Source of the DNA: Rhodobacteraceae bacterium (ex Bugula neritina AB1)
GTDB taxonomy: Bacteria; Pseudomonadota; Alphaproteobacteria; Rhodobacterales; Rhodobacteraceae
DNA length: 64,000 bases
Reading direction: 5' to 3'
Assembly: GCA_001730095.1 (NCBI GenBank)
Contig: MDLF01000074.1
Coordinates: 310,001 to 374,000, forward strand
Each line of letters begins with the position of its first letter. The first letter of the stretch is position 1. The notes beneath the pieces were generated by a model, which searched no databases, was not told where the DNA came from, and was given only the letters and a program-made list of their open reading frames with translations. Position numbers and translations under genes: made by a program. Positions 1-64,000 of the stretch are shown in pieces.

Positions 1-2
1 TG

Positions 3-1538
3 CGCCCGGCCGAACGGTCGCTAAGCGTCGCTGCCGTGGAACAGGCCACGGAAACCGATCCCGCTCCTGCCAGCCTCGACCAGATTCCGGCAGAACTGTC
101 TCTGAAGGTTCCGCTGGGCCGCGCGCTGGAACTGGCTCCGGAAATCAGCCCCTATATTCAGGCCGGCACAAAAGTCTCGATCCTGGAAACCCCATCCGCC
201 GGTGTCACCTCGCTGCGGACTGGCGACGGCAGTTCCCTCAGCCTCAGCTATGCGCCCACGCTTGCTGAACTGCCCGCACGCAAGGATGGCGGTCAGGTCC
301 GCAGGGACAGTATGGTCCTGCGGCTGGCGCAGGCGGACACGGTGCGCGATGTCACGGTAAACCTCGAGATGATCGCGCGCCAATGCGACCTGGAGGCAGG
401 CGACCTTCTGGACCCGCAGGGCGTCGGCCTGTTCCGCTACCCCAATGAAATCGACCTCAAGGCTGCTGAAACGGCCTGCCGCGAGGCCATGGAAGCTGCA
501 CCGGACATCGGCAGGCTGCAGTATCAGCTGGGCCGCGCACTGCAGGGCCAGGGCCGTTTGCTAGAGGCTTATGACGCCTTTGAAAAGGCCGCTGAACTGG
601 GCCACGTCCGCGCCTACAACGCATTGGCCTATCTGCATGTCACGCCGAATGTCGACCGCGAGACCGTTCCGATTCCGTATGATCCTGACAAGGCGTTTTC
701 ATTGTGGGACAAGGGGATCGACGCCGGCGACCCCTTTTCGATGCATGCGCGCGGCAAGCGGCTGCTGCGCAAGAACGGCAGTGCCGAAGAAAAGCAGCAG
801 GGTTATGATCTTCTCAGCCGTGCCGTAGAGCTTGGCCACACCTATGCGCTGAACGAACTGGGCGTGTTTTTCCTGTGGAGCGGCGATGAACTGGCGCAGC
901 CAGAACGCGGGCTGACCTACCTGGAGGCCTCTGCTGGGCGCGGCGACATCTACGGCACAGCCAATCTTGGCTATGTCTACCGGGATGGTGGTGCCGGCAA
1001 GGCAGTGGACAAGGAAAAAGCCCGCACCCTTTTTGCCGAAGCAGCAACGCTGGGCCACCCGCATGCGCCGGGTGAAATCGGCCGGATGATCATGAATGGA
1101 GATCTGCCCGGCAGCGATGCTGCAGAAGCGCTGGAATGGTATGACATGGGGCTTGCCCGCGGTGATGCCTGGGGCGGCGCCAACGGCGCCTGGGTGGCGC
1201 TGAACCGGTTGTCAAACCGCGTGCCGGCCCATGCCGCAGCTGCCCGGGCTGGCAAAGCAATGGCACTGAACAACCCGGATGCGCGGGCTGCTGCGCGCGA
1301 ATTTCTGACCGGCATGAGCAAGACCGATATCGCAGCCGCCACCCAATTCATCCTGCAAGCGCTGGGGTCCGGTGTTTCTGTCGACGGACAATTCGGCCCG
1401 GCTTCCCGCCAGGAGCTAGCCGATTGGGCCCGGCGGGCGGGGCTGCCCGCCACTGTTCCCGAAGATGCGATCAGCAGGCTGCAGCTTGCTGCGCAAGTTC
1501 ACTTTGCCCTGAACCCGATCCGCCAGGACTTGTTCTGA
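3..1538 (+). CDS. Sel1-repeat protein with C-terminal peptidoglycan-binding-like domain (5' partial)
   Basis: The reading frame is open to the left edge of the window, so the true start lies upstream; the first in-window start codon is a GTG at 36. The middle of the protein holds TPR/Sel1-type helical repeats, recognisable from recurring pieces such as AYNALAYLH, GHTYALNELGVFF, GDIYGTANLGYVYRDG and GHPHAPGEIG. These repeats usually act as protein-protein scaffolds, often in the envelope. Near the C-terminus, ALGSGVSVDGQFGPASRQEL matches the pattern of a peptidoglycan-binding (PG_binding_1) domain. A periplasmic or wall-associated role is therefore likely, but no substrate can be named. The N-terminus, including any signal peptide or catalytic domain, is outside the window. 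Confidence 0.8.
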   Translation, partial: RPAERSLSVAAVEQATETDPAPASLDQIPAELSLKVPLGRALELAPEISPYIQAGTKVSILETPSAGVTSLRTGDGSSLSLSYAPTLAELPARKDGGQVRRDSMVLRLAQADTVRDVTVNLEMIARQCDLEAGDLLDPQGVGLFRYPNEIDLKAAETACREAMEAAPDIGRLQYQLGRALQGQGRLLEAYDAFEKAAELGHVRAYNALAYLHVTPNVDRETVPIPYDPDKAFSLWDKGIDAGDPFSMHARGKRLLRKNGSAEEKQQGYDLLSRAVELGHTYALNELGVFFLWSGDELAQPERGLTYLEASAGRGDIYGTANLGYVYRDGGAGKAVDKEKARTLFAEAATLGHPHAPGEIGRMIMNGDLPGSDAAEALEWYDMGLARGDAWGGANGAWVALNRLSNRVPAHAAAARAGKAMALNNPDARAAAREFLTGMSKTDIAAATQFILQALGSGVSVDGQFGPASRQELADWARRAGLPATVPEDAISRLQLAAQVHFALNPIRQDLF

Positions 1539-1547
1539 TTTTTGAAA

Positions 1548-1572
1548 GGCACCCGGTCCAGTTCCGGGTGCC
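1548..1572 (-). terminator. Hairpin terminator after ntrX
   Basis: GGCACCCGG (1548-1556) and CCGGGTGCC (1564-1572) form a perfect 9-bp stem with a 7-nt loop. On the minus strand it follows the ntrX stop by 11 nt and is followed by TTTCAAAAAT, an interrupted T tract. It also lies just after the plus-strand Sel1 gene, so it may work in both directions. Confidence 0.6.
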
Positions 1573-1583
1573 GGACTTGCGGC

Positions 1584-2993
1584 TCAGGCCTCTTCCTCCT
1601 CGGCCTCGACATGCGCCACCCGTGCGCCTGCCTTGTTGGAGGTGACGACCCCCAGCGATTTCAGCTTGCGATGCAGTGCCGAGCGTTCCATGCCGACAAA
1701 AGACGCCGTGCGGCTGATGTTGCCGCCGAACCGGTTGATCTGCGTCAGCAGGTATTCGCGTTCAAACGCCTCCCGCGCTTCGCGCAGCGGCAGTGTGGCC
1801 AAAGCACCAGACAGGACCACCCGGCCCTCCTCCTGCGGTTTTTCTTCTTCGCGCGGCAGATCCTTGGCCTCAATCGGCCCGCTGCCGTCGCCCAGGATCA
1901 GCACCCGCTCCACAAGGTTCTTGAGCTGGCGCACGTTGCCCGGCCACAGCATCGTCTGCATCAATGCCACGGCTTCATCCGTCAGCTCGCGCAGCGGCAG
2001 GCCCTGGGCTTCGTTGAATTGCTCGATGAAATGCCCCGCCAGCAAGGGCACATCCTCGCGCCGCTCCGCCAGCGACGGCACCGCCACCGGCACAACATTC
2101 AGGCGGTGGTACAATTCCTGACGGAAAGTGCCGCTATCGATCTCTGCATCCAGATCCTTGTTGGTGGAGGACACCACCCGCAGATCCACCTTGATCTTGT
2201 CGGAACCGCCGACCCGCTGGAACTGCTGGTCCACCAGCACACGCAGGATTTTGGACTGGGTGCCCAGCGGCATATCAGCGACTTCATCAAAAAAGACCAC
2301 GCCGCCATGTGCCTGTTCCAACAAACCCGGCTCCACCCCCCGCTCGGAGGTTTCGCGGCCGAACAGCACTTCTTCCATCCGGTCAGGCTCAATACTGGCG
2401 CAATTCACGGTGACAAACGGTGCCGAAGCGCGGTTTGAATTGGCGTGAATATAGCGCGCCGCAATCTCCTTGCCGCTGCCTGCCGGCCCTGTCAGCATCA
2501 CCCGCCCGTTGGACTTGGTCACCTTGTCCAACTGGCCAATCAGCGTGCGGAATGCCGCCGATGTGCCGATCATCTCTGCCGGGCCGGTGTCCTTGCGCTT
2601 CAGGTCCGTATTTTCCCGGCGCAGGCGCGAGGTTTCCATCGCGCGGCGGATCACCACCATCAGCTGATCGATGTTGAAGGGCTTTTCGATGAAGTCATAG
2701 GCGCCCTGTTTGATCGCGGCCACTGCGATTTCGACGTTGCCATGGCCGGAAATGATCACAACCGGGATATCGGGCGTGTCCCGTTTCACAGCTTTCAGAA
2801 TGTCGATACCGTCCATCTGACTGTCCTTCAGCCAGATATCCAGGATCATCAGCGCTGGCTGCGATACCTCCAGCTCGGCCATGCATTCATCGGAACTGCC
2901 CGCCTTGCGGGTGGCATAGCCCTCATCCTCCAGAATATCCGAGACCAGCTCGCGGATGTCGCGCTCATCGTCTACAATCAGAATGTCACTCAT
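1584..2993 (-). CDS. ntrX: Nitrogen-assimilation response regulator NtrX
   Basis: NtrX is the DNA-binding partner of the membrane kinase NtrY and acts in nitrogen and redox control in alphaproteobacteria. The 469-aa protein has a receiver domain (residues 1-120; acidic pocket D8/D9, phospho-acceptor D52 in LDIWL, K104), an AAA+ domain (Walker A GPAGSGKE at 169-176, Walker B FFDE at 234-237) and a C-terminal Fis-type helix-turn-helix (about 415-447). Where sigma-54 activators carry GAFTGA, this protein has FGRETSERGVEPGLLEQA (211-228), so the motif is missing. The start overlaps the ntrY stop by 4 nt, which implies translational coupling. The family call is secure; promoter targets cannot be read from sequence. 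Confidence 0.95.
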   Translation of the reverse strand: MSDILIVDDERDIRELVSDILEDEGYATRKAGSSDECMAELEVSQPALMILDIWLKDSQMDGIDILKAVKRDTPDIPVVIISGHGNVEIAVAAIKQGAYDFIEKPFNIDQLMVVIRRAMETSRLRRENTDLKRKDTGPAEMIGTSAAFRTLIGQLDKVTKSNGRVMLTGPAGSGKEIAARYIHANSNRASAPFVTVNCASIEPDRMEEVLFGRETSERGVEPGLLEQAHGGVVFFDEVADMPLGTQSKILRVLVDQQFQRVGGSDKIKVDLRVVSSTNKDLDAEIDSGTFRQELYHRLNVVPVAVPSLAERREDVPLLAGHFIEQFNEAQGLPLRELTDEAVALMQTMLWPGNVRQLKNLVERVLILGDGSGPIEAKDLPREEEKPQEEGRVVLSGALATLPLREAREAFEREYLLTQINRFGGNISRTASFVGMERSALHRKLKSLGVVTSNKAGARVAHVEAEEEEA

Positions 2994-5269
2994 GTCAGAC
3001 CTGCTTTCACTGTGCTCTTGTTTGGTGCCGCCGTTTTGGCAGCGGCAGGCAGGCGGATCACCGCCATTGCGCCTTTATGCGCGTGTCCCTCAAACACCGG
3101 GGCGTCTTCCAGCGTCAGTGTGCCCCCGTGCTCCTCGATGATTTTCTTGACGATCGGCAGCCCCAACCCCGTGCCTGCATCGCGCGTGGTCACATAGGGT
3201 TCAAACAGCCGCGCCCGGTCTTCCGGCAAGCCGATACCATTGTCGGCAATCCGGACCTCATAGGCATTGCCTGCCTTCTGTGCGGACACCCGGATTTCCG
3301 GAACCAGCCCCTCCGGAGCGTCTTTTTTCTGCAGGCTTTCAATGGCTTCACCTGCGTTCTTGATCAGATTGGTCAACGCCTGACCAATCATTGTCGCATC
3401 CAGATCGGAGAGCATCTCTGTCTCTGGCAGATCCGCCTTGATCCGGACATCCGGCTGGCCCTGCTGCTGCAGGATCACCGAGTCCCGCACCAGTTTCACC
3501 AGATCCTCCTCGTGCCGCTCCGGTTCCGGCATGCGGGCAAATTTTGAAAACTCATCAACAATCCTGCGCAGATCATTGGTCTGACGCACAATCACATCGG
3601 TCATGGATTGCAGTTGGTCGCTGTTCTCCTCGCCCAGTTTCGGCGCGAACTTGCGCTTGATCCGTTCCGCGCTCAGCTGGATCGGGGTCAGCGGGTTCTT
3701 GATTTCATGTGCAATCCGGCGCGCCACATCGCCCCAGGCTGCCATTCGCTGAGCGCTGACCAGATCAGTCACATCGTCAAAGGCCACCACATAGCCATCC
3801 AGCCCACCTTCGCCAGTGCGGCGCGGCGACATCCTGACCAGCAGGTTTTCAAGCTGTCCCTGGCGGGTCACCTTGATCTCTTCCTGTACCACCTCCGCAC
3901 CGGTCTCGATCAGCTCAGCAAACAAGGGGCCGAATTCCGGCACCGCCACCGCCAAGGCCAGTGATTGCTGGTCTTCCTGCCAATCAAGCAGCCGTTCGGC
4001 GGAACGGTTGACAAAAGTCACCCTCCCATCGGCATCCAGACCAACCACACCGGACGTCACCGAAGACAGAACCGAGTCAAACAGCCGACGCCGGTCTTCG
4101 ATCTGGCGGGTATTGTCCAGAAGCCGCCCGTGTTGGGCCTTCAGTTCCCGTGTCATCTGGTTGAAGTACTGGCCAAGCTGGGAAATCTCGTCGCCTTCCC
4201 GCTCCACCGGCACCTGAACGTCCAGATTGCCGGCCCCGACGCGCTGCGCGGCAATTGTCAGCCGACCAACAGGTCGCGACAGCCGCTCGGCAAACCACAT
4301 CCCCAGCCACATCGCTGCCAGGATCAGAATGACCGCAAAACCGATGTAGAGCAGCGCGAACTCAAACAGCACCCGGCCGCGTTCACTTTCCAGCTGCTGG
4401 TACAAATGCGCGGTTTCCTGCGTGTCATCCAGCAGGTTCAGCAGCTCACCGTCCACGTCCCGGCTGATGTACAGAAACCGGTCCACAAAAGCATCCAGCC
4501 GCACCAGCGCGCGGAACTCGCTATTGTTCCAGTCCTCGATCAGCAGCAGGCCCTGCTCGCGGGCAACTGTGATCTGCCGGTCATTGGGCTTTTCGAAATC
4601 AAATTCATAAGACCGCTCGCCGCGCGCCCGGATCAGCCCTGCGCTGTCCACGATATACGCCTCGCGCAGCCCCCGCTGCACCTGCAGCTGCCCCTGCGCC
4701 AGCACCAGGCGCAGCTCTGCGTCGTTGATAAAGAAACTGCGCGAGCGGCTGCTGTCCAGATAGCGCGCCAGAGCTCGGGCATCTTCGGTCAGGTCATCCT
4801 TCTGCTGGGACTGATAGGCCTCTGCTGCCTCCAGCGAACTGCCGATCACCTGTCGCACTCTTTGAGAAAACCAGCCTTCCAGTCCGACATTCACCGTCAG
4901 CACCGCAAAGACCGCGACAATCACGGTAGGGATCAGCGCCAGAAAACCAAAGGCCCCGATCAGCCGCAAATGCAGCCGGGAGCCCGCGGATTTAGAACGG
5001 CGGGCTGCAAACAGCCGCAGGATCTGGGCCATCACCAGAGCAGCAATTGTCAGAATATAAACCAGATCAGCCAGCAGGATCAGCCGCAGCGACCGGGACG
5101 ACGCCCCCTGCCCGAACGGACCGATAATGAGGAAAGTAGCCAAAGCCAGAACCGGCCCGAGCAAGACCAGCCCGATGGTGCCGATATTGCGGGCCCGGCG
5201 GGTTCTACGCCACCGGTCCAAAGCCGCAAACGGGCCATACGCCGCCCTCAGATGTGACTTATACGCCAC
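2990..5269 (-). CDS. ntrY: Membrane sensor histidine kinase NtrY
   Basis: NtrY phosphorylates NtrX in response to nitrogen or redox state. The 759-aa protein has two N-terminal hydrophobic hairpins (from about residue 30, IGTIGLVLLGPVLALATFLI), an extracytoplasmic region, a further membrane segment near residue 300 (FALLYIGFAVILILAAMWLG), a HAMP linker, a PAS domain (TSGVVGLDADGRVTFVNRSA), a HisKA domain with the phospho-histidine in RRIAHEIKNPLTPIQL (near residue 520), and an HATPase_c domain with N box (NLIKNAGEAI), G1 (DNGIGLP) and G2 (GTGLGLPIV). The gene is the first of an ntrYX pair and lies 100 nt downstream of ntrC. Length and domain order match alphaproteobacterial NtrY. Confidence 0.95.
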   Translation of the reverse strand: MAYKSHLRAAYGPFAALDRWRRTRRARNIGTIGLVLLGPVLALATFLIIGPFGQGASSRSLRLILLADLVYILTIAALVMAQILRLFAARRSKSAGSRLHLRLIGAFGFLALIPTVIVAVFAVLTVNVGLEGWFSQRVRQVIGSSLEAAEAYQSQQKDDLTEDARALARYLDSSRSRSFFINDAELRLVLAQGQLQVQRGLREAYIVDSAGLIRARGERSYEFDFEKPNDRQITVAREQGLLLIEDWNNSEFRALVRLDAFVDRFLYISRDVDGELLNLLDDTQETAHLYQQLESERGRVLFEFALLYIGFAVILILAAMWLGMWFAERLSRPVGRLTIAAQRVGAGNLDVQVPVEREGDEISQLGQYFNQMTRELKAQHGRLLDNTRQIEDRRRLFDSVLSSVTSGVVGLDADGRVTFVNRSAERLLDWQEDQQSLALAVAVPEFGPLFAELIETGAEVVQEEIKVTRQGQLENLLVRMSPRRTGEGGLDGYVVAFDDVTDLVSAQRMAAWGDVARRIAHEIKNPLTPIQLSAERIKRKFAPKLGEENSDQLQSMTDVIVRQTNDLRRIVDEFSKFARMPEPERHEEDLVKLVRDSVILQQQGQPDVRIKADLPETEMLSDLDATMIGQALTNLIKNAGEAIESLQKKDAPEGLVPEIRVSAQKAGNAYEVRIADNGIGLPEDRARLFEPYVTTRDAGTGLGLPIVKKIIEEHGGTLTLEDAPVFEGHAHKGAMAVIRLPAAAKTAAPNKSTVKAGLT

Positions 5270-5369
5270 TTACTGCCCTCATCTTGATGTGCGACTCTTC
5301 GTGAGTCACCGCCATATCTCGTGGTCCTGCCTAGGAAAATCAAAGCAGAGCCACATTCCTGTGGCGATA

Positions 5370-6737
5370 TTACATCAGTTTGCGGCGGCGTGTCACCTCA
5401 ATATCCAGATCCGTGATCTTCTTACGCAAAGTATTCCGGTTTATCCCCAGCAAATCGGCGCATTTTGCCTGATTTCCGCCGGTCGCCGTCAAGGCAATTT
5501 CGATCAGCGGTGTTTCCACTTCGCGCAGCAGCCGCATGTACAGTCCCGGCGGCGGCAGCATGTCCCCGTGCAGATCAAAATACCTTTGCAGATGACGCCC
5601 CACCGCCTCGGAGAGTTTCTCATTGCCCAGCCCCGCCGCCGCGGGCTGCGGTCCGGCCTGAGGCCCCAGCACAGCCTCGGCGTCAGCCTGCGTCACTTCC
5701 TCGCTGCGCGCGGTCAGCGCCAGGCGGCGGACAGTGTTTTCCAGCTGCCGCACATTGCCGGGCCAGGCAAAGCGGCGCAGCACCTCCCGCGCGCCTTCAC
5801 TCAGCTCCCGGTGCGGCGCCCCCTCATTTTCGGCCTTGGTCAGGAAATGCTCCGCCAGCAGCGGAATGTCCTCCACCCTTTCTCTCAGCGCAGGCACATG
5901 AAGCTCTGAACCGCACATCCGGTAATACAGGTCCTGACGCAAACTTCCGCTCTCCATTGCCGCAGCCAGATCCTTTTGGCTGGATGCGATGAAACGCGGC
6001 GCGTGGTCGCCCGGCACATCCATCATCCGGACCAGCCGGGCCTGTGCGTCCTCAGGCAGGTCGGCCAATTCGTCAATCACCAAAGTGCCGCCCTTTACAT
6101 GCGCCAGCAGCCGTGACGGGCCCTCCAGCGCAATCAGGTCCGCCGCATCCGCATGCACAAACGCCAATGCCCGGCGGTCCGAAAAATCATGGATAGCTTG
6201 CGCAATCAGCGATTTTCCAGTGCCGCTTTCACCTGTGATCAGCAGCGGCAGATCGGTGTTCATCACCCGTGCGATCAGCCGGTACAATGCCTGCATCAGC
6301 TCACTGCGGCCAATCAAAGGCAATTCTTCAGGACGCTCCTGCGCATCCGTCTTTGACGTTGCAGGCGCGATCCGTTTCGCCGCCAGCGCCTTGGCGGTGC
6401 GTTTCATCAGCTCCGGCAGATCAAAGGGCTTGGGCAGATAATCATAGGCTTCCGCTTCTTCAGCCTTGATCGCAGTCATAATGGTGTTCTGTGCCGAGAT
6501 CACAATCACCGGCAGCCCCGGCCGGTCGGCCTGGATCTTGGGCAGCATCTCCAGCCCGTTCCCGTCCGGCATCATCACGTCCGAGATGATGACATCGCCC
6601 TTGCCCTCGCTCACCCAGCGCATCAGCGTCGTCAGCGAGGAGGTCGCATGCACCTTGCAGCCCGCACGCGTCAGCGCCTGGGTCAGAACAGTGCGGATGG
6701 TGCGGTCGTCATCAGCGACCAGAACAGTGCCGTCCAT
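5370..6737 (-). CDS. ntrC: Nitrogen regulation response regulator NtrC (GAFTGA-less)
   Basis: NtrC activates nitrogen-limitation genes when phosphorylated by NtrB. The 455-aa protein has a receiver domain (D10/D11, phospho-acceptor D53, K103), an AAA+ domain (Walker A GESGTGKS at 169-176, Walker B LVIDEL at 219-224) and a C-terminal Fis-type HTH (about 416-441, [20 protein letters not shown]). The stretch that normally carries ELFGxxxGAFTGA is shortened: [19 protein letters not shown] runs straight into [12 protein letters not shown]. Rhodobacter capsulatus NtrC is known to lack this motif and to work with sigma-70 polymerase; the same behaviour is inferred here. The gene starts 3 nt after the ntrB stop, in a dusB-ntrB-ntrC operon. 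Confidence 0.95.
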
Positions 6738-6740
6738 GGA

Positions 6741-7820
6741 TCAGCTCTCCTGCGGTTTTGCATCACGCGGCACGCGCGACAGCGACAGCTGGAACACTGT
6801 GCGCCCGGGGACCGAGCTTACTGAAATCCAGCCATTATGCTCCGAGACGATCTTGCTCACCAAAGCAAGGCCCAGCCCGGTGCCGTTTTCCCGGCCCGAG
6901 ACAAACGGGTCGAAAATGTCATCCTTGATCTTGTCCGGCAGCCCCGGCCCGTCGTCCGTGATCTCAATCTGGAGGGGCAGCTGTTTGCCGGTTCCGTCGC
7001 TGCGGCGCAGCCGGAAGGAATGTTCATAAAACGTGCGGATGCGAATATTTCCGCCTTTTGGATCAGCCACTTCCGAGGCGTTCTTCAGAAGGTTCAGAAC
7101 CACCTGCAGCAGCTGATCCGCATCGCCCCAGGCCATCGGCAGCGATGGGTCGTACTGTTCGACTATTGTCATATGGGCGCCGAAACCCAACAGCGCCGAG
7201 CGCCGCGCCCGGTCCAGGACGTCGTGCAGATTTACCGGCTGAAAGGCCGGCTCGGTCAGGTTGCCGAACTGTTCCACCTGCTCCAACAGCTTCACAATGC
7301 GACGGCTTTCGCTGACGATCAGATCGGTCAATTCCAGATCTTCCGGCCCCAGCTTCATGCCAAGAAGCTGTGCAGCCCCGGTGATGCCCGCCAACGGGTT
7401 TTTGATCTCATGCGCCAGCATCTCTGCCATGCCGATGGCAGAGGCTGCAGCGGATTTGGCGGAATGGGTCTGCGTCATTCGCCCGGCCAGCTCACGCGGA
7501 GTGACCATCAGCAGCATGAAACCTGCTTGCCCCTGCATGGGCGCAATCTGCACCCCGCATTGCAGCGGTGCCCGGCTGCCGGAGCCGACATCGATATCGT
7601 TCACGAACAGCGGCGTACTCTGGCCACGGGCGCGGGCAAAGGCCTCCTCGATCGGCGCGTCGATGGCCAGCGTGTCCCAGACCGGCTGCCCCAGCAGCGC
7701 CTTGCGCGAGGTGTTCAGGAAGCCCTCACCTGCCGCATTTACATCTGCGATCTTGTCCCCGGCATCGATCAGAAAGGCCGGCACTGGCAAAGAGACCCAA
7801 AGGGCAGCGCTGTCCATCAT
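6741..7820 (-). CDS. ntrB: Nitrogen regulation sensor kinase NtrB
   Basis: This cytosolic PII-controlled kinase/phosphatase sets the phosphorylation of NtrC. The 359-aa protein has an N-terminal PAS domain (about 1-110, LPVPAFLIDAGDKIADVNAA), a HisKA domain with the phospho-histidine H137 in MLAHEIKNPLAGITG, and an HATPase_c domain (NLLKNASEVA, DDGPGLP, GTGLGLALV). There are no membrane segments, as expected for NtrB and unlike NtrY. The start overlaps the dusB stop by 4 nt; a second in-frame ATG at 7817 would shorten the protein by one residue. No glnB/glnK gene is in the window. Confidence 0.95.
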   Translation of the reverse strand: MMDSAALWVSLPVPAFLIDAGDKIADVNAAGEGFLNTSRKALLGQPVWDTLAIDAPIEEAFARARGQSTPLFVNDIDVGSGSRAPLQCGVQIAPMQGQAGFMLLMVTPRELAGRMTQTHSAKSAAASAIGMAEMLAHEIKNPLAGITGAAQLLGMKLGPEDLELTDLIVSESRRIVKLLEQVEQFGNLTEPAFQPVNLHDVLDRARRSALLGFGAHMTIVEQYDPSLPMAWGDADQLLQVVLNLLKNASEVADPKGGNIRIRTFYEHSFRLRRSDGTGKQLPLQIEITDDGPGLPDKIKDDIFDPFVSGRENGTGLGLALVSKIVSEHNGWISVSSVPGRTVFQLSLSRVPRDAKPQES

Positions 7821-8803
7821 GCGGCGGCCTCCGGTCTTGGCTCGCTCAGCGCTTCCGGCAGCAGCGCCAGCACGTCGGCTGGGTTTTTCTCCGTCAGCAC
7901 AGCGCGGCGCATGGCGGAGCCGGTTCCGGCCTCATCCATATACCAGCCCAGATGCTTGCGCGCGACGCGCACCCCCAGATCTGGCCCGTAAAAGTCGAGC
8001 ATGGCCCGATAATGATCTGAAACCATTTCAATAAACGCATCCCCTTGCGGGATCTCAGGCGCCGGTGTTCCCCACAGATGATGCGCCACTTCTGCCAGCA
8101 GCCAGGGCTTGCCTTCGGCTCCGCGCCCGATCATCACACCGTCCGCCCCGGACAGCTCCAACGCCTGCCGTGCAGTTGCCGTGTCCACAATATCGCCATT
8201 GGCCAGCAGCGGCACAGTCACCGCGTTTTTCACTTCTCGGATTGCCGCCCAGTCGGCAGACCCTTTGTAAAACTGACAGCGGGTGCGGCCGTGGATCGTC
8301 ACCATCTGCACCCCGGCTTCGCAAGCGCGGCGCGCCACATCCGCTGCATTCAGACAGTTGTCATCCCAGCCCAGCCGGGTCTTCAGCGTTACCGGTACAT
8401 CCACAGCGCCGACCACGGCTTCGATCAGCTTCAGCGCGTGGTCCGGTGTCTTCAACAGGGCTGAGCCAGAGTAGCCGTTGGTCACTTTCTTGGCCGGGCA
8501 CCCCATATTGATGTCGATGATCCGCGCGCCCTGCCCCGCGACCTGTTTCGCGGCCTCGGCAATCCAGTATTCATCGCGCCCGGCCAGCTGCACAGCCGTA
8601 TTCTCTGCATCCGCGCTCAGCTCCGCCCGTTCGCGCACGCCGGGCTTGGCCTGCACCATCTCCTGGCTTGCCACCATCTCGCTTACCATCAGGCCCGCAC
8701 CAAAGCTGCGGACCAGGTCCCGGAACGGCCGATCGGTGATTCCCGCCATCGGCGCCAGCGCAATCGGCGGGGACATAGAGGTGGTTCCAAGCGTGAAGGA
8801 CAA
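7817..8803 (-). CDS. dusB: tRNA dihydrouridine synthase DusB (NifR3)
   Basis: DusB is an FMN-dependent enzyme that reduces uridine to dihydrouridine in the tRNA D-loop. The 328-aa protein shows the Dus family features: N-terminal IALAPMAGITDRPFR, DINMGCPAKKVTNGYSGSAL with the catalytic cysteine, TLKTRLGWDD, VTIHGRTRCQFYKG, LLANGDIVD and GVMIGRGAEGKPWLL. It is the first gene of the dusB-ntrB-ntrC operon, the arrangement that gave the gene its older name nifR3 in Rhodobacter. Its own promoter should lie in 8804-8985, shared with the divergent ispDF. Confidence 0.95.
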   Translation of the reverse strand: MSFTLGTTSMSPPIALAPMAGITDRPFRDLVRSFGAGLMVSEMVASQEMVQAKPGVRERAELSADAENTAVQLAGRDEYWIAEAAKQVAGQGARIIDINMGCPAKKVTNGYSGSALLKTPDHALKLIEAVVGAVDVPVTLKTRLGWDDNCLNAADVARRACEAGVQMVTIHGRTRCQFYKGSADWAAIREVKNAVTVPLLANGDIVDTATARQALELSGADGVMIGRGAEGKPWLLAEVAHHLWGTPAPEIPQGDAFIEMVSDHYRAMLDFYGPDLGVRVARKHLGWYMDEAGTGSAMRRAVLTEKNPADVLALLPEALSEPRPEAAA

Positions 8804-8985
8804 ATGCCTAATCCTTGTGCAACTGAGAGCGTTTTACCCGAAGCCTCTGCTATGCAGCAATGAATTGCGCCTCTGCAAGCCGCTGCCGGACTGCATTTGC
8901 CTATTTTTTAGTCACATTTCGCCGGGTGATTGCCACTTCCTGCGCCACCTCATAAACAATGCGGGAACTTCCGCATGAGGACCGC

Positions 8986-10122
8986 ATGACCACAGCCGCC
9001 CTGATCGTCGCCGCCGGCCGCGGTACCCGCGCAGGCGGCGGCATGCCCAAACAATGGCGCCCGCTGAAGGGCCGCAGGGTGATCGACTGGACCCTGACCG
9101 CCTTTCAGAAAGCGGGTGTTGACCTCACCGTACTGGTGCTGTCGCCGGATGACACTGCCGCATGGGAGGAATTCACCGGAATCCCTGGCCTGATCCTGGC
9201 AAAGGGCGGCGCAGAGCGCGCGGTCTCGGTCACGAACGGGCTGACGGCGCTGGCAGATCAGAACGTGGACAAGGTTCTTATCCATGACGCCGCCCGTCCC
9301 TGTGTCAGCCCGGCCCTGATCAACAGCATTATCAAAAGCTTGGACACCGAAACTGCTGCAGCACCTGCGCTGGCGGTGACGGACGCGCTGTGGACCGGCG
9401 CCAAAGATCAGGTCACCGGCACTCAGGACCGCACCGGGCTTTATGCTGCGCAGACCCCGCAGGGGTTTCATTATGACGCCATTGTTGCCGCGCATCAGGC
9501 TTATACCGGCAATGCCGCAGATGATGTGGAGGTTGCACGCGCTGCGGGGCTTGACGTTCGCATCATTCCGGGGGAGCCGGACAACATCAAAATCACCCGC
9601 CCCGAGGATTTCATCCGGGCGGAACGCATTCTGGGAGCAGACATGGATATCAGGCTTGGCAACGGTTACGACGTGCACCGCTTCGGCCCCGGGGACAGCG
9701 TGATCCTGTGCGGCGTGGAAATCCCGCATGAAAAAACCCTGCAGGGCCATTCCGACGCCGATGTCGGCATGCACGCCGTCACCGACGCCATTTATGGCGC
9801 CTTGGCGCAGGGCGACATTGGCCAGCATTTCCCCCCCTCCGATCCGCAATGGAAAGGTGCGGCCAGCAAGATCTTCCTGCGTCACGCCGCCAATCTGGCG
9901 CGCGAGATGGGATTCACCCTGTCCAATGTCGACTGCACGCTTGTGTGCGAGCACCCCAAGGTCGGCCCGCATGCGGCCCGGATGCGTGATGTGATGGCAG
10001 AGATTCTGGGCATCGGTGCAGACCGGGTATCGATCAAGGCCACCACGTCAGAACGCCTTGGCTTCACCGGTCGCAGTGAAGGCATCGCCGCCATTGCCAC
10101 TGCAGCGCTGGTGAAGACATGA
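8986..10122 (+). CDS. ispDF: Bifunctional MEP-pathway enzyme IspDF
   Basis: One polypeptide carries two non-consecutive steps of isoprenoid synthesis: 2-C-methyl-D-erythritol 4-phosphate cytidylyltransferase (IspD, N-terminal; [36 protein letters not shown]) and 2-C-methyl-D-erythritol 2,4-cyclodiphosphate synthase (IspF, from about residue 220; [25 protein letters not shown]). The fusion is common in alphaproteobacteria. I prefer the ATG at 8986 because GAGGA lies at 8977-8981 and the protein then begins [11 protein letters not shown]; an in-frame ATG at 8959 would add nine residues. The gene is translationally coupled to pgpA (ATGA overlap). Confidence 0.96.
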
Positions 10123-10616
10123 CCGCGGCGCAGCTGATCGGCACGGTCTGCGGCGTCGGGTACATCCGTCCCGCACCCGGCACCTGGGGTTCGCTGGCAG
10201 CATTGCCGCTGGCCTATGTACTGCATCAGCTGGGTGGGTTTCCGCTGCTGGCACTGGCCACCTTTGCCTGCATCCCGGCCGGGCTTTGGGCGACCAAAGT
10301 GATGACCGCCGGCAGTGCCAATCATGATCCTTCGGAAATCGTGGTCGATGAGGTCGCAGGCCAGTGGATTGCGCTTTGGGCCATTTCTCTGCCTGCCTGG
10401 CTGCATGGCATCCCCATCACCGCGCTCTGGCCCGGCTGGATTGCGGCCTTTGTGCTGTTTCGCCTGTTTGACATCTGGAAACCCGGTCCCGTTGGCTGGG
10501 CCGACCGTCAACAGGGGCCGTTCGGTGTCATGATGGATGATGTCATCGCTGGTATCATGGCCGCTATCGGCGTGGCCCTGCTGGCCGGGTTCTCGCACGG
10601 CGTGCTGGGAATGTGA
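10119..10616 (+). CDS. pgpA: Phosphatidylglycerophosphatase A
   Basis: PgpA removes phosphate from phosphatidylglycerophosphate to give phosphatidylglycerol at the inner membrane. The 165-aa protein has the family's early signature [20 protein letters not shown], the acidic motif [17 protein letters not shown], the segment [18 protein letters not shown] and [11 protein letters not shown], with several hydrophobic segments between them. It overlaps ispDF by 4 nt at its start and the next gene by 4 nt at its end, so three genes form one tight operon. Confidence 0.92.
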
Positions 10617-11110
10617 ACATGGACGCGGATGAGCTGATCAGACGCGCAGCGGCCGCAGGCATCACCATTGCCACAGCCGAAAGCTGCACCGGTGGCATGA
10701 TTGCAGCGGCGCTCACCGATATTCCCGGCTCCTCCGCCGTGGTGGACCGGGGCTTTGTCACCTATTCCAACGCCGCCAAGATGCAAATGCTGGGGGTAAG
10801 GGCAGACACGCTGGGCGCAGTTGGCGCAGTCAGCGAAGACGTTGCGGCTGAAATGGCGACAGGTGCGGTTCAGCATGCGGGTGTCACCCTGGCAGTTTCC
10901 GTCACCGGCATCGCGGGCCCCGGCGGGTCAGAGCACAAACCCGAAGGCCGTGTCTGCTTTGGCCTGGCCCGCGCAGGCAGCCCTGCAGCAACCGAAACCG
11001 TGGAATTCGGCGCCATTGGCCGCGCCAACGTCCGCGCCGCCACCCGTGACCATGCCCTTCACCTGCTGGCGCAGGCGGTTTCCAAGATTGAACGCGAAAC
11101 GGGCAGCTGA
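10613..11110 (+). CDS. pncC: CinA-family nicotinamide-nucleotide amidase
   Basis: The 165-aa protein corresponds to the stand-alone C-terminal amidohydrolase domain of CinA, which deamidates nicotinamide mononucleotide to nicotinate mononucleotide in NAD salvage. Motifs are TIATAESCTGGMIAAALTD (the active-site serine is expected here), GFVTYSNAAKMQMLGV, GAVSEDVAAEMATGA and SVTGIAGPGGS. The start is either GTG at 10613, overlapping the pgpA stop, or ATG at 10619. The N-terminal MoCF-like domain of full-length CinA is absent, which is normal for this short form. Confidence 0.9.
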   Translation: MNMDADELIRRAAAAGITIATAESCTGGMIAAALTDIPGSSAVVDRGFVTYSNAAKMQMLGVRADTLGAVGAVSEDVAAEMATGAVQHAGVTLAVSVTGIAGPGGSEHKPEGRVCFGLARAGSPAATETVEFGAIGRANVRAATRDHALHLLAQAVSKIERETGS

Positions 11111-11249
11111 CCCGCTGCTGCGCTCAATTTTTCAGCATATCCGGAAAAGCCCCGTTTTTGTGCGCCTTCCGCACCTCTGCCGCTGTTTTCCGCACTCCAC
11201 TTGCGCTTTTCCCTGACCTCACCGGTTTTTGAGGGGAAGGAACAAACGG

Positions 11250-12431
11250 ATGAACGGAGCGGACACCGCATGGATCATTGTGGCCACGGCCCTGGTCCTT
11301 TTCATGACACTGCCAGGGCTGGCCCTGTTCTACGGCGGGCTGGTACGTGCCCGTAATGTGCTCAGCGTCTTTATGCATTGCTACGCCATTGCCTGTTTGA
11401 TGAGCGTTCTGTGGCTGGCGTTTGGCTACAGCATTGCCTTTGGCAGCGGCACCTCCGGCCTGTGGGGCGGGCTGGACAAAATGTTCCTGACCGGTGTGAC
11501 GGCAGACAGCCTCTCTGGCACCCTGCCAGAGGTTCTGTTCTTTGCCTTTCAGATGACCTTTGCCATCATCACCCCTGCATTGATCGTCGGTGCCTATGTG
11601 GAGCGCGTGGGCTTCGGTTTTGTGCTGGTGTTCTCTGGCCTCTGGATGCTGCTGTGTTACGCGCCGGTGGTCCACTGGATCTGGGGCGGCGGCTTTATGG
11701 CCGACGGCGGCATCTTCGGCGACATCGGCGTCAAGGATTTTGCCGGCGGCATTGTGGTGCATGAAACCGCAGGTCTGGCTGCGCTGATCATCGCCTTCTA
11801 CCTCGGCCCGCGCAAAAACCGCAGCATCCCACCGCATAACCCCGGCTATGTGATGATCGGCGCTGCAATGCTGTGGGTCGGCTGGTTTGGCTTCAACGGT
11901 GGCTCGCAGCTGGCCGCCGACGGAGGTGCTGCGATGGCGCTGACCGTGACCCATATCTCCGCCGCCACCGCGTCGCTCAGCTGGGCACTGTGGGAAAAGA
12001 TCAAATATGGCAAGGCCTCGCTTGTGGGCCTGGTCACCGGCACCATTGCGGGCCTGGCTTCGATCACCCCGGCCTCCGGCTTTGTCACCCCGGTCGAAGC
12101 CTTGATCATCGGCGCCATCGCAGGCGTGTTGTGTCAGGAGATGGTCAACCTGGTGCGCAACAAGATGCAGATTGACGACACCCTCGACGTGTTTGCCGTT
12201 CATGGCGTCGGCGGCATTTTCGGCACCATTATGATTGCCGTCTTCGGAGCAGGAGCCTGGGCCGCCCAGCTCGGCGCGCTGGCGATCGTCGGCATTTTCA
12301 CGGTGGTGGTGACCATCGCCTTGGTAAAGATCTCTGCTTTGATCACATCCTTGCGCGTGGATCTAGAAAGCGAGACCAACGGCCTTGACCTGTCTGTTCA
12401 CGGTGAACGGGCATACGACATGAACAGCTGA
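11250..12431 (+). CDS. amtB: Ammonium transporter (Amt/MEP/Rh family)
   Basis: The 393-aa integral membrane protein takes up ammonium. It shows about 11 hydrophobic segments, starting with TAWIIVATALVLFMTLPGLA, and the family signatures LALFYGGLVRARNVLSV and VVHWIWGGGF. Both pore histidines are present: DFAGGIVVHETAG and DVFAVHGVGG. Unlike E. coli AmtB it has no cleavable signal peptide. I place the start at ATG 11250 because GGGGAAGG lies at 11233-11240. No glnK precedes it, so PII control would have to come from elsewhere. It follows the cinA operon after 139 nt and is probably transcribed on its own. Confidence 0.93.
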   Translation: MNGADTAWIIVATALVLFMTLPGLALFYGGLVRARNVLSVFMHCYAIACLMSVLWLAFGYSIAFGSGTSGLWGGLDKMFLTGVTADSLSGTLPEVLFFAFQMTFAIITPALIVGAYVERVGFGFVLVFSGLWMLLCYAPVVHWIWGGGFMADGGIFGDIGVKDFAGGIVVHETAGLAALIIAFYLGPRKNRSIPPHNPGYVMIGAAMLWVGWFGFNGGSQLAADGGAAMALTVTHISAATASLSWALWEKIKYGKASLVGLVTGTIAGLASITPASGFVTPVEALIIGAIAGVLCQEMVNLVRNKMQIDDTLDVFAVHGVGGIFGTIMIAVFGAGAWAAQLGALAIVGIFTVVVTIALVKISALITSLRVDLESETNGLDLSVHGERAYDMNS

Positions 12432-12448
12432 TATTTTCTCATCAGTTT

Positions 12449-12491
12449 CTCTTGGTGGCCGCTTCTGTCCGGTTTCAAGCGCCACCAAGAG
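12449..12491. terminator. Stable hairpin after the ammonium transporter gene
   Basis: CTCTTGGTGGC (12449-12459) pairs with GCCACCAAGAG (12481-12491) over 11 perfect bases, and GCTT/AAGC extend the stem inside. It starts 17 nt after the transporter stop. There is no T tract, so it may act as a 3' stabiliser or weak terminator rather than a textbook intrinsic terminator. Confidence 0.5.
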
Positions 12492-12705
12492 CCCCCTATT
12501 GAAGGATGAATCAACAACCTGCATGGCCTGACGCTATAACTAAAATCGATAAGGAAAGAGCACATTCCTATAACGGGAGTTCGCTCTCGAAAACTTTACC
12601 AAAAAATGTATAGTGCACCCTAAAGTAGACTTGCCTCTCCGGATATCCCGGCACATCAGTAAGGCGCTGAAAAGCGATCACGCTACAAAAATCCAAGAGG
12701 ACAAA

Positions 12706-13368
12706 ATGGCTACATTTACTGGAACATCTGGCAATGACTTCCTGCAGGGCGGCAGCGCAATAGATGTTTTCTTTGCCACTTCCGGAGGTTCGGACACAAT
12801 TGATGGCGGAAATCCAGAAAATACAGTTCTGTTTCACCACCCCAACAGCAGCGGAGCCTATGATAACGGCGTCAACATCAGCGCTTCCCAATCCGGATCA
12901 GATTACTCAGCAAGTGCTGTTGGTGGGTCCGCGACAGTTGAAATCAGCAATGTAACCAGTTTTTACCTTACAAATGGAAATGATTCCATTTTCGCCAATG
13001 AAGACAGCAACAATATTTTTGGATTTGGCGGTGATGATGCAATCAGCGCCGGTGCAGGAAATGATTTTGTCAACGGTGGAGCCGGAAACGATTCATTTAT
13101 TGGCGGCGCCGGGAATGACGTTCTGACCGGTGGTTCCGGGAACGACACGTTTATCTTCGGATCAGGTGACGGTCAGGATACTGTACAGGACTTCACATCC
13201 GGTGAAGACCTCATCTCCTTTTTGTTCTCTCCCGTCTCAAGCTTCGCGGATCTGGAAATCAACCAATCCGGCAATAACGCCGTGATCGAGTATGGCGACA
13301 GCTCAATCACGTTGATCGATGTGCAATCCAGCACTCTGGACGCATCGGACTTCACTTTCTTCGGCTAA
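12706..13368 (+). CDS. Small RTX-type calcium-binding repeat protein
   Basis: The 220-aa protein opens with FTGTSGNDFLQGG and carries glycine-aspartate nonapeptide repeats in the middle (FGFGGDDAIS, AGAGNDFVNGGAGNDSFIGG, GSGNDTFIFG). These bind calcium in proteins exported by type I secretion. The C-terminus (VQSSTLDASDFTFFG) fits the uncleaved signal of RTX substrates. There is no N-terminal signal peptide. No type I ABC transporter or membrane-fusion gene is nearby. No enzymatic domain is visible in the first 100 residues, so the function is unknown. I chose ATG 12706 because AAGAGG lies at 12695-12700; the frame stays open upstream to 12613 without a good ribosome site. The gene is more AT-rich than its neighbours, which hints at transfer. 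Confidence 0.8.
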   Translation: MATFTGTSGNDFLQGGSAIDVFFATSGGSDTIDGGNPENTVLFHHPNSSGAYDNGVNISASQSGSDYSASAVGGSATVEISNVTSFYLTNGNDSIFANEDSNNIFGFGGDDAISAGAGNDFVNGGAGNDSFIGGAGNDVLTGGSGNDTFIFGSGDGQDTVQDFTSGEDLISFLFSPVSSFADLEINQSGNNAVIEYGDSSITLIDVQSSTLDASDFTFFG

Positions 13369-13380
13369 CTGAAAAAAAAG

Positions 13381-13409
13381 AAAAATGGCACAAAACCAGT
13401 GCCATTTTT
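13381..13409. terminator. Bidirectional intrinsic terminator
   Basis: AAAAATGGCAC (13381-13391) and GTGCCATTTTT (13399-13409) form a perfect 11-bp stem with a 7-nt loop and T tracts on both strands. It ends the RTX-type gene on the plus strand and the convergent RatA/COQ10-like gene on the minus strand. Confidence 0.9.
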
Positions 13410-13465
13410 CACAACCCGAAAAATTTACACCCATTTCGTTCCGGCTGTTTGATCATTCTTCCCGA

Positions 13466-13912
13466 TCACTGATACAATTCAGCTGCGCGGCGTTCGAACG
13501 CGCGCACGATCCGTTGCATGGCTTCGTTGAACACCACCCCGATGATCCCCTGCAGCACCGCGTTTTTAAACTCAAAATCCACAAAGAAAAACACATCGCA
13601 TGTGCCATCCTCGCGCGGTGTGAAACTCCAATGGGATTTCATGTAGCGGAACGGGCCGTCCAGATACTCGGTATCGATCTTTCTTTCATCCGGAAACAAT
13701 GTCACCCGGCTGCCGAACCGTTCCCGGAACACTTTGAACGAGATCACCAGATCCGCTTCCATCACCTCCGCCTTGCCCGTCGGCACACGGCTGCGGATAC
13801 GGGCGGCGGCACACCAGGGCAGGAATTTCGGGTAATGCGCGACATCAGCCACCAGATCGTACATCTGCTGCGCCGAGTAAGGCATCTGGCGGGTTTCCGA
13901 ATGTGTGGGCAT
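13466..13912 (-). CDS. RatA/COQ10-type START-domain protein
   Basis: The 148-aa protein belongs to the polyketide-cyclase/START superfamily branch that contains E. coli RatA and mitochondrial COQ10. Recognisable pieces are MPYSAQQMYDLVADVAHYPKFLPWC at the N-terminus (shown here only as its family hallmark YPKFLPWC), PFRYMKSHWSF and FFVDFEFKNAVLQG. In alphaproteobacteria a coenzyme-Q-binding or ubiquinone-chaperone role is more plausible than a toxin role; no antitoxin gene is adjacent. It is a single-gene unit ending at the bidirectional terminator. Confidence 0.85.
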   Translation of the reverse strand: MPTHSETRQMPYSAQQMYDLVADVAHYPKFLPWCAAARIRSRVPTGKAEVMEADLVISFKVFRERFGSRVTLFPDERKIDTEYLDGPFRYMKSHWSFTPREDGTCDVFFFVDFEFKNAVLQGIIGVVFNEAMQRIVRAFERRAAELYQ

Positions 13913-13986
13913 CGGCCTGCTGAGTTTCTGCTACTATTATGCCGCGTCATGTCCTATGTACGCGCGGAAAATTCAAGGGGGCAGCC

Positions 13987-14532
13987 ATGTCACAGCGTCC
14001 ATATGTCATTGATGTGATGATCTCGGCCAAGGCAATCGCCGCACGGATCGAAGCACTTTGCGAAGAAATCCAGAAAGAATTCGGCGACACCGACAAGCTG
14101 GTCGTGGTGGGCCTCCTGCGCGGCAGTTTCGTATTCATCGCCGATCTGGTGCGTGAACTGGATCTGCCGATCGAGGTGGATTTCCTTGAGGCCTCATCTT
14201 ATGGCGACGCGATGGAAAGCAGCCGAGAAGTCCGCATTCTCAAAGACTTGCGCGGCGCTATCGAAGGGCGCGACGTCCTGGTTGTCGAGGATATCGTCGA
14301 CACCGGCCACACGCTGAACCATGTGACCCAGCTGCTGCAAAGCCGCAATCCGGCGCGGCTGAAGTCCATTGCGCTGCTGGACAAACCATCGCGGCGCGAG
14401 GTGGATTTCCGCTCGGATTGGGTGGGGTTCGAGATCCCCGACGAATTTGTTGTCGGCTATGGCATCGATTATGCGCAGCGCAACCGCAACCTGCCGCATA
14501 TCGGCAAAGTTCGGTTCACGACAGAAAGCTGA
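13987..14532 (+). CDS. hpt: Hypoxanthine phosphoribosyltransferase
   Basis: The enzyme salvages hypoxanthine (and usually guanine) with PRPP to form IMP or GMP. The 181-aa protein has the PRPP-binding loop [20 protein letters not shown], the PPi loop [20 protein letters not shown], and [15 protein letters not shown] at the C-terminus. The start is ATG 13987 ([15 protein letters not shown]), with a GGGGGCA stretch just upstream; the in-frame ATG at 13939 would add 16 residues not typical of the family. With guaA elsewhere in the window it contributes to guanine nucleotide supply. Confidence 0.93.
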
Positions 14533-14842
14533 TTCAGCTTCAAAGGGCGGGCGGTACGCCCTGCGCTGTGCCGATCCCCGGGGCGGGCAGTGACCAGGCG
14601 GCCAGCAGAATCCGGGCGATACCCGGCGTCGCCCCCTGTAACGCCCCAGTTGACCGGCTGTGCAGCCCCGCTGGCCCGCGGGCTGAAAATACCACATCTG
14701 GCAGAAACTTTCCCTGCCCGGTGAAACCGGCGCCAGTCCGCTGGTTTGCGCCTGCAGCCGGCGCTTTCCGGCGCAGCCGATTTGCCATTCACCGCTGCCT
14801 GTCTCATGAGTTCTCAAAAACAGCGATCAAAGGAGATCCCTG
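14533..14842. other. 310-nt gap between hpt and the RcnB-like gene
   Basis: I found no convincing gene here. Open frames exist on both strands, but they look like GC-driven artefacts without family resemblance, and none has a good ribosome site. The last part carries the leader and AGGAG ribosome site of the RcnB-like gene. A decayed gene cannot be excluded. Confidence 0.5.
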
Positions 14843-15199
14843 GTGCAGAAGATTCTGATGGCAGCCGCAGTCGTGAGCCTGGCCCTTACCCCCGCCCTGT
14901 CCCAAGCTGGACCACAGAAATGGGCGCCCGGACACAAGAACAGTGCGGCTCAGCACGCGCCCGGGCAGGTGAAGAAACGCCACCGCTCCAAACATCGGCA
15001 CAGCCGCGATCACAGCCCATCTGGCGAATACATCCGGGGCGGCGACTGGACCTATGTAAACGACTATCAGCACTGGGGACTGCGCCCCCCGCGCAAGGGG
15101 CACCGCTATGTGCGGCAGGGCGACAAGATCTTTGAGGTGGTCAAGGACACGCTGGCCATCATCGGTGCAGTTGCCGTGGTCAACGCGCTGACCCAGTAA
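14843..15199 (+). CDS. RcnB-family periplasmic protein
   Basis: The 118-aa protein begins with a signal peptide (MQKILMAAAVVSLALTPALS, likely cut after SQA), continues with a basic, histidine- and lysine-rich stretch (KKRHRSKHRHSRDH), and ends with the RcnB-type module YIRGGDWTYVNDYQHWGLR followed by RKGHRYVRQGDKIFEV and a final hydrophobic helix. In E. coli RcnB influences nickel/cobalt export; many homologues have no tested role. The start is GTG 14843, with AGGAG at 14831-14835. The gene converges on the amidohydrolase gene with a 3-nt gap. Confidence 0.75.
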   Translation: MQKILMAAAVVSLALTPALSQAGPQKWAPGHKNSAAQHAPGQVKKRHRSKHRHSRDHSPSGEYIRGGDWTYVNDYQHWGLRPPRKGHRYVRQGDKIFEVVKDTLAIIGAVAVVNALTQ

Positions 15200-15202
15200 G
15201 GG

Positions 15203-16345
15203 TCAGCCCAGCAGGTTTCTGACCAGCTGCAGAAAAATCCCGGCGCCGGCCGGAATGGCTGCATCCGGGAAATCGAAATCCGGGTTGTGCAGCTGCGGCT
15301 GATCCTCGCCGGAGCCAAGCCAGAACATCGCCGATTTCGCGGCTTGGCCGAACTGGCCGAAATCCTCGGACCAATACTGCGGGTGGCTGCGCATTTGCAC
15401 CGGATACCCGGCTGCTGTACAGGTCGCCTGCAGCACCTCAACCGCCTCTGGGTGGTTGGTGCAAGCGTCAAAGACATCGTCGAATTCTATTGAAAACCCC
15501 AGCCCCTCTGCCGCGCAGACATGTTCCACCAATGCCGTGGCGTCAACAATCAACTGGTCCATCCGCGCATCCGTCACAGTGCGCAGAGTGGCCCAGACCT
15601 CACCCTTGCCCGGTGCGATGCCAAAGGTTGCCTCGCCCAGCCAGGCATGGGTCAGCGTGACCAGCGCAAACTCCGGCCCCAGATCCTGGCCCCCGCCCAG
15701 TGCACCAAGGCCGGGCAGAAACCGGGTGATAGCGCCGGCAGGCGACACCCCGTCCTGCGGCGCGGCCGCATGGGAGGTCTTGCCGGTCAGTTTGATACGC
15801 ATTCCGCGCGACGCGCAGTTGGCGGCGCCAGAGCACAGGGCAACCTGCCCCACCGGCATCCCCGGCAGATTATGCAGTGAAAAGGCATAATCCGATGCAA
15901 TCTGCTGAAAAGCAGGGTCAGCTATCACTGCGGCGGCGCCTTTGCCGGTTTCCTCGGCGGGCTGAAACAGCAGCACGGCGCGGCCCACGGCAGGGCGCTG
16001 CGCTGCCAGATCTTCTGCCAGAGCCGCCACCATAACCATATGGCCGTCATGGCCGCAGAGATGGCCTCGGCCTGCATGCGTGGACCGGTAGGGCTGGTCT
16101 GACTGTTCGTCAATCGGCAAGCCGTCAAGCTCGCAGCGGATCAGCACCGCCGGGCCGTCCGCCCCGCCCTCAAACACAGCCGCGACCCCATGCCCGCCCA
16201 GCCCGGTCAGCAGCTGGTCCGGCTGATACTGGCGCAGGTAATCCGCCACCATTGCGGCGGTCTTCTCTTCGGCACCCGAAACTTCGGGGATCTGATGCAA
16301 GGCGTGGCGAAAGGCGCTGAGACGCGCCAGACGCGCAGGCGTCAT
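15203..16345 (-). CDS. M20-family amidohydrolase (N-acyl amino acid / hippurate type)
   Basis: The 380-aa protein is an M20D metallopeptidase-like amidohydrolase. Members cleave N-acyl amino acids such as hippurate or N-acetylated amino acids. Metal-ligand motifs are visible: [25 protein letters not shown] and [12 protein letters not shown]-like [15 protein letters not shown], and near the end [18 protein letters not shown], where many relatives have a glutamate-rich EDF/F segment (EDFGQF is present). The start codon overlaps the lipA stop by 4 nt, so the two genes are probably co-transcribed, though no metabolic link is evident. The exact substrate is unknown. Confidence 0.88.
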
Positions 16346-17295
16346 GCCAGGCCCAGTTTCTTGTTGCGGGCTTCGCGCAGTTGGGCAAAATCGTCGCCTG
16401 CGTGATACGAGGACCGTGTGAGCGGCGTTGCAGAGACCATCAGGAAGCCTTTGCCATAGGCGGCCTTTTCATAGGTCTTGAATTCTTCGGGCGTCACAAA
16501 CCGGTCAACCGCGTGGTGTTTCGGAGTCGGCTGCAGATACTGCCCGATGGTCAGGAAATCGATGTCCGCGGCGCGCATGTCGTCCATCACCTGCTTTACG
16601 GCCTGCGCATCCTCGCCCAAGCCGACCATGATGCCGGACTTGGTGAACATCGAAGGATCCAGTTCCTTGACCCGCTGCAGCAGGCGCAGGGAGTGAAAGT
16701 AGCGCGCGCCGGCCCGGACTTCCGGGTAGAGACCGGGCACGGTTTCCAGATTGTGGTTGAAGACATCAGGGCGCGCCGCAACCACGGTTTCCAGAACCGA
16801 AGGATCGCATTTCAGGAAATCCGGAGTAAGGATTTCGATGGTTGTATTCGGTGAACGGTGGCGCACCGCGCGGATGGTCTGGGCAAAATGCTCAGCGCCG
16901 CCGTCCTCGATGTCATCCCGGTCAACAGAGGTGATTACAACGTGGTTCAGCCCCAGTTTCTGCACCGCGTCTGCCACGCGGCCCGGTTCAAACACATCCA
17001 GTGCCTCGGGCGGCTTGCCGGTGGCGATGTTGCAGAAGGAACAGGCACGGGTGCAGACCTCTCCCATGATCATCATGGTGGCGTGGCCCTGGCTCCAGCA
17101 TTCGCCGACATTGGGGCAGCCTGCCTCTTCGCACACGGTGGTCAGCTTGTTGTCCCGCATGATCTTATGCGTTTCAGCATAGCCTTTGCCGCCCGGCGCC
17201 TTGACCCGAATCCAGCTTGGCTTTTTGGGCTGAGCGTTATCGGGACGATGCGCCTTTTCGGGGTGGCGCTGCTCCGGGATCTTAAGGTCTCTCAC
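16342..17295 (-). CDS. lipA: Lipoyl synthase
   Basis: LipA is a radical-SAM enzyme that inserts two sulfur atoms into protein-bound octanoyl chains to make lipoate. The 317-aa protein has the auxiliary cluster motif [12 protein letters not shown], the radical-SAM motif CTRACSFCN, and the C-terminal serine ligand region [14 protein letters not shown] chose the GTG start at 17295 (protein begins [19 protein letters not shown]), preceded by GGAAGGGA; this gives the usual family length, whereas the longest open frame would add 61 unrelated residues. It shares an operon with the amidohydrolase. Confidence 0.95.
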
Positions 17296-17502
17296 GTGGG
17301 TTTCCCTTCCGGCCTCTGGCTTTATGAGCGGTGTAACACAGCAGAATTGGCTTGGCACGGTCATATCGTCAACCCTGCCCTGCTGCATTGTCATGGTGCA
17401 AATTGCAAAAATGCGCCGTTTTTCTTTGCCAAAGTGACGCGATGAGGCACATTGCTCCAGTAACCAAGAGAAGTTCACAACGGATCATTCAGGGAGGGAC
17501 GC

Positions 17503-18417
17503 ATGGCCAAGGAACTGGAGAAATTCAAGGCAGAGCACAAGAAGCTGGTTGCAGGCACCAAGAAATTCACCACCGAAGAGGGAGAAAAGATCAAAAAGCG
17601 GATCGCGATTTCGCTTGGAAATGCCTGGGAGGGAGAGGATTACTTCCGCGAAAGCCTGGCCAAGGCCCGCAATGACGGCGTGAAGTCGGAAAAAATGGCT
17701 GATTTCCAGAAGAACAAGCATTTCAAGGACGGGCTGACCACATGGAACGCGGCCGTGGACATTCTTCAGGGCGATGTTGACGGGATGAAGGGCTTTTGTG
17801 CGGATGCCAAGGCGCATATGGCCAAGCAGCAGAACCTCCTGAAGGATATTGAGAAAGATCTGAAAAAGCGATCCAAATCCTCTGCCTCAAAGAAGGATAT
17901 CGAGGCGTTGCAGGGGAACCTGGAAAAGGAGATTGCCGCTGTCAAGAAGGCCTCGGAGTACGAAGGCAAGCTGAATGCGGCGCAAAAGCTTTATGCGGCG
18001 AATTTCCAGAAGAAGGTCAATGCCATTCTGAAGGAAAAGCCTGACAGCCACGACAACAAGAAGGACGCAACCGAACTGCCGCAGCTGCTGGTGGACCGGA
18101 ACCTGAAGAAATACACCAATCAGGTGGGGGCGCTGGTGAAAGCCATCAACACCCATTGCGTGACGGCTATGGAAAAGGCCGGCGAGGACCTGAAAGCTGC
18201 CGCGCCAGAGCTGAAAGCGGCTGCCGCCAAATACAAGGATCTGAAGAAGATCAACGACCAGTACCAGAAGGCAAAGAAGAAGTTCCCCGGCGCCATCAAC
18301 GACTCCAAGGACAAGAAAAAGCTGTTGGCCACCCTGAAGAAGTTCGATGACCTGACCACAGCTGCCGAACGCAAGGTGCGCGGCACCACGGTGACAATCA
18401 AAAAGGCTGCGGCGTAG
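17503..18417 (+). CDS. Lysine-rich, predicted all-helical protein of unknown function
   Basis: I do not recognise this 304-aa family. The protein is strongly enriched in Lys, Ala, Glu and Asp and almost free of Trp and Pro, with long heptad-like stretches (for example MAKQQNLLKDIEKDLKKRSK and AAAAKYKDLKKINDQYQKAK) that suggest coiled coils. There is no signal peptide or membrane segment. The N-terminus (MAKELEKFKAEHKKLVAGTK) starts at ATG 17503 with GGGAGGGA upstream at 17491-17498, a strong ribosome site, and codon use looks like that of a real gene. It is divergent from lipA and followed by peroxiredoxin. A cytosolic structural, nucleoid-associated or stress role is possible but only a guess. 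Confidence 0.8.
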   Translation: MAKELEKFKAEHKKLVAGTKKFTTEEGEKIKKRIAISLGNAWEGEDYFRESLAKARNDGVKSEKMADFQKNKHFKDGLTTWNAAVDILQGDVDGMKGFCADAKAHMAKQQNLLKDIEKDLKKRSKSSASKKDIEALQGNLEKEIAAVKKASEYEGKLNAAQKLYAANFQKKVNAILKEKPDSHDNKKDATELPQLLVDRNLKKYTNQVGALVKAINTHCVTAMEKAGEDLKAAAPELKAAAAKYKDLKKINDQYQKAKKKFPGAINDSKDKKKLLATLKKFDDLTTAAERKVRGTTVTIKKAAA

Positions 18418-18592
18418 CCTCCCCTACCGGGGCGAAAACGTCGTTTCTGCACCAGTTTCCGGCACCGAAATCCTGCGTTGGCGGGATGGTGCCGGAAACC
18501 TTTCCGCAATTCACAAGGATGTGTTGAAGCCTGATTAGAATCATTTTAAGCGTGCCCGCCGAATGAACCTTTGCTATCAGGAGCAAGCTGAA

Positions 18593-19141
18593 ATGAAAGC
18601 TGGCGTAGAGCTGCCCGACGTGACCTTCCACACCCGCGTCCGCGACGAAGCGATCGAGGGCCCGAACCCGTTCCGCTGGGAAGACAAGACCACCGCTGAC
18701 TACTTTGCAGGCAAGCGCGTTGTGCTGTTCTCCCTGCCGGGCGCCTTCACCCCCACCTGCTCCACCTTCCAGCTGCCAGGCTTTGAAAAAGGCTTTGCCG
18801 ATTTCCAGGCCCAAGGCATCGACGCGATCTACTGCATGTCGGTCAACGACAGCTTTGTGATGAATGCCTGGGCGCGCGCACAGGATCTGAAAAACGTGGA
18901 AGTGATCCCGGACGGCTCTGGCGTGTTCACCCACAAGATGGGCATGCTGGTCGCCAAGGATAATCTGGGCTTCGGCAACCGCTCCTGGCGCTATGCTGCC
19001 ATCATCAACAACGGTGTTGTTGAGGCATGGTTCGAAGAGCCGGGCCTGGCCGACAACCACGGCGAAGACCCCTATGGCGTGTCCTCCCCGGAGACCGTTC
19101 TGAACCACCTGAAAGAGGCCAAAGCAGCGGTTCCGGCCTAA
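18593..19141 (+). CDS. Peroxiredoxin (Prx5 type)
   Basis: The 182-aa thiol peroxidase reduces hydrogen peroxide and organic hydroperoxides, probably with glutathione or a glutaredoxin as reductant. The peroxidatic cysteine is C56 in LPGAFTPTCSTFQLPGF. Other Prx5 features are YCMSVNDSFVMNAW and DGSGVFTHKMGM. I chose ATG 18593 (MKAGVELPDVTFHT) because AGGAG lies at 18579-18583; an upstream in-frame ATG at 18563 lacks this. The gene is monocistronic, ending at a clear terminator. Confidence 0.93.
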   Translation: MKAGVELPDVTFHTRVRDEAIEGPNPFRWEDKTTADYFAGKRVVLFSLPGAFTPTCSTFQLPGFEKGFADFQAQGIDAIYCMSVNDSFVMNAWARAQDLKNVEVIPDGSGVFTHKMGMLVAKDNLGFGNRSWRYAAIINNGVVEAWFEEPGLADNHGEDPYGVSSPETVLNHLKEAKAAVPA

Positions 19142-19168
19142 GGCCCCCCTGTCCTTTCCAGCCTTCAG

Positions 19169-19196
19169 ACGGGTCCGCCATTTGCGGGCCCGTTTT
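19169..19196 (+). terminator. Intrinsic terminator after peroxiredoxin
   Basis: ACGGGTCCGC (19169-19178) pairs with GCGGGCCCGT (19184-19193), with one G-T wobble, followed by TTTTCTTTT. It lies 28 nt after the stop codon. Confidence 0.85.
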
Positions 19197-19213
19197 CTTT
19201 TGCCACGCCCCCG

Positions 19214-20287
19214 TCAGCCGATCATTTCCTCGTATTTCGGACTGGTTTCACCGTAAAACTCAGCCAGGTGCTGCAGGGCAATCCGCAGCACAACCTTGCC
19301 AGAGCGCGCAGGCCAGCCCAGATTGCGCTCGGCCGTCTCAAGCCCCTCCAGATGACAGCAGCAGCGCAGCGCAATGTCGCTGAGCCCCGCCCCCAGCTTC
19401 TTCAAAGCTTGTGTCATTCTCTGATGCGCGTCAGCGGCGGCCTGGTGGCTGTTGCTGCGCAACGGATGGTTTCCCTGCGCAAAATACAGCTCCTCCTGCA
19501 TCAGGTGGCTGCTGATCTGCGCCAGCTCAAAATCCTCGCGCAAGCGCCTGCCGGCCCGAACCATCGGCTCGGTCAGGAATGTCTTGCCATCCTTGTCCGA
19601 CAGCCTGGCCAGCATCTCCAGCGGCGTTTCCGCACCGCCATAACGGGACTTGCGGCCTCCTCCCCCCGCCTCGCCGGCCTCAGGCGGCTCGAACGGCGCC
19701 TGGGCTTCAGCAAAGCCCCCCTCCAGCCGGGCGCGGGCGCGGTTTTCCTGGTCGGCTATGATCCGGTTCAGGGCGGCCCGCCCGGCGGCGGTAATCGCGT
19801 AGCGGCTGATACGCCCACGCCGCGAACAGGTAATCCAGCCAGTGAGCGCCAGGGCTCCGGCCAGAGGCCGTGACACTGCGACTTTCTGCCCGTCTGCCTC
19901 CTGGCCTTCGCGCACAACCACGGCCATTTCCATGCCCTCGGCAGCTGCCAGAACAGCACCGCCGCGGCTGAGCAGGGTCAGCACACTGGCCGCCTCGCGA
20001 TCAAAGCCCGACTTTAGGCTGCGGCTGACGGCAGAGGGCGGTTCAGCTTTGCCCGGTTTCACCGAAACGGACTTCAGACGCCCGGCCAAATAGGTCAGCA
20101 CCTCGTCTATCAGCGGGTCATCCCGCAGGGTTTCCACCCGACGGACCTGCCGCAGAATGGTGGATGGGTGGCAACCCGCCTTGCGGGCCAGCTGCCGGAT
20201 CGGGCGGCCTGCCTCGGTGTGCTGAAGGTAGCGGCATGTTTCCAGCGGCACCCAGCCAGGAAAGGGTGCCTGTGTCATGTTTTGCAT
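19214..20287 (-). CDS. DUF6456-type helix-turn-helix protein
   Basis: The 357-aa protein has an N-terminal HTH (about residues 27-55, PIRQLARKAGCHPSTILRQV) and a C-terminal domain of the DUF6456 kind (SRYGGAETPLEMLARLSD and LTEPMVRAGRRLREDFELAQ). This architecture is typical of Rhodobacteraceae and has no established function that I know of; a DNA-binding regulatory role is inferred. ATG 20287 is preceded by GGGGG six bases away; ATG 20278 is an alternative. It is transcribed away from the DUF6477 gene across a 232-nt gap, and the two usually occur together. Confidence 0.8.
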   Translation of the reverse strand: MQNMTQAPFPGWVPLETCRYLQHTEAGRPIRQLARKAGCHPSTILRQVRRVETLRDDPLIDEVLTYLAGRLKSVSVKPGKAEPPSAVSRSLKSGFDREAASVLTLLSRGGAVLAAAEGMEMAVVVREGQEADGQKVAVSRPLAGALALTGWITCSRRGRISRYAITAAGRAALNRIIADQENRARARLEGGFAEAQAPFEPPEAGEAGGGGRKSRYGGAETPLEMLARLSDKDGKTFLTEPMVRAGRRLREDFELAQISSHLMQEELYFAQGNHPLRSNSHQAAADAHQRMTQALKKLGAGLSDIALRCCCHLEGLETAERNLGWPARSGKVVLRIALQHLAEFYGETSPKYEEMIG

Positions 20288-20519
20288 TCTTAACCCCCGG
20301 TCGTGAGCCAGGCTGCCGGGCCAGCCGCATTTGATGGTACCTGCGGCATGTCCCATTTTGCCCGGCCTGATTTGGACAAAAGCGCGGATCGGAGGTCATT
20401 GTTTCCAGAAAAAACATAATCATTACAAAACATACCGTTCGCCGGTTGCCACCTCTCCGCAACGCCACCTTGGGTTGTGTTATAGCAGAGCCAGTTCAGA
20501 GATTGGAAAGGAGACGATC

Positions 20520-20825
20520 ATGCAGGACGTATTCAGCCGCGTTTCGTTGCTCCGGCGCCCGCGGATTCTATCGCGGGCCGCCCGCCTTGGAGCCAGGAAT
20601 TACAGTCGCAAACGCGATCTGCGCCGGATCCTGGGCTATGGCGAGATGCCAAGACCTGCTGCCGCAGTTATGCGCCTGCTGGAACTGGAGGAGACACTGA
20701 ATACAGCGCGCAAGACCGGCGAAGCCGGATATTCAATGATCCGCCATGTGGATGTGCTGATTGCCCTGGCCGGCGAGACCGGCTTTTTGCGCTCTGGCGC
20801 GCATACAAAAACGGCGGCCCCGTAG
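20520..20825 (+). CDS. DUF6477-family small protein
   Basis: This is a 101-aa basic protein beginning MQDVFSRVSLLRRPRILSR, with a well-placed AAAGGAG ribosome site just upstream of ATG 20520. Its N-terminal half is arginine-rich (RAARLGARNYSRKRDLRRIL); the rest is helical. I recognise it as the short protein that accompanies the DUF6456 gene in roseobacters; its function is unknown. A GC-rich hairpin (CGGCGG at 20812-20817 with CCGCCG at 20828-20833) overlaps the stop codon and may serve as a terminator. Confidence 0.75.
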   Translation: MQDVFSRVSLLRRPRILSRAARLGARNYSRKRDLRRILGYGEMPRPAAAVMRLLELEETLNTARKTGEAGYSMIRHVDVLIALAGETGFLRSGAHTKTAAP

Positions 20826-20883
20826 GACCGCCGCTTTGCTGTGGCACAGAGAGATCCCCCTGCACAGGAATTCGCCACCGCGC

Positions 20884-22428
20884 TTACATGAAGGCGTCAG
20901 GCATGGATTCCTTTTTCTTGGCGACATATTCGTCCAGCGCCATTTTGATCGCAGGATCCAGCGCAGGCTGCTCGTAGGTGGCAAGCAGTTTCTCGACGCG
21001 GTTCTCTGCCAGCGCATAAGTGTCGCGCGAGCCTTCCTCTTCCCACTGCTCGAAAGGTTTGTAGTCGAGCACGTCGGTCTTCCAGAAGGCCGATTTGAAG
21101 TTGGCTTGCGTGTGTTCGCAGCCAAGGTAGTGACCGCCGGGACCAACCTCGCGGATGGCCGCCATCGCCTGGGCGTTTTCGTCCACCGACACGCCTTTGG
21201 CCAAGCCGTGCAGCACGCCCAGCTGGTCGGCGTCCATCACGAATTTCTCGAAGTCTGCGACCAGGCCGCCTTCGAGCCAGCCACAGGAGTGCAGCATGAA
21301 GTTCACGCCGGACAGCAGACCCATGTTGAGCGAGTTGGCGGTTTCATAAGCCGCCTGCGCGTCGGGCAGTTTGGAGCCGCAGAACGAGCCGGCCGAGCGG
21401 AACGGCAGGTTCAGACGGCGGGCCAGCTGGCCTGCGCCATACGTGATGTGGGAGGCCTCCGGGGTGCCAAAGGTCGGCGCACCAGAATTCATGTCGATCG
21501 AGGTCACCATGGCACCGAAGATCACCGGCGCGCCGGCCCGGCACAGCTGGCTATAGGCGACGCCGGCCAGAACCTCTGCCAGAACCTGCGTCAGCGTGCC
21601 GGCGACCGACACCGGCGCCATGGCGCCACCGACGATAAACGGCGAGACGATGCAGGCCTGCATGTTCTTTGCATAGACTTCCAGCGATCCCATCATCACG
21701 TCGTCGAAGGTCATCGGCGAGTTGATGTTGGTCAGCGAGGTCATCACGGTGTTGTTCTGCACGAACTCCTCGCCGAACAGGATGCCTGCCATATCAACAG
21801 AATCCTGCGCCCGGCTGGGTTCGGTCACCGAGCCCATGAACGGCTTGTCGCTGAGGGTCATATGCGCCATCAGCATGTCCAGGTGGCGCTTGTTCACCGG
21901 GATGTCGGTGGGTTCGCAAACGGTGCCGCCGGAATGGTGCAGCCATTTGGACATATAAGCCAGTTTCACGAACTTGCTGAAGTCATCCATGGTCGCATAG
22001 CGGCGGCCGCCGCTGCGGTCGCGCACAAACGGCGGGCCGTAAACCGGGGCCAGAACCAGGTTCTTGCCGCCGATGACGACGGATTTCTCCGGGTTGCGGG
22101 CATGCTGGGTAAATTCGGACGGTGCAGTGGAGCACAGTTTACGGGCCAGGCCGCGGGGAATGCGGACGCGTTCGCCATCGACATCGGCGCCGGCATCACG
22201 CCAGCGCTGCAGCGCCGCCGGATTGTCAACAAAGTTGACGCCGACTTCTTCCAGAATCGTTTCCGCGTTGTATTCGATGATTTCCAGCGCTTCCTCATTC
22301 AGAACTTCAAAGTTCGGAATGTTGCGCTCAATATACTTGGCGGTCTCGATCTTTACGCTGGTGCGCTCGGCGCGGCGGGCGGCGCCTCCGCCTCCACGGG
22401 CACGGCGGCGCGGGGCTGCTTCTGTCAT
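20884..22428 (-). CDS. Trimethylamine methyltransferase (MttB) family protein, non-pyrrolysine
   Basis: The 514-aa protein belongs to the MttB superfamily (GVNFVDNPAALQRWRDAGAD, VYGPPFVRDRSGGRRYATM, GAQLARRLNLPFRS-like QLARRLNLPFRSAGSFCGSK, MGLLSGVNFMLHSCGWLEGG, GPGGHYLGCEHT). True trimethylamine methyltransferases contain an in-frame amber codon for pyrrolysine; this frame is uninterrupted, so it belongs to the large non-Pyl group that includes glycine-betaine, proline-betaine and carnitine demethylases. A quaternary amine is the likely methyl donor, but which one is unknown. Neither a corrinoid protein nor a corrinoid methyltransferase is adjacent. The N-terminus is very Arg/Ala/Gly-rich (RRRARGGGGAARRAER). 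Confidence 0.88.
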   Translation of the reverse strand: MTEAAPRRRARGGGGAARRAERTSVKIETAKYIERNIPNFEVLNEEALEIIEYNAETILEEVGVNFVDNPAALQRWRDAGADVDGERVRIPRGLARKLCSTAPSEFTQHARNPEKSVVIGGKNLVLAPVYGPPFVRDRSGGRRYATMDDFSKFVKLAYMSKWLHHSGGTVCEPTDIPVNKRHLDMLMAHMTLSDKPFMGSVTEPSRAQDSVDMAGILFGEEFVQNNTVMTSLTNINSPMTFDDVMMGSLEVYAKNMQACIVSPFIVGGAMAPVSVAGTLTQVLAEVLAGVAYSQLCRAGAPVIFGAMVTSIDMNSGAPTFGTPEASHITYGAGQLARRLNLPFRSAGSFCGSKLPDAQAAYETANSLNMGLLSGVNFMLHSCGWLEGGLVADFEKFVMDADQLGVLHGLAKGVSVDENAQAMAAIREVGPGGHYLGCEHTQANFKSAFWKTDVLDYKPFEQWEEEGSRDTYALAENRVEKLLATYEQPALDPAIKMALDEYVAKKKESMPDAFM

Positions 22429-22672
22429 GGTTTATCCTCACCACAGGCATTTCATTGCGAAGGGTATTATAACCCTCGTGCAGTCCGCCGCCGCAGGATT
22501 GCGGCCATTCAAGTTGAAAAGCGACATTGCCGCCGCAATTTCCTCCGCGTCAGTGGACTTTGGCATACTTCGTGCGGTGTGAACCGCGCTCCTGCGCACA
22601 AATGACAAACGGCAGGCGGTCCGTTGCCCAAACCCTCTTGCAGAGAACGCGTTCCTGCCCTATGGCGCGTGC

Positions 22673-24241
22673 ATGACAGAGACATCCCATGACCGCCTTC
22701 TCATCATCGACTTCGGCAGCCAGGTCACGCAGCTGATTGCGCGCCGCCTGCGCGAGCTGAATGTCTATTGCGAAATCCACCCCTATCAGAATGTCACCAT
22801 GGACTTTGTGCGCAAGATGGCGCCCAAGGCGGTGATCTTCTCGGGCGGGCCGGACAGCGTGACCCGCGAAGGGTCGCCACGGGCCCCGCAGGAGATCTTT
22901 GATCTGGGGGTGCCGATCCTGGGCATCTGCTATGGCCAGCAGGTGATGATGCACCAGCTGGGCGGCAAGGTCGAAAGCGGCCACGGCACCGCCGAATTCG
23001 GCCGCGCCTTTGTAACCCCCACCGTCGAGCGCCTGGAGCTGCTGGACGGCTGGTTCGCAGATGATGCCGACCGCGAGCAGGTCTGGATGAGCCACGGCGA
23101 CCACGTCAGCGACATTGCCCCGGGGTTCCAGGTCTACGGCACCTCCCCCAACGCGCCTTTTGCCATCACCGCTGATGTGTCGCGTAATTTCTACGCCGTG
23201 CAGTTCCATCCGGAAGTGCATCACACCCCCAATGGCGCCAAACTTTATGAGAATTTCGTCAAGCTGGCGGGTTTCAAAGGCGACTGGACCATGGGCGCCT
23301 ACCGCGAGCAGATGATCGAAAAGATCCGCGCGCAGGTCGGCGACAAGCAGGTGATCTGCGGATTGTCCGGCGGCGTTGACAGTTCCGTCGCAGCGATCCT
23401 GATCCACGAGGCCATCGGCGACCAGCTGACCTGCGTGTTTGTGGACCACGGCCTGTTGCGCAAGAACGAGGCGCAAGAAGTTGTCGCGATGTTCCGCGAC
23501 AACTACAACATCAAGCTGATCCATGCGGATGAGAGCGATTTGTTCCTGGGGGAGCTGGACGGCCAGTCGGACCCGGAAACCAAACGCAAGATTATCGGCA
23601 AGCTGTTCATCGACGTGTTCCAGAAACACGCAGACACCATCGACGGCGCCGAGTTCCTGGCGCAGGGCACATTGTACCCGGATGTGATCGAATCCGTGTC
23701 CTTCTCGGGCGGGCCTTCTGTCACCATCAAGTCGCACCACAATGTGGGCGGCCTGCCGGAGAAGATGGGCCTGAAACTGGTCGAGCCACTGCGCGAGCTG
23801 TTCAAGGACGAGGTCCGCGCCCTGGGCCGCGAGCTGGGCCTGCCGCAAAGCTTCATCGGGCGCCACCCCTTCCCCGGACCGGGCCTGGCAATCCGCTGCC
23901 CCGGTGAAATCACCCGCGAGAAGCTGGAGATCCTGCGCGAGGCGGATGCAATCTATATCGACCAGATCCGCAAGCACGGCCTTTATGATGACATCTGGCA
24001 GGCCTTCGTGGCGATCCTTCCGGTCCGCACTGTCGGCGTGATGGGCGATGGCCGCACCTATGACTATGCCTGCGCCCTGCGCGCGGTAACCTCGGTGGAT
24101 GGGATGACGGCGGATTACTACCCCTTCAGCCATGAATTCCTGGGAGAAACCGCCACACGGATCATCAACGAGGTCAAAGGCATCAACCGCTGCACCTATG
24201 ACATCACCTCGAAGCCTCCGGGCACGATCGAGTGGGAATGA
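22673..24241 (+). CDS. guaA: GMP synthase (glutamine-hydrolysing)
   Basis: GuaA converts XMP to GMP using glutamine-derived ammonia. The 522-aa protein has the class I amidotransferase domain (catalytic Cys in GICYGQQVM, His in [10 protein letters not shown]), the ATP pyrophosphatase P-loop [10 protein letters not shown], and the C-terminal dimerisation domain ending PPGTIEWE. Length and order match the family. It stands alone, with a strong terminator after it, and is divergent from the MttB-family gene across 244 nt. Confidence 0.97.
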
Positions 24242-24256
24242 TCTGAAACCTTGAGA

Positions 24257-24284
24257 CCCCGGCCGGATTGGCCGGGGTTTTCTT
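24257..24284 (+). terminator. Intrinsic terminator after guaA
   Basis: CCCCGGCC (24257-24264) and GGCCGGGG (24270-24277) form a perfect 8-bp stem with a 5-nt loop followed by TTTTCTTTT, 16 nt after the guaA stop. Confidence 0.92.
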
Positions 24285-24372
24285 TTACCCGTTTCCTTTG
24301 CGCCTCATGGGTAACCAAACCCTCAGATATTTTTGAAAGTACCCTCCAAATACTACTGGTTCGGTGAATTCG

Positions 24373-25184
24373 ATGATCATTTGCCACCTGCCGATGCTTA
24401 TCCTCATCAAGACTAATGAGGTTGGCGGCACGCCCTTTGAAATTGCATTGTCCAGTTTATGCAATGAAACCAGTGTGATCACGCCGATTTCCCCGAACGA
24501 TGAAATCACCCCCGCGGATCTGGGGTCCTCGGGGGCTCAGAACCACCAGCGCCAGATCTGGCCGGATGGTACTGAAACCGATGCGGCATTCGTCAGCCAT
24601 ATCCCGGCAGCCGAAGTGACGGCGTTTGTGCCGAAGGAAATCCGGGGCAGCGACACCAAGGTCACCATCTGCCGTGAACCCTACGACGCAGCCCTTTCCT
24701 GATACGATTGGGAGAGGGCGAATTCGTGGCCAAACATGTCGGTCGCGATGACTTCCAGAACATCACGCTTCCTTGGCAATGGTATCTGGACATGAGCTAT
24801 AGCAATGTCATCCTGAAACCTGACAAGTTTCGCCCCTTGGGGCAGGTCGGCTGTGCAATCTGGTACGCTCTGGAGATGGAAGCCCGCTACGCCTACTATC
24901 TGCTGAAATTCGGCCTGCAGATCAACTTTGTCGAAACAAAACTGGAAGAGGCAACCAAGCCGGAAGGTGCGGCCAAACTGCTGGCCGATCTGGGTCACAA
25001 CGGCGTTCCGCAGCTCCCGGAAAAGAAGAATGCGACCCGTAACCCGTCGGAGGTGACTGAGGCGCTGACCGCCGAAATCCGCACGCTGCTGGACCGTCTG
25101 AACTTTGATCCGGTGGCGGCGGCGGCCTATATCAGCGAGGGCCGCTCGCTGGATGGATCAGCCCTGCGCAGCGCAGCGGCCTGA
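24373..25184 (+). pseudogene. Probable broken sulfotransferase-like gene
   Basis: Two adjacent frames seem to be parts of one gene. The first (ATG 24373 to TGA at 24700-24702) reads MIICHLPMLILIKTNEVGGT and later TVxICREPYDAALS-like TICREPYDAALS, which resemble the nucleotide-binding N-terminus (IFIKTxKTxGTS) and the following REPY segment of sulfotransferase-like proteins known from roseobacters and cyanobacteria. After the stop the same frame continues YDWE, then the reading shifts to the next frame (from about 24708), which encodes a further 150 or so residues (KHVGRDDFQNITLPWQWYLD). A CGA-to-TGA change plus a frameshift within about 20 bases would explain this. The family call is from memory of motifs, not a search. 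The alternative is two independent small hypothetical genes. Confidence 0.5.
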
Positions 25185-25336
25185 GGATGGATGGCCTGAA
25201 GGCAGGCTGATCCCGGACGTCTCTGTTCAGGCTCTGTATTCAGATTCAGTTCTTCTGCCCCCTGCCCTACGGCGGAATGTCTTGACGCCCAAAGACTTTC
25301 CGCTTCTGCTCTGCGCAAAAGATCAAGAGGGCAGGC

Positions 25337-26215
25337 ATGACACAAGGCGAGACGCGCGCAGGGCTGGCGGCGCTGTGGATGGTTGGGGCGATCGTGTCCT
25401 TTTCTGCCATGGCCATTGCCGGGCGTGAGGCCGGGCTGGCGCTGGATACCTTTGAAATCATGGCGTACCGAAGCCTGGTCGGGATACTGATCGTGGTTGC
25501 GGTTCTGACCGCCGCGGGGCGCTGGCATCTGGTCCGGCGGCAACGGCTGGGTCTGCATCTGCTGCGCAACATCTTCCATTTCACCGGTCAAAACCTGTGG
25601 TTTCTGGCGGTCACGCTGATCCCGCTGGCACAGGTGTTTGCGCTGGAGTTTACCTCTCCCTTATGGGTCATCATCCTGTCGCCGCTTTTACTGGGTGAAA
25701 CACTGACCCGGCGGCGGATCCTGGCCGCCGCACTTGGATTTGCGGGCATTCTGATCGTCGCACGCCCAAGCCCGGAAACCATGAGCCTTGGGCTGGCTGC
25801 GGCGGCCAGCTGCGCCATTTTCTTCGCTCTGACTGCCATTTTGACCAAAAGGCTGACCCGGCATGAAGACACCGCCTCCATCCTGTTCTGGCTTACTGCC
25901 ATGCAGCTGGTGATGGGGCTGGTTGCAGCAGGCTGGGACGGCGACATGGCCCTGCCGGATGCAGGCACCCTGCCTTGGCTAGTGCTGATCGGCATTGCCG
26001 GTCTGACCGCGCATTTCTGCCTGACCACTGCCCTTTCGCTGGCCCCCGCCAGTGTGGTGGTGCCGGTGGATTTTGCCCGGCTTCCGGCCATCGCCATTCT
26101 TGGCATGGTGATCTACGGAGAGCTGCTGGACGCCTGGGTGCTGGGCGGCGCCGCGGTCATCTGCATTGCAAATTATCTGAATATAGTTGCAGGCCAGCCG
26201 CGCAGAACCCCATAA
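25337..26215 (+). CDS. DMT-family (EamA) transporter
   Basis: The 292-aa inner-membrane protein has about ten hydrophobic segments and the two-fold EamA repeat: the first from AALWMVGAIVSFSAMAIAGR, the second from LGLAAAASCAIFFALTAILT. Members export amino acids, metabolites or nucleotide-sugar-like compounds; the substrate here cannot be told. ATG 25337 follows AAGAGGGCAGGC, a reasonable ribosome site. It is a single gene, with the FadL-type porin downstream after 110 nt. Confidence 0.9.
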   Translation: MTQGETRAGLAALWMVGAIVSFSAMAIAGREAGLALDTFEIMAYRSLVGILIVVAVLTAAGRWHLVRRQRLGLHLLRNIFHFTGQNLWFLAVTLIPLAQVFALEFTSPLWVIILSPLLLGETLTRRRILAAALGFAGILIVARPSPETMSLGLAAAASCAIFFALTAILTKRLTRHEDTASILFWLTAMQLVMGLVAAGWDGDMALPDAGTLPWLVLIGIAGLTAHFCLTTALSLAPASVVVPVDFARLPAIAILGMVIYGELLDAWVLGGAAVICIANYLNIVAGQPRRTP

Positions 26216-26325
26216 AGCTGACCATATCCGCCAAGTTTCCGTGCGGTTAATATTGATTTGCGGAAATCCCCCAAACTACGTTCGCGTAAAGCGGCCCACC
26301 ATACCCGCCGATGAGGGAGGAACAG

Positions 26326-27420
26326 ATGAAAAAACGCTTCGCAGCGCCAGTGGCGCTGGCATTGATACCCGCAGCAGCCATGGCAGGCGGCGTCGACCGC
26401 TCTGGCCAATCATTGGCGCCTTTGTTTGAAAACGGCAACTACGCGGAATTCTCGCTTGGATATGTCAGCCCGGACGTATCCGGCACCGCGCTTGGCGTGG
26501 AGTCCGGCGATATGGTCGGATCGCATCTCCAGGTGGGAGCAGCCTACAAGCGGGACATCAATGACCGCCTGAGCTTTGCGCTGATTTTTGACCAGCCGTT
26601 CGGCGCCGACGTGGATTACCCGGCAGGCACTGGCTATGTCTTTCAAGGGGCCACCGCAGAACTGAATTCCAACGCGATTAGCGGTGTTCTGCGCTATAAG
26701 TTCAATGACAACTTCAGCGTACATGGCGGTATACGCCTGCAAACGCTGGAAGCCGAAGTGTCTATTCCGGTCTTTGGCAACTATGCCGCGACCGGCGACC
26801 GGGATCAGAGCTTCGGCTATCTGGTCGGGGTTGCCTATGAGCGCCCGGACATCGCACTGCGGATTGCGCTGACTTATTTCTCGGAAGTTGACCATGACAT
26901 CGACACCGTGGAAACCGGCGGCGGGCTGCCGGCAGGACTGGCGACGACGACATCCATCAGTACGCCGCAGGCCGTGAACCTGGATTTTCAGACCGGGATT
27001 GCCAAGGACACCCTGCTTTTTGGTCAAATCCGTTGGGTGGAATGGTCACAATTCAATATCTCGCCCAGCTTCTACACCGGCACCCTGATCGGTGCGCCGC
27101 TGGTCTCCTTTTCTGATGACCGATACACTTACACTCTGGGTGTTGGACGCAGTTTCAACGAGAACTGGTCCGGCTCTGTTTCGGTAAGCTATGAGGAAAC
27201 CCTGGGCGGCTTTCAGTCCAATCTCAGCCCGACCGACGGCCGTCTTGGCCTGACCATCGGCGCAAAATACAAACAGGGCAATATGACCCTGTCCGGCGGT
27301 GTGAACATCACCCGTGTCGGCAGTGCGCAAACCGTGGTCAGCCGCGCGCCCTTTGCCACGTCCGCTTTTGGCGACAACACCTCTGTCGGGGTCGGCTTCA
27401 AGGTGGGCTACAATTTCTGA
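26326..27420 (+). CDS. OmpP1/FadL-type outer-membrane transporter
   Basis: The 364-aa protein is a 14-stranded-type beta-barrel of the FadL/TodX family, which takes long-chain fatty acids or other hydrophobic compounds across the outer membrane. It has a signal peptide (MKKRFAAPVALALIPAAAMA, cleavage before GGVDRSGQ), the typical N-terminal GQSLAPLFENGNYAEFSLGY, and a terminal beta-strand ending in Phe (VGFKVGYNF), the BAM recognition signal. ATG 26326 is preceded by GAGGGAGGAACAG; the frame's earlier ATG at 26311 overlaps that ribosome site and is less likely. Confidence 0.92.
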   Translation: MKKRFAAPVALALIPAAAMAGGVDRSGQSLAPLFENGNYAEFSLGYVSPDVSGTALGVESGDMVGSHLQVGAAYKRDINDRLSFALIFDQPFGADVDYPAGTGYVFQGATAELNSNAISGVLRYKFNDNFSVHGGIRLQTLEAEVSIPVFGNYAATGDRDQSFGYLVGVAYERPDIALRIALTYFSEVDHDIDTVETGGGLPAGLATTTSISTPQAVNLDFQTGIAKDTLLFGQIRWVEWSQFNISPSFYTGTLIGAPLVSFSDDRYTYTLGVGRSFNENWSGSVSVSYEETLGGFQSNLSPTDGRLGLTIGAKYKQGNMTLSGGVNITRVGSAQTVVSRAPFATSAFGDNTSVGVGFKVGYNF

Positions 27421-27456
27421 CACCGTCAGGCGCCCCTGCGGCCCGAAGAAAAGCTG

Positions 27457-27484
27457 CCCCCGCATCCTGCATGCGGGGGTTTTT
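27457..27484 (+). terminator. Intrinsic terminator after the FadL-type gene
   Basis: CCCCCGCAT (27457-27465) and ATGCGGGGG (27471-27479) form a perfect 9-bp stem with a 5-nt loop, followed by TTTTT. Confidence 0.93.
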
Positions 27485-27586
27485 CAATGCCGCCATCTTC
27501 ACCTGCGGCACAAATGCACATGGAATTGACCAAGCCCCCGCAGGTGGCTAGCAAGGCGTGACGACTTTCAGGGACTTGGAACTTCC

Positions 27587-28450
27587 ATGCTTTATTCTTC
27601 TGCACAGGACTGGCGCGATGCGCCCAACAAACGGGTGCTGTTCTTTGGCATGTCCGGGCTAGGCAAAACCTATGTCAGCAATGTTCTGCGCGGCGCAGGC
27701 AGCTGGTTCCACTATTCGATCGATTATCGTATCGGCACGCGCTACATGGGGGAATACATCGCCGACAACGCCAAGGCCGAGGCAATGAAGGTCCCGTTTC
27801 TGCGCGAACTTCTTCTGTCGGACTCGATCTACATTGGCTCCAACATCACGTTTGAGAATCTGACCCCCGTCGCCTCATACCTGGGCAAGCCGGGCAATGA
27901 GACCAAAGGCGGCCTGCCCATCGAGGAATACAAACGTCGTCAGGAACAGTTCCGCGTTGCCGAAATCCGCGCGCTGCTGGATACCGAGTATTTTGAAGGC
28001 CGTGCCCAGCAATTGTATGGCTATCCAAATTTCATCTGCGATACCGGTGGATCAATCTGCGAATGGGTTGATGCCAATGATCCCGAAGACCAGATCCTGA
28101 CCGAGCTCAGCAAGCACACGCTGATGGTCTGGATCAAGGGCAGCGAAGAACACACAGCTGAACTGGTGCGCCGCTTTGACCGCGCGCCCAAGCCAATGTC
28201 CTATCAGCCAGAGTTTCTGAACCGGGTCTGGCAAGACTATCTTCAGGAAAACGGGATATCCGAGGAGGATGTCGACCCAGATGCTTTCATCCGCTGGACC
28301 TATGCCCAGGCGCTGGCACACCGCCAACCCCGCTATCAGGCGATGGCGGACAACTGGGGCGTCACAGTTACCGCTGGCCAGATTTCTGCCGTCAAGGATG
28401 AGACCGGTTTCGTGGAATTGATCGCCGAAGCCCTTGAGGCCCGCGGTTAA
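27587..28450 (+). CDS. P-loop NTPase of unknown role
   Basis: The 287-aa protein has a Walker A motif at residues 21-28 (GMSGLGKT) right after a beta strand (KRVLFF), so it binds a nucleotide. I recognise it only as an ATPase conserved in Rhodobacteraceae. It has several aromatic-rich stretches ([31 protein letters not shown]) and no HTH or membrane segment. It lies 59 nt upstream of metA on the same strand, so a shared transcript is possible, but no link to methionine synthesis is evident. The fold suggests a kinase-like or gluconate-kinase-like P-loop protein; this is a guess. Confidence 0.8.
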
Positions 28451-28509
28451 CCCGCATATCTGATAGTCTCCGCTATATCGTACAACTTTCCGCAAATCAG
28501 GATGCTGAC

Positions 28510-29427
28510 ATGCCCATCAAGATCCCCGCAGACCTTCCCGCCTATGACGTTCTGACGAACGAAGGCGTGATGGTCATGTCGCCGGATCAGGCGGCACGCC
28601 AGGATATCCGGGCATTGCGCATCGGCCTGCTGAACCTGATGCCCAAGAAGATTCAGACGGAAAACCAGTTCGCCCGGCTGATCGGCGCAACACCTCTGCA
28701 GATCGAGCTGAGCCTGATCCGCATGAGCGAACACCGCACCAAGAACACCGCTGCCGCCCATATGGCCGAATTCTACCGCCCCTTTCAGGAAGTGAAGCAC
28801 GAGAAATTCGACGGGCTGATCATCACCGGCGCCCCGATAGAACATCTCGACTTTCCAGAAGTGACCTATTGGGACGAGATGCGCGAGGTGTTTGAATGGA
28901 CCCAGACCAACGTGCATTCGACCTTTGGCGTCTGCTGGGGCGGCATGGCGATGATCAACCATTTCCACGGTGTTAAGAAATACATGCTGGATCACAAGGC
29001 CTTTGGCTGCTTCCGGCATCAGAACATGGCGCCTGCCTCGCCTTACTTGCGTGGGTTTTCGGATGATTTCGTGATCCCCGTCAGCCGCTGGACAGAAATG
29101 AAGCAGTCAGAAGTTGATGCAGTCTCGGGGCTGACGACGCTCTTGGGCAGCGACGAGGTCGGCCCCTGCCTGATCGAAGATAAGGCGCGCCGGGCGCTCT
29201 ATATTTTCAATCACTTCGAATATGACAGCGATACGCTAAAGCAGGAATACGACCGCGACGTGGCCAACGGCACCCCGATCAACGTGCCGGGGAATTACTA
29301 CCCGGACGACGACCCCAGCCAGCCGCCGCAAAACCGCTGGCGCAGCCACGCGCATCTGCTGTACGGCAACTGGATCAACAAGATCTATCAGACAACACCC
29401 TATGAGATGGATCAGATCGGCAGCTAA
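28510..29427 (+). CDS. metA: Homoserine O-acyltransferase MetA (predicted acetyl-CoA specific)
   Basis: MetA acylates L-homoserine, the first committed step of methionine synthesis. The 305-aa protein has the catalytic cysteine C142 in [12 protein letters not shown], and the His/Glu pair in FNHFEYDSD. Residue 111 decides the acyl donor in this family: Gly in the succinyl enzyme of E. coli, Glu in acetyl-CoA enzymes. Counting from the start, this protein has Glu111 ([12 protein letters not shown]), so O-acetylhomoserine is the predicted product. The leader is only 59 nt and I see no SAM-II or SAM-V riboswitch in it. Confidence 0.93.
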
Positions 29428-29639
29428 GACACAGGTCCTGCCCCCGCCGCCCGGGAACACCGCGATGCGATTTTGCGCAAGCGCGTTCCCGGCAGACTAC
29501 TCTCCCCTGAGGAAAAACGCCTCTCTGACGCCCTGGCTGCCGCGCGTTTACCCGGCCGCCAGGGCATATTTTCGTTAAGGTGATTCACATTCCATATTCC
29601 GTTCCCATATAAGGGATTGAGGACAGAAGGGTTTTGCAC

Positions 29640-30509
29640 ATGACGCTGCCATTTGACGGGGCCATCAGCCAGTTTTTTGAGACCGGCGCGCCAGAGGAGA
29701 TCCGCAAGGCTATTCAGACGGCAGACAACGACGAAATCCTCAGCCCAAGCTATCCGTACCGAAAACGCATGAAGCGCAAGGCTTATGAAAAGGAGCTGGA
29801 AGCGCTTCAGGTTGAGCTGGTCAAGCTGCAGGCCTGGGTGAAGGCAAGCGGTGCCCGCATCGCTCTTATTTTCGAAGGCCGCGACGCCGCAGGAAAAGGG
29901 GGCACCATCAAGCGTTTCCGCGAGAACCTGAACCCGCGCGGCTCCCGCGTGGTGGCCCTTGCAAAGCCCACAGAGGCAGAGCAGAGCCAATGGTATTTCC
30001 AGCGCTATGTGCAGCATCTGCCAACTGGCGGTGAAATCGTGTTCTTCGACCGCAGCTGGTACAACCGCGGTGTGGTCGAAAAGGTGTTCGGCTTTTGCAC
30101 GGATGATCAACGGGAGCGGTTCTTTCATCAGGTTCCGGGATTTGAACAGGCGCTGGCAGAGGACGGCGTGCATCTGTTCAAATTCTGGCTGAACGTCAGC
30201 CGAGGCGAGCAGCTGCGCCGCTTCCTGTCCCGCGAATCCGACCCGTTGAAGCAATGGAAGCTCAGCTCCATTGACGTCAAAGGCCTGCAGAAATGGGATG
30301 CGTACAGCGCGGCCATTTCCGAAACCTTCACACGCAGCCATTGTGCCGGGGCGCCCTGGACCGTAGTACGCTCAGACGACAAGAGGCGCGCGCGGCTGAT
30401 GGCAATCCGGACTGTGCTGCACGGCATCGAATACGACAACAAAGACCAGAAGGCGATCGGCGCCCTGGACCATGACATTTGCGGAGGCCCGGATATCTGG
30501 GATGCCTAA
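29640..30509 (+). CDS. ppk2: Polyphosphate kinase 2
   Basis: PPK2 enzymes transfer phosphate between polyphosphate and nucleoside di- or monophosphates. The 289-aa single-domain protein has Walker A ([16 protein letters not shown]), Walker B with the lid arginines ([17 protein letters not shown]), and the conserved [19 protein letters not shown] and SPLKQWKLS-like [15 protein letters not shown] 29640 is preceded by AGAAGGG. Its stop overlaps the start of the TetR gene (ATGCCTAA), so the two are coupled. Confidence 0.93.
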
Positions 30510-31119
30510 ACGCGGTTATCATCACGGCAATCTGCGTCAGGCGCTGGTCGAAGCAGCCCTGCAGCTGATCGAAGCCAAAGGGCCGACAGGCTTTACCCTA
30601 TCGGAAGCGGCCAAAACCGCAGGCGTCACGCCTGCCGCCGTCTACCGTCACTTTGAGGGCCGAGAGGATCTGATCGCAGAAGCATCGCGCCAGGGCTATG
30701 TCATGTTTGCTGATCTGATGCAGCACGCCTATGACAAGTATCAGCCGTCCGCGCTGGCAGCGTTTGAGGCGACGGGGCGGGCCTATCTTGCCTTTGCCCG
30801 CAAGCATCCCGGGCATTACATCGCCATGTTCGAAAGCGGCATATCGGTAAATCGCACACCGGACCTGGCCGATGCGGCCGCACGGGCGCGGCAGATCCTG
30901 GAGCGCGCGGCGGCCGACCTCAGCCAGCATATCCCGGCGGAAAAACGCCCGCCTGCCTCGATGTTTTCCGCCCATGTGCTGGCCATGAGCCACGGTGTGG
31001 TGGAGCTCTATGCGCGCAATTCCCCCGGCGCGGCCTCACCTTTTCCACCCGAAGACCTGCTGGAAAGCGGTATCGGGATTTACCTGCGCGGCTTGGGGCT
31101 GATCGGGCCAGACGACTAG
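30502..31119 (+). CDS. TetR/AcrR-family transcriptional regulator
   Basis: The 205-aa protein has an N-terminal TetR DNA-binding domain: [20 protein letters not shown] followed by the [31 protein letters not shown] (only its core [11 protein letters not shown] is diagnostic). The C-terminal ligand domain is of the type seen in many alphaproteobacterial TetR proteins ([13 protein letters not shown]). I chose ATG 30502 ([10 protein letters not shown]), which overlaps the ppk2 stop. Co-transcription with ppk2 suggests, but does not prove, that it controls that operon. Confidence 0.9.
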
Positions 31120-31128
31120 GCCCATCTG

Positions 31129-31503
31129 TTAGAACCGGCCGCTGGGCTGCGGCGCTTTGAGTTCGCAGCCCGCATTGACGAGATCCACCTCGCCAATGCC
31201 CATAATATCCTCCGGCCCGATATCACTTACATGGAACGCCTCGGACAAAGCGTCCCTCATCTCTTCCAGGGCAACGATTTTCATCGGGTTAGCAAAGACT
31301 TGCAGCCAGGATGCCAGGTCCGCTACCGGGCCGCCCAGCAGGGAGGAAATGAACTTGGTTTGACAATCGATGCGGCGCGCCATGTCGACATCGGCGAAGT
31401 GATCGCCGCTGTGATCGGACTCAAGCGCCATCTCATAAAGGGTCATCACAATCCGGCTGATCGTGCTGAACCCGCCGTATTTTTCGTAGATCGCCTGCGA
31501 CAT
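31129..31503 (-). CDS. Truncated-hemoglobin-like protein lacking the proximal histidine
   Basis: The 124-aa protein is clearly built on the group I truncated globin pattern: YEKYGGFSTISRIVMTLYE, then DMARRIDCQTKFISSLLGGP. In heme-binding members the next helix carries the heme-ligating histidine in a form such as LQRVHAPM; here the gapless alignment gives LQVFANPM, placing Ala71 at that position. There is no other His within ten residues. The protein may therefore not bind heme in the usual way, or uses another ligand. It converges on the tetR gene with a 9-nt gap and stands alone on its strand. Confidence 0.75.
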   Translation of the reverse strand: MSQAIYEKYGGFSTISRIVMTLYEMALESDHSGDHFADVDMARRIDCQTKFISSLLGGPVADLASWLQVFANPMKIVALEEMRDALSEAFHVSDIGPEDIMGIGEVDLVNAGCELKAPQPSGRF

Positions 31504-31632
31504 GACAGCTGCGCCCCCTCAGGACGCGGTTTGCCCATGTAACGATAGATTTTCGGAACAGTTGACGGCCAGAGGCTGTCTTTGCTTTCGGACCAATATA
31601 ACCAATTGAAACAGAATGGATTTAGCCCAGCG

Positions 31633-32244
31633 TCAGGCCGCGCTTTCATCCGTGAAGGTTACGAGGTCACTAACAATACCCTGCAAGCCTTCGATCAGGT
31701 CGACTGTTGGCTGAGTTGACAGCAGCGGCGCCATTTGCTGGATCAACGGCAGCGGCAAATCCCACCAGCACAATTCCTGCAGCTTCGCACAGACCGCGTC
31801 ATCAAAGCGTTTGCGGACCATCTGAGCCGGGTTGCCAGCCCAGATTTCATAGGCGCCGACATTTGCGGCCACAGTGGCGTTTGGCCCAATAACGGCGCCA
31901 TTGCCAATGGTCACGCCACCCAGGACAGTGGCATTTGCGCTAATCCAAACGTCATTGCCGATCACCACATCATGTCCACCCTGCGCGGGTGCATGAGTTT
32001 CGGCACCACCCAGATGCTCGGTGAACATCTCGCCAAAAGGGAAGGCCGAAATCCTGTCCAGTGTCGGCGATTGATCCAGCATCAGCTTTACACCGCGGCC
32101 AATGGAGCAAAATGAGCCAAGCATCACATTGGCGCCGCCGCCCTGCCCCTCGACTTCCATATCTTCATAGCCATGGGTGAACCGGCCAATTTCCAGTTTG
32201 CCATTGCCGATAGGAGCCGTCTTGAATTGTTCCGGTGATGTCAT
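31633..32244 (-). CDS. Left-handed beta-helix acetyltransferase (CatB/xenobiotic type)
   Basis: The 203-aa protein carries hexapeptide repeats of the LbH fold (GSFCSIGRGVKLML, IGNDVWISANATVLGG, VTIGNGAVIGPNATV) and the tail YEIWAGNPAQMVRKRF, typical of CatB-like acetyl-CoA-dependent O-acetyltransferases. Members modify chloramphenicol-like compounds, sugars or surface polysaccharides; the substrate is unknown. The catalytic His is expected in the THAPAQGGHDVVIG loop. I chose ATG 32244 (MTSPEQFKTAPIG); the frame stays open further upstream without family similarity. No glycosyltransferase neighbours suggest a polysaccharide locus. Confidence 0.85.
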   Translation of the reverse strand: MTSPEQFKTAPIGNGKLEIGRFTHGYEDMEVEGQGGGANVMLGSFCSIGRGVKLMLDQSPTLDRISAFPFGEMFTEHLGGAETHAPAQGGHDVVIGNDVWISANATVLGGVTIGNGAVIGPNATVAANVGAYEIWAGNPAQMVRKRFDDAVCAKLQELCWWDLPLPLIQQMAPLLSTQPTVDLIEGLQGIVSDLVTFTDESAA

Positions 32245-32352
32245 TCTCTGAGCCGCCTTCAGTAGCCGATATTGGGACGTCCCGGTCAAGTTAGGACATC
32301 TTTCTAAAAGTACTTGAAAAATTTGGGGAAATTCCCAAAAGCAGAAACAGAA

Positions 32353-32377
32353 AAGGGCCCGCCAATGGCGAGCCCTT
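32353..32377 (-). terminator. Intrinsic terminator of the rplM-rpsI operon
   Basis: AAGGGCCCGCC (32353-32363) pairs with GGCGAGCCCTT (32367-32377), one mismatch-like wobble, with a 3-nt loop. On the minus strand it lies 21 nt after the rpsI stop and is followed by TTTTCTGTTT. Confidence 0.85.
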
Positions 32378-32398
32378 CCAGAACCATATGGCTCCAGC

Positions 32399-32887
32399 TT
32401 AACGCTTGGAGAACTGGAACGAACGGCGGGCTTTGGCCTTACCGTATTTCTTACGTTCGACAACACGGCTGTCGCGGGTCAGGAAGCCTGCCGCCTTCAG
32501 CGCGCCGCGCAAAGCCGGATCGTACAGCTGCAGAGCTTTGGAGATACCGTGCTTGACCGCACCGGCCTGACCGGACAGACCGCCGCCTTTGACGGTGGCG
32601 TAGACGTCGAACTGGTCTTCAACGCCGGCAACCTGGAACGGCTGACGCAGGATCATCTGCAGCACCGGACGGGCGAAGTACTTGTTGATTTCCTTGCCGT
32701 TCACTTCGACCTTGCCGGAGCCCGGCTTGATCCAAACGCGGGCAACTGCGTCTTTACGCTTGCCAGTGGCATAGGAGCGGCCCAGTTCGTCACGAACCGG
32801 CTCACGCGCGATGGTTTCTTCGGCCACTGCTTCCACACCGGTTGCAGCTGCGAGCTCTTCGAGAGTGTTGATCTGATCAGACATCAA
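32399..32887 (-). CDS. rpsI: 30S ribosomal protein S9
   Basis: The 162-aa protein is S9, whose C-terminal tail reaches the decoding site of the small subunit. It has the family core [52 protein letters not shown] and the basic end [17 protein letters not shown]. An N-terminal extension of about 30 acidic residues ([20 protein letters not shown]) precedes the core, as usual in alphaproteobacteria. It follows rplM by 2 nt. Confidence 0.98.
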
Positions 32888-32889
32888 TA

Positions 32890-33348
32890 TCAGCTCCGGG
32901 TGTTTTTCTTGTTCATGGATTTGACATCCAGAACTTCAGGGGCCTGGGCTTCGTGCGGGTGCTCGGCACCAGCATAAACACGCAGATTGGTCATGACCTG
33001 ACGGCTCAGACGGTTGCCCGGCAGCATGCGCTTGACCGCTTGGGTCACAACGCGCTCCGGATGTGCACCTTCCAGGATTTCCTGTTTGGTGCGCGACTTG
33101 ATGCCGCCCGGATGGCCGGTGTGCCAGTAGAAGTGCTCTTCGCGCTTCTTGCCGGTCATCTGCACCTTCTCGGCGTTGATGATGATGACGTTGTCGCCCA
33201 TATCCATATTCGGAGTGAAGGACGGCTTGTGCTTGCCACGCAGGCGCATGGCAACGATCGAGGCAAGGCGGCCCAGAACAACGCCCTCGGCGTCGATCAG
33301 GATCCACTTCTTGTCGATGTCTGCCGGAGTAGCAGAAAAGGTTTTCAT
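32890..33348 (-). CDS. rplM: 50S ribosomal protein L13
   Basis: The 152-aa protein is L13, an early-assembling large-subunit protein. It shows [49 protein letters not shown] and [11 protein letters not shown]-like [19 protein letters not shown]. It is the first gene of the rplM-rpsI operon, whose promoter should be in the AT-rich gap upstream. The length is slightly above the 142-144 aa typical of enterobacteria because of a C-terminal extension. Confidence 0.98.
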
Positions 33349-33655
33349 GGCAGGTCAATCCTGTTTGTCGTGAAGGCAGAATCCCAACGGGCTCCAACCT
33401 GAATTCGATGAAGGGGGTTTACGGGCATCCCAAGCCTCAGTCAATTGCAACACAGGAGATTAAATCGTTACAAAACAATGGGTTAAAAAATAGGTATTAT
33501 AATACCCCAATCACACTCCCCTTCCCAGGCTGCCTGTTGCAAACAGAGAACACGAACGCCACCCAATCGCTTCAACACAAACTGTGGTCGTTGCCCCACC
33601 ATCAACCGAACGTTAGGTCGCCGAAAACGAAATCAACTTAAGGACACTGCAACCC
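33349..33655. promoter_or_regulatory. AT-rich 307-nt divergent promoter region with 14-bp palindrome
   Basis: This gap separates rplM (minus) from the lipoprotein gene (plus). It is clearly richer in A and T than the surroundings and holds no convincing gene. The perfect palindrome GGTATTATAATACC lies at 33493-33506; on the minus strand its TATTATAAT core resembles a sigma-70 -10 element for the ribosomal operon about 145 nt downstream. The function is inferred. Confidence 0.5.
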
Positions 33656-34180
33656 ATGTTTCGCAAAGTAGCTTTGGCTTTCTCATTCCTGGTCATTCTT
33701 AGTGCTTGCATGCAAAATGCCGAAGTCACTGGTCCTGCGGCCACAGCTTCACTTAAAAACCAAGGCGTCACTCTGCCTCGCGTTGAAGGATATAAAGAAC
33801 TTACTTTCCGCACGCATGTAATTCTCGACAAGGAAAAGCTGGAAAAAACAGGCGGCCACCCTAGTAGCGACAATATACGGGAAGTTGTTGGCGCAAAGTG
33901 CACCATTGAAAGCGCCGAATTCAAAGCGACATTCATAACACCCGCCAAGGTCAACGTACCGACACTGAAACGGCGGCCAACGAATGCTTATATTAAATGC
34001 GCCGCCGGCGGCCGGTCAGGAGAGGAGACTTTGGCCCCGATCCTTAACGGCACTGTAGTCGGCGGCGCTTCCGCTGCAGGTCTTCTGGCCGCAGCGATAA
34101 CCGCCGGGATTGCGGCAGGCCGTGATATCTGGTCGTTCAATCCCAATCACGCCTCCGGTGTTTCAATCCAAGTTGAATAG
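33656..34180 (+). CDS. Predicted lipoprotein of unknown function
   Basis: The 174-aa protein starts with a lipoprotein signal peptide (MFRKVALAFSFLVILSAC) with lipobox LSAC, so Cys18 should be lipidated. The rest has no family I recognise; it ends with a glycine/alanine-rich hydrophobic stretch (VVGGASAAGLLAAAITAGIA) followed by GRDIWSFNPNHASGVSIQVE. The base composition is lower in GC than in the neighbouring genes, suggesting recent acquisition. It is a single gene converging on the MocR gene. Confidence 0.75.
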   Translation: MFRKVALAFSFLVILSACMQNAEVTGPAATASLKNQGVTLPRVEGYKELTFRTHVILDKEKLEKTGGHPSSDNIREVVGAKCTIESAEFKATFITPAKVNVPTLKRRPTNAYIKCAAGGRSGEETLAPILNGTVVGGASAAGLLAAAITAGIAAGRDIWSFNPNHASGVSIQVE

Positions 34181-34246
34181 TGCCGGGATAAACTATTCCG
34201 GGATGGGCCCAGCGACCGCTGGGCATCATTATTTTTTTCACTTACG

Positions 34247-35650
34247 CTAAACGCTGATCTGCTCCGGCGGGTTGTCCAACAGGGCGCGCAAGCGCAGCAT
34301 CGCTTCTTCGAACTGCTTCAGAGACACATGTGCATTGATGGCAATGCGAACCGCGTTGGGCGCCCGGCCGTTGCGCAGGGCAAATTCATCGGCAGAACGG
34401 ATCTGCACCCCGTTGGCTTCAGCTGCGCGGGTAAAGGCCGCGGAACGCCAGCCCGAAGGCAGCCGCAGCCAGACAAAGGGTACATCCGGGTTCCACGTCA
34501 GGTCGAACCCGCCAAGCGCATTGACCGCCACCCGCACATAGCGCGCCATCTCTGCCCGCACAGCAGCGATCAGATCGGGCAGCCGCGGATCTGTCAACAG
34601 GTGCCTGGTCAGCTCGGCCAGCGGCTGGGCCAGGCCAAAGTAACCGTATTCGGCGATGCGGCGCAGATGTGTGGCACCCCCTTCCGGGGCAATCGCGAAA
34701 CCAACCCGCAGCGCCGGTGTTAGGGTCTTGGAAATCGACGTCACATGCCACGCCAATTCCGGCGCCAAAGCCCTGTAGCTGGGCGCTCTGGCATCCCCGA
34801 GGCGGTAACAGTCGTCTTCGACAATCTGCACCCCGTGGCGGCGGGCGATTGATACAATCTGCTTACGCCGCTCCAGCGGTGTAAAAATGCCGGTCGGATT
34901 GTGCACTTCCGGACTGGTGCAAAGCACCGTAGCCCCGGTTTTCCGAAGTGCCAATTCCATTGCGTCGGGCCGGATGCCATGTTCATCCATGGCCACTTCC
35001 ACCACTTGCGCCCTGAGCAATTCTGCGGCCCTGCGGAACCCCGCATAAGACAGGTCTTCGACCATAATGACCGGCTGCGGGGTGGAAAAAATGGCCTGCA
35101 GGACAACCATGATGCCGTTCTGGCCGCCATGTGTCAGAACAATTTCATCCTCACTGACCTTGCCGATCGGTGACTTTGACAGCCAGTCCGCCACCGCCCG
35201 GCGCACCGGCAGATATGCGTCCCGGGTCGGGTAGTTCAGCAAGCTGCGCGCATCGCATTCGGCCACCTTGTGCAGCGCCTCCCGCACTGCGGCCACCTGC
35301 CCCATGTCGGCAATCCGCGGACTGAACAGGCTGACATGGCCGGGATCACGCATCTCCTGCATATGCAGCTCCCGCGACCATACGTCATCGGGCACCGGGG
35401 TCTGCTTTTCGGCTACAAAGGTGCCGCGCCCGACTTCGGCTTCAAGCGCACCTTCGTCGGTCAGGATACTGTAGGCCCGAGCCACAGTGCCTGGCGTAAT
35501 ATTCAACTGATACGCGAGTTCACGCACTGGTGGCAGCTTTGTACCAATTTTCAAGTTCCCCGTCTCGATGGCAGACCGGATTGTATCTGCGACCTTTTTG
35601 TACTTGGGACCTTTTGCCTCACCCAGGCTATGCGGCCAAATTGTACCCAT
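34247..35650 (-). CDS. MocR-type regulator (GntR DNA-binding domain plus aminotransferase domain)
   Basis: The 467-aa protein joins a GntR-type winged HTH (about residues 14-82, KYKKVADTIRSAIETGNLKI, GTKLPPVRELAYQLNITPGT) to a fold-type I aminotransferase domain (from about 100; LTHGGQNGIMVVLQAIF, CTSPEVHNPTG, and the PLP lysine in VTSISKTLTPALRVG). MocR proteins use PLP or its adducts as effector to control a divergent gene. Here the divergent gene encodes a DUF1127 protein, and repeated ATTGTATC-type sites lie in the 96-nt gap. Autoregulation is likely because one inverted repeat (35640-35656) covers the start codon. Confidence 0.92.
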   Translation of the reverse strand: MGTIWPHSLGEAKGPKYKKVADTIRSAIETGNLKIGTKLPPVRELAYQLNITPGTVARAYSILTDEGALEAEVGRGTFVAEKQTPVPDDVWSRELHMQEMRDPGHVSLFSPRIADMGQVAAVREALHKVAECDARSLLNYPTRDAYLPVRRAVADWLSKSPIGKVSEDEIVLTHGGQNGIMVVLQAIFSTPQPVIMVEDLSYAGFRRAAELLRAQVVEVAMDEHGIRPDAMELALRKTGATVLCTSPEVHNPTGIFTPLERRKQIVSIARRHGVQIVEDDCYRLGDARAPSYRALAPELAWHVTSISKTLTPALRVGFAIAPEGGATHLRRIAEYGYFGLAQPLAELTRHLLTDPRLPDLIAAVRAEMARYVRVAVNALGGFDLTWNPDVPFVWLRLPSGWRSAAFTRAAEANGVQIRSADEFALRNGRAPNAVRIAINAHVSLKQFEEAMLRLRALLDNPPEQISV

Positions 35651-35656
35651 TACAAT
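35640..35656. promoter_or_regulatory. Inverted repeat over the MocR-gene start
   Basis: ATTGTA (35640-35645), 5-nt spacer, TACAAT (35651-35656). It shares the ATTGTA half-site with the two sites further upstream and spans the start codon of the MocR gene, so it could mediate self-repression. Confidence 0.5.
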
Positions 35657-35683
35657 CCATCCTTAGACATCCTTGCGCCCCCT

Positions 35684-35730
35684 TTGTATCAACATGACAC
35701 GTTAAATCAACAGGATTGTATCAACACAAT
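35684..35730. promoter_or_regulatory. Two direct repeats, candidate MocR operator
   Basis: TTGTATCAACA occurs at 35684-35694 and again at 35716-35726, with start points 32 bp apart, about three helical turns. The second copy is also part of an inverted repeat ATTGT-N6-ACAAT (35715-35730). MocR regulators such as GabR, PdxR and TauR bind direct repeats in the gap to their divergent target, which fits this layout. The assignment is inference from position and repetition. Confidence 0.65.
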
Positions 35731-35746
35731 ACGAAGGAAGCCTCCC

Positions 35747-35980
35747 ATGGCACAGCACACGCAAATGGCAGAATTGAACATGTCCTATTTGAACAGCCGC
35801 CCGGCCCTGCCGGTGCTGGCGCAATGGGCTGTCTCCTTTGCCGTGCTGGTGACAAAGTGGAGCCTGCGCCACCGCACCCGAACTCATTTAAAACACCTGA
35901 GCGATGCACAATTGAAGGACATCGGGCTGTCCCGTCAGGACGCCCATTATGAAGCCACTCTTCCGTTCTGGCGCCCATGA
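35747..35980 (+). CDS. DUF1127-family small protein
   Basis: The 77-aa protein carries the DUF1127 C-terminal signature RTRTHLKHLSDAQLKDIGLS followed by RQDAHYEATLPFWRP. The N-terminal part includes a short hydrophobic helix (VLAQWAVSFAVLVTKW). DUF1127 proteins of alphaproteobacteria are stress-linked small basic proteins; in Rhodobacter sphaeroides CcaF1, a DUF1127 protein, acts in RNA metabolism. ATG 35747 follows GAAGGAAG. Divergence from the MocR gene and the operator-like repeats suggest MocR-controlled expression. Confidence 0.88.
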   Translation: MAQHTQMAELNMSYLNSRPALPVLAQWAVSFAVLVTKWSLRHRTRTHLKHLSDAQLKDIGLSRQDAHYEATLPFWRP

Positions 35981-36006
35981 TCCCCTGGGCATTGGAACTA
36001 CCTAAC

Positions 36007-36033
36007 GGCCGGGGTTCGCCCCGGCCTTTTTTT
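36007..36033 (+). terminator. UUCG-loop intrinsic terminator
   Basis: GGCCGGGG (36007-36014), TTCG loop, CCCCGGCC (36019-36026), then seven T. It ends the DUF1127 transcript. Confidence 0.95.
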
Positions 36034-36081
36034 GTTCCTTAGGCTCCGAACCCATTTCATTATCCGGCTGCGGTGACACCC

Positions 36082-36318
36082 ATGGCACATAAAAATACAG
36101 TGCTCCAATCAGTTAACCTGGACGGCGGCTTTGTCTGCGTGGACATTTTCCAGCGCCCGGACAACACCTATGGTTTCGACGAGTTCCGCCGCGATCCAGA
36201 GGACGGGCGCGGCTGGTACAGTATTGGTCACTATGGCAACCGGGTGTTTGACAGTGCCGCAGCCGCAATTCAGGAAGCCCGAACCTGCGTAGAATGGCTC
36301 CGGGATTACCCGGTCTAA
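36082..36318 (+). CDS. Small conserved hypothetical protein
   Basis: The 78-aa protein starts MAHKNTVLQSVNLDGGFVCV and continues DIFQRPDNTYGFDEFRRDPE, then WYSIGHYGNRVFDSAAAAIQ and a C-terminal VEWLRDYPV. Its compact alpha/beta look and sensible codon use suggest a real gene, possibly exclusive to Rhodobacteraceae; I know no function. The start may instead be the GTG at 36073. No strong ribosome site is visible for either. It lies 85 nt upstream of psd. Confidence 0.65.
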   Translation: MAHKNTVLQSVNLDGGFVCVDIFQRPDNTYGFDEFRRDPEDGRGWYSIGHYGNRVFDSAAAAIQEARTCVEWLRDYPV

Positions 36319-36403
36319 GCCCGCCGTATGCTGCAAACCGCTCTTGGCGCGCCCGCCGCTTCTTGCTAGGCGCTGCGGGACGAAACCTGATTTGGCAGAT
36401 TTG

Positions 36404-37294
36404 ATGCAGCGCGCGCCCATCCTTGTTGTTCACCGCGAAACCGGTGAAACCTTTGAAGAAACGGTTCTGGGCGAAAAATGGGTCCGCTGGGCCTATCAGA
36501 ATGCCAGTGCCAGACCGGTCGAGAAAATTCTGTTCCGTTCCGCCCTGATCAGCCGACTGATGGGCGCCTGGTTCGACTCGCGGTTTTCCAGGCGGAAAAT
36601 CGACGCCGTCATCAATGAGCTGTCGATTGACATGTCCGAGGCCACCGCCCCGGCAGCCGCCTATGACTGCTTCAACGACTTCTTCGTCCGCCACCTGAAA
36701 CCCGAGGCCCGCCCCTTCAGCACGGATCCAAGCGACATCGTTTCACCGGCAGACGGACGGGTGCTGGTGTTTCCGGAGCTGGCGGAAGATGTGTTTGTCC
36801 CGGTCAAAGGCTATCCGATGTCGGTGCGTTCCATGCTGCCCGATATTGCACAACGTTTTATCGGCGGCGCGCTCGCCATCGTGCGGCTGTGTCCGGCGGA
36901 TTACCACCGCTATCACTTCCCCGCCGCAGGCCGCATCACCGCATCGCAGGACATTCCCGGGGCGCTGCATTCGGTCAACCCGATTGCGCTTGGCGCCGGC
37001 CCGGATGTGTTTGGCGAGAACAAACGCACCTGGACCCTGATCGAAACAGAAAACTGCGGCAGCTATTGCTTTGTCGAGGTCGGCGCCTTTGGCGTCGGCT
37101 CCATCGTCAACACCCGCACCAGCGGCGACGTGCAGAAGATGGACGAAAAAGGCTATTTCAAGTTTGGCGGCTCAACTGTTGTGGTCGTGTTTGAACCCGG
37201 CAAGGTCCAATTTTCAAAGGATCTGGTTGAAAACAGCGCCAAGGGCCGGGAAACGCTGGTGAAGGTCGGCCAGCCCTTTGCAACCGTTCTCTAG
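36404..37294 (+). CDS. psd: Phosphatidylserine decarboxylase
   Basis: The enzyme decarboxylates phosphatidylserine to phosphatidylethanolamine at the membrane, using a pyruvoyl group made by self-cleavage. The 296-aa protein belongs to the longer PSD class. It shows SPADGRVLVF, CPADYHRYHFPAAG, VEVGAFGVGSIVNT and, near the C-terminus, FKFGGSTVVVVF, where GGST is the self-cleavage site and the serine becomes the pyruvoyl group. I chose ATG 36404 (MQRAPILVVHRETGE); upstream in-frame starts down to 36344 add residues without family similarity. With pgpA and cdsA it covers parts of phospholipid synthesis. Confidence 0.92.
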   Translation: MQRAPILVVHRETGETFEETVLGEKWVRWAYQNASARPVEKILFRSALISRLMGAWFDSRFSRRKIDAVINELSIDMSEATAPAAAYDCFNDFFVRHLKPEARPFSTDPSDIVSPADGRVLVFPELAEDVFVPVKGYPMSVRSMLPDIAQRFIGGALAIVRLCPADYHRYHFPAAGRITASQDIPGALHSVNPIALGAGPDVFGENKRTWTLIETENCGSYCFVEVGAFGVGSIVNTRTSGDVQKMDEKGYFKFGGSTVVVVFEPGKVQFSKDLVENSAKGRETLVKVGQPFATVL

Positions 37295-37713
37295 CGTTTG
37301 GGCGGTATCGAATAGGTCATCGAGGCACGCGCAACCGGCTCCGCCTGCCCTTCGGAATACATCAGCACATCGGCCACCGCCAGAACCCGCCCCAGCTTCA
37401 GCAGCCGGGCTTCGGCAATAACATCCGCGCCGTCCGCAGGCTTGCGCATGAAATCGATTGAACAATTGGTGGTCACCGCCAGCGCCTCGCGCCCCAGCCG
37501 CGACAGGATCAGCGCATAAACCGCGCAATCCGCCAGTGCAAACATCGACGGGCCCGAAACCGTGCCGCCGGGCCGCAAGTGCCGGTCTGCCGTCAGCAGC
37601 CGCATCCGCAAACCGTTTTCATCCATCGCATCAATGGCGAAATCCTCGCGCACCTGCGGAAAAATCCCATGCAGGTATTCCGTCAACCCTGCGACATCAA
37701 ATGCCAGCGTCAT
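37291..37713 (-). CDS. PaaI-family hotdog thioesterase
   Basis: The 140-aa protein has the hotdog thioesterase pattern: LRPGGTVSGPSMFALADCAV (substrate-binding helix; family members show GG.xxGGxxxxLaD) and TNCSIDFMRKPADGADVIAE. Members hydrolyse acyl- or aryl-CoA thioesters. It converges on psd with a 4-nt overlap of the two stop codons, and its start faces away from the enoyl-CoA hydratase gene 58 nt further on; both may concern acyl-CoA turnover. Confidence 0.87.
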   Translation of the reverse strand: MTLAFDVAGLTEYLHGIFPQVREDFAIDAMDENGLRMRLLTADRHLRPGGTVSGPSMFALADCAVYALILSRLGREALAVTTNCSIDFMRKPADGADVIAEARLLKLGRVLAVADVLMYSEGQAEPVARASMTYSIPPKR

Positions 37714-37771
37714 GCTTTCCCTTTCCGCTTGCCCCGCCTAGAGTTGCCGCAGAATTTGCAAGGAGAGCAAG

Positions 37772-38560
37772 ATGGCAATTCTGGAACGTCACGACACAGG
37801 CAGCATTGCACGGCTGACCATGAACACGCCGGAAAAGCTGAACGCCCTGTCAGACGAGATGCTGGCAGCGCTGCAGGCGCAGATCGACATCCTGCGCGAA
37901 GACAGCAGCATCAAGGCGGTGATCCTCTCCGGCACCGGCAAAGGGTTCTGCGCCGGTCATGATATCAAGCAGATGACCGCAGGCCGTGCGGCTGAGGATG
38001 GCGGCAAGGCCTATTTCCAGGATCTGTTTGCCCGCTGCACCAGCGTGATGACCGGGCTGCAGTCGCTGCCGCAGCCGGTGATCGCCCAGGTTCACGGTAT
38101 AGCCACCGCAGCTGGCTGCCAGCTGGTTGCCTCCTGCGATCTGGCCGTCGCTGCCGAGGGCACCAAATTCGGCGTCAACGGCGTCAGCATCGGCCTGTTC
38201 TGCTCCACCCCGATGGTGGCACTGTCCCGCAACATCCCCCGCAAACAGGCGTTTGAACTGCTGACCACAGGCGAATTCATCGACGCCACCCGCGCGGTTG
38301 ACCTGGGCCTGGCCAACCGCGCCGTCCCGCCGGAGGAACTGGAGGCGGAAACCACGAAGCTCGCCGAAACCATCGCGTCCAAGCTCGGCGCCGCTGTAAA
38401 AATCGGCAAGCAGGCGTTTTACGAACAGCTGCAGATGCCCGTCGATCAGGCCTACGCCTATACCAGCGGCGTGATTGTCGAGAACCTGATGTACCGCGAC
38501 ACCATCGAAGGCATGGCCGCTTTCATCGAAAAACGCGCCCCCGACTGGCAGGACAACTGA
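37772..38560 (+). CDS. Enoyl-CoA hydratase/isomerase family protein
   Basis: The 262-aa crotonase-fold protein has the oxyanion-hole segments GKGFCAGHDIKQM and HGIATAAGCQLVASCDLAVA, and FGVNGVSIGLFCSTPMVAL. It resembles the ECHDC3 branch of the family. In typical hydratases two glutamates do the catalysis; the second region here (GVNGVSIGLFCS) has no obvious Glu, so hydratase activity is uncertain and another crotonase reaction is possible. ATG 37772 has AAGGAGAG upstream, a strong ribosome site. Confidence 0.88.
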   Translation: MAILERHDTGSIARLTMNTPEKLNALSDEMLAALQAQIDILREDSSIKAVILSGTGKGFCAGHDIKQMTAGRAAEDGGKAYFQDLFARCTSVMTGLQSLPQPVIAQVHGIATAAGCQLVASCDLAVAAEGTKFGVNGVSIGLFCSTPMVALSRNIPRKQAFELLTTGEFIDATRAVDLGLANRAVPPEELEAETTKLAETIASKLGAAVKIGKQAFYEQLQMPVDQAYAYTSGVIVENLMYRDTIEGMAAFIEKRAPDWQDN

Positions 38561-38570
38561 ACAATTCCGG

Positions 38571-38596
38571 GAATTCCGGCAAGAAATCCGGAATTC
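38571..38596. repeat. Inverted repeat downstream of the enoyl-CoA hydratase gene
   Basis: GAATTCCGG (38571-38579) and CCGGAATTC (38588-38596) form a perfect 9-bp stem with an 8-nt loop, 11 nt after the stop, followed by TCCGAAAATTTT. It may be a weak terminator; a shorter ATTCCGG copy lies just before it (38564-38570). Confidence 0.5.
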
Positions 38597-38630
38597 TCCG
38601 AAAATTTTAGGCTTTGTTTACCTATCCGCA

Positions 38631-38873
38631 CTAACTGTTTCCATATGAGGCAGGAAAGCCGCCTTTCAATTCGGGCGGAATGATGGCAAAGATTGGGCAC
38701 GGTCGCCAAACATGGGCCGACCTGCACAATTTGGGCTGCTGCTGCGGAAGGGTCCCTCCAACCGGTCTCTCACCACCGGCGTACCATTCCCGCAGCGGCG
38801 GCCCCAAATTTCCCCACGCGCTGAACACAAGCATCACCAGACAGGCCGCCTGCGCGGTCCATATCTGTTGCAC
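38631..38873 (-). CDS. Possible small membrane-anchored protein
   Basis: In the 342-nt gap before trmFO, the minus strand has an 80-codon frame from a GTG at 38873. It reads [20 protein letters not shown], then [20 protein letters not shown], with a hydrophobic segment near its start. A G-rich stretch precedes the GTG but it is not a clean ribosome site. I cannot tell it apart from chance with certainty; the membrane-like segment and its divergent position from trmFO make it worth listing. Otherwise the gap holds only the inverted repeat and the trmFO leader. Confidence 0.3.
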
Positions 38874-38902
38874 GCACCCGCCCCCTGCCCTATGTGGCGG
38901 GC

Positions 38903-40258
38903 ATGACAGATCATTCGGCACAGACATTGCATATCGTGGGCGGCGGCATGGCCGGGTCCGAGGCCGCCTGGCAGGCGGCGAACATGGGCGTATCAGTGGT
39001 GATCCACGAAATGCGCCCAAAGGTGGAAACCTTTGCCCATCAGACCGGAAATCTGGGCGAAATGGTCTGCTCCAATTCCTTCCGCTCGGACGATGACGAG
39101 CAGAACGCCGTGGGCCTGCTGCACTGGGAAATGCGAGCTGCAAACGGGCTGATCATGACCACCGCGGCAGAGCATCGCCTGCCCGCCGGCGGCGCCCTGG
39201 CGGTGGACCGTGACCCCTTTGCCGAAACTGTGACAGCCAAGCTGAAGGCGCATCCGAATGTCGCTGTCTCCTATGAAGAAATCACCGACCTGCCGGAACA
39301 TGGCCACTGGATCTTTGCCACCGGCCCGCTGACCTCAGCCAGCCTGGGCCAGGCGATCCAGGCTGAAACCGGCGCCGAGGCACTGGCCTTCTTTGATGCC
39401 ATCGCGCCGATTGTCTATGCCGAGTCGATCGACATGTCCCAGGCGTGGATGCAGTCGCGCTATGACAAGGGCGAGACCGAAGAAGAACGCACCGCCTATC
39501 TCAACTGCCCGATGGACAAGGACCAGTACGAGGCCTTCATCGACGCGCTGCTGGCGGCTGACAAGACCGAGTTCCACGAAGGCGAGACCGCCGGTTATTT
39601 CGACGGCTGCCTGCCGATTGAAGTCATGGCCGAACGCGGCCGCGAGACCCTGCGCCACGGGCCGATGAAGCCGGTGGGGCTTACCAACCCGCATCAGCCA
39701 GAGGTCAAGGCCCATGCGGTGGTGCAGCTGCGCCGCGACAATGCGCTGGGGACGCTGTTCAACATCGTCGGCTTCCAGACCAAAATGAAATACGGCGCCC
39801 AGGCGCAAGTCTTCAAAATGATCCCCGGGCTGGAGAACGCCAGCTTTGCCCGTCTTGGCGGCATCCACCGCAACACTTTCCTGAACTCGCCCACCCTGCT
39901 GGACAGCCAGATGCGGCTGAAGTCGAAGCCCCACATTCGCTTTGCCGGCCAGATCACCGGTGTCGAAGGCTATGTGGAAAGCGCGGCCATGGGCTTGCTT
40001 GCAGGCCGCATGGCTGCCGCCGAAATCCTTGGCACGGACCTGCCCGAAGTGCCGCAGGACAGCGCCATGGGCGCGCTGATCCACCACATCACCGGCGGCG
40101 CCGAAGCCAAGACCTTCCAGCCGATGAACGTCAACTTCGGCCTGTTCCGCCCGGTTGATGGTCTAAAAGGCGGTCGCCGCGGCCGCAAGGACCGCTACAA
40201 GGCCTACACCGACCGCGCCAAAGACGTCTGGCAGGCGTGGCTCGCCAACTTTTCCTAG
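38903..40258 (+). CDS. trmFO: Methylenetetrahydrofolate-tRNA-(uracil-54-C5)-methyltransferase TrmFO
   Basis: TrmFO uses FAD, NADPH and methylene-THF to make m5U54 in the tRNA T-loop, in place of the SAM-dependent TrmA. The 451-aa protein has the FAD-binding N-terminus [31 protein letters not shown] with a conserved cysteine, [29 protein letters not shown], and [21 protein letters not shown] use ATG 38903 ([12 protein letters not shown]); a GTG at 38894 would add three residues. It opens a three-gene run with a methyltransferase and gluQ. Confidence 0.95.
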
Positions 40259-40291
40259 ACGGAATGCGACCTGTCCGCCTACAGTTGCGGC

Positions 40292-40906
40292 ATGATCGAA
40301 AAGTTTCTGGACAAGGCCTACGACCTTGAAACACAGGAAGCGACCCTGGAACACTATAACCAATGGGCCGCTTCTTATGACGCCGAGATTGCCGAAAACG
40401 GCTACGCCACACCGGGGCGAATTGCTGAAGCGCTGGCGCAATTTCAATTGGACCTCAGCGAGCCTGTGCTGGATTTTGGCTGCGGCACCGGCCTGTCCGG
40501 CCTTGCCCTGCGGCGGCAGGGGTACGACATTGTCGACGGCATGGAACCCTCAGAGGAGATGCTGGCACAAGCAAAGGAGAAAGGCGCCTACCGCAAGATC
40601 ACCCACATTGACGCCTCCAGCCGCAAGCCGATCAAACGCGGCACTTACCGCGTGATTACCGGCTGCGGTGTTCTGGGGACCGGAGCTGCACCACCGGAGG
40701 TCTTTGACATGATCATGCATGCGCTGCCCAAAGGCGGATTGTTCACCTTTTCCTACAATGATCACGCCCTGGCGGACCGGGCGTATACCACAAAACTCAT
40801 TGAATGGGTCGACGTTGGGGCCGCAAGGCTGCTATTTCAGGAACACGGGGAGCACCTCCCCGGCATGAACTTGAAATCCACCGTCTATGTGATTGAGAAA
40901 GTGTGA
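40292..40906 (+). CDS. Class I SAM-dependent methyltransferase
   Basis: The 204-aa protein has the Rossmann methyltransferase motifs: YNQWAASYDAEIAENGYATP at the N-terminus, motif I VLDFGCGTGLSGLALRR, motif II DGMEPSEEMLAQA and the later PKGGLFTFSYNDH. The substrate is unknown; the UbiE/TPMT-like look is generic. It begins 33 nt after trmFO and its stop overlaps the gluQ start (GTGA), so the three genes are likely one operon, although a tRNA role for this enzyme is only suggested by context. Confidence 0.88.
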   Translation: MIEKFLDKAYDLETQEATLEHYNQWAASYDAEIAENGYATPGRIAEALAQFQLDLSEPVLDFGCGTGLSGLALRRQGYDIVDGMEPSEEMLAQAKEKGAYRKITHIDASSRKPIKRGTYRVITGCGVLGTGAAPPEVFDMIMHALPKGGLFTFSYNDHALADRAYTTKLIEWVDVGAARLLFQEHGEHLPGMNLKSTVYVIEKV

Positions 40907-41763
40907 CATTCACCACCCGTTTTGCGCCTTCGCCCACCGGACCGCTGCACCTTGGCCACGCCTATTCCGCCATGCATGCCTATGACATGGCAATGGCCAA
41001 GGGCGGCCGTTTCCTGCTGCGCATTGAAGATATCGACCAATCCCGCGCCCGCTCCGCCTGGGAAACGCAGATATACGAGGACCTCAGCTGGCTCGGCCTC
41101 TCCTGGCCTCAGCCGGTCATGCGCCAATCGGACCGGCTGCCGCGTTACCGCGCTGCTTTGGAACAACTGACTGCCATGGGGCTCACCTACCCCTGCAGCT
41201 GCAACCGCGCCGACATCGAGGCCGCCGCCGGCGCGCCGCAGGAAGGTGTAGCGCAGTTCGGTCCGGACGGGCGCATCTACCCCGGCACTTGCCGGGGCCG
41301 CGGGCCAGACGAGACAACCGGGCAGGATGTCCTCCGTTTGAACATGGAAAAAGCTACCCGTACAGCGGAGCTGCGCAGCTTTACCGAAACCGGAGCGGAT
41401 TTCGAAGGCACATACACATTGGACCCGGAGCAATTGATTTCAACCGTTGGCGACATCATCCTGGTGCGCCGCAACATGGGCAGCTCGTATCATTTGTCGG
41501 TGGTTACGGATGACGCAGATCAGAAGATCACGCATGCTGTGCGCGGCGCTGACTTGCGCGAAGCCACCCAAATTCATGTGCTGCTGCAATCCCTGCTGGG
41601 CCTGCCCACACCTATCTACCACCACCACCACCTGATCCGCGACGACAGTGGAAAACGCCTGGCCAAACGCGATGACGCCCGCGCAATCGCAAAATACCGC
41701 ACCGAAGGAGCCAGCCCGCTGGATATCCGCGAAATGCTGGGCCTGCCGCTTCTTTCTGGGTAA
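40903..41763 (+). CDS. gluQ: Glutamyl-Q tRNA(Asp) synthetase
   Basis: GluQ-RS is a shortened glutamyl-tRNA synthetase that attaches glutamate to queuosine at position 34 of tRNA-Asp. The 286-aa protein has the HIGH-like motif APSPTGPLHLGHAYSAMHAY, a zinc-site with cysteines in YPCSCNRADIE and YPGTCRGRG, and the KMSKS-like GKRLAKRDDARAI. It lacks the anticodon-binding domain, as expected. The GTG start at 40903 overlaps the previous stop. It ends at a GAAA-loop terminator. Confidence 0.93.
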   Translation: MTFTTRFAPSPTGPLHLGHAYSAMHAYDMAMAKGGRFLLRIEDIDQSRARSAWETQIYEDLSWLGLSWPQPVMRQSDRLPRYRAALEQLTAMGLTYPCSCNRADIEAAAGAPQEGVAQFGPDGRIYPGTCRGRGPDETTGQDVLRLNMEKATRTAELRSFTETGADFEGTYTLDPEQLISTVGDIILVRRNMGSSYHLSVVTDDADQKITHAVRGADLREATQIHVLLQSLLGLPTPIYHHHHLIRDDSGKRLAKRDDARAIAKYRTEGASPLDIREMLGLPLLSG

Positions 41764-41782
41764 AAATACCCCCGCCGGAGGC

Positions 41783-41803
41783 ACGGCCCGAAAGGGCCGT
41801 TTA
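41783..41803 (+). terminator. Short terminator after gluQ
   Basis: ACGGCCC (41783-41789), GAAA loop, GGGCCGT (41794-41800), then TTTATT. It overlaps the stop codon of the convergent hisI gene (41801-41803). Confidence 0.75.
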
Positions 41804-42160
41804 TTCCATCGGCTTCATCAGCTCGACCTCGTCGCCATCCCGCACCGCGGTGTAGAAACAGGTCCGCCGATTGGTGTGGCAGGCCGCCCCGGTCTGGCGC
41901 ACCATCGCCAGCAGGCAATCGCGGTCGCAATCGATGCGCAGGTCGACCAGTTCCTGCACATGGCCCGAGGTCTCCCCCTTGATCCAGAACGCCTGGCGCG
42001 AGCGTGACCAATAGGTGACCCGCCCGGTTTCCAACGTCTTGGCCACCGCTTTGGCATTCATCCAGGCCATCATCAGAACCTCGCCAGACTCTGCGTCCTG
42101 GGCAATGCAGGGGATCAACCCGGCGTCATTGTAAGTCAGGCTGGCGGGATCAAACGACAT
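41801..42160 (-). CDS. hisI: Phosphoribosyl-AMP cyclohydrolase
   Basis: HisI opens the purine ring of phosphoribosyl-AMP, the third step of histidine synthesis. The 119-aa protein has the metal-binding cysteines and aspartates in DLRIDCDRDCLLAMV and AACHTNRRTCFYTAV, and the N-terminal pattern GLIPCIAQDAESGEVLMMAW. It is the stand-alone form without a HisE domain, as usual in alphaproteobacteria. No other his gene is in the window. Confidence 0.95.
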   Translation of the reverse strand: MSFDPASLTYNDAGLIPCIAQDAESGEVLMMAWMNAKAVAKTLETGRVTYWSRSRQAFWIKGETSGHVQELVDLRIDCDRDCLLAMVRQTGAACHTNRRTCFYTAVRDGDEVELMKPME

Positions 42161-42237
42161 GTCTAAAAACCTTTTGCATCTGCTGTTCGGCTCCCTATGT
42201 ATGGGGAACCTGCAGAAGACAAAAGACCGGGAAAGCG

Positions 42238-42690
42238 ATGTCTGGCGATAGTGATCTTATCAAGCTGTATTCCTCGCGCATTCTGGCGCTGGCAGCCGAC
42301 ATTCCGCATCTGGACCGGCTGCAGTCACCGGATGCCACAGTCAAGAAACGCTCCCCCCTTTGCGGCTCTGCCGTGACCGTCGACGTCACGCTTGAAGACG
42401 GCCGGATCACAGATTTTGGCCAGGATGTAAAAGCCTGTGCGCTCGGGCAGGCCTCGGCCGCCGTGGTTGCTGCGCATGTGATCGGCCGCTCGCTGAAAGA
42501 GGTTGAAACCGCCCGCGATCAACTGAAGGCAATGCTGACCCAGGACGGCCCGGTGCCGGATGCACCTTTTGACGGGCTGGAGGTGCTGCAGCCCGCGCGT
42601 GAGTTCAAGAACAGACATGCCTCGATCATGCTGGCGCTGGAGGCCACGCTGGAAGCCATGCAGACAGCCGCCAAAGAGCAATGCGCCTAA
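42238..42690 (+). CDS. NifU/IscU-like iron-sulfur scaffold protein
   Basis: The 150-aa protein resembles the N-terminal NifU/IscU scaffold: KKRSPLCGSAVTVDVTLEDG and QDVKACALGQASAAVVAAHV carry the first two conserved cysteines. The third expected cysteine region reads FKNRHASIMLALEAT, with Ala in its place, a variation I believe is common in this alphaproteobacterial subgroup. A late Cys (EQCA) ends the protein. It is divergent from hisI; a role in Fe-S cluster delivery is plausible but not established. Confidence 0.83.
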   Translation: MSGDSDLIKLYSSRILALAADIPHLDRLQSPDATVKKRSPLCGSAVTVDVTLEDGRITDFGQDVKACALGQASAAVVAAHVIGRSLKEVETARDQLKAMLTQDGPVPDAPFDGLEVLQPAREFKNRHASIMLALEATLEAMQTAAKEQCA

Positions 42691-42771
42691 CACAGCGCAG
42701 CTGCAAATAACCATCCGCGCCATTCGGTTTCTGACTGAAACGCACATGGTCTCGAAGGCTCTTCAGACATG

Positions 42772-42806
42772 AAAAAACCGCCGCGCATCCGGGCAGATGG
42801 CGGCGG
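42772..42806 (-). terminator. Intrinsic terminator on the minus strand
   Basis: On the minus strand CCGCCGC (42806-42800) pairs with GCGGCGG (42784-42778), with an inner CATC/GATG pairing, and is followed by six T (42777-42772). Lying 156 nt downstream of the small ORF at 42963-43085, it supports a real minus-strand transcript there. Confidence 0.75.
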
Positions 42807-42962
42807 CAGTTATGCTCTGCAGTGCGGGACCCGGGCAGGCCAGGCAGGATCTTGAGGCAATCCAATCGGGGATCGGGACAGGCGGTTGACCCCCTAAATC
42901 AGTCCGGGACAGGAAAGGGCCGGCCCGGCACAGCAGATGCAATCAGGACATCGGGGACAGGG

Positions 42963-43085
42963 TCAGAACAGACTTGGCAAATGGAGCGCGGCCACCAGCA
43001 TCACCATCAAAGATGCCGCGCCGATTGCGTCCTGTAGAAGGGTCGTATGGGCGTTCTGAACGGTATTTTTGATCTGTGTCATCAT
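42963..43085 (-). CDS. Small membrane protein, 40 aa
   Basis: A short frame begins with two ATG codons (43085 and 43082) behind GGAGGAGG, a near-ideal ribosome site 8-11 nt upstream. It encodes MMTQIKNTVQNAHTTLLQDA, then one hydrophobic helix IGAASLMVMLVAALHLPSLF at the end. A clear terminator lies downstream. A single-pass membrane peptide is likely; I believe similar peptides occur in other roseobacters, but their function is unknown. It fills the 543-nt gap between the NifU-like gene and recG; the rest of that gap shows no gene. Confidence 0.65.
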   Translation of the reverse strand: MMTQIKNTVQNAHTTLLQDAIGAASLMVMLVAALHLPSLF

Positions 43086-43233
43086 GGCTCGGGCCTCCTC
43101 CAATTTGTCTCGCTGCGCTTTGGCAATCTTGTTGCCTCTTTGTTCTCATTTTCACAGTCACCTGTAAAGAACTTTTTGAGAACATTTGCGAACATAGCGG
43201 AACGCGGCATGAAAACACGCCAGAAAAAGCGCC

Positions 43234-48460
<5,227 letters not shown>

Positions 48461-48520
48461 ATTATTTTCTCCGCCTGTACACTGTTTCCCTCAGGTCGCG
48501 TTAACCTTGGTGGAAAAAAG

Positions 48521-48535
48521 TTAATGCCTCGTTAC
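48521..48535. promoter_or_regulatory. Candidate CtrA-binding box upstream of ctrA
   Basis: TTAA-N7-TTAC (48521-48524 and 48532-48535) matches the CtrA consensus TTAA-N7-TTAA in seven of eight positions and lies about 60-75 nt before the ctrA start. Further TTAA half-sites lie at 48501-48504 and 48544-48547 within the 117-nt sciP-ctrA gap. Confidence 0.6.
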
Positions 48536-48577
48536 CATGATGGTTAAATTACAATTTCAACTCAAGGAAGGTTTGAA

Positions 48578-48865
48578 TTATTTTGCGTCCGGATCACGGA
48601 ATTTCTTGAGCTGTGTGGTTTTCAAGGCCTCTTCACCATGGTCGGCAACCGCGGCAACCCAGCTGCGGAACTCTTCTTCACTCAGACCGTAGCGGCGCAT
48701 CGCCTCTTTCTGAGGCAGCAGCCCATAGAGCACGCCGCGCACCACCGCCGCCTTGCGCGATGCCACCCAGCGTTTGGTGGTTTCCGGCGGCAAATCAGCC
48801 CGGGTCATAATGGTGCCATCCGGCAGGGTGACTGCCCGCGGCCCGTCGACTTTCTTCAAAAACAT
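48578..48865 (-). CDS. sciP: CtrA inhibitor SciP
   Basis: SciP is a small HTH protein (DUF1153 family) that binds CtrA and blocks its activation of target promoters. The 95-aa protein has the family core GPRAVTLPDGTIMTRADLPP, TKRWVASRKAAVVRGVLYGL and the HTH-like KEAMRRYGLSEEEFRSWV. I chose ATG 48865 (MFLKKVDGPRAV) because AGAGGGA lies just upstream; the frame stays open to 49093 but without family similarity. It lies directly upstream of ctrA on the same strand, 117 nt away. Confidence 0.93.
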   Translation of the reverse strand: MFLKKVDGPRAVTLPDGTIMTRADLPPETTKRWVASRKAAVVRGVLYGLLPQKEAMRRYGLSEEEFRSWVAAVADHGEEALKTTQLKKFRDPDAK

Positions 48866-49013
48866 CTTTCTTCCCTCTGAAGATCTTGTTCGTTGGGTCT
48901 GACGCCAGAATTTCCGAACAGGCTTAACGCCGCATGAACCACGCCCCTTGAGAGTCCTTAGGATTTTCATATATTCTGCGGCGCCTGCCCCCTTTGCCTT
49001 TAGGAGCTGCCCC

Positions 49014-50159
49014 ATGGCGCTGGACCAAGACCTGGAACTCAATTCGCTTGGCTTTGCCAAACCACCCTCCGAGACCCGGGTGGTCGTGGCCATGTCCGGC
49101 GGCGTCGACAGCTCTGTTGTTGCTGCATATTTGGCCGATCAGGGCTATGATGTGGTCGGCGTGACGCTGCAGCTTTATGATCACGGCGCCGCTTTGGCAA
49201 AGAAAGGCGCCTGCTGCGCGGGCATCGATATCCACGATGCGCGGCGCGTGGCCGAGGAACGCGGCTTCCCGCATTACGTCCTGGATTATGAGAACATTTT
49301 TAAGGATGCGGTGATTGACGAGTTCGCCGACAGCTATCTGGCGGGCGCAACCCCGGTGCCCTGCATCCGCTGCAACGAACGGGTGAAATTCAAGGACCTG
49401 CTGGAAACTGCCAAGGATCTGGAGGCCGACTGCATGGCCACCGGCCATTACATCCAGCGCAAAACAGGGGAGCACGGCCCGGAACTGCATTCCGCAGAGG
49501 ATGCCAACCGCGACCAGAGCTACTTTCTGTTCTCCACCACCCCGGAGCAGCTGGACTACTTGCGCTTCCCGCTGGGCCACCTGCCGTCCAAGGACGCCAC
49601 CCGCGAGATGGCGGCCCAATACGGCCTCGCCGTGGCGGATAAGCCCGACAGCCAGGACATCTGCTTTGTTCCGGACGGCAATTATGCCGCGGTCATCGAG
49701 AAACTGCGCCCGGGCGCCGCAGAACCCGGCGAGATCGTGCATTCCGACGGCCGGGTGCTGGGCAGCCATGAGGGCGTCATCCATTATACCATCGGCCAGC
49801 GCCGCGGTCTTGGCATCGGTGGCCTTTCTGAACCGCTCTATGTGGTGAAACTGGACGTGGACAAGAAACAGGTCGTCGTCGGCCCCAAAGAATTGCTGGC
49901 CACCCGCACCATCCCGGTGCGCGAGATCAACTGGCTGGGCGATGACCCCTTTACCAGCCGCAAAGAATGGCACCTGAAGGTGAAAGTCCGCTCGACCCGC
50001 CCCCCGCGCGACGCGATCATCCGTCCGCTGACGGCCACCACTGCCGAAGTGGAACTGCTGACACCGGAGGAAGGTATCTCTCCCGGTCAGGCCTGCGTGT
50101 TCTACGCGCCTGAGGGCAGCCGCATCTTCGGCGGCGGCTGGATCTGGCGCGGATACTGA
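49014..50159 (+). CDS. mnmA: tRNA-specific 2-thiouridylase MnmA
   Basis: MnmA thiolates U34 of tRNAs for Lys, Glu and Gln. The 381-aa protein has the PP-loop [18 protein letters not shown], the catalytic cysteine in [18 protein letters not shown], the second cysteine in [16 protein letters not shown], and [13 protein letters not shown] chose ATG 49014 ([14 protein letters not shown]) because TAGGAG lies just upstream. It is divergent from sciP and ends before a large bidirectional hairpin. Confidence 0.95.
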
Positions 50160-50256
50160 GGCGCAGAACATCTGCCACAGCGGGTCTAGGGAGGCGCAGC
50201 CTCCGCGCGGCACGCGCGGCTTGCCCTTGACGCGGAGCACCAATTCATACTTGAAA

Positions 50257-50290
50257 AAGCGCCGAAGGGCAGACCTGCCCTTCGGCGCTT
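50257..50290. terminator. 16-bp perfect hairpin between mnmA and lpxB
   Basis: AAGCGCCGAAGGGCAG (50257-50272) and CTGCCCTTCGGCGCTT (50275-50290) are perfect inverted repeats only 2 nt apart. On the minus strand the T tract TTTTTC follows, so it probably terminates the lpxB transcript; it also lies 97 nt after mnmA. The rest of 50160-50430 shows no gene. Confidence 0.85.
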
Positions 50291-50430
50291 CTCAGCAGAA
50301 TACATTCCCCCGGATCATCTGATCCTGACCCTCATGTTCTGCGCAGCCGGTGCGACAGGCTCCGCGCGGGTGCGCAGCGCCCGCGCCACCGAAATCGCGC
50401 AGCAAAAGCCTGGCTTGTGCTGCGCCCCTG

Positions 50431-51597
50431 TTACGTCTGGGGCAGCCGCTCCAGAACCGCTCGGGCAGCCCGCAATCCGGGTGCTTCGCCGCCAAGCCCC
50501 AGACGATCCATGGTCAATGCCATCGCCTCATGCTGGGCCCTTGGCGCAGCGGCCAAATTCTTCAGTTCAGCCGCGATCTTCGCAGGTGTGCAGTCCGGCC
50601 CCAGGCATTCCGGCACCACCCGGGTATCACTCACCAGGTTGACCAGCGTGACCGTGTCGATCAGCGCCATGCGCTTCATGATCTGCCAGGTCAGCCATTG
50701 GAACCTATAGGCAATCACCATCGGCGTGGCAGAGGCCGCCAGTTCCAGCGACACGGTGCCAGAGGCTGCCAAGGCAAGATCCGCCGAGGCAAAGGCCGCC
50801 CGCTTATGGGCCTTGGCAAGCGGAGGATCAAACCGGTTCGGGTCCAGCAGAACAGTGGCCTCTGGCCAATCCTGCATAGCGTCCCGCACCGCATCCGCAA
50901 CTGGTGCTGCCGCGGGAACGGCAATCCGGTAATCCGGGTGGGACCGGCAAAACTGTTGCAGCGCCGCACCGAAAACCGGCGCCAGGCGCGCAACTTCCGA
51001 ACGGCGCGAGCCGGGCAAAGCCAACACAAAAGGCGCATCGCCCAGCTGGAATTCGGCCCGAAAGGCTGCAATCTCTGCTTCCGACGCCTGAGGTTCGGCC
51101 ACGACCGGATGACCAACAAAGTCACAGTCCATGCCTGCGGCTTCCATAAGGGGCGGCTCAAACGGCAGCAGTGCCAGGACATGGTCAATAACTTGCGCCA
51201 TCTTGCCTGCCCGTTTAGGACGCCAGGCCCAGACGGAAGGCGCCACATAATGCACCGTGCGGATGTTGCTGTGTTCCTTCACCTGCCGTGCCACGCGCAA
51301 GGAAAAGTCCGGGCTGTCGATGGTGATCAGCACATCGGGCCTGGTCTCCAGCACCGCCGCAGAAGTTTCCCGAATCCGCCGTTTCAGGTGCCGGTACTTG
51401 GGCAGCACTTCGGCCAGCCCCATCACCGACAGCTCATCCATGGGAAAGCGGGACACCAGCCCCTGCTCCGCCATCAGCGCGCCGCCAATACCGTCGAACT
51501 GCACCCCGGGTGCCAGCTGTTTCAGCCCCGCCATCAAAGCTCCGCCCAGCCGGTCGCCCGAAGGCTCGCCGGCCAGAATGAAGACCCGAAGGCTCAT
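50431..51597 (-). CDS. lpxB: Lipid-A-disaccharide synthase
   Basis: LpxB joins UDP-diacylglucosamine and lipid X into the lipid A disaccharide at the inner face of the membrane. The 388-aa GT19 protein has the N-terminal RVFILAGEPSGDRLGGALM, DGIGGALMAEQGL, DSPDFSLRVA, HYVAPSVWAWRPKRAGKM and LPGSRRSEVARL. It is the last gene of the envelope cluster; its start overlaps the lpxI stop by 4 nt. Confidence 0.96.
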   Translation of the reverse strand: MSLRVFILAGEPSGDRLGGALMAGLKQLAPGVQFDGIGGALMAEQGLVSRFPMDELSVMGLAEVLPKYRHLKRRIRETSAAVLETRPDVLITIDSPDFSLRVARQVKEHSNIRTVHYVAPSVWAWRPKRAGKMAQVIDHVLALLPFEPPLMEAAGMDCDFVGHPVVAEPQASEAEIAAFRAEFQLGDAPFVLALPGSRRSEVARLAPVFGAALQQFCRSHPDYRIAVPAAAPVADAVRDAMQDWPEATVLLDPNRFDPPLAKAHKRAAFASADLALAASGTVSLELAASATPMVIAYRFQWLTWQIMKRMALIDTVTLVNLVSDTRVVPECLGPDCTPAKIAAELKNLAAAPRAQHEAMALTMDRLGLGGEAPGLRAARAVLERLPQT

Positions 51598-52382
51598 GCC
51601 TCGCGCAGCCAGAGAAACAGACCCAGCCGGTCACAGGCCGCTATCACCGCATCCTGATCCAGCACGATGACGCCGCCGGCCTCCAGCACGATGCCGGACA
51701 GGCCCGCCGCGGCAGTGGCCTCAACCGTATCAACACCAATCGCCGGCAGATCAGCCCGGCGGTCCTGCGCCGGTTTCGGCGCCTTGAACAACAAGCCTCC
51801 CTGCCCGTCCGGGCGCTGCTGCAGCGAGGCCAGCATCCAGTCGGTGCCAAAGAGGTTCTCGACCGCAATCGCCTGCTGTTTGCGCACGGCGCAGGACTGG
51901 CCGATGTCAGCCACAGACATCGCTGCAACAATTTCCGCACCGCGATCCGCATCTGCCTTGTCCAGCTCACCCGGCTGAACCCTGGTCGGCACGCCCTCTG
52001 CCATCAGCAGGCCTGGTGCCACGTCATGGGCGGCGCGGACAGCAAAACCGGCCTGTTCAATAATTCCCATAACCGCCCGCAATGCGCCGTCATCGCCGGC
52101 CGCCAAGGCGGTTTGCAGCACCGGCACCAATGGCATGGTGGCCGCATCAATGGCCGAAGGATCAATCTGCGGGCGGCGCACTGCACCCGCCAGGCAAATC
52201 TCTGTGACCTCTGCGGCTTTCAGCCGCTCCAGAAAGCTGCCAAGCTGTTCAAGGCGAAAGGTGATCTCGGGATCGACCATATCCGGTTCAGCGCCTGCCA
52301 TCGCGCAGATCAACGGACGGCCCGGCGCATGCGCGGCCACTTCAGCCGGCAGCGCGCCGGTTCCTGCAATCACTGCCAGCAT
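51594..52382 (-). CDS. lpxI: UDP-2,3-diacylglucosamine pyrophosphatase LpxI
   Basis: LpxI cleaves UDP-2,3-diacylglucosamine to lipid X and UMP. It is the alphaproteobacterial replacement for LpxH. The 262-aa protein is of the DUF1009 type: LAVIAGTGALPAEVAAHAPG at the N-terminus, FLERLKAAEVTEICLAGAVR in the middle, and DLPAIGVDTVEATAAAGLSG near the end. It lies between lpxA and lpxB, the usual place, 4 nt after the lpxA stop. Confidence 0.93.
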   Translation of the reverse strand: MLAVIAGTGALPAEVAAHAPGRPLICAMAGAEPDMVDPEITFRLEQLGSFLERLKAAEVTEICLAGAVRRPQIDPSAIDAATMPLVPVLQTALAAGDDGALRAVMGIIEQAGFAVRAAHDVAPGLLMAEGVPTRVQPGELDKADADRGAEIVAAMSVADIGQSCAVRKQQAIAVENLFGTDWMLASLQQRPDGQGGLLFKAPKPAQDRRADLPAIGVDTVEATAAAGLSGIVLEAGGVIVLDQDAVIAACDRLGLFLWLREA

Positions 52383-52386
52383 CGCA

Positions 52387-53172
52387 TCAACCTCCGGGCG
52401 TCAGGAAGGAACGGTCGCTGCCACCGGTGATAAAGGCGACAATCCGTTGAACATATTCGCTATCGGTCTCATCCCCCAGCCGCTTGGCCCGTTCCTGGAA
52501 CGTGCCTTCGCCCTGGGCCAGCATCTGAAACGCTGCCCGCAGTGCGGTGATGTCGCTGCGGGCCACCCCGCGCCGCTTGAGCCCCACAAGGTTCAAACCG
52601 TCCAGCTCACCGCGCTGCGCCTGCACCAGACCATAGGGAATCACATCATTGGTCACCATTGTGACGGCACCGATGATGGCCCCCTTGCCAATCCGCACCC
52701 ATTGATGAATGCCGGAAAGGCCGCCGATGATCACGTCATCCTCCAGCACGCAATGGCCCGCCACCGCTGCCGAGTTCACCACGATCACCCGATCGCCGAC
52801 CTGCGCGTCATGGGCAATGTGGCAGCCCGCCATGAACAACCCATCATCACCGATGCGGGTCACCCCGCCGCCGCCTTCGGTACCGGCATTCACCGTCACA
52901 TGCTCGCGGATGCGGTTGCGCTTGCCGATCACGGTCTTGCATTTCTCGCCCTTGAACTTCAGATCCTGCGGGATCTCGCCCAGCACGGCAAAAGGGAACA
53001 CCACAGTTTCGTCGCCGATTTCAGTATCGCCGGTGACAACCACATGGGACTTCAGAACAACACCGTCCCCCAGCACTGTCTCGGCGCCTACCACGCAGAA
53101 AGGACCGATCTCGCAGTCCTTTCCTAGCTTGGCCCCGTCTTCGATCACAGCACTGGGATGGATGTTGCTCAT
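52387..53172 (-). CDS. lpxA: UDP-N-acetylglucosamine acyltransferase LpxA
   Basis: LpxA adds the first acyl chain to UDP-GlcNAc, starting lipid A synthesis. The 261-aa protein is a left-handed beta-helix with hexapeptide repeats (IHPSAVIEDGAKLGKDCEIG, GDNTEIG-like GDTEIGDETVVFPFAVLG), the catalytic His expected in FMAGCHIAHDAQVG, and the C-terminal LNLVGLKRRGVARSD. I chose ATG 53172 (MSNIHPSAVIEDG); the longer frame would overlap fabZ. The gap to fabZ is 1 nt. Confidence 0.95.
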   Translation of the reverse strand: MSNIHPSAVIEDGAKLGKDCEIGPFCVVGAETVLGDGVVLKSHVVVTGDTEIGDETVVFPFAVLGEIPQDLKFKGEKCKTVIGKRNRIREHVTVNAGTEGGGGVTRIGDDGLFMAGCHIAHDAQVGDRVIVVNSAAVAGHCVLEDDVIIGGLSGIHQWVRIGKGAIIGAVTMVTNDVIPYGLVQAQRGELDGLNLVGLKRRGVARSDITALRAAFQMLAQGEGTFQERAKRLGDETDSEYVQRIVAFITGGSDRSFLTPGG

Positions 53173-53173
53173 G

Positions 53174-53644
53174 TCAGCCAGCCTCGCTTTGACGGTCAAC
53201 CATGGCAGTGAATTCAGCCTCGGCAGCCACTTCCCCGTCCACGGTCGCGCGCCCCAGGAATTTGAAGATCTTGCCGCCCGGCTTGCCGCGCAGGGTTTCC
53301 ACATGCATCTCCAGCACATCGCCCGGCACCACCTTGCGGCGGAATTTGCACTTGTCGATGCTCATGAAATAAATCAGCAGATCACTGTCGATCATATCAA
53401 TACCGACGCCCAGCATGACGCCTGCGGTTTGCGCCATTGCCTCGACAATGGTAACGCCGGGCATGATCGGAGTACCGGGGAAATGGCCCTGGAAATGCGG
53501 TTCGTTCATGGTGACATTCTTGATACCGCGAGAGGACTTGTAGCCGTCGATATCGACCACCTTGTCGACCAGCAGGAACGGATAACGGTGCGGCAGGATC
53601 CGCTGGATCAGTTGAATGTCAGCGCTTTGCAGCTCAGTGGTCAT
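53174..53644 (-). CDS. fabZ: 3-hydroxyacyl-ACP dehydratase FabZ
   Basis: FabZ dehydrates 3-hydroxyacyl-ACP in fatty-acid elongation. It competes with the lipid A pathway for hydroxyacyl-ACP, so its clustering with lpxA makes sense. The 156-aa hotdog protein has [13 protein letters not shown], the catalytic His in [13 protein letters not shown] and the Glu in [13 protein letters not shown]. Between ompH and fabZ most proteobacteria have lpxD; here there is only a 75-nt gap. Confidence 0.96.
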
Positions 53645-53719
53645 GCTTGGGTTCCCATTTGCGTCAAGAATACTGCGCTGTCCCTAGCAAGTGGACAGCC
53701 TTTGGGCAAGCGCGCGCCC

Positions 53720-54325
53720 TCAGCGCTCGCTCTCGTCATCTGTGGCACCATCGCCCAGAACGGCGTCGATCCGGGCAATCGCCAAAGAGGTAATATCCGC
53801 CGCTTCGGCACTTAGAAAGACAGAGGAGTGGTCAAGGATTGCCCCGGCTCCGGCTTCACGCATGATTTGCTGCAGCACCGGCAAAGACGTCTTGAGGAAC
53901 GCGTGCCGGGCATCCTCTCCCATTTGGGTGATCTCGCGCAGCTTCTGGTCCTGACGGCGGCGGGTCTCCTGCACTTTCTGATCAAAAGCATCGGCCAGAG
54001 CCCGGAAAGCATCTGGTTCCATCGCGCTGCGCCGCTCGGTCAGATCCAGCTCTTCGCTGCGCAGCTCCGCCTCGATCCGGCGGTTCTCCGCAGTCAGAAC
54101 CGCGCCTTCGGCCTCGATTTCGCGTTCCACCCGCCGACCAAAGGCGCTTTCAGAGAACAGCCGTTCCGGCTGCACCGTAAGAATGCCGCTCTGCGGCAGC
54201 CCCAGCTGAAGTTCAGCCCCGCCGTTTAATGCGGCTTCCTGTGCGCGGCCCCAGACAGTGGCTCCAAAAGACAACGCCAGCGAAAGCCCCAGCGTTGCCC
54301 AAATACGGAGCGCCCGCTGCCGCAC
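53720..54325 (-). CDS. OmpH/Skp-family periplasmic chaperone
   Basis: The 201-aa protein has a signal peptide (ALRIWATLGLSLALSFGATV, cleavage probably after GRAQ or nearby) and the OmpH pattern: ILTVQPERLFSESAFGRRVE, then a long charged coiled coil (EGAVLTAENRRIEAELRSEE, FDQKVQETRRRQDQKLREIT), and a terminal beta/alpha part. Skp-like chaperones hold unfolded outer-membrane proteins for BamA, whose gene is 4 nt upstream. Confidence 0.9.
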   Translation of the reverse strand: MRQRALRIWATLGLSLALSFGATVWGRAQEAALNGGAELQLGLPQSGILTVQPERLFSESAFGRRVEREIEAEGAVLTAENRRIEAELRSEELDLTERRSAMEPDAFRALADAFDQKVQETRRRQDQKLREITQMGEDARHAFLKTSLPVLQQIMREAGAGAILDHSSVFLSAEAADITSLAIARIDAVLGDGATDDESER

Positions 54326-54329
54326 CAGA

Positions 54330-56717
54330 TCAGAACCTCGCCTGCAAGGTCAGGTCAAAGCTCTGTTCCTCGTCAAAGTCCTCTTTCTGGAGAGCCTTGG
54401 AGAAATTGAACCGAAGCGGGCCGAAGCCGGTGGTCCAAAGCAGAGAGACGCCAACGACATGGCGGAAGGATCTGTTGCGGCCGACAATACTTGCCCCTGC
54501 GGTATCTACATTCTGCAGCCCCCACAAACCGCCTACGTCGTAGAATATGCCGCCACGCATACCCAGTTCTTCCGGCAGGCCAAGCGGGAACTCCGCATCA
54601 AATCGCGCAACTGCATAGTAGTTGCCGCCCAGGAAATCATTGTACGGACCATTGGGACCGCCAGCGGATTGATCCCGCGGGCCGATACCGCCCGGTTCAA
54701 ACCCGCGCATAATGGACGGCGTTAGAACAAAACGGTCGATCGACCGGCTGTTTCCACTGCCTTCCCACTGGAATGCCCCTGCTTCCAGTGTCGCGCGAAT
54801 GGTCACTTCCTCATTCCAGATCTGTTTCTGAGCGACAATTTTCGTGATTGCTTTGATATACTCGGAGTCGCCTCCCAGACCGGCATAGTCAGCACCGACT
54901 TCGACCAGGAAACCAGCGGTCGGGTCAAGCCCGGTCAGCCGGCTGTCATAGCGATAGGTAAAGCCAATAGCACTGGCCGACTGTTCGCCCTGCGCGATTT
55001 CGCTGCGCACGACTGGACCAGCCAGATTCTGATTGATGTCGTCATCGTCAAACAGCATCTCATCCGCATCCCAAGTATAGCGGATCTGCAGCGATGTATC
55101 TTCGCCGGTGTCAAACGTCAGCGCCGGCTGGAAAAAGACCCGCTTGGTCCGATACTCCGAGAAGCTCGAGTCGGTTTCATTCAGGCCCAAGTCCAGATCG
55201 AACCGCAGCTTGCGGCCCAGCAGATAGGGTTCGGTAAAGCCCAGCACATAGGAATCAGACTCTGTCGCCGTTGCGATGTTCAGCGACAGGCGCTGGCCGC
55301 GACCCAGGAAGTTGTTTTCCGTCAAGCCGATGCTGAGGCCGAAACCGTCGGTCACCGAGTAGGCACCGCCCAGGTTCAGCGAGCCAGTTGGCTGTTCTGC
55401 GACATCCACATCGACAATCACCTGGTCAGAAGAACTGCCCTCGCGGGTTTCCACATCCGCGTTGGCAAAGAACCCCAGGGCGCGGATGCGCTCTGCGCTG
55501 TTGCGGATCGAGCGAGGATTGAAGGGATCACCTTCCACAGACTGGAACTGCTGGCGGACAACCCGGTCCAGTGTGGTGGTGTTGCCTTCGATATCAATGC
55601 GTTCGACAAAAATGCGCGGGCCGCGCGTCAGAACAAATTCGATATCCAAGGTCAGATCGCGGTCATTTCTGGTGACCCGCGGTTCCACCCGAAGAAAGTC
55701 GATCTCGCTGCGGACGGCCAGCCCTTCCATCCGGTCGATTGCATTTTCGACCAGAGTCGGCGTGTAGGTAACACCCGGCTTGATTTTCAGCGTGGACGCG
55801 AACTCATCGGCATCGGCCTCCGGCATTTCGCTGGTGACCGTGATATTGCCGAACTTGAACTGCTGGCCTTCGGTCACATCGACCACCAGGAACACCGCGT
55901 CGCGTTCCTCAGTCACTTCCGCATTGCTGCTGTTCACCCGGAAATCGACATAGCCGCGCGACAGATAGAAATCACGCAGCACCTGCTTGTCGAACTCCAG
56001 CCTGTCCTCGATCAGCGTATCAGAACGGATGAAGCCACGCAGCAGGCCGGCCTGCTTGGTTTCCAGCACCCGGCGCAGACGGCGATCCGAGTAAACCCGG
56101 TTGCCGGTGAACGACACCCGCTCCACTTCGACCGTGTCGCCTTCGGAAATCTCAAAGACCAGATCGACGCGGTTGTTGTTGCGACGGATGATCCGCGGCG
56201 TAACACGCGAGGCCAAGCGCCCCTGGATACTATAGGCTTCGGCGATTGCCGCTGCATCGCGTTCGGCCTGGGTCGGGTTGAACACCCGGCGCGGCGCAGA
56301 TTCGACAATCTGGTCCAGCGCGTCGTCCTTGAGCCGGCGATTGCCCTCAAAGCTGATTTGGTTGATGGTCGGAAATTCCGTGACTTTGATCACCAGAGTG
56401 TTGCCACGCGGCACGATTTCCACTGTTTCAAATACGCCACTGTCAAGAATGCGCTGATAGGCATCATTCAGCTCACCGGCGCTGACCGACTGGCCACGTT
56501 CGATACCCGTGTAGGCAACAACAGTGGATGTCTGGATGCGCTGGTTGCCCTCAACCTGCACAGAATTGAAGCGATAGCTTTGCGCTTCGGCAGACATCGG
56601 CACAAGCGCGTAACCCAGTGCAACTGCCAGAGAAATGGCAGAAACTTTCCGGTACAAGATGTTGATGCCCGACTTGCGCTCGACACAGGACTTGCCTGTG
56701 ATTTTCCCCCAAACCAT
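54330..56717 (-). CDS. bamA: Outer-membrane protein assembly factor BamA
   Basis: BamA is the essential beta-barrel insertase. The 795-aa protein has a signal peptide (about 25-46, SAISLAVALGYALVPMSAEA), five POTRA domains (for example FNSVQVEGNQRIQTSTVVAY, RIFVERIDIEGNTTTLDRVV) and the C-terminal 16-stranded barrel with FLGGNYYAVARFDAEFPLGL and RMRGGIFYDVGG-like LGMRGGIFYDVGGLWGLQN. The last residues LTLQARF end in Phe, the barrel signal. It is followed by ompH after 4 nt. Confidence 0.97.
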   Translation of the reverse strand: MVWGKITGKSCVERKSGINILYRKVSAISLAVALGYALVPMSAEAQSYRFNSVQVEGNQRIQTSTVVAYTGIERGQSVSAGELNDAYQRILDSGVFETVEIVPRGNTLVIKVTEFPTINQISFEGNRRLKDDALDQIVESAPRRVFNPTQAERDAAAIAEAYSIQGRLASRVTPRIIRRNNNRVDLVFEISEGDTVEVERVSFTGNRVYSDRRLRRVLETKQAGLLRGFIRSDTLIEDRLEFDKQVLRDFYLSRGYVDFRVNSSNAEVTEERDAVFLVVDVTEGQQFKFGNITVTSEMPEADADEFASTLKIKPGVTYTPTLVENAIDRMEGLAVRSEIDFLRVEPRVTRNDRDLTLDIEFVLTRGPRIFVERIDIEGNTTTLDRVVRQQFQSVEGDPFNPRSIRNSAERIRALGFFANADVETREGSSSDQVIVDVDVAEQPTGSLNLGGAYSVTDGFGLSIGLTENNFLGRGQRLSLNIATATESDSYVLGFTEPYLLGRKLRFDLDLGLNETDSSFSEYRTKRVFFQPALTFDTGEDTSLQIRYTWDADEMLFDDDDINQNLAGPVVRSEIAQGEQSASAIGFTYRYDSRLTGLDPTAGFLVEVGADYAGLGGDSEYIKAITKIVAQKQIWNEEVTIRATLEAGAFQWEGSGNSRSIDRFVLTPSIMRGFEPGGIGPRDQSAGGPNGPYNDFLGGNYYAVARFDAEFPLGLPEELGMRGGIFYDVGGLWGLQNVDTAGASIVGRNRSFRHVVGVSLLWTTGFGPLRFNFSKALQKEDFDEEQSFDLTLQARF

Positions 56718-56788
56718 TTTTCAGAACCCGATTTTTATAGCAGCTTTGCGACGTGCGTACCGGGTTTGAATGCGGTTGTCAAAACCAA

Positions 56789-56971
56789 CTAATGCGCGGT
56801 CAGAGGGCAAATTGCGCAGCTGGCCGTTGCGCTGCTTTCAGGAATCACGAGCATGGCAAGCCACCCGGCCGCCCCAAGCGCACCCAGAATAAGAAATATA
56901 GTCAGCGCCCGGTCCCAATTCAGTTGAACGAGCAGGCCAAATCCACGGCATGAACGTGAGAGTGTGTGCAT
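56789..56971 (-). CDS. Possible small membrane protein between rseP and bamA
   Basis: In the 402-nt rseP-bamA gap, a 60-codon minus-strand frame from ATG 56971 reads LLVQLNWDRALTIFLILGAL followed by GAAGWLAMLVIPESSATASC, with one clear hydrophobic helix. TGGGGA lies about six bases before the ATG. Its orientation matches the cluster. The rest of the gap shows no gene. Codon context is plausible, but I recognise no family. Confidence 0.4.
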   Translation of the reverse strand: MHTLSRSCRGFGLLVQLNWDRALTIFLILGALGAAGWLAMLVIPESSATASCAICPLTAH

Positions 56972-57119
56972 CCGAAATCCCCAGGTCTCCATCCGCAGAC
57001 CACGCGCATGATGCGCAACGCCTGCAGGTTGAGGAAAAGTTAACAGGGAAATATGTCAGCACTTGGGCGGCACTATGGCCGCCCTTTGTCAGTGGCTTTG
57101 CCGGTCGTTCTCAGCAGAC

Positions 57120-58469
57120 TCAGCAGAACAGGTCATTGCCAAGAGCAAACACCATCAACGACAGAACCACGGCAATGCCCAAAGTCATCAGCACCCTAAC
57201 CGCCCGGTCGCTGGGCGGACGGCCTGCCACAGCCTCATAGGCATAAAACATCAGATGGCCGCCATCCAGCGCAGGCACGGGAAACAGGTTCAGCAGGCCG
57301 ACAGCAGTTGACAGAACCGCAATGAATCGAATGAAGCTCTCTGCCCCTTGGCTGGCCATCGCACCAGAGGTCTCGGCGATACCGATCGGGCCCGACAGGT
57401 TGCAGGTGCTGATAGCGCCGGTGATCATGTGCTTCAAGCCGGACAGCGACGTCTCCACCACGGCCCAGACCTGGTAACTGCCTGCGGCAAGTGCCTCGCC
57501 GAAACCCACAGCTTCGGTCGCCGGTTCAAACGCCAGCCCGCCAACAATGCCGATCCGCCACCGGGTGGCAAAACCGCCGTCCGGCTGCGGTTCATCCGTG
57601 CGCCGTGGCGCCAGCGCCATTTCGACGTTTTCACCGTTACGCCAGACATCCAGCACCAGAACTTTGCCGTCCGCGGCCTCAACCAGGTCCTTCAGCTGTT
57701 CAAAGGACACCAGCGGGGTGCCGTCAACTGCAACAATCACGTCTTCCGGCTGCAGTCCGGCATCCGCCGCCGCACTGCGCGGCACCACCGCATGCACATG
57801 GGGCGGGTACAAAAACGGACCCTCGACCATAATTTCTTGGCCTTTGCGGCGCACAGCATAAGCCATCGGCTGTTGCTGCGGCAGCGCCTGGCGGAACGCC
57901 TCCCATGCGTCGCCGTCTTCATAGTTCGGCACCGGCACACCGCCAGCAGTGATCAGCTCATCCCCCTGCTGCAGACCGTTCTCCAGCCCAGGCACAGGCG
58001 CCAGCGCACCAATGGTCAGAGGTTCACGCATGTTGCCCTGCAACAGGACAGCTGCGGTGAAAATGATCGCCGACATGACAAAATTGAACACCGGTCCCGC
58101 TACAACCGTCGCGGCTCTTGCCCACAAGGGCGCGCCATGCATGGTCCGGCGCAGGGCTGCGGGGTCTGCCGCGACAGCTTCCATCGCCTGCGCGTCCTTG
58201 CCAGACGCCGCATCGGCGTCGCCGAGGAATTTCACAAAGCCACCAAAAGGCAGCGCCGCCACCTGCCAGCGGGTGCCGTGCTTGTCCACCCGACTCCACA
58301 GCACAGGACCAAAGCCCAGCGAGAACACCTCGGCATGAATGCCGGACCAGCGCCCGACGATGTAATGGCCGTACTCATGCACCGCCACGATCACCGACAG
58401 GGCGACGATAAAGCTGGCGATGGTGTACAGAAAACCGCTGAACTGCGGAATAAATGAAAGTACGTCCAA
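57120..58469 (-). CDS. rseP: Site-2 membrane protease RseP
   Basis: RseP is an inner-membrane zinc metalloprotease that cuts anti-sigma factors and leftover signal peptides. The 449-aa protein has the active-site HExxH in VIVAVHEYGHYIVGRW, periplasmic PDZ-like domains (PRSAAADAGLQPEDVIVAVD), and the third zinc ligand region NLFPVPALDGGHLMFY. It lies between dxr and bamA, as in most proteobacteria, and starts 4 nt after the dxr stop. Confidence 0.95.
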   Translation of the reverse strand: MDVLSFIPQFSGFLYTIASFIVALSVIVAVHEYGHYIVGRWSGIHAEVFSLGFGPVLWSRVDKHGTRWQVAALPFGGFVKFLGDADAASGKDAQAMEAVAADPAALRRTMHGAPLWARAATVVAGPVFNFVMSAIIFTAAVLLQGNMREPLTIGALAPVPGLENGLQQGDELITAGGVPVPNYEDGDAWEAFRQALPQQQPMAYAVRRKGQEIMVEGPFLYPPHVHAVVPRSAAADAGLQPEDVIVAVDGTPLVSFEQLKDLVEAADGKVLVLDVWRNGENVEMALAPRRTDEPQPDGGFATRWRIGIVGGLAFEPATEAVGFGEALAAGSYQVWAVVETSLSGLKHMITGAISTCNLSGPIGIAETSGAMASQGAESFIRFIAVLSTAVGLLNLFPVPALDGGHLMFYAYEAVAGRPPSDRAVRVLMTLGIAVVLSLMVFALGNDLFC

Positions 58470-58473
58470 AATC

Positions 58474-59646
58474 TTACCCTATGCGTTCTTGCGCGGCACG
58501 CGCCGCCTCTTGACGGGCGACATGGTCAACCCGGGTCACGTTATCAAGTGTCATTGCGGCATCAATGAGGTCACATGTCGCCTCGATCCGCTCTAGCACC
58601 GCCGCTGTTACTTCAGCCATATCGGTGAACCGGATGCGGCCTGCAATGAATTCGTCCAGCGCCTGCTCCTTGGCGGCATTAAAGGCCGCCCCCATCAGAC
58701 CGCCCCGCTCCATCACCTCATAGGCCTGGCGCAGCGCCGGATAGCGGGCCGGATCCGCGGCGCGGAAATTCAGCTGGCCAATCCGCGCGAGGTCAAGCCG
58801 TTCCACCGGCAAATCCCGACGCTGGGGCCAGTGCAGCGCGTAGCCGATGGCATGGCGCATATCCGCCGCGCCCAGATGCGCCATCAACGCACCATCATTG
58901 AAACCGACCAGCGCGTGAACCAGGGACTCAGGGTGCACCAGCACCTCGATCTGATCCGGGCGCACGCCAAAGTATTCCCGCGTTTCAATGACTTCCAGTG
59001 CCTTATTGAACATCGATGCGCTGTCGATGGTAATCCGCTGGCCCATGTTCCAATTGGGATGCGACGAGGCCTGGGCCAGGCTGGCTTGGGGCAGATCCTC
59101 CAGCGGCCAGTCCCGAAAGGCGCCACCGGACGCGGTGATGACAATCCGCTCGACTGCTTCGATATCCTCGCCCACCAGCCCCTGAAACACCGCTGAATGT
59201 TCACTGTCCACCGGCAGCAGCTGCGCGCCATGTTTTTCTGTGGTTCCAAGCAGCAGCTGTCCTGCACAGACCAGCGATTCCTTGTTGGCAAGCGCCAGCG
59301 TGGTGCCGTGCTTCAGGGCTTCCAGGCCAGGCGCCAGGCCGGCAGCGCCCACAATGGCCGACATGATCCAATCTGCAGGACGCGCAGCAGCCTCCACCAG
59401 CGCTGCCTGCCCTGCTGCGGCTTCAACACCAGTGCCGGCCAGCGCCGCGCGCAGATCCGGCAGCCGGTCCTCATAAGCCGTCACCGCAACATCGGCCCGC
59501 AGCTCGATGGCGTCTTCGGCAAGCCGCGCAATATTGGCGCCACCGGTCAACGCCACCACGTCATAACCCGTCGGCGCGCGGCGGATCAGATCGATGGTAT
59601 TCTGGCCAATCGAGCCCGTGGCGCCAAAAATCGAGACTTTCCGCAT
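58474..59646 (-). CDS. dxr: 1-deoxy-D-xylulose 5-phosphate reductoisomerase
   Basis: Dxr makes 2-C-methyl-D-erythritol 4-phosphate, the substrate of the IspD half of the IspDF enzyme encoded at 8986-10122. The 390-aa protein has the NADPH-binding N-terminus KVSIFGATGSIGQNTIDLIR, ALANKESLVCAGQLLL, LLPVDSEHSAVFQGL, TASGGAFRDWPLEDL and TIDSASMFNKALEVIE. I chose ATG 59646 (MRKVSIFGATG); the longer frame overlaps the cdsA end without similarity. Confidence 0.97.
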   Translation of the reverse strand: MRKVSIFGATGSIGQNTIDLIRRAPTGYDVVALTGGANIARLAEDAIELRADVAVTAYEDRLPDLRAALAGTGVEAAAGQAALVEAAARPADWIMSAIVGAAGLAPGLEALKHGTTLALANKESLVCAGQLLLGTTEKHGAQLLPVDSEHSAVFQGLVGEDIEAVERIVITASGGAFRDWPLEDLPQASLAQASSHPNWNMGQRITIDSASMFNKALEVIETREYFGVRPDQIEVLVHPESLVHALVGFNDGALMAHLGAADMRHAIGYALHWPQRRDLPVERLDLARIGQLNFRAADPARYPALRQAYEVMERGGLMGAAFNAAKEQALDEFIAGRIRFTDMAEVTAAVLERIEATCDLIDAAMTLDNVTRVDHVARQEAARAAQERIG

Positions 59647-59662
59647 AGTTTTCCCTGTCCGG

Positions 59663-60439
59663 TTATCCCCAGAGCACGGCCACGGCCAGGAACATCGCCG
59701 CAGCCCCCAGCATCCCGTCGAACCGGTCAAACAGGCCGCCATGGCCGGGAATCAGCCCGCTGGAATCCTTGACACCCATTTTCCGCTTCAATGCGCTCTC
59801 GGCCACGTCGCCAGCCTGGCTGGCCATCGACAAGATCACCGACAAGGCCACAATGCCAAAACCCGGCTCGATCTGCTCGGCAAACACCGCCCCGGCAATA
59901 GCGGCGGCAATCCAGCCGGACGCAGTGCCGCTCCAGGTTTTCTTGGGGCTGACGCGGGGCCAGAATTTGGGTCCGCCGATGGCCTTACCCGCAAAATACC
60001 CGGCGACATCCGTCACCACGACGACACAGATCAGCCACAGCATCCAGGCCATGCCCATCTGACCACGCAGCCAGATGAAGCCAAAGCCCGCCAGCAGCAC
60101 CCACAGAGCAAAGCCGATGAAATACTGCCGCCGTTCGCGGATCTGCCCAAACCCGGCGGCCACAGGCGCAGCCAGCACCGGCAAAACCCAAAGCGCAGGC
60201 AGGAACGACGCCAGCAGAACCGCTGCGGCAGAGATGGCGCCAAGCTGCAGGGCGGTGCCGCCACGTGCCGGCATCAGCATCCGCACCAGTTCCCAAATCA
60301 TGCCACCGCAGCACAATGCAATCAGGACATTAAAAACAAGCCCGCCGGCCCAAACGGCATAGCCACCCGCGGCGATCATCACCACAGCCGACAAGGCTCG
60401 CGGCAGCAGGTCCGCCCAGCGGCCCTTGGCGCTGCTCAT
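59663..60439 (-). CDS. cdsA: Phosphatidate cytidylyltransferase
   Basis: CdsA makes CDP-diacylglycerol, precursor of all phospholipids. The 258-aa membrane protein has several hydrophobic segments and the family signature near the C-terminus: SALKRKMGVKDSSGLIPGHG followed by GLFDRFDGML. The start overlaps the uppS stop by 4 nt. PgpA and Psd, encoded elsewhere in the window, act further down the same pathway. Confidence 0.95.
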   Translation of the reverse strand: MSSAKGRWADLLPRALSAVVMIAAGGYAVWAGGLVFNVLIALCCGGMIWELVRMLMPARGGTALQLGAISAAAVLLASFLPALWVLPVLAAPVAAGFGQIRERRQYFIGFALWVLLAGFGFIWLRGQMGMAWMLWLICVVVVTDVAGYFAGKAIGGPKFWPRVSPKKTWSGTASGWIAAAIAGAVFAEQIEPGFGIVALSVILSMASQAGDVAESALKRKMGVKDSSGLIPGHGGLFDRFDGMLGAAAMFLAVAVLWG

Positions 60440-61194
60440 GTCTTGACCGCCCCGAACCGCCGCTCACGGCGTCCGAAACTGCTGCACAGCCGTTCCATTT
60501 CCTCAGCCGAGAAATCAGGCCACAGCGTGTCGATGAACTCATATTCGGCGTAGGCGGACTGCCACAAAAGGAAATTCGAAATCCGCGCCTCACCGCTGGT
60601 ACGGATCACCAGATCCGGGTCCGGCAGCACATGGGTATCAAGATATCGCGGCAGAGTTTCCTCATCGATATCCTCAGGATTCAGCCGCCCATCGGCCACA
60701 TCCCGCGCCAGCCGCTTGGTTGCCCGCGCCACTTCGTCCCGGCCGCCATAGTTCAGCGCAATGGTCAGCTGGGTACCGCAGTTGCCCTCGGTCTTGCGTT
60801 CCAGCTTGTCCATCAGGCTGATCAGCTTGGCGTCCAGCCGAACCCGGTCTCCGATAAATCGCACCCGGACACTCTTCTCTGCCAAAGCATTCATTTCCTT
60901 GGAGATATATCGGCGAAACAGGCTCATCAGACCGGCAACTTCAGTCTGTGTGCGTTTCCAATTCTCGGTCGAGAAGGCAAAAATGGTCAGATAATCCACG
61001 CCCAGACCAGGGCAGCACTCGACAACTTCACGAACCCGACGTGCGCCGGCATGGTGGCCGAACAGCCGCGGCCGCCCACGGGCTTGCGCCCAGCGGCCAT
61101 TGCCATCCATGATGATCGCCACATGGCGCGGGCCGGAACGGGCTGCCGGATCTTCTCCGGCAGCACTCACTTGCGGGTTAGGGTCAGCTGGCAT
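60436..61194 (-). CDS. uppS: Isoprenyl transferase (undecaprenyl diphosphate synthase)
   Basis: UppS elongates farnesyl diphosphate to undecaprenyl diphosphate, the carrier for peptidoglycan and O-antigen. The 252-aa protein has HVAIIMDGNGRWAQARGRPR with the catalytic Asp, HHAGARRVREVVECC, LTIFAFSTENWKR, ALNYGGRDEVARA and PDLVIRTSGEARISNFLLWQ. It follows frr after 8 nt and overlaps cdsA. Confidence 0.96.
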   Translation of the reverse strand: MPADPNPQVSAAGEDPAARSGPRHVAIIMDGNGRWAQARGRPRLFGHHAGARRVREVVECCPGLGVDYLTIFAFSTENWKRTQTEVAGLMSLFRRYISKEMNALAEKSVRVRFIGDRVRLDAKLISLMDKLERKTEGNCGTQLTIALNYGGRDEVARATKRLARDVADGRLNPEDIDEETLPRYLDTHVLPDPDLVIRTSGEARISNFLLWQSAYAEYEFIDTLWPDFSAEEMERLCSSFGRRERRFGAVKT

Positions 61195-61202
61195 ACCGCC
61201 CG

Positions 61203-61766
61203 TCAGACCTGCATGATTTCGGCTTGCTTGGTCTCAAGCGCCTCGTCCACATGCTTGATCATCTGATCCGTCAGCTCCTGCACTTCGGCTTCCCAGAACT
61301 TCTGGTCATCCTCGGACATGCCGTCGGCCTTGGCTTTCTTGATCTGATCCATACCGTCGCGGCGCACGTTGCGGATCGCAACCCGGCCGTGCTCGGCATA
61401 CTGGCCGGCAACTTTGGTCAGCTCGCGGCGCCGTTCTTCGTTCAGCTCCGGAATCGGCAGCATGATGATCGTGCCGTTAAGCTGCGGATTGATGCCAAGG
61501 CCGGATTCACGGATCGCCTTTTCCACCTTGCCCACCAGGGACTTATCCCAGACATTGATGGTGACCATGCGCGGTTCCGGCACGTTCACGGTGCCGACCT
61601 GGTTGATCGGCGTCATCGAGCCATAGGCGTCAACCATCACCGGCTCCAGCATCGAGCCCGAGGCCCGGCCGGTCCGCAGGGACGCAAATTCGGTGCGCAG
61701 GTTGGCCATCGCGCCTTCCATGCGGCGTTTCAGATCATCGGTATCCAGTTCAAAATCATCAGACAT
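61203..61766 (-). CDS. frr: Ribosome recycling factor
   Basis: Frr splits post-termination ribosomes with EF-G. The 187-aa protein has the family core [60 protein letters not shown] and [21 protein letters not shown] chose ATG 61766 ([11 protein letters not shown]), behind GGGGAGAG; an upstream frame extension has no similarity. Confidence 0.97.
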
Positions 61767-62023
61767 GCTGCTCTCTCCCCTTATCTGAGGCGGTCTTCTT
61801 TGGCTCATAAGCCATTGGAAGGCTGATGTATAGCGATGTTGCGGAGGATTCGCCGCTGTCAGGGCAGTCCGCCCCCCGGCCGCGTCCCAGGTGATACAAG
61901 TTTCAGCCTGCCAACCGCCAAATTCGCAGCCCCCCACTGCCCTGCGGCACGGAGGGGCTGGTCAGGACTTGCAAAAACCACGGATCATGGGCGATCCGCA
62001 GTTTCATGCAATCTGTCGGTCGC

Positions 62024-62773
62024 TCAGCCGTGCACCTTGGTATAGGTGCCCTTGCCGGCCAGAATTCCCCGGAAACCGCCCGGTTCATCCAGCGGGAACA
62101 CGATCAGCGGCAGATTGTTGTCCCGCGCCAACGCAATGGCCGACGCATCCATCACCTTCAGGCGTTTGGCAAAGACCTCATCATAGCTGATCTCGTCATA
62201 GCGCACCGCATCGTCATGCAGGGCCGGGTCTTTGTCATAGACGCCATCCACCCCGTTCTTGCCCATAAAGATCGCCTCGCAGGCCATCTCGTTGGCGCGC
62301 AGTGTCGCTGCAGTGTCAGTTGTGAAATAGGGGTTGCCGGTACCGGCCGCGAATATGCATACCCGTTTCTTCTCCAGGTGGCGCACAGCGCGGCGGCGGA
62401 TGTAGGGTTCAGCCACCTCATCCATGCGGATCGCCGAAATCACCCGGGTGAAGACGCCAATTCCTTCCAGTGCCGATTGCATCGCCAGCGCGTTCATCAC
62501 CGTGGCCATCATACCCATGTAGTCAGCGGTGGTGCGTTCCATCCCCTGCGCCGAGCCGGACAGCCCGCGAAAGATGTTGCCGCCGCCGATCACCATGCAG
62601 ATCTCGACACCCATTTCCTGCACCGATTGCACTTCTTTCGCGATACGCTGCACGGTCGGCGGATGCAGGCCGAACCCCTGATCGCCCATCAGTGCCTCGC
62701 CCGAAATTTTCAGCATGACGCGTTTATAGGCGGCGGCCGGATGCAGCTCCGGCTTGTCTTGCGGTTGAGGCAT
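62024..62773 (-). CDS. pyrH: UMP kinase
   Basis: PyrH phosphorylates UMP to UDP. The 249-aa amino-acid-kinase-fold protein has [27 protein letters not shown]-like [36 protein letters not shown] and [10 protein letters not shown]. It heads the pyrH-frr-uppS-cdsA-dxr-rseP-bamA order. The 257-nt gap to frr shows no gene; it probably holds the frr leader or an extra promoter. Confidence 0.97.
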
Positions 62774-62886
62774 GTTGCGCTCCAGAAGATGTGAGGGTTA
62801 GTTTGCGCGCAAAATGGAGTAATTCGCTGCCGGTTTCAATCCACGCAGCGCGGTTTGCGGACAGTTTTCCGGAACCGGACATAAAG

Positions 62887-63762
62887 ATGGACCACACCCG
62901 GATGAACTTGCCTGACATTGACCCGGACCTTCCCGTTCTGATCGCAGGGCCGACCGCCTCTGGCAAATCGGCCTTGGCGCTGGATATTGCCGCACGCCAG
63001 GGCGGTGTCATCGTCAACGCCGATGCCAGTCAGGTCTATGATTGCTGGCGGGTGATCACGGCCCGCCCCGCGGCAGAGGAAGAGGCCCAGGCCCCGCATG
63101 CGCTGTACGGACATGTGCCGCATGACGCGGAGTATTCCGCCGGTCATTGGCTGCGCGAGGTGCTGTCGCTGCTGAAAGGCCCCGACCGGATTATCATCGT
63201 GGGCGGCACCGGGCTATACTTCACGGCTCTGACCGAAGGTATGGCCGATATCCCGGCGACACCGGCGGCGGTCCGGGCTGAAGGCGACGCATTGTCTTTA
63301 GAAGCCCTGCGGGCAGAGCTGGACACAGAGACTGCCCGCCGCATCGATCTGCAAAACCGCGCCCGGGTGCAGCGCGCCTGGGAAGTGCTGAAAGCAACTG
63401 GGCGCCCGCTGGCCAGCTGGCAGGACGGCACCCCGCCCCCGGCGCTGCCACTGCAGGGCTGCACGGCCATGGTCCTGAATTCTGAAAGGGATTGGCTGGA
63501 GACCCGCATCCGCAAACGCTTTGGCCTGATGCTGGAACAAGGCGCCATGGCAGAGATCGAAGCCATGCGCGACCGTTATGACGCCGCACTGCCCTCCTGC
63601 AAAGCCATTGGCGTGCCGGAACTGATGGGCTACGCCCAAGGCCGTCTGACGCTGGAAGAGGCCAAAGAGCGCGCCGCCGTTGCCACCCGGCAGTTTGCCA
63701 AACGCCAGCGCAGCTGGTTCCGCGCCCGGATGAAAGACTGGCACCAAGTTTCGCTGGCCTGA
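62887..63762 (+). CDS. miaA: tRNA dimethylallyltransferase MiaA
   Basis: MiaA adds a dimethylallyl group to A37 of tRNAs that read codons starting with U, using the isoprenoid made by the MEP pathway. The protein has Walker [53 protein letters not shown] and the C-terminal [14 protein letters not shown]. The start is uncertain: ATG 62887 ([10 protein letters not shown], 291 aa) and ATG 62902 (MNLPDIDPD, 286 aa) both lack a clear ribosome site; the frame is open back to 62791. It is divergent from pyrH. Confidence 0.94.
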
Positions 63763-63891
63763 GCAGAAGGCGTCGGCCTCAGCCTGACAATTTTTAGACA
63801 TTTTGTGCTTTTCCAAGCGGAAACTTGCCAGAATCAGTGATCTGTGGCCTGTTCCAGCCACCGACACTGGTTCCTCTGCCCAATTGTGCTG

Positions 63892-64000
63892 ATGCCGTTT
63901 GATTCAGAAACGCCCAAAGAGTTCCACACTGCACCGCTGGTCAGGCTGACTTCAGACGGCAGCTGGCAGACGTGTCTGGCGCACAGCCGGAGCCACCATT
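63892..64000 (+). CDS. Start of an ORF running off the window, possibly an AraC-type regulator
   Basis: From ATG 63892 a frame stays open to the window end (36 codons): MPFDSETPKEFHTAPLVRLT, then SDGSWQTCLAHSRSHH. The look resembles the start of cupin-type AraC regulators, but this is a weak impression. The ribosome site is poor. The preceding 129 nt after miaA show no gene. Confidence 0.35.
   Translation, partial: MPFDSETPKEFHTAPLVRLTSDGSWQTCLAHSRSHH

Follow-up and report, generated by a model that had tools for sequence, protein, structure and literature searches.

A LexA-type operator, a one-helix membrane peptide and a structured 3' RNA form a candidate SOS unit behind recG in Rhodobacteraceae

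Introduction

Why should a frame for a 40-residue membrane peptide lie beside recG and a DNA ligase gene, and does it belong to them? The original prediction, made for a 64,000-nt stretch of the genome of Rhodobacteraceae bacterium (ex Bugula neritina AB1) (contig MDLF01000074.1; hereafter the window), recognized such a frame and called its place beside recG unexplained. The likely answer is that the peptide gene has a LexA-type operator and a promoter-like region of its own, which makes it probably an SOS gene rather than the tail of a recG operon. To our knowledge, how Rhodobacteraceae stop dividing after DNA damage is not settled, and the unit described here, with its peptide in 126 of the 149 sampled genera of this major marine group, offers a concrete damage-response candidate containing an SOS-type gene of a size easily passed over by gene callers.

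The peptide frame and its neighbourhood

The open reading frame is present as predicted at 42963–43085 (stop codon included) and runs on the minus strand (frame 43085–42963), a detail absent from the original prediction; its translation is MMTQIKNTVQNAHTTLLQDAIGAASLMVMLVAALHLPSLF (40 residues), followed by the stop. The good ribosome-binding site expected before a double ATG is likewise in place, with the Shine-Dalgarno sequence GGAGGAGG (43094–43101, minus strand) standing 8 nt upstream of ATG ATG. A loose Shine-Dalgarno-like pattern, counted without a control, lies upstream of the peptide start in 123 of 126 relatives, and ATG is the start codon in 125. The double ATG is no family trait: five of the 83 relatives found by BLAST, the window peptide among them, begin with MM, and it is the first ATG that matches the aligned starts of the relatives. 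The sole TTG among the best starts of the 126 relatives belongs to L204 (genome G040), a weak profile match whose start may be misassigned.

Both predicted neighbours were confirmed by Pfam, recG (43234–45324, minus strand) directly upstream of the peptide and the NAD-dependent DNA ligase (45321–47717, minus strand) upstream of recG. Further upstream lies a gene for an OmpR-type response regulator (47744–48460, minus strand), which, by its size and place, we presume may be CtrA; if it is, the SOS unit would sit near a cell-cycle regulator. Downstream of the peptide, a gene for a NifU-like protein is convergent with it. The RecG protein of the window shares 94–96% identity over 267 residues with named Leisingera records, which places the genome close to Leisingera.

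Conservation, selection and topology of the peptide

Conservation of the frame in relatives had been set as the test on which the prediction would stand or fall, and it was found. In a family sample of 149 genomes, one per genus, a BLAST-type search identified relatives of the peptide in 83, and a profile of these 83 extended the matches to 126 genomes, with one match per genome; all 21 genomes of the window's own genus have the peptide. A profile search of the class, in which the best candidates (at most 19) per genome were scored, found it in five of 385 genomes, all five of the same family; because of this scoring, misses in the class are weak evidence.

The suggested dN/dS check gave a median of 0.07 (190 pairs among 20 complete ORFs of the 21 in the genus), and the constraint is specific to the frame: pN/pS is 0.11 in the peptide frame, whereas the shifted ones give 1.41 and 75.7, and 14, 1, and 32 of 40 sites vary at the first, second, and third codon positions, respectively. 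Across the 83 peptides, D19, G22, and L34 are invariant, and M1, L26, L30, and P37 nearly so. These patterns indicate strong purifying selection on the peptide frame. Searches of Pfam, NCBIfam, PHROGs, and PADLOC gave no significant match to the peptide, the best protein-family match being phrog_15880 (no function), which was hit by three of the 83 members (E 0.0029), and a PDB sequence search with the peptide returned nothing usable.

The single hydrophobic helix of the original prediction agrees with both hydropathy, which has a single stretch (best 15-residue window 20–34, mean 2.39), and an AlphaFold model computed on the alignment, which consists of one helix spanning residues 2–39 (mean pLDDT 85.4, pTM 0.45). 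The part before D19 carries a net positive charge in 64 of the 83 peptides, and one of the 83 has K, R, D, or E beyond that position. A positive N-terminal part followed by an uncharged remainder makes it likely that the N-terminus lies inside and the C-terminal half is buried in the membrane.

A LexA-type operator in front of the peptide gene

Between recG and the peptide start lies GTTCTCAAAAAGTTC (43169–43183, minus strand), which has the form GTTC-N7-GTTC. The window holds no other exact match to this pattern, against a chance expectation of 1.5, so that the box alone would mean nothing. Its weight comes from the relatives, which were chosen by protein similarity and not by the box: an exact box lies within 250 nt upstream of the peptide in all 83 BLAST-found loci and in 38 of the 43 loci found by profile only (121/126), and is absent in the other five of these 43. 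The same 126 loci contain no box in the 250 nt downstream and none upstream when the motif is reversed; the 115,276 nt of more distant upstream sequence hold a single copy, or about 0.002 per 250 nt. The same repeat, in opposite direction, precedes lexA and recA of the window's own genome, and it is found in 28 of 30 lexA promoters of relatives (30 loci read, from 57 genomes with LexA). Alphaproteobacterial LexA sites have been sorted into GTTC and GAAC motifs in PMC6473078.

The place of the operator is fixed, and two promoter-like boxes accompany it. A third GTTC (43190–43193, minus strand) lies in register upstream, giving GTTC-N6-GTTC-N7-GTTC, and is conserved at 84–92% per base over 121 loci. 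Adjoining the operator is TTTACA (43163–43168, minus strand), a putative −35-like hexamer, and further on TGAGAACAAA (43139–43148, minus strand) is a putative −10-like region; GAACAA occurs 38 nt past the start of the box in 103 of the 121 loci. The −10-like region resembles the TAGAAC of lexA promoters and is a poor match to the consensus; we infer the promoter from conservation, as a consensus promoter scan of the window found none. An operator of the clade's type at the promoter-like region, in 121 of 126 loci vs. none of 126 in two controls, is what would be expected of a member of the LexA regulon, and SOS control of the peptide gene, which follows from this operator, is very probable.

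Among the lexA promoters themselves (L237–L266; own lexA in L205), we observed a recurrent type like TTGACAcaaaacgGGAACatgcgTAGAAC, with a LexA repeat that sits between the −35 and −10 boxes and overlaps them, and in seven of the 30 a second LexA repeat directly follows the first. A match to the LexA DNA-binding domain is absent in four of 61 family genomes (G028, G029, G033, and G059), of which G029, G033, and G059 also have no peptide match; the numbers are small, completeness is 86% for G028 and 74% for G033, and G033 has a diverged ORF behind recG when inspected by eye.

Linkage to recG

The place behind recG is widely kept: recG precedes the peptide gene on its strand in 80 of the 83 BLAST-found and 41 of the 43 profile-only loci (121/126), at 74–316 nt from the peptide start. 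The linkage also holds when loci are picked without regard to the peptide. Among the best 80 of 577 loci chosen by a stretch of RecG alone, in which Ruegeria is the commonest named genus, 78 have the peptide, 77 a box behind recG, 75 the peptide with a box 60–130 nt ahead of it, and 75 the 3' RNA described below (E 0.01). Further afield the unit frays. Of the 23 family genomes that gave no profile match, 20 were searched for recG and 16 full recG loci were read; a box is present in 11 of these (eight in the usual direction and three only reversed) and absent in five, and most of the 11 boxed loci have a short hydrophobic ORF as judged by eye. PMC3323433 states that recG of some alphaproteobacteria appears to be LexA-regulated; the conserved LexA-type site here is situated after recG and ahead of the peptide.

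Five peptide loci (L067, L099, L106, L176, and L179) had no recG upstream within the fetched stretch. As L179 lies inside a 4.15-Mb contig, the peptide unit can probably exist apart from recG. In four genomes (G014, G029, G059, and G095; 97–99% complete), a RecG C-terminal query gave only partial matches of 41–43% identity, which sit in frames of ~1160–1180 aa, a length to be expected of Mfd. These genomes, which are also without a peptide profile match, may thus lack recG or carry a broken copy.

A structured RNA between the peptide and its terminator

The predicted intrinsic terminator exists, with a bulged GC stem (42807–42777) and six U (feature 42772–42807, minus strand), at some distance from the peptide, ~155–190 nt past its stop codon. 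Its fold has a z of −1.97, six of 200 shuffles being equally stable. A consensus terminator scan of the window did not list it, probably because of the bulge in the stem, and a hairpin with a T-run (by a rule of our own) is found in the tails of 115 of the 126 relatives.

The gap between stop codon and terminator is filled by a conserved structured 3' UTR RNA of ~140 nt (42807–42946, minus strand), in which a closing stem, P1, surrounds three hairpins, P2–P4. On the same strand, the P2 loop CUGUCCC (42906–42912) is conserved at 91–100% per base in 49 sequences, the P3 loop CGCCUGUCCC (42875–42884; consensus CUGCCUGUCC) at 82–100%, and the P4 loop UGCCUC (42854–42859) at 75–90%; a 5' CUGCC is also conserved. 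Both CTGTCCC and CTGCCTG occur in 94 of the 126 tails, and in one set of shuffled tails no 7-mer reached more than 37.

The evidence for the structure comes from two directions. A comparison that needs no alignment used 70 tails: 115 of the 126 have a terminator, 71 of these have both motif anchors, and 70 are at least 80 nt long. In single-sequence folds, P1 forms in 68 of 70 tails vs. 21% of shuffles, and in an exchange of arms among loci own arms pair at a mean of −22.9 kcal/mol vs. −15.6 kcal/mol for arms of different loci (n = 70, z −19). For 14 loci the own arm ranks first of the 70 partners, and for 45 it ranks in the top five. The tail of the window, folded alone, is not far below its shuffles (z −1.46).

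The second line is covariation. A first alignment of 21 divergent tails gave the terminator alone as consensus structure, and a closer seed of nine tails was needed for the first covariance model. At E 1 this model has 60 matches in the 83 loci, 57 in place and three elsewhere (L088 and second matches in L063 and L109); 48 of the 57 are among the 74 loci outside the seed. Across the 60 matches, two-sided changes occur in all 30 pairs and pairing holds in 89.9% of cells; none of 500 shuffles scores as high. A second model, R2, was built from 49 sequences including the window locus (L002), which it finds with 66.3 bits (E 6.7e-11; own locus part of the model). At E 0.01, R2 matches 65 of the 83 loci (49 its own) and 21 of the 43 profile-only loci (86/126), so that the RNA is either less uniformly kept than the peptide or diverged beyond the reach of the model. 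A set of 52 loci outside the model, made up of the 43 profile-only loci and nine chosen of the 16 recG loci whose genomes have no peptide match, gave 22 matches, namely the 21 in profile-only loci and one in the nine. In these 22 held-out sequences, changes on both sides are seen in 29 of 30 pairs, with a covariation score of 0.480 vs. 0.137 for shuffled and at most 0.097 for slid controls. Covariation counts from model-fitted alignments lean to the model, a bias from which the arm exchange is free. Compensatory changes beyond those of the controls are what a conserved structured RNA should have, and together these sequence comparisons show a 3' RNA whose stems covary and whose C-rich loops are conserved.

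Whole-genome searches, which scored at most 17 to 21 candidates in each genome, found the RNA in 64 of the 149 family genomes, once each and always 3–75 nt past the peptide match on the peptide strand; in the class, with the same number of candidates scored, it was found in three of 190 genomes, all of the same family. Because of this scoring, genome-wide misses are weak evidence. Within the genus, the RNA is found at E 1 in 19 of 20 other loci, and in the exception, L133, the contig ends just past the ORF. The RNA matches no Rfam 15 family: the window region 42600–43400 gave no match at E 1, and 11 relatives gave 10 matches at E values of 5 or less, none of which reached its gathering score or fell in the RNA region.

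Proposed function and alternative readings

The original prediction recognized a small membrane peptide, its ribosome-binding site, and its terminator, and missed the operator and the structured RNA. Operator, peptide, RNA, and terminator form a single unit that much of the family keeps, in most cases behind recG, and we lean towards reading it as an SOS gene under LexA repression whose one short transcript would yield two products. DNA damage would activate RecA, LexA would be cleaved, and the transcript would be made. The peptide would insert into the membrane as a single helix, with its N-terminus inside and almost nothing on the far side, and would act within the membrane, most likely by restraining the late division machinery as SidA of Caulobacter does. 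Whether still part of the transcript or released by processing, the RNA would act through its CUGUCCC and CUGCCUGUCC loops, which would base-pair with G-rich sites of other mRNAs, for which GGGACAG and GGACAGGCAG are candidate sequences.

For the peptide, two ways of explaining the frame away carry little weight. That it is a chance ORF at the end of recG is refuted by its presence in 126 of 149 genera and in all 21 genomes of the genus, together with its dN/dS, and we give this practically no credence. Scarcely more probable is that the RNA is the actual gene and the ORF a by-product: the RNA is indeed strongly conserved, but a frame-specific dN/dS of 0.07 contradicts this, and the peptide profile reaches 126 loci vs. 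86 for the RNA model. A more serious alternative is that the peptide resembles TisB or DinQ and depolarizes the inner membrane, leading to dormancy and not to a block of division, while the RNA controls its own mRNA. The SOS-type operator and the single helix would suit such a function, but one match per genome in 126 genomes, usually at one chromosomal place, with D19, G22, and L34 invariant, is in our judgement more uniform than a toxin module would be expected to be. Pairing of the 5' UTR with the 3' RNA of the same transcript was rejected, as leaders pair with their own 3' RNA no better than with those of other loci (69 loci, z 0.19, p 0.57). We consider this reading rather unlikely. The uniform chromosomal copy and the conserved helix favour the SidA type over the TisB/DinQ type, and we put the chances that the peptide is a division or growth brake of the SidA type at about even.

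For the RNA, the main alternative is a cis element without targets, which would stabilize the mRNA of the peptide or protect its 3' end. The RNA ends at the terminator and, in the 64 matched genomes (at most 17 to 21 candidates scored in each), always stands beside the peptide and occurs once, as such an element would; its loop sequences are nevertheless conserved (CUGUCCC at 91–100% and CUGCCUGUCC at 82–100%), while its stems vary freely. This leaves the purely cis-acting element a possible, if somewhat less probable, explanation. Conserved loops on freely changing stems suggest that something reads the loops, and a protein could do so in place of an mRNA. Protein-titrating RNAs carry repeated similar loop motifs, and similar loop motifs are repeated in this molecule, yet no candidate protein presents itself, and we consider protein binding improbable. 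Whether the RNA instead acts in trans by loop pairing is, in our estimate, evenly poised. A search of the 64-kb window alone, run without a control, found no mRNA target; counted over both strands, the 7-nt loop complements occur 12 to 18 times, and some copies lie no more than 45 nt ahead of a possible start. A GAGGCA in the lexA leader of the window's own genome had suggested that the P4 loop might pair with that leader; this was rejected, as two of 30 relatives have the sequence.

Combining trans action of the RNA with a SidA-type peptide, one transcript might stop division twice, through a membrane peptide at the septum and through a C-rich-loop RNA that silences mRNAs of division or growth. 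We offer this only tentatively and think it on balance doubtful; if true, it would add an RNA arm to the DNA-damage checkpoint in much of the Rhodobacteraceae. The peptide and the RNA can each be deleted and studied separately.

Comparison with known systems

The closest parallel for the peptide is SidA of Caulobacter crescentus, a 29-aa SOS-controlled inner-membrane peptide that blocks division via FtsW (PMC4211646). Both are very small inner-membrane peptides of alphaproteobacteria under SOS control, proven or predicted, and the peptide described here is by prediction a LexA-controlled, single-helix membrane peptide as SidA-type inhibitors are. It differs in length (40 aa vs. 29 aa), and homology is not implied; moreover, the passages of PMC4211646 that describe SidA mention no structured 3' RNA, which is present here. 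TisB and DinQ of Escherichia coli are SOS-induced small membrane peptides that act on the membrane and are paired with separate RNAs, istR-1 for the former, and agrA and agrB for the latter. A small peptide and hairpins with C-rich loops are found on one RNA in RNAIII, and C-rich loops alone in UCCC-loop sRNAs. With these the likeness is confined to the plan, as the organisms and the regulation are unrelated.

Among the open-licence papers listed by literature searches, no title or beginning of an abstract describes the peptide or the 3' RNA, which does not prove their absence from the literature, and passage searches found no recG in PMC6473078, PMC8625941, PMC4809877, PMC5036791, and PMC5107571. 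A screen for structured RNAs in 26 genomes (PMC8632094) reports Rhodobacterales motifs at other genes, and its supplement may list the present RNA.

Within the family, Pos19 of Rhodobacter sphaeroides is also a short stress-induced transcript that combines a translated small ORF with a role as regulatory RNA (PMC5036791); its 150-nt ORF lies in a 219-nt transcript between cxp and fadB and is controlled by RpoE, whereas the unit described here lies at another locus and has a LexA-type operator. The nearest precedent for the 3' RNA is DinR of Klebsiella, a LexA-controlled RNA from the 3' end of an mRNA that represses ftsZ (PMC10907235). In both cases, the 3' part of a small LexA-controlled mRNA acts, or would act, as an RNA in the DNA-damage response. 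The mRNA of DinR encodes DinI, which modulates the stability of RecA filaments (PMC10907235), and not a membrane peptide, and its pairing stretch lies in a variable, Klebsiella-specific region, whereas the RNA described here has a multi-hairpin fold present in much of the family. Set against these systems, the peptide by itself would add one more small protein to a known sort; what is new is the joining of a peptide under LexA-type control to a conserved RNA without an Rfam 15 match, in much of the family.
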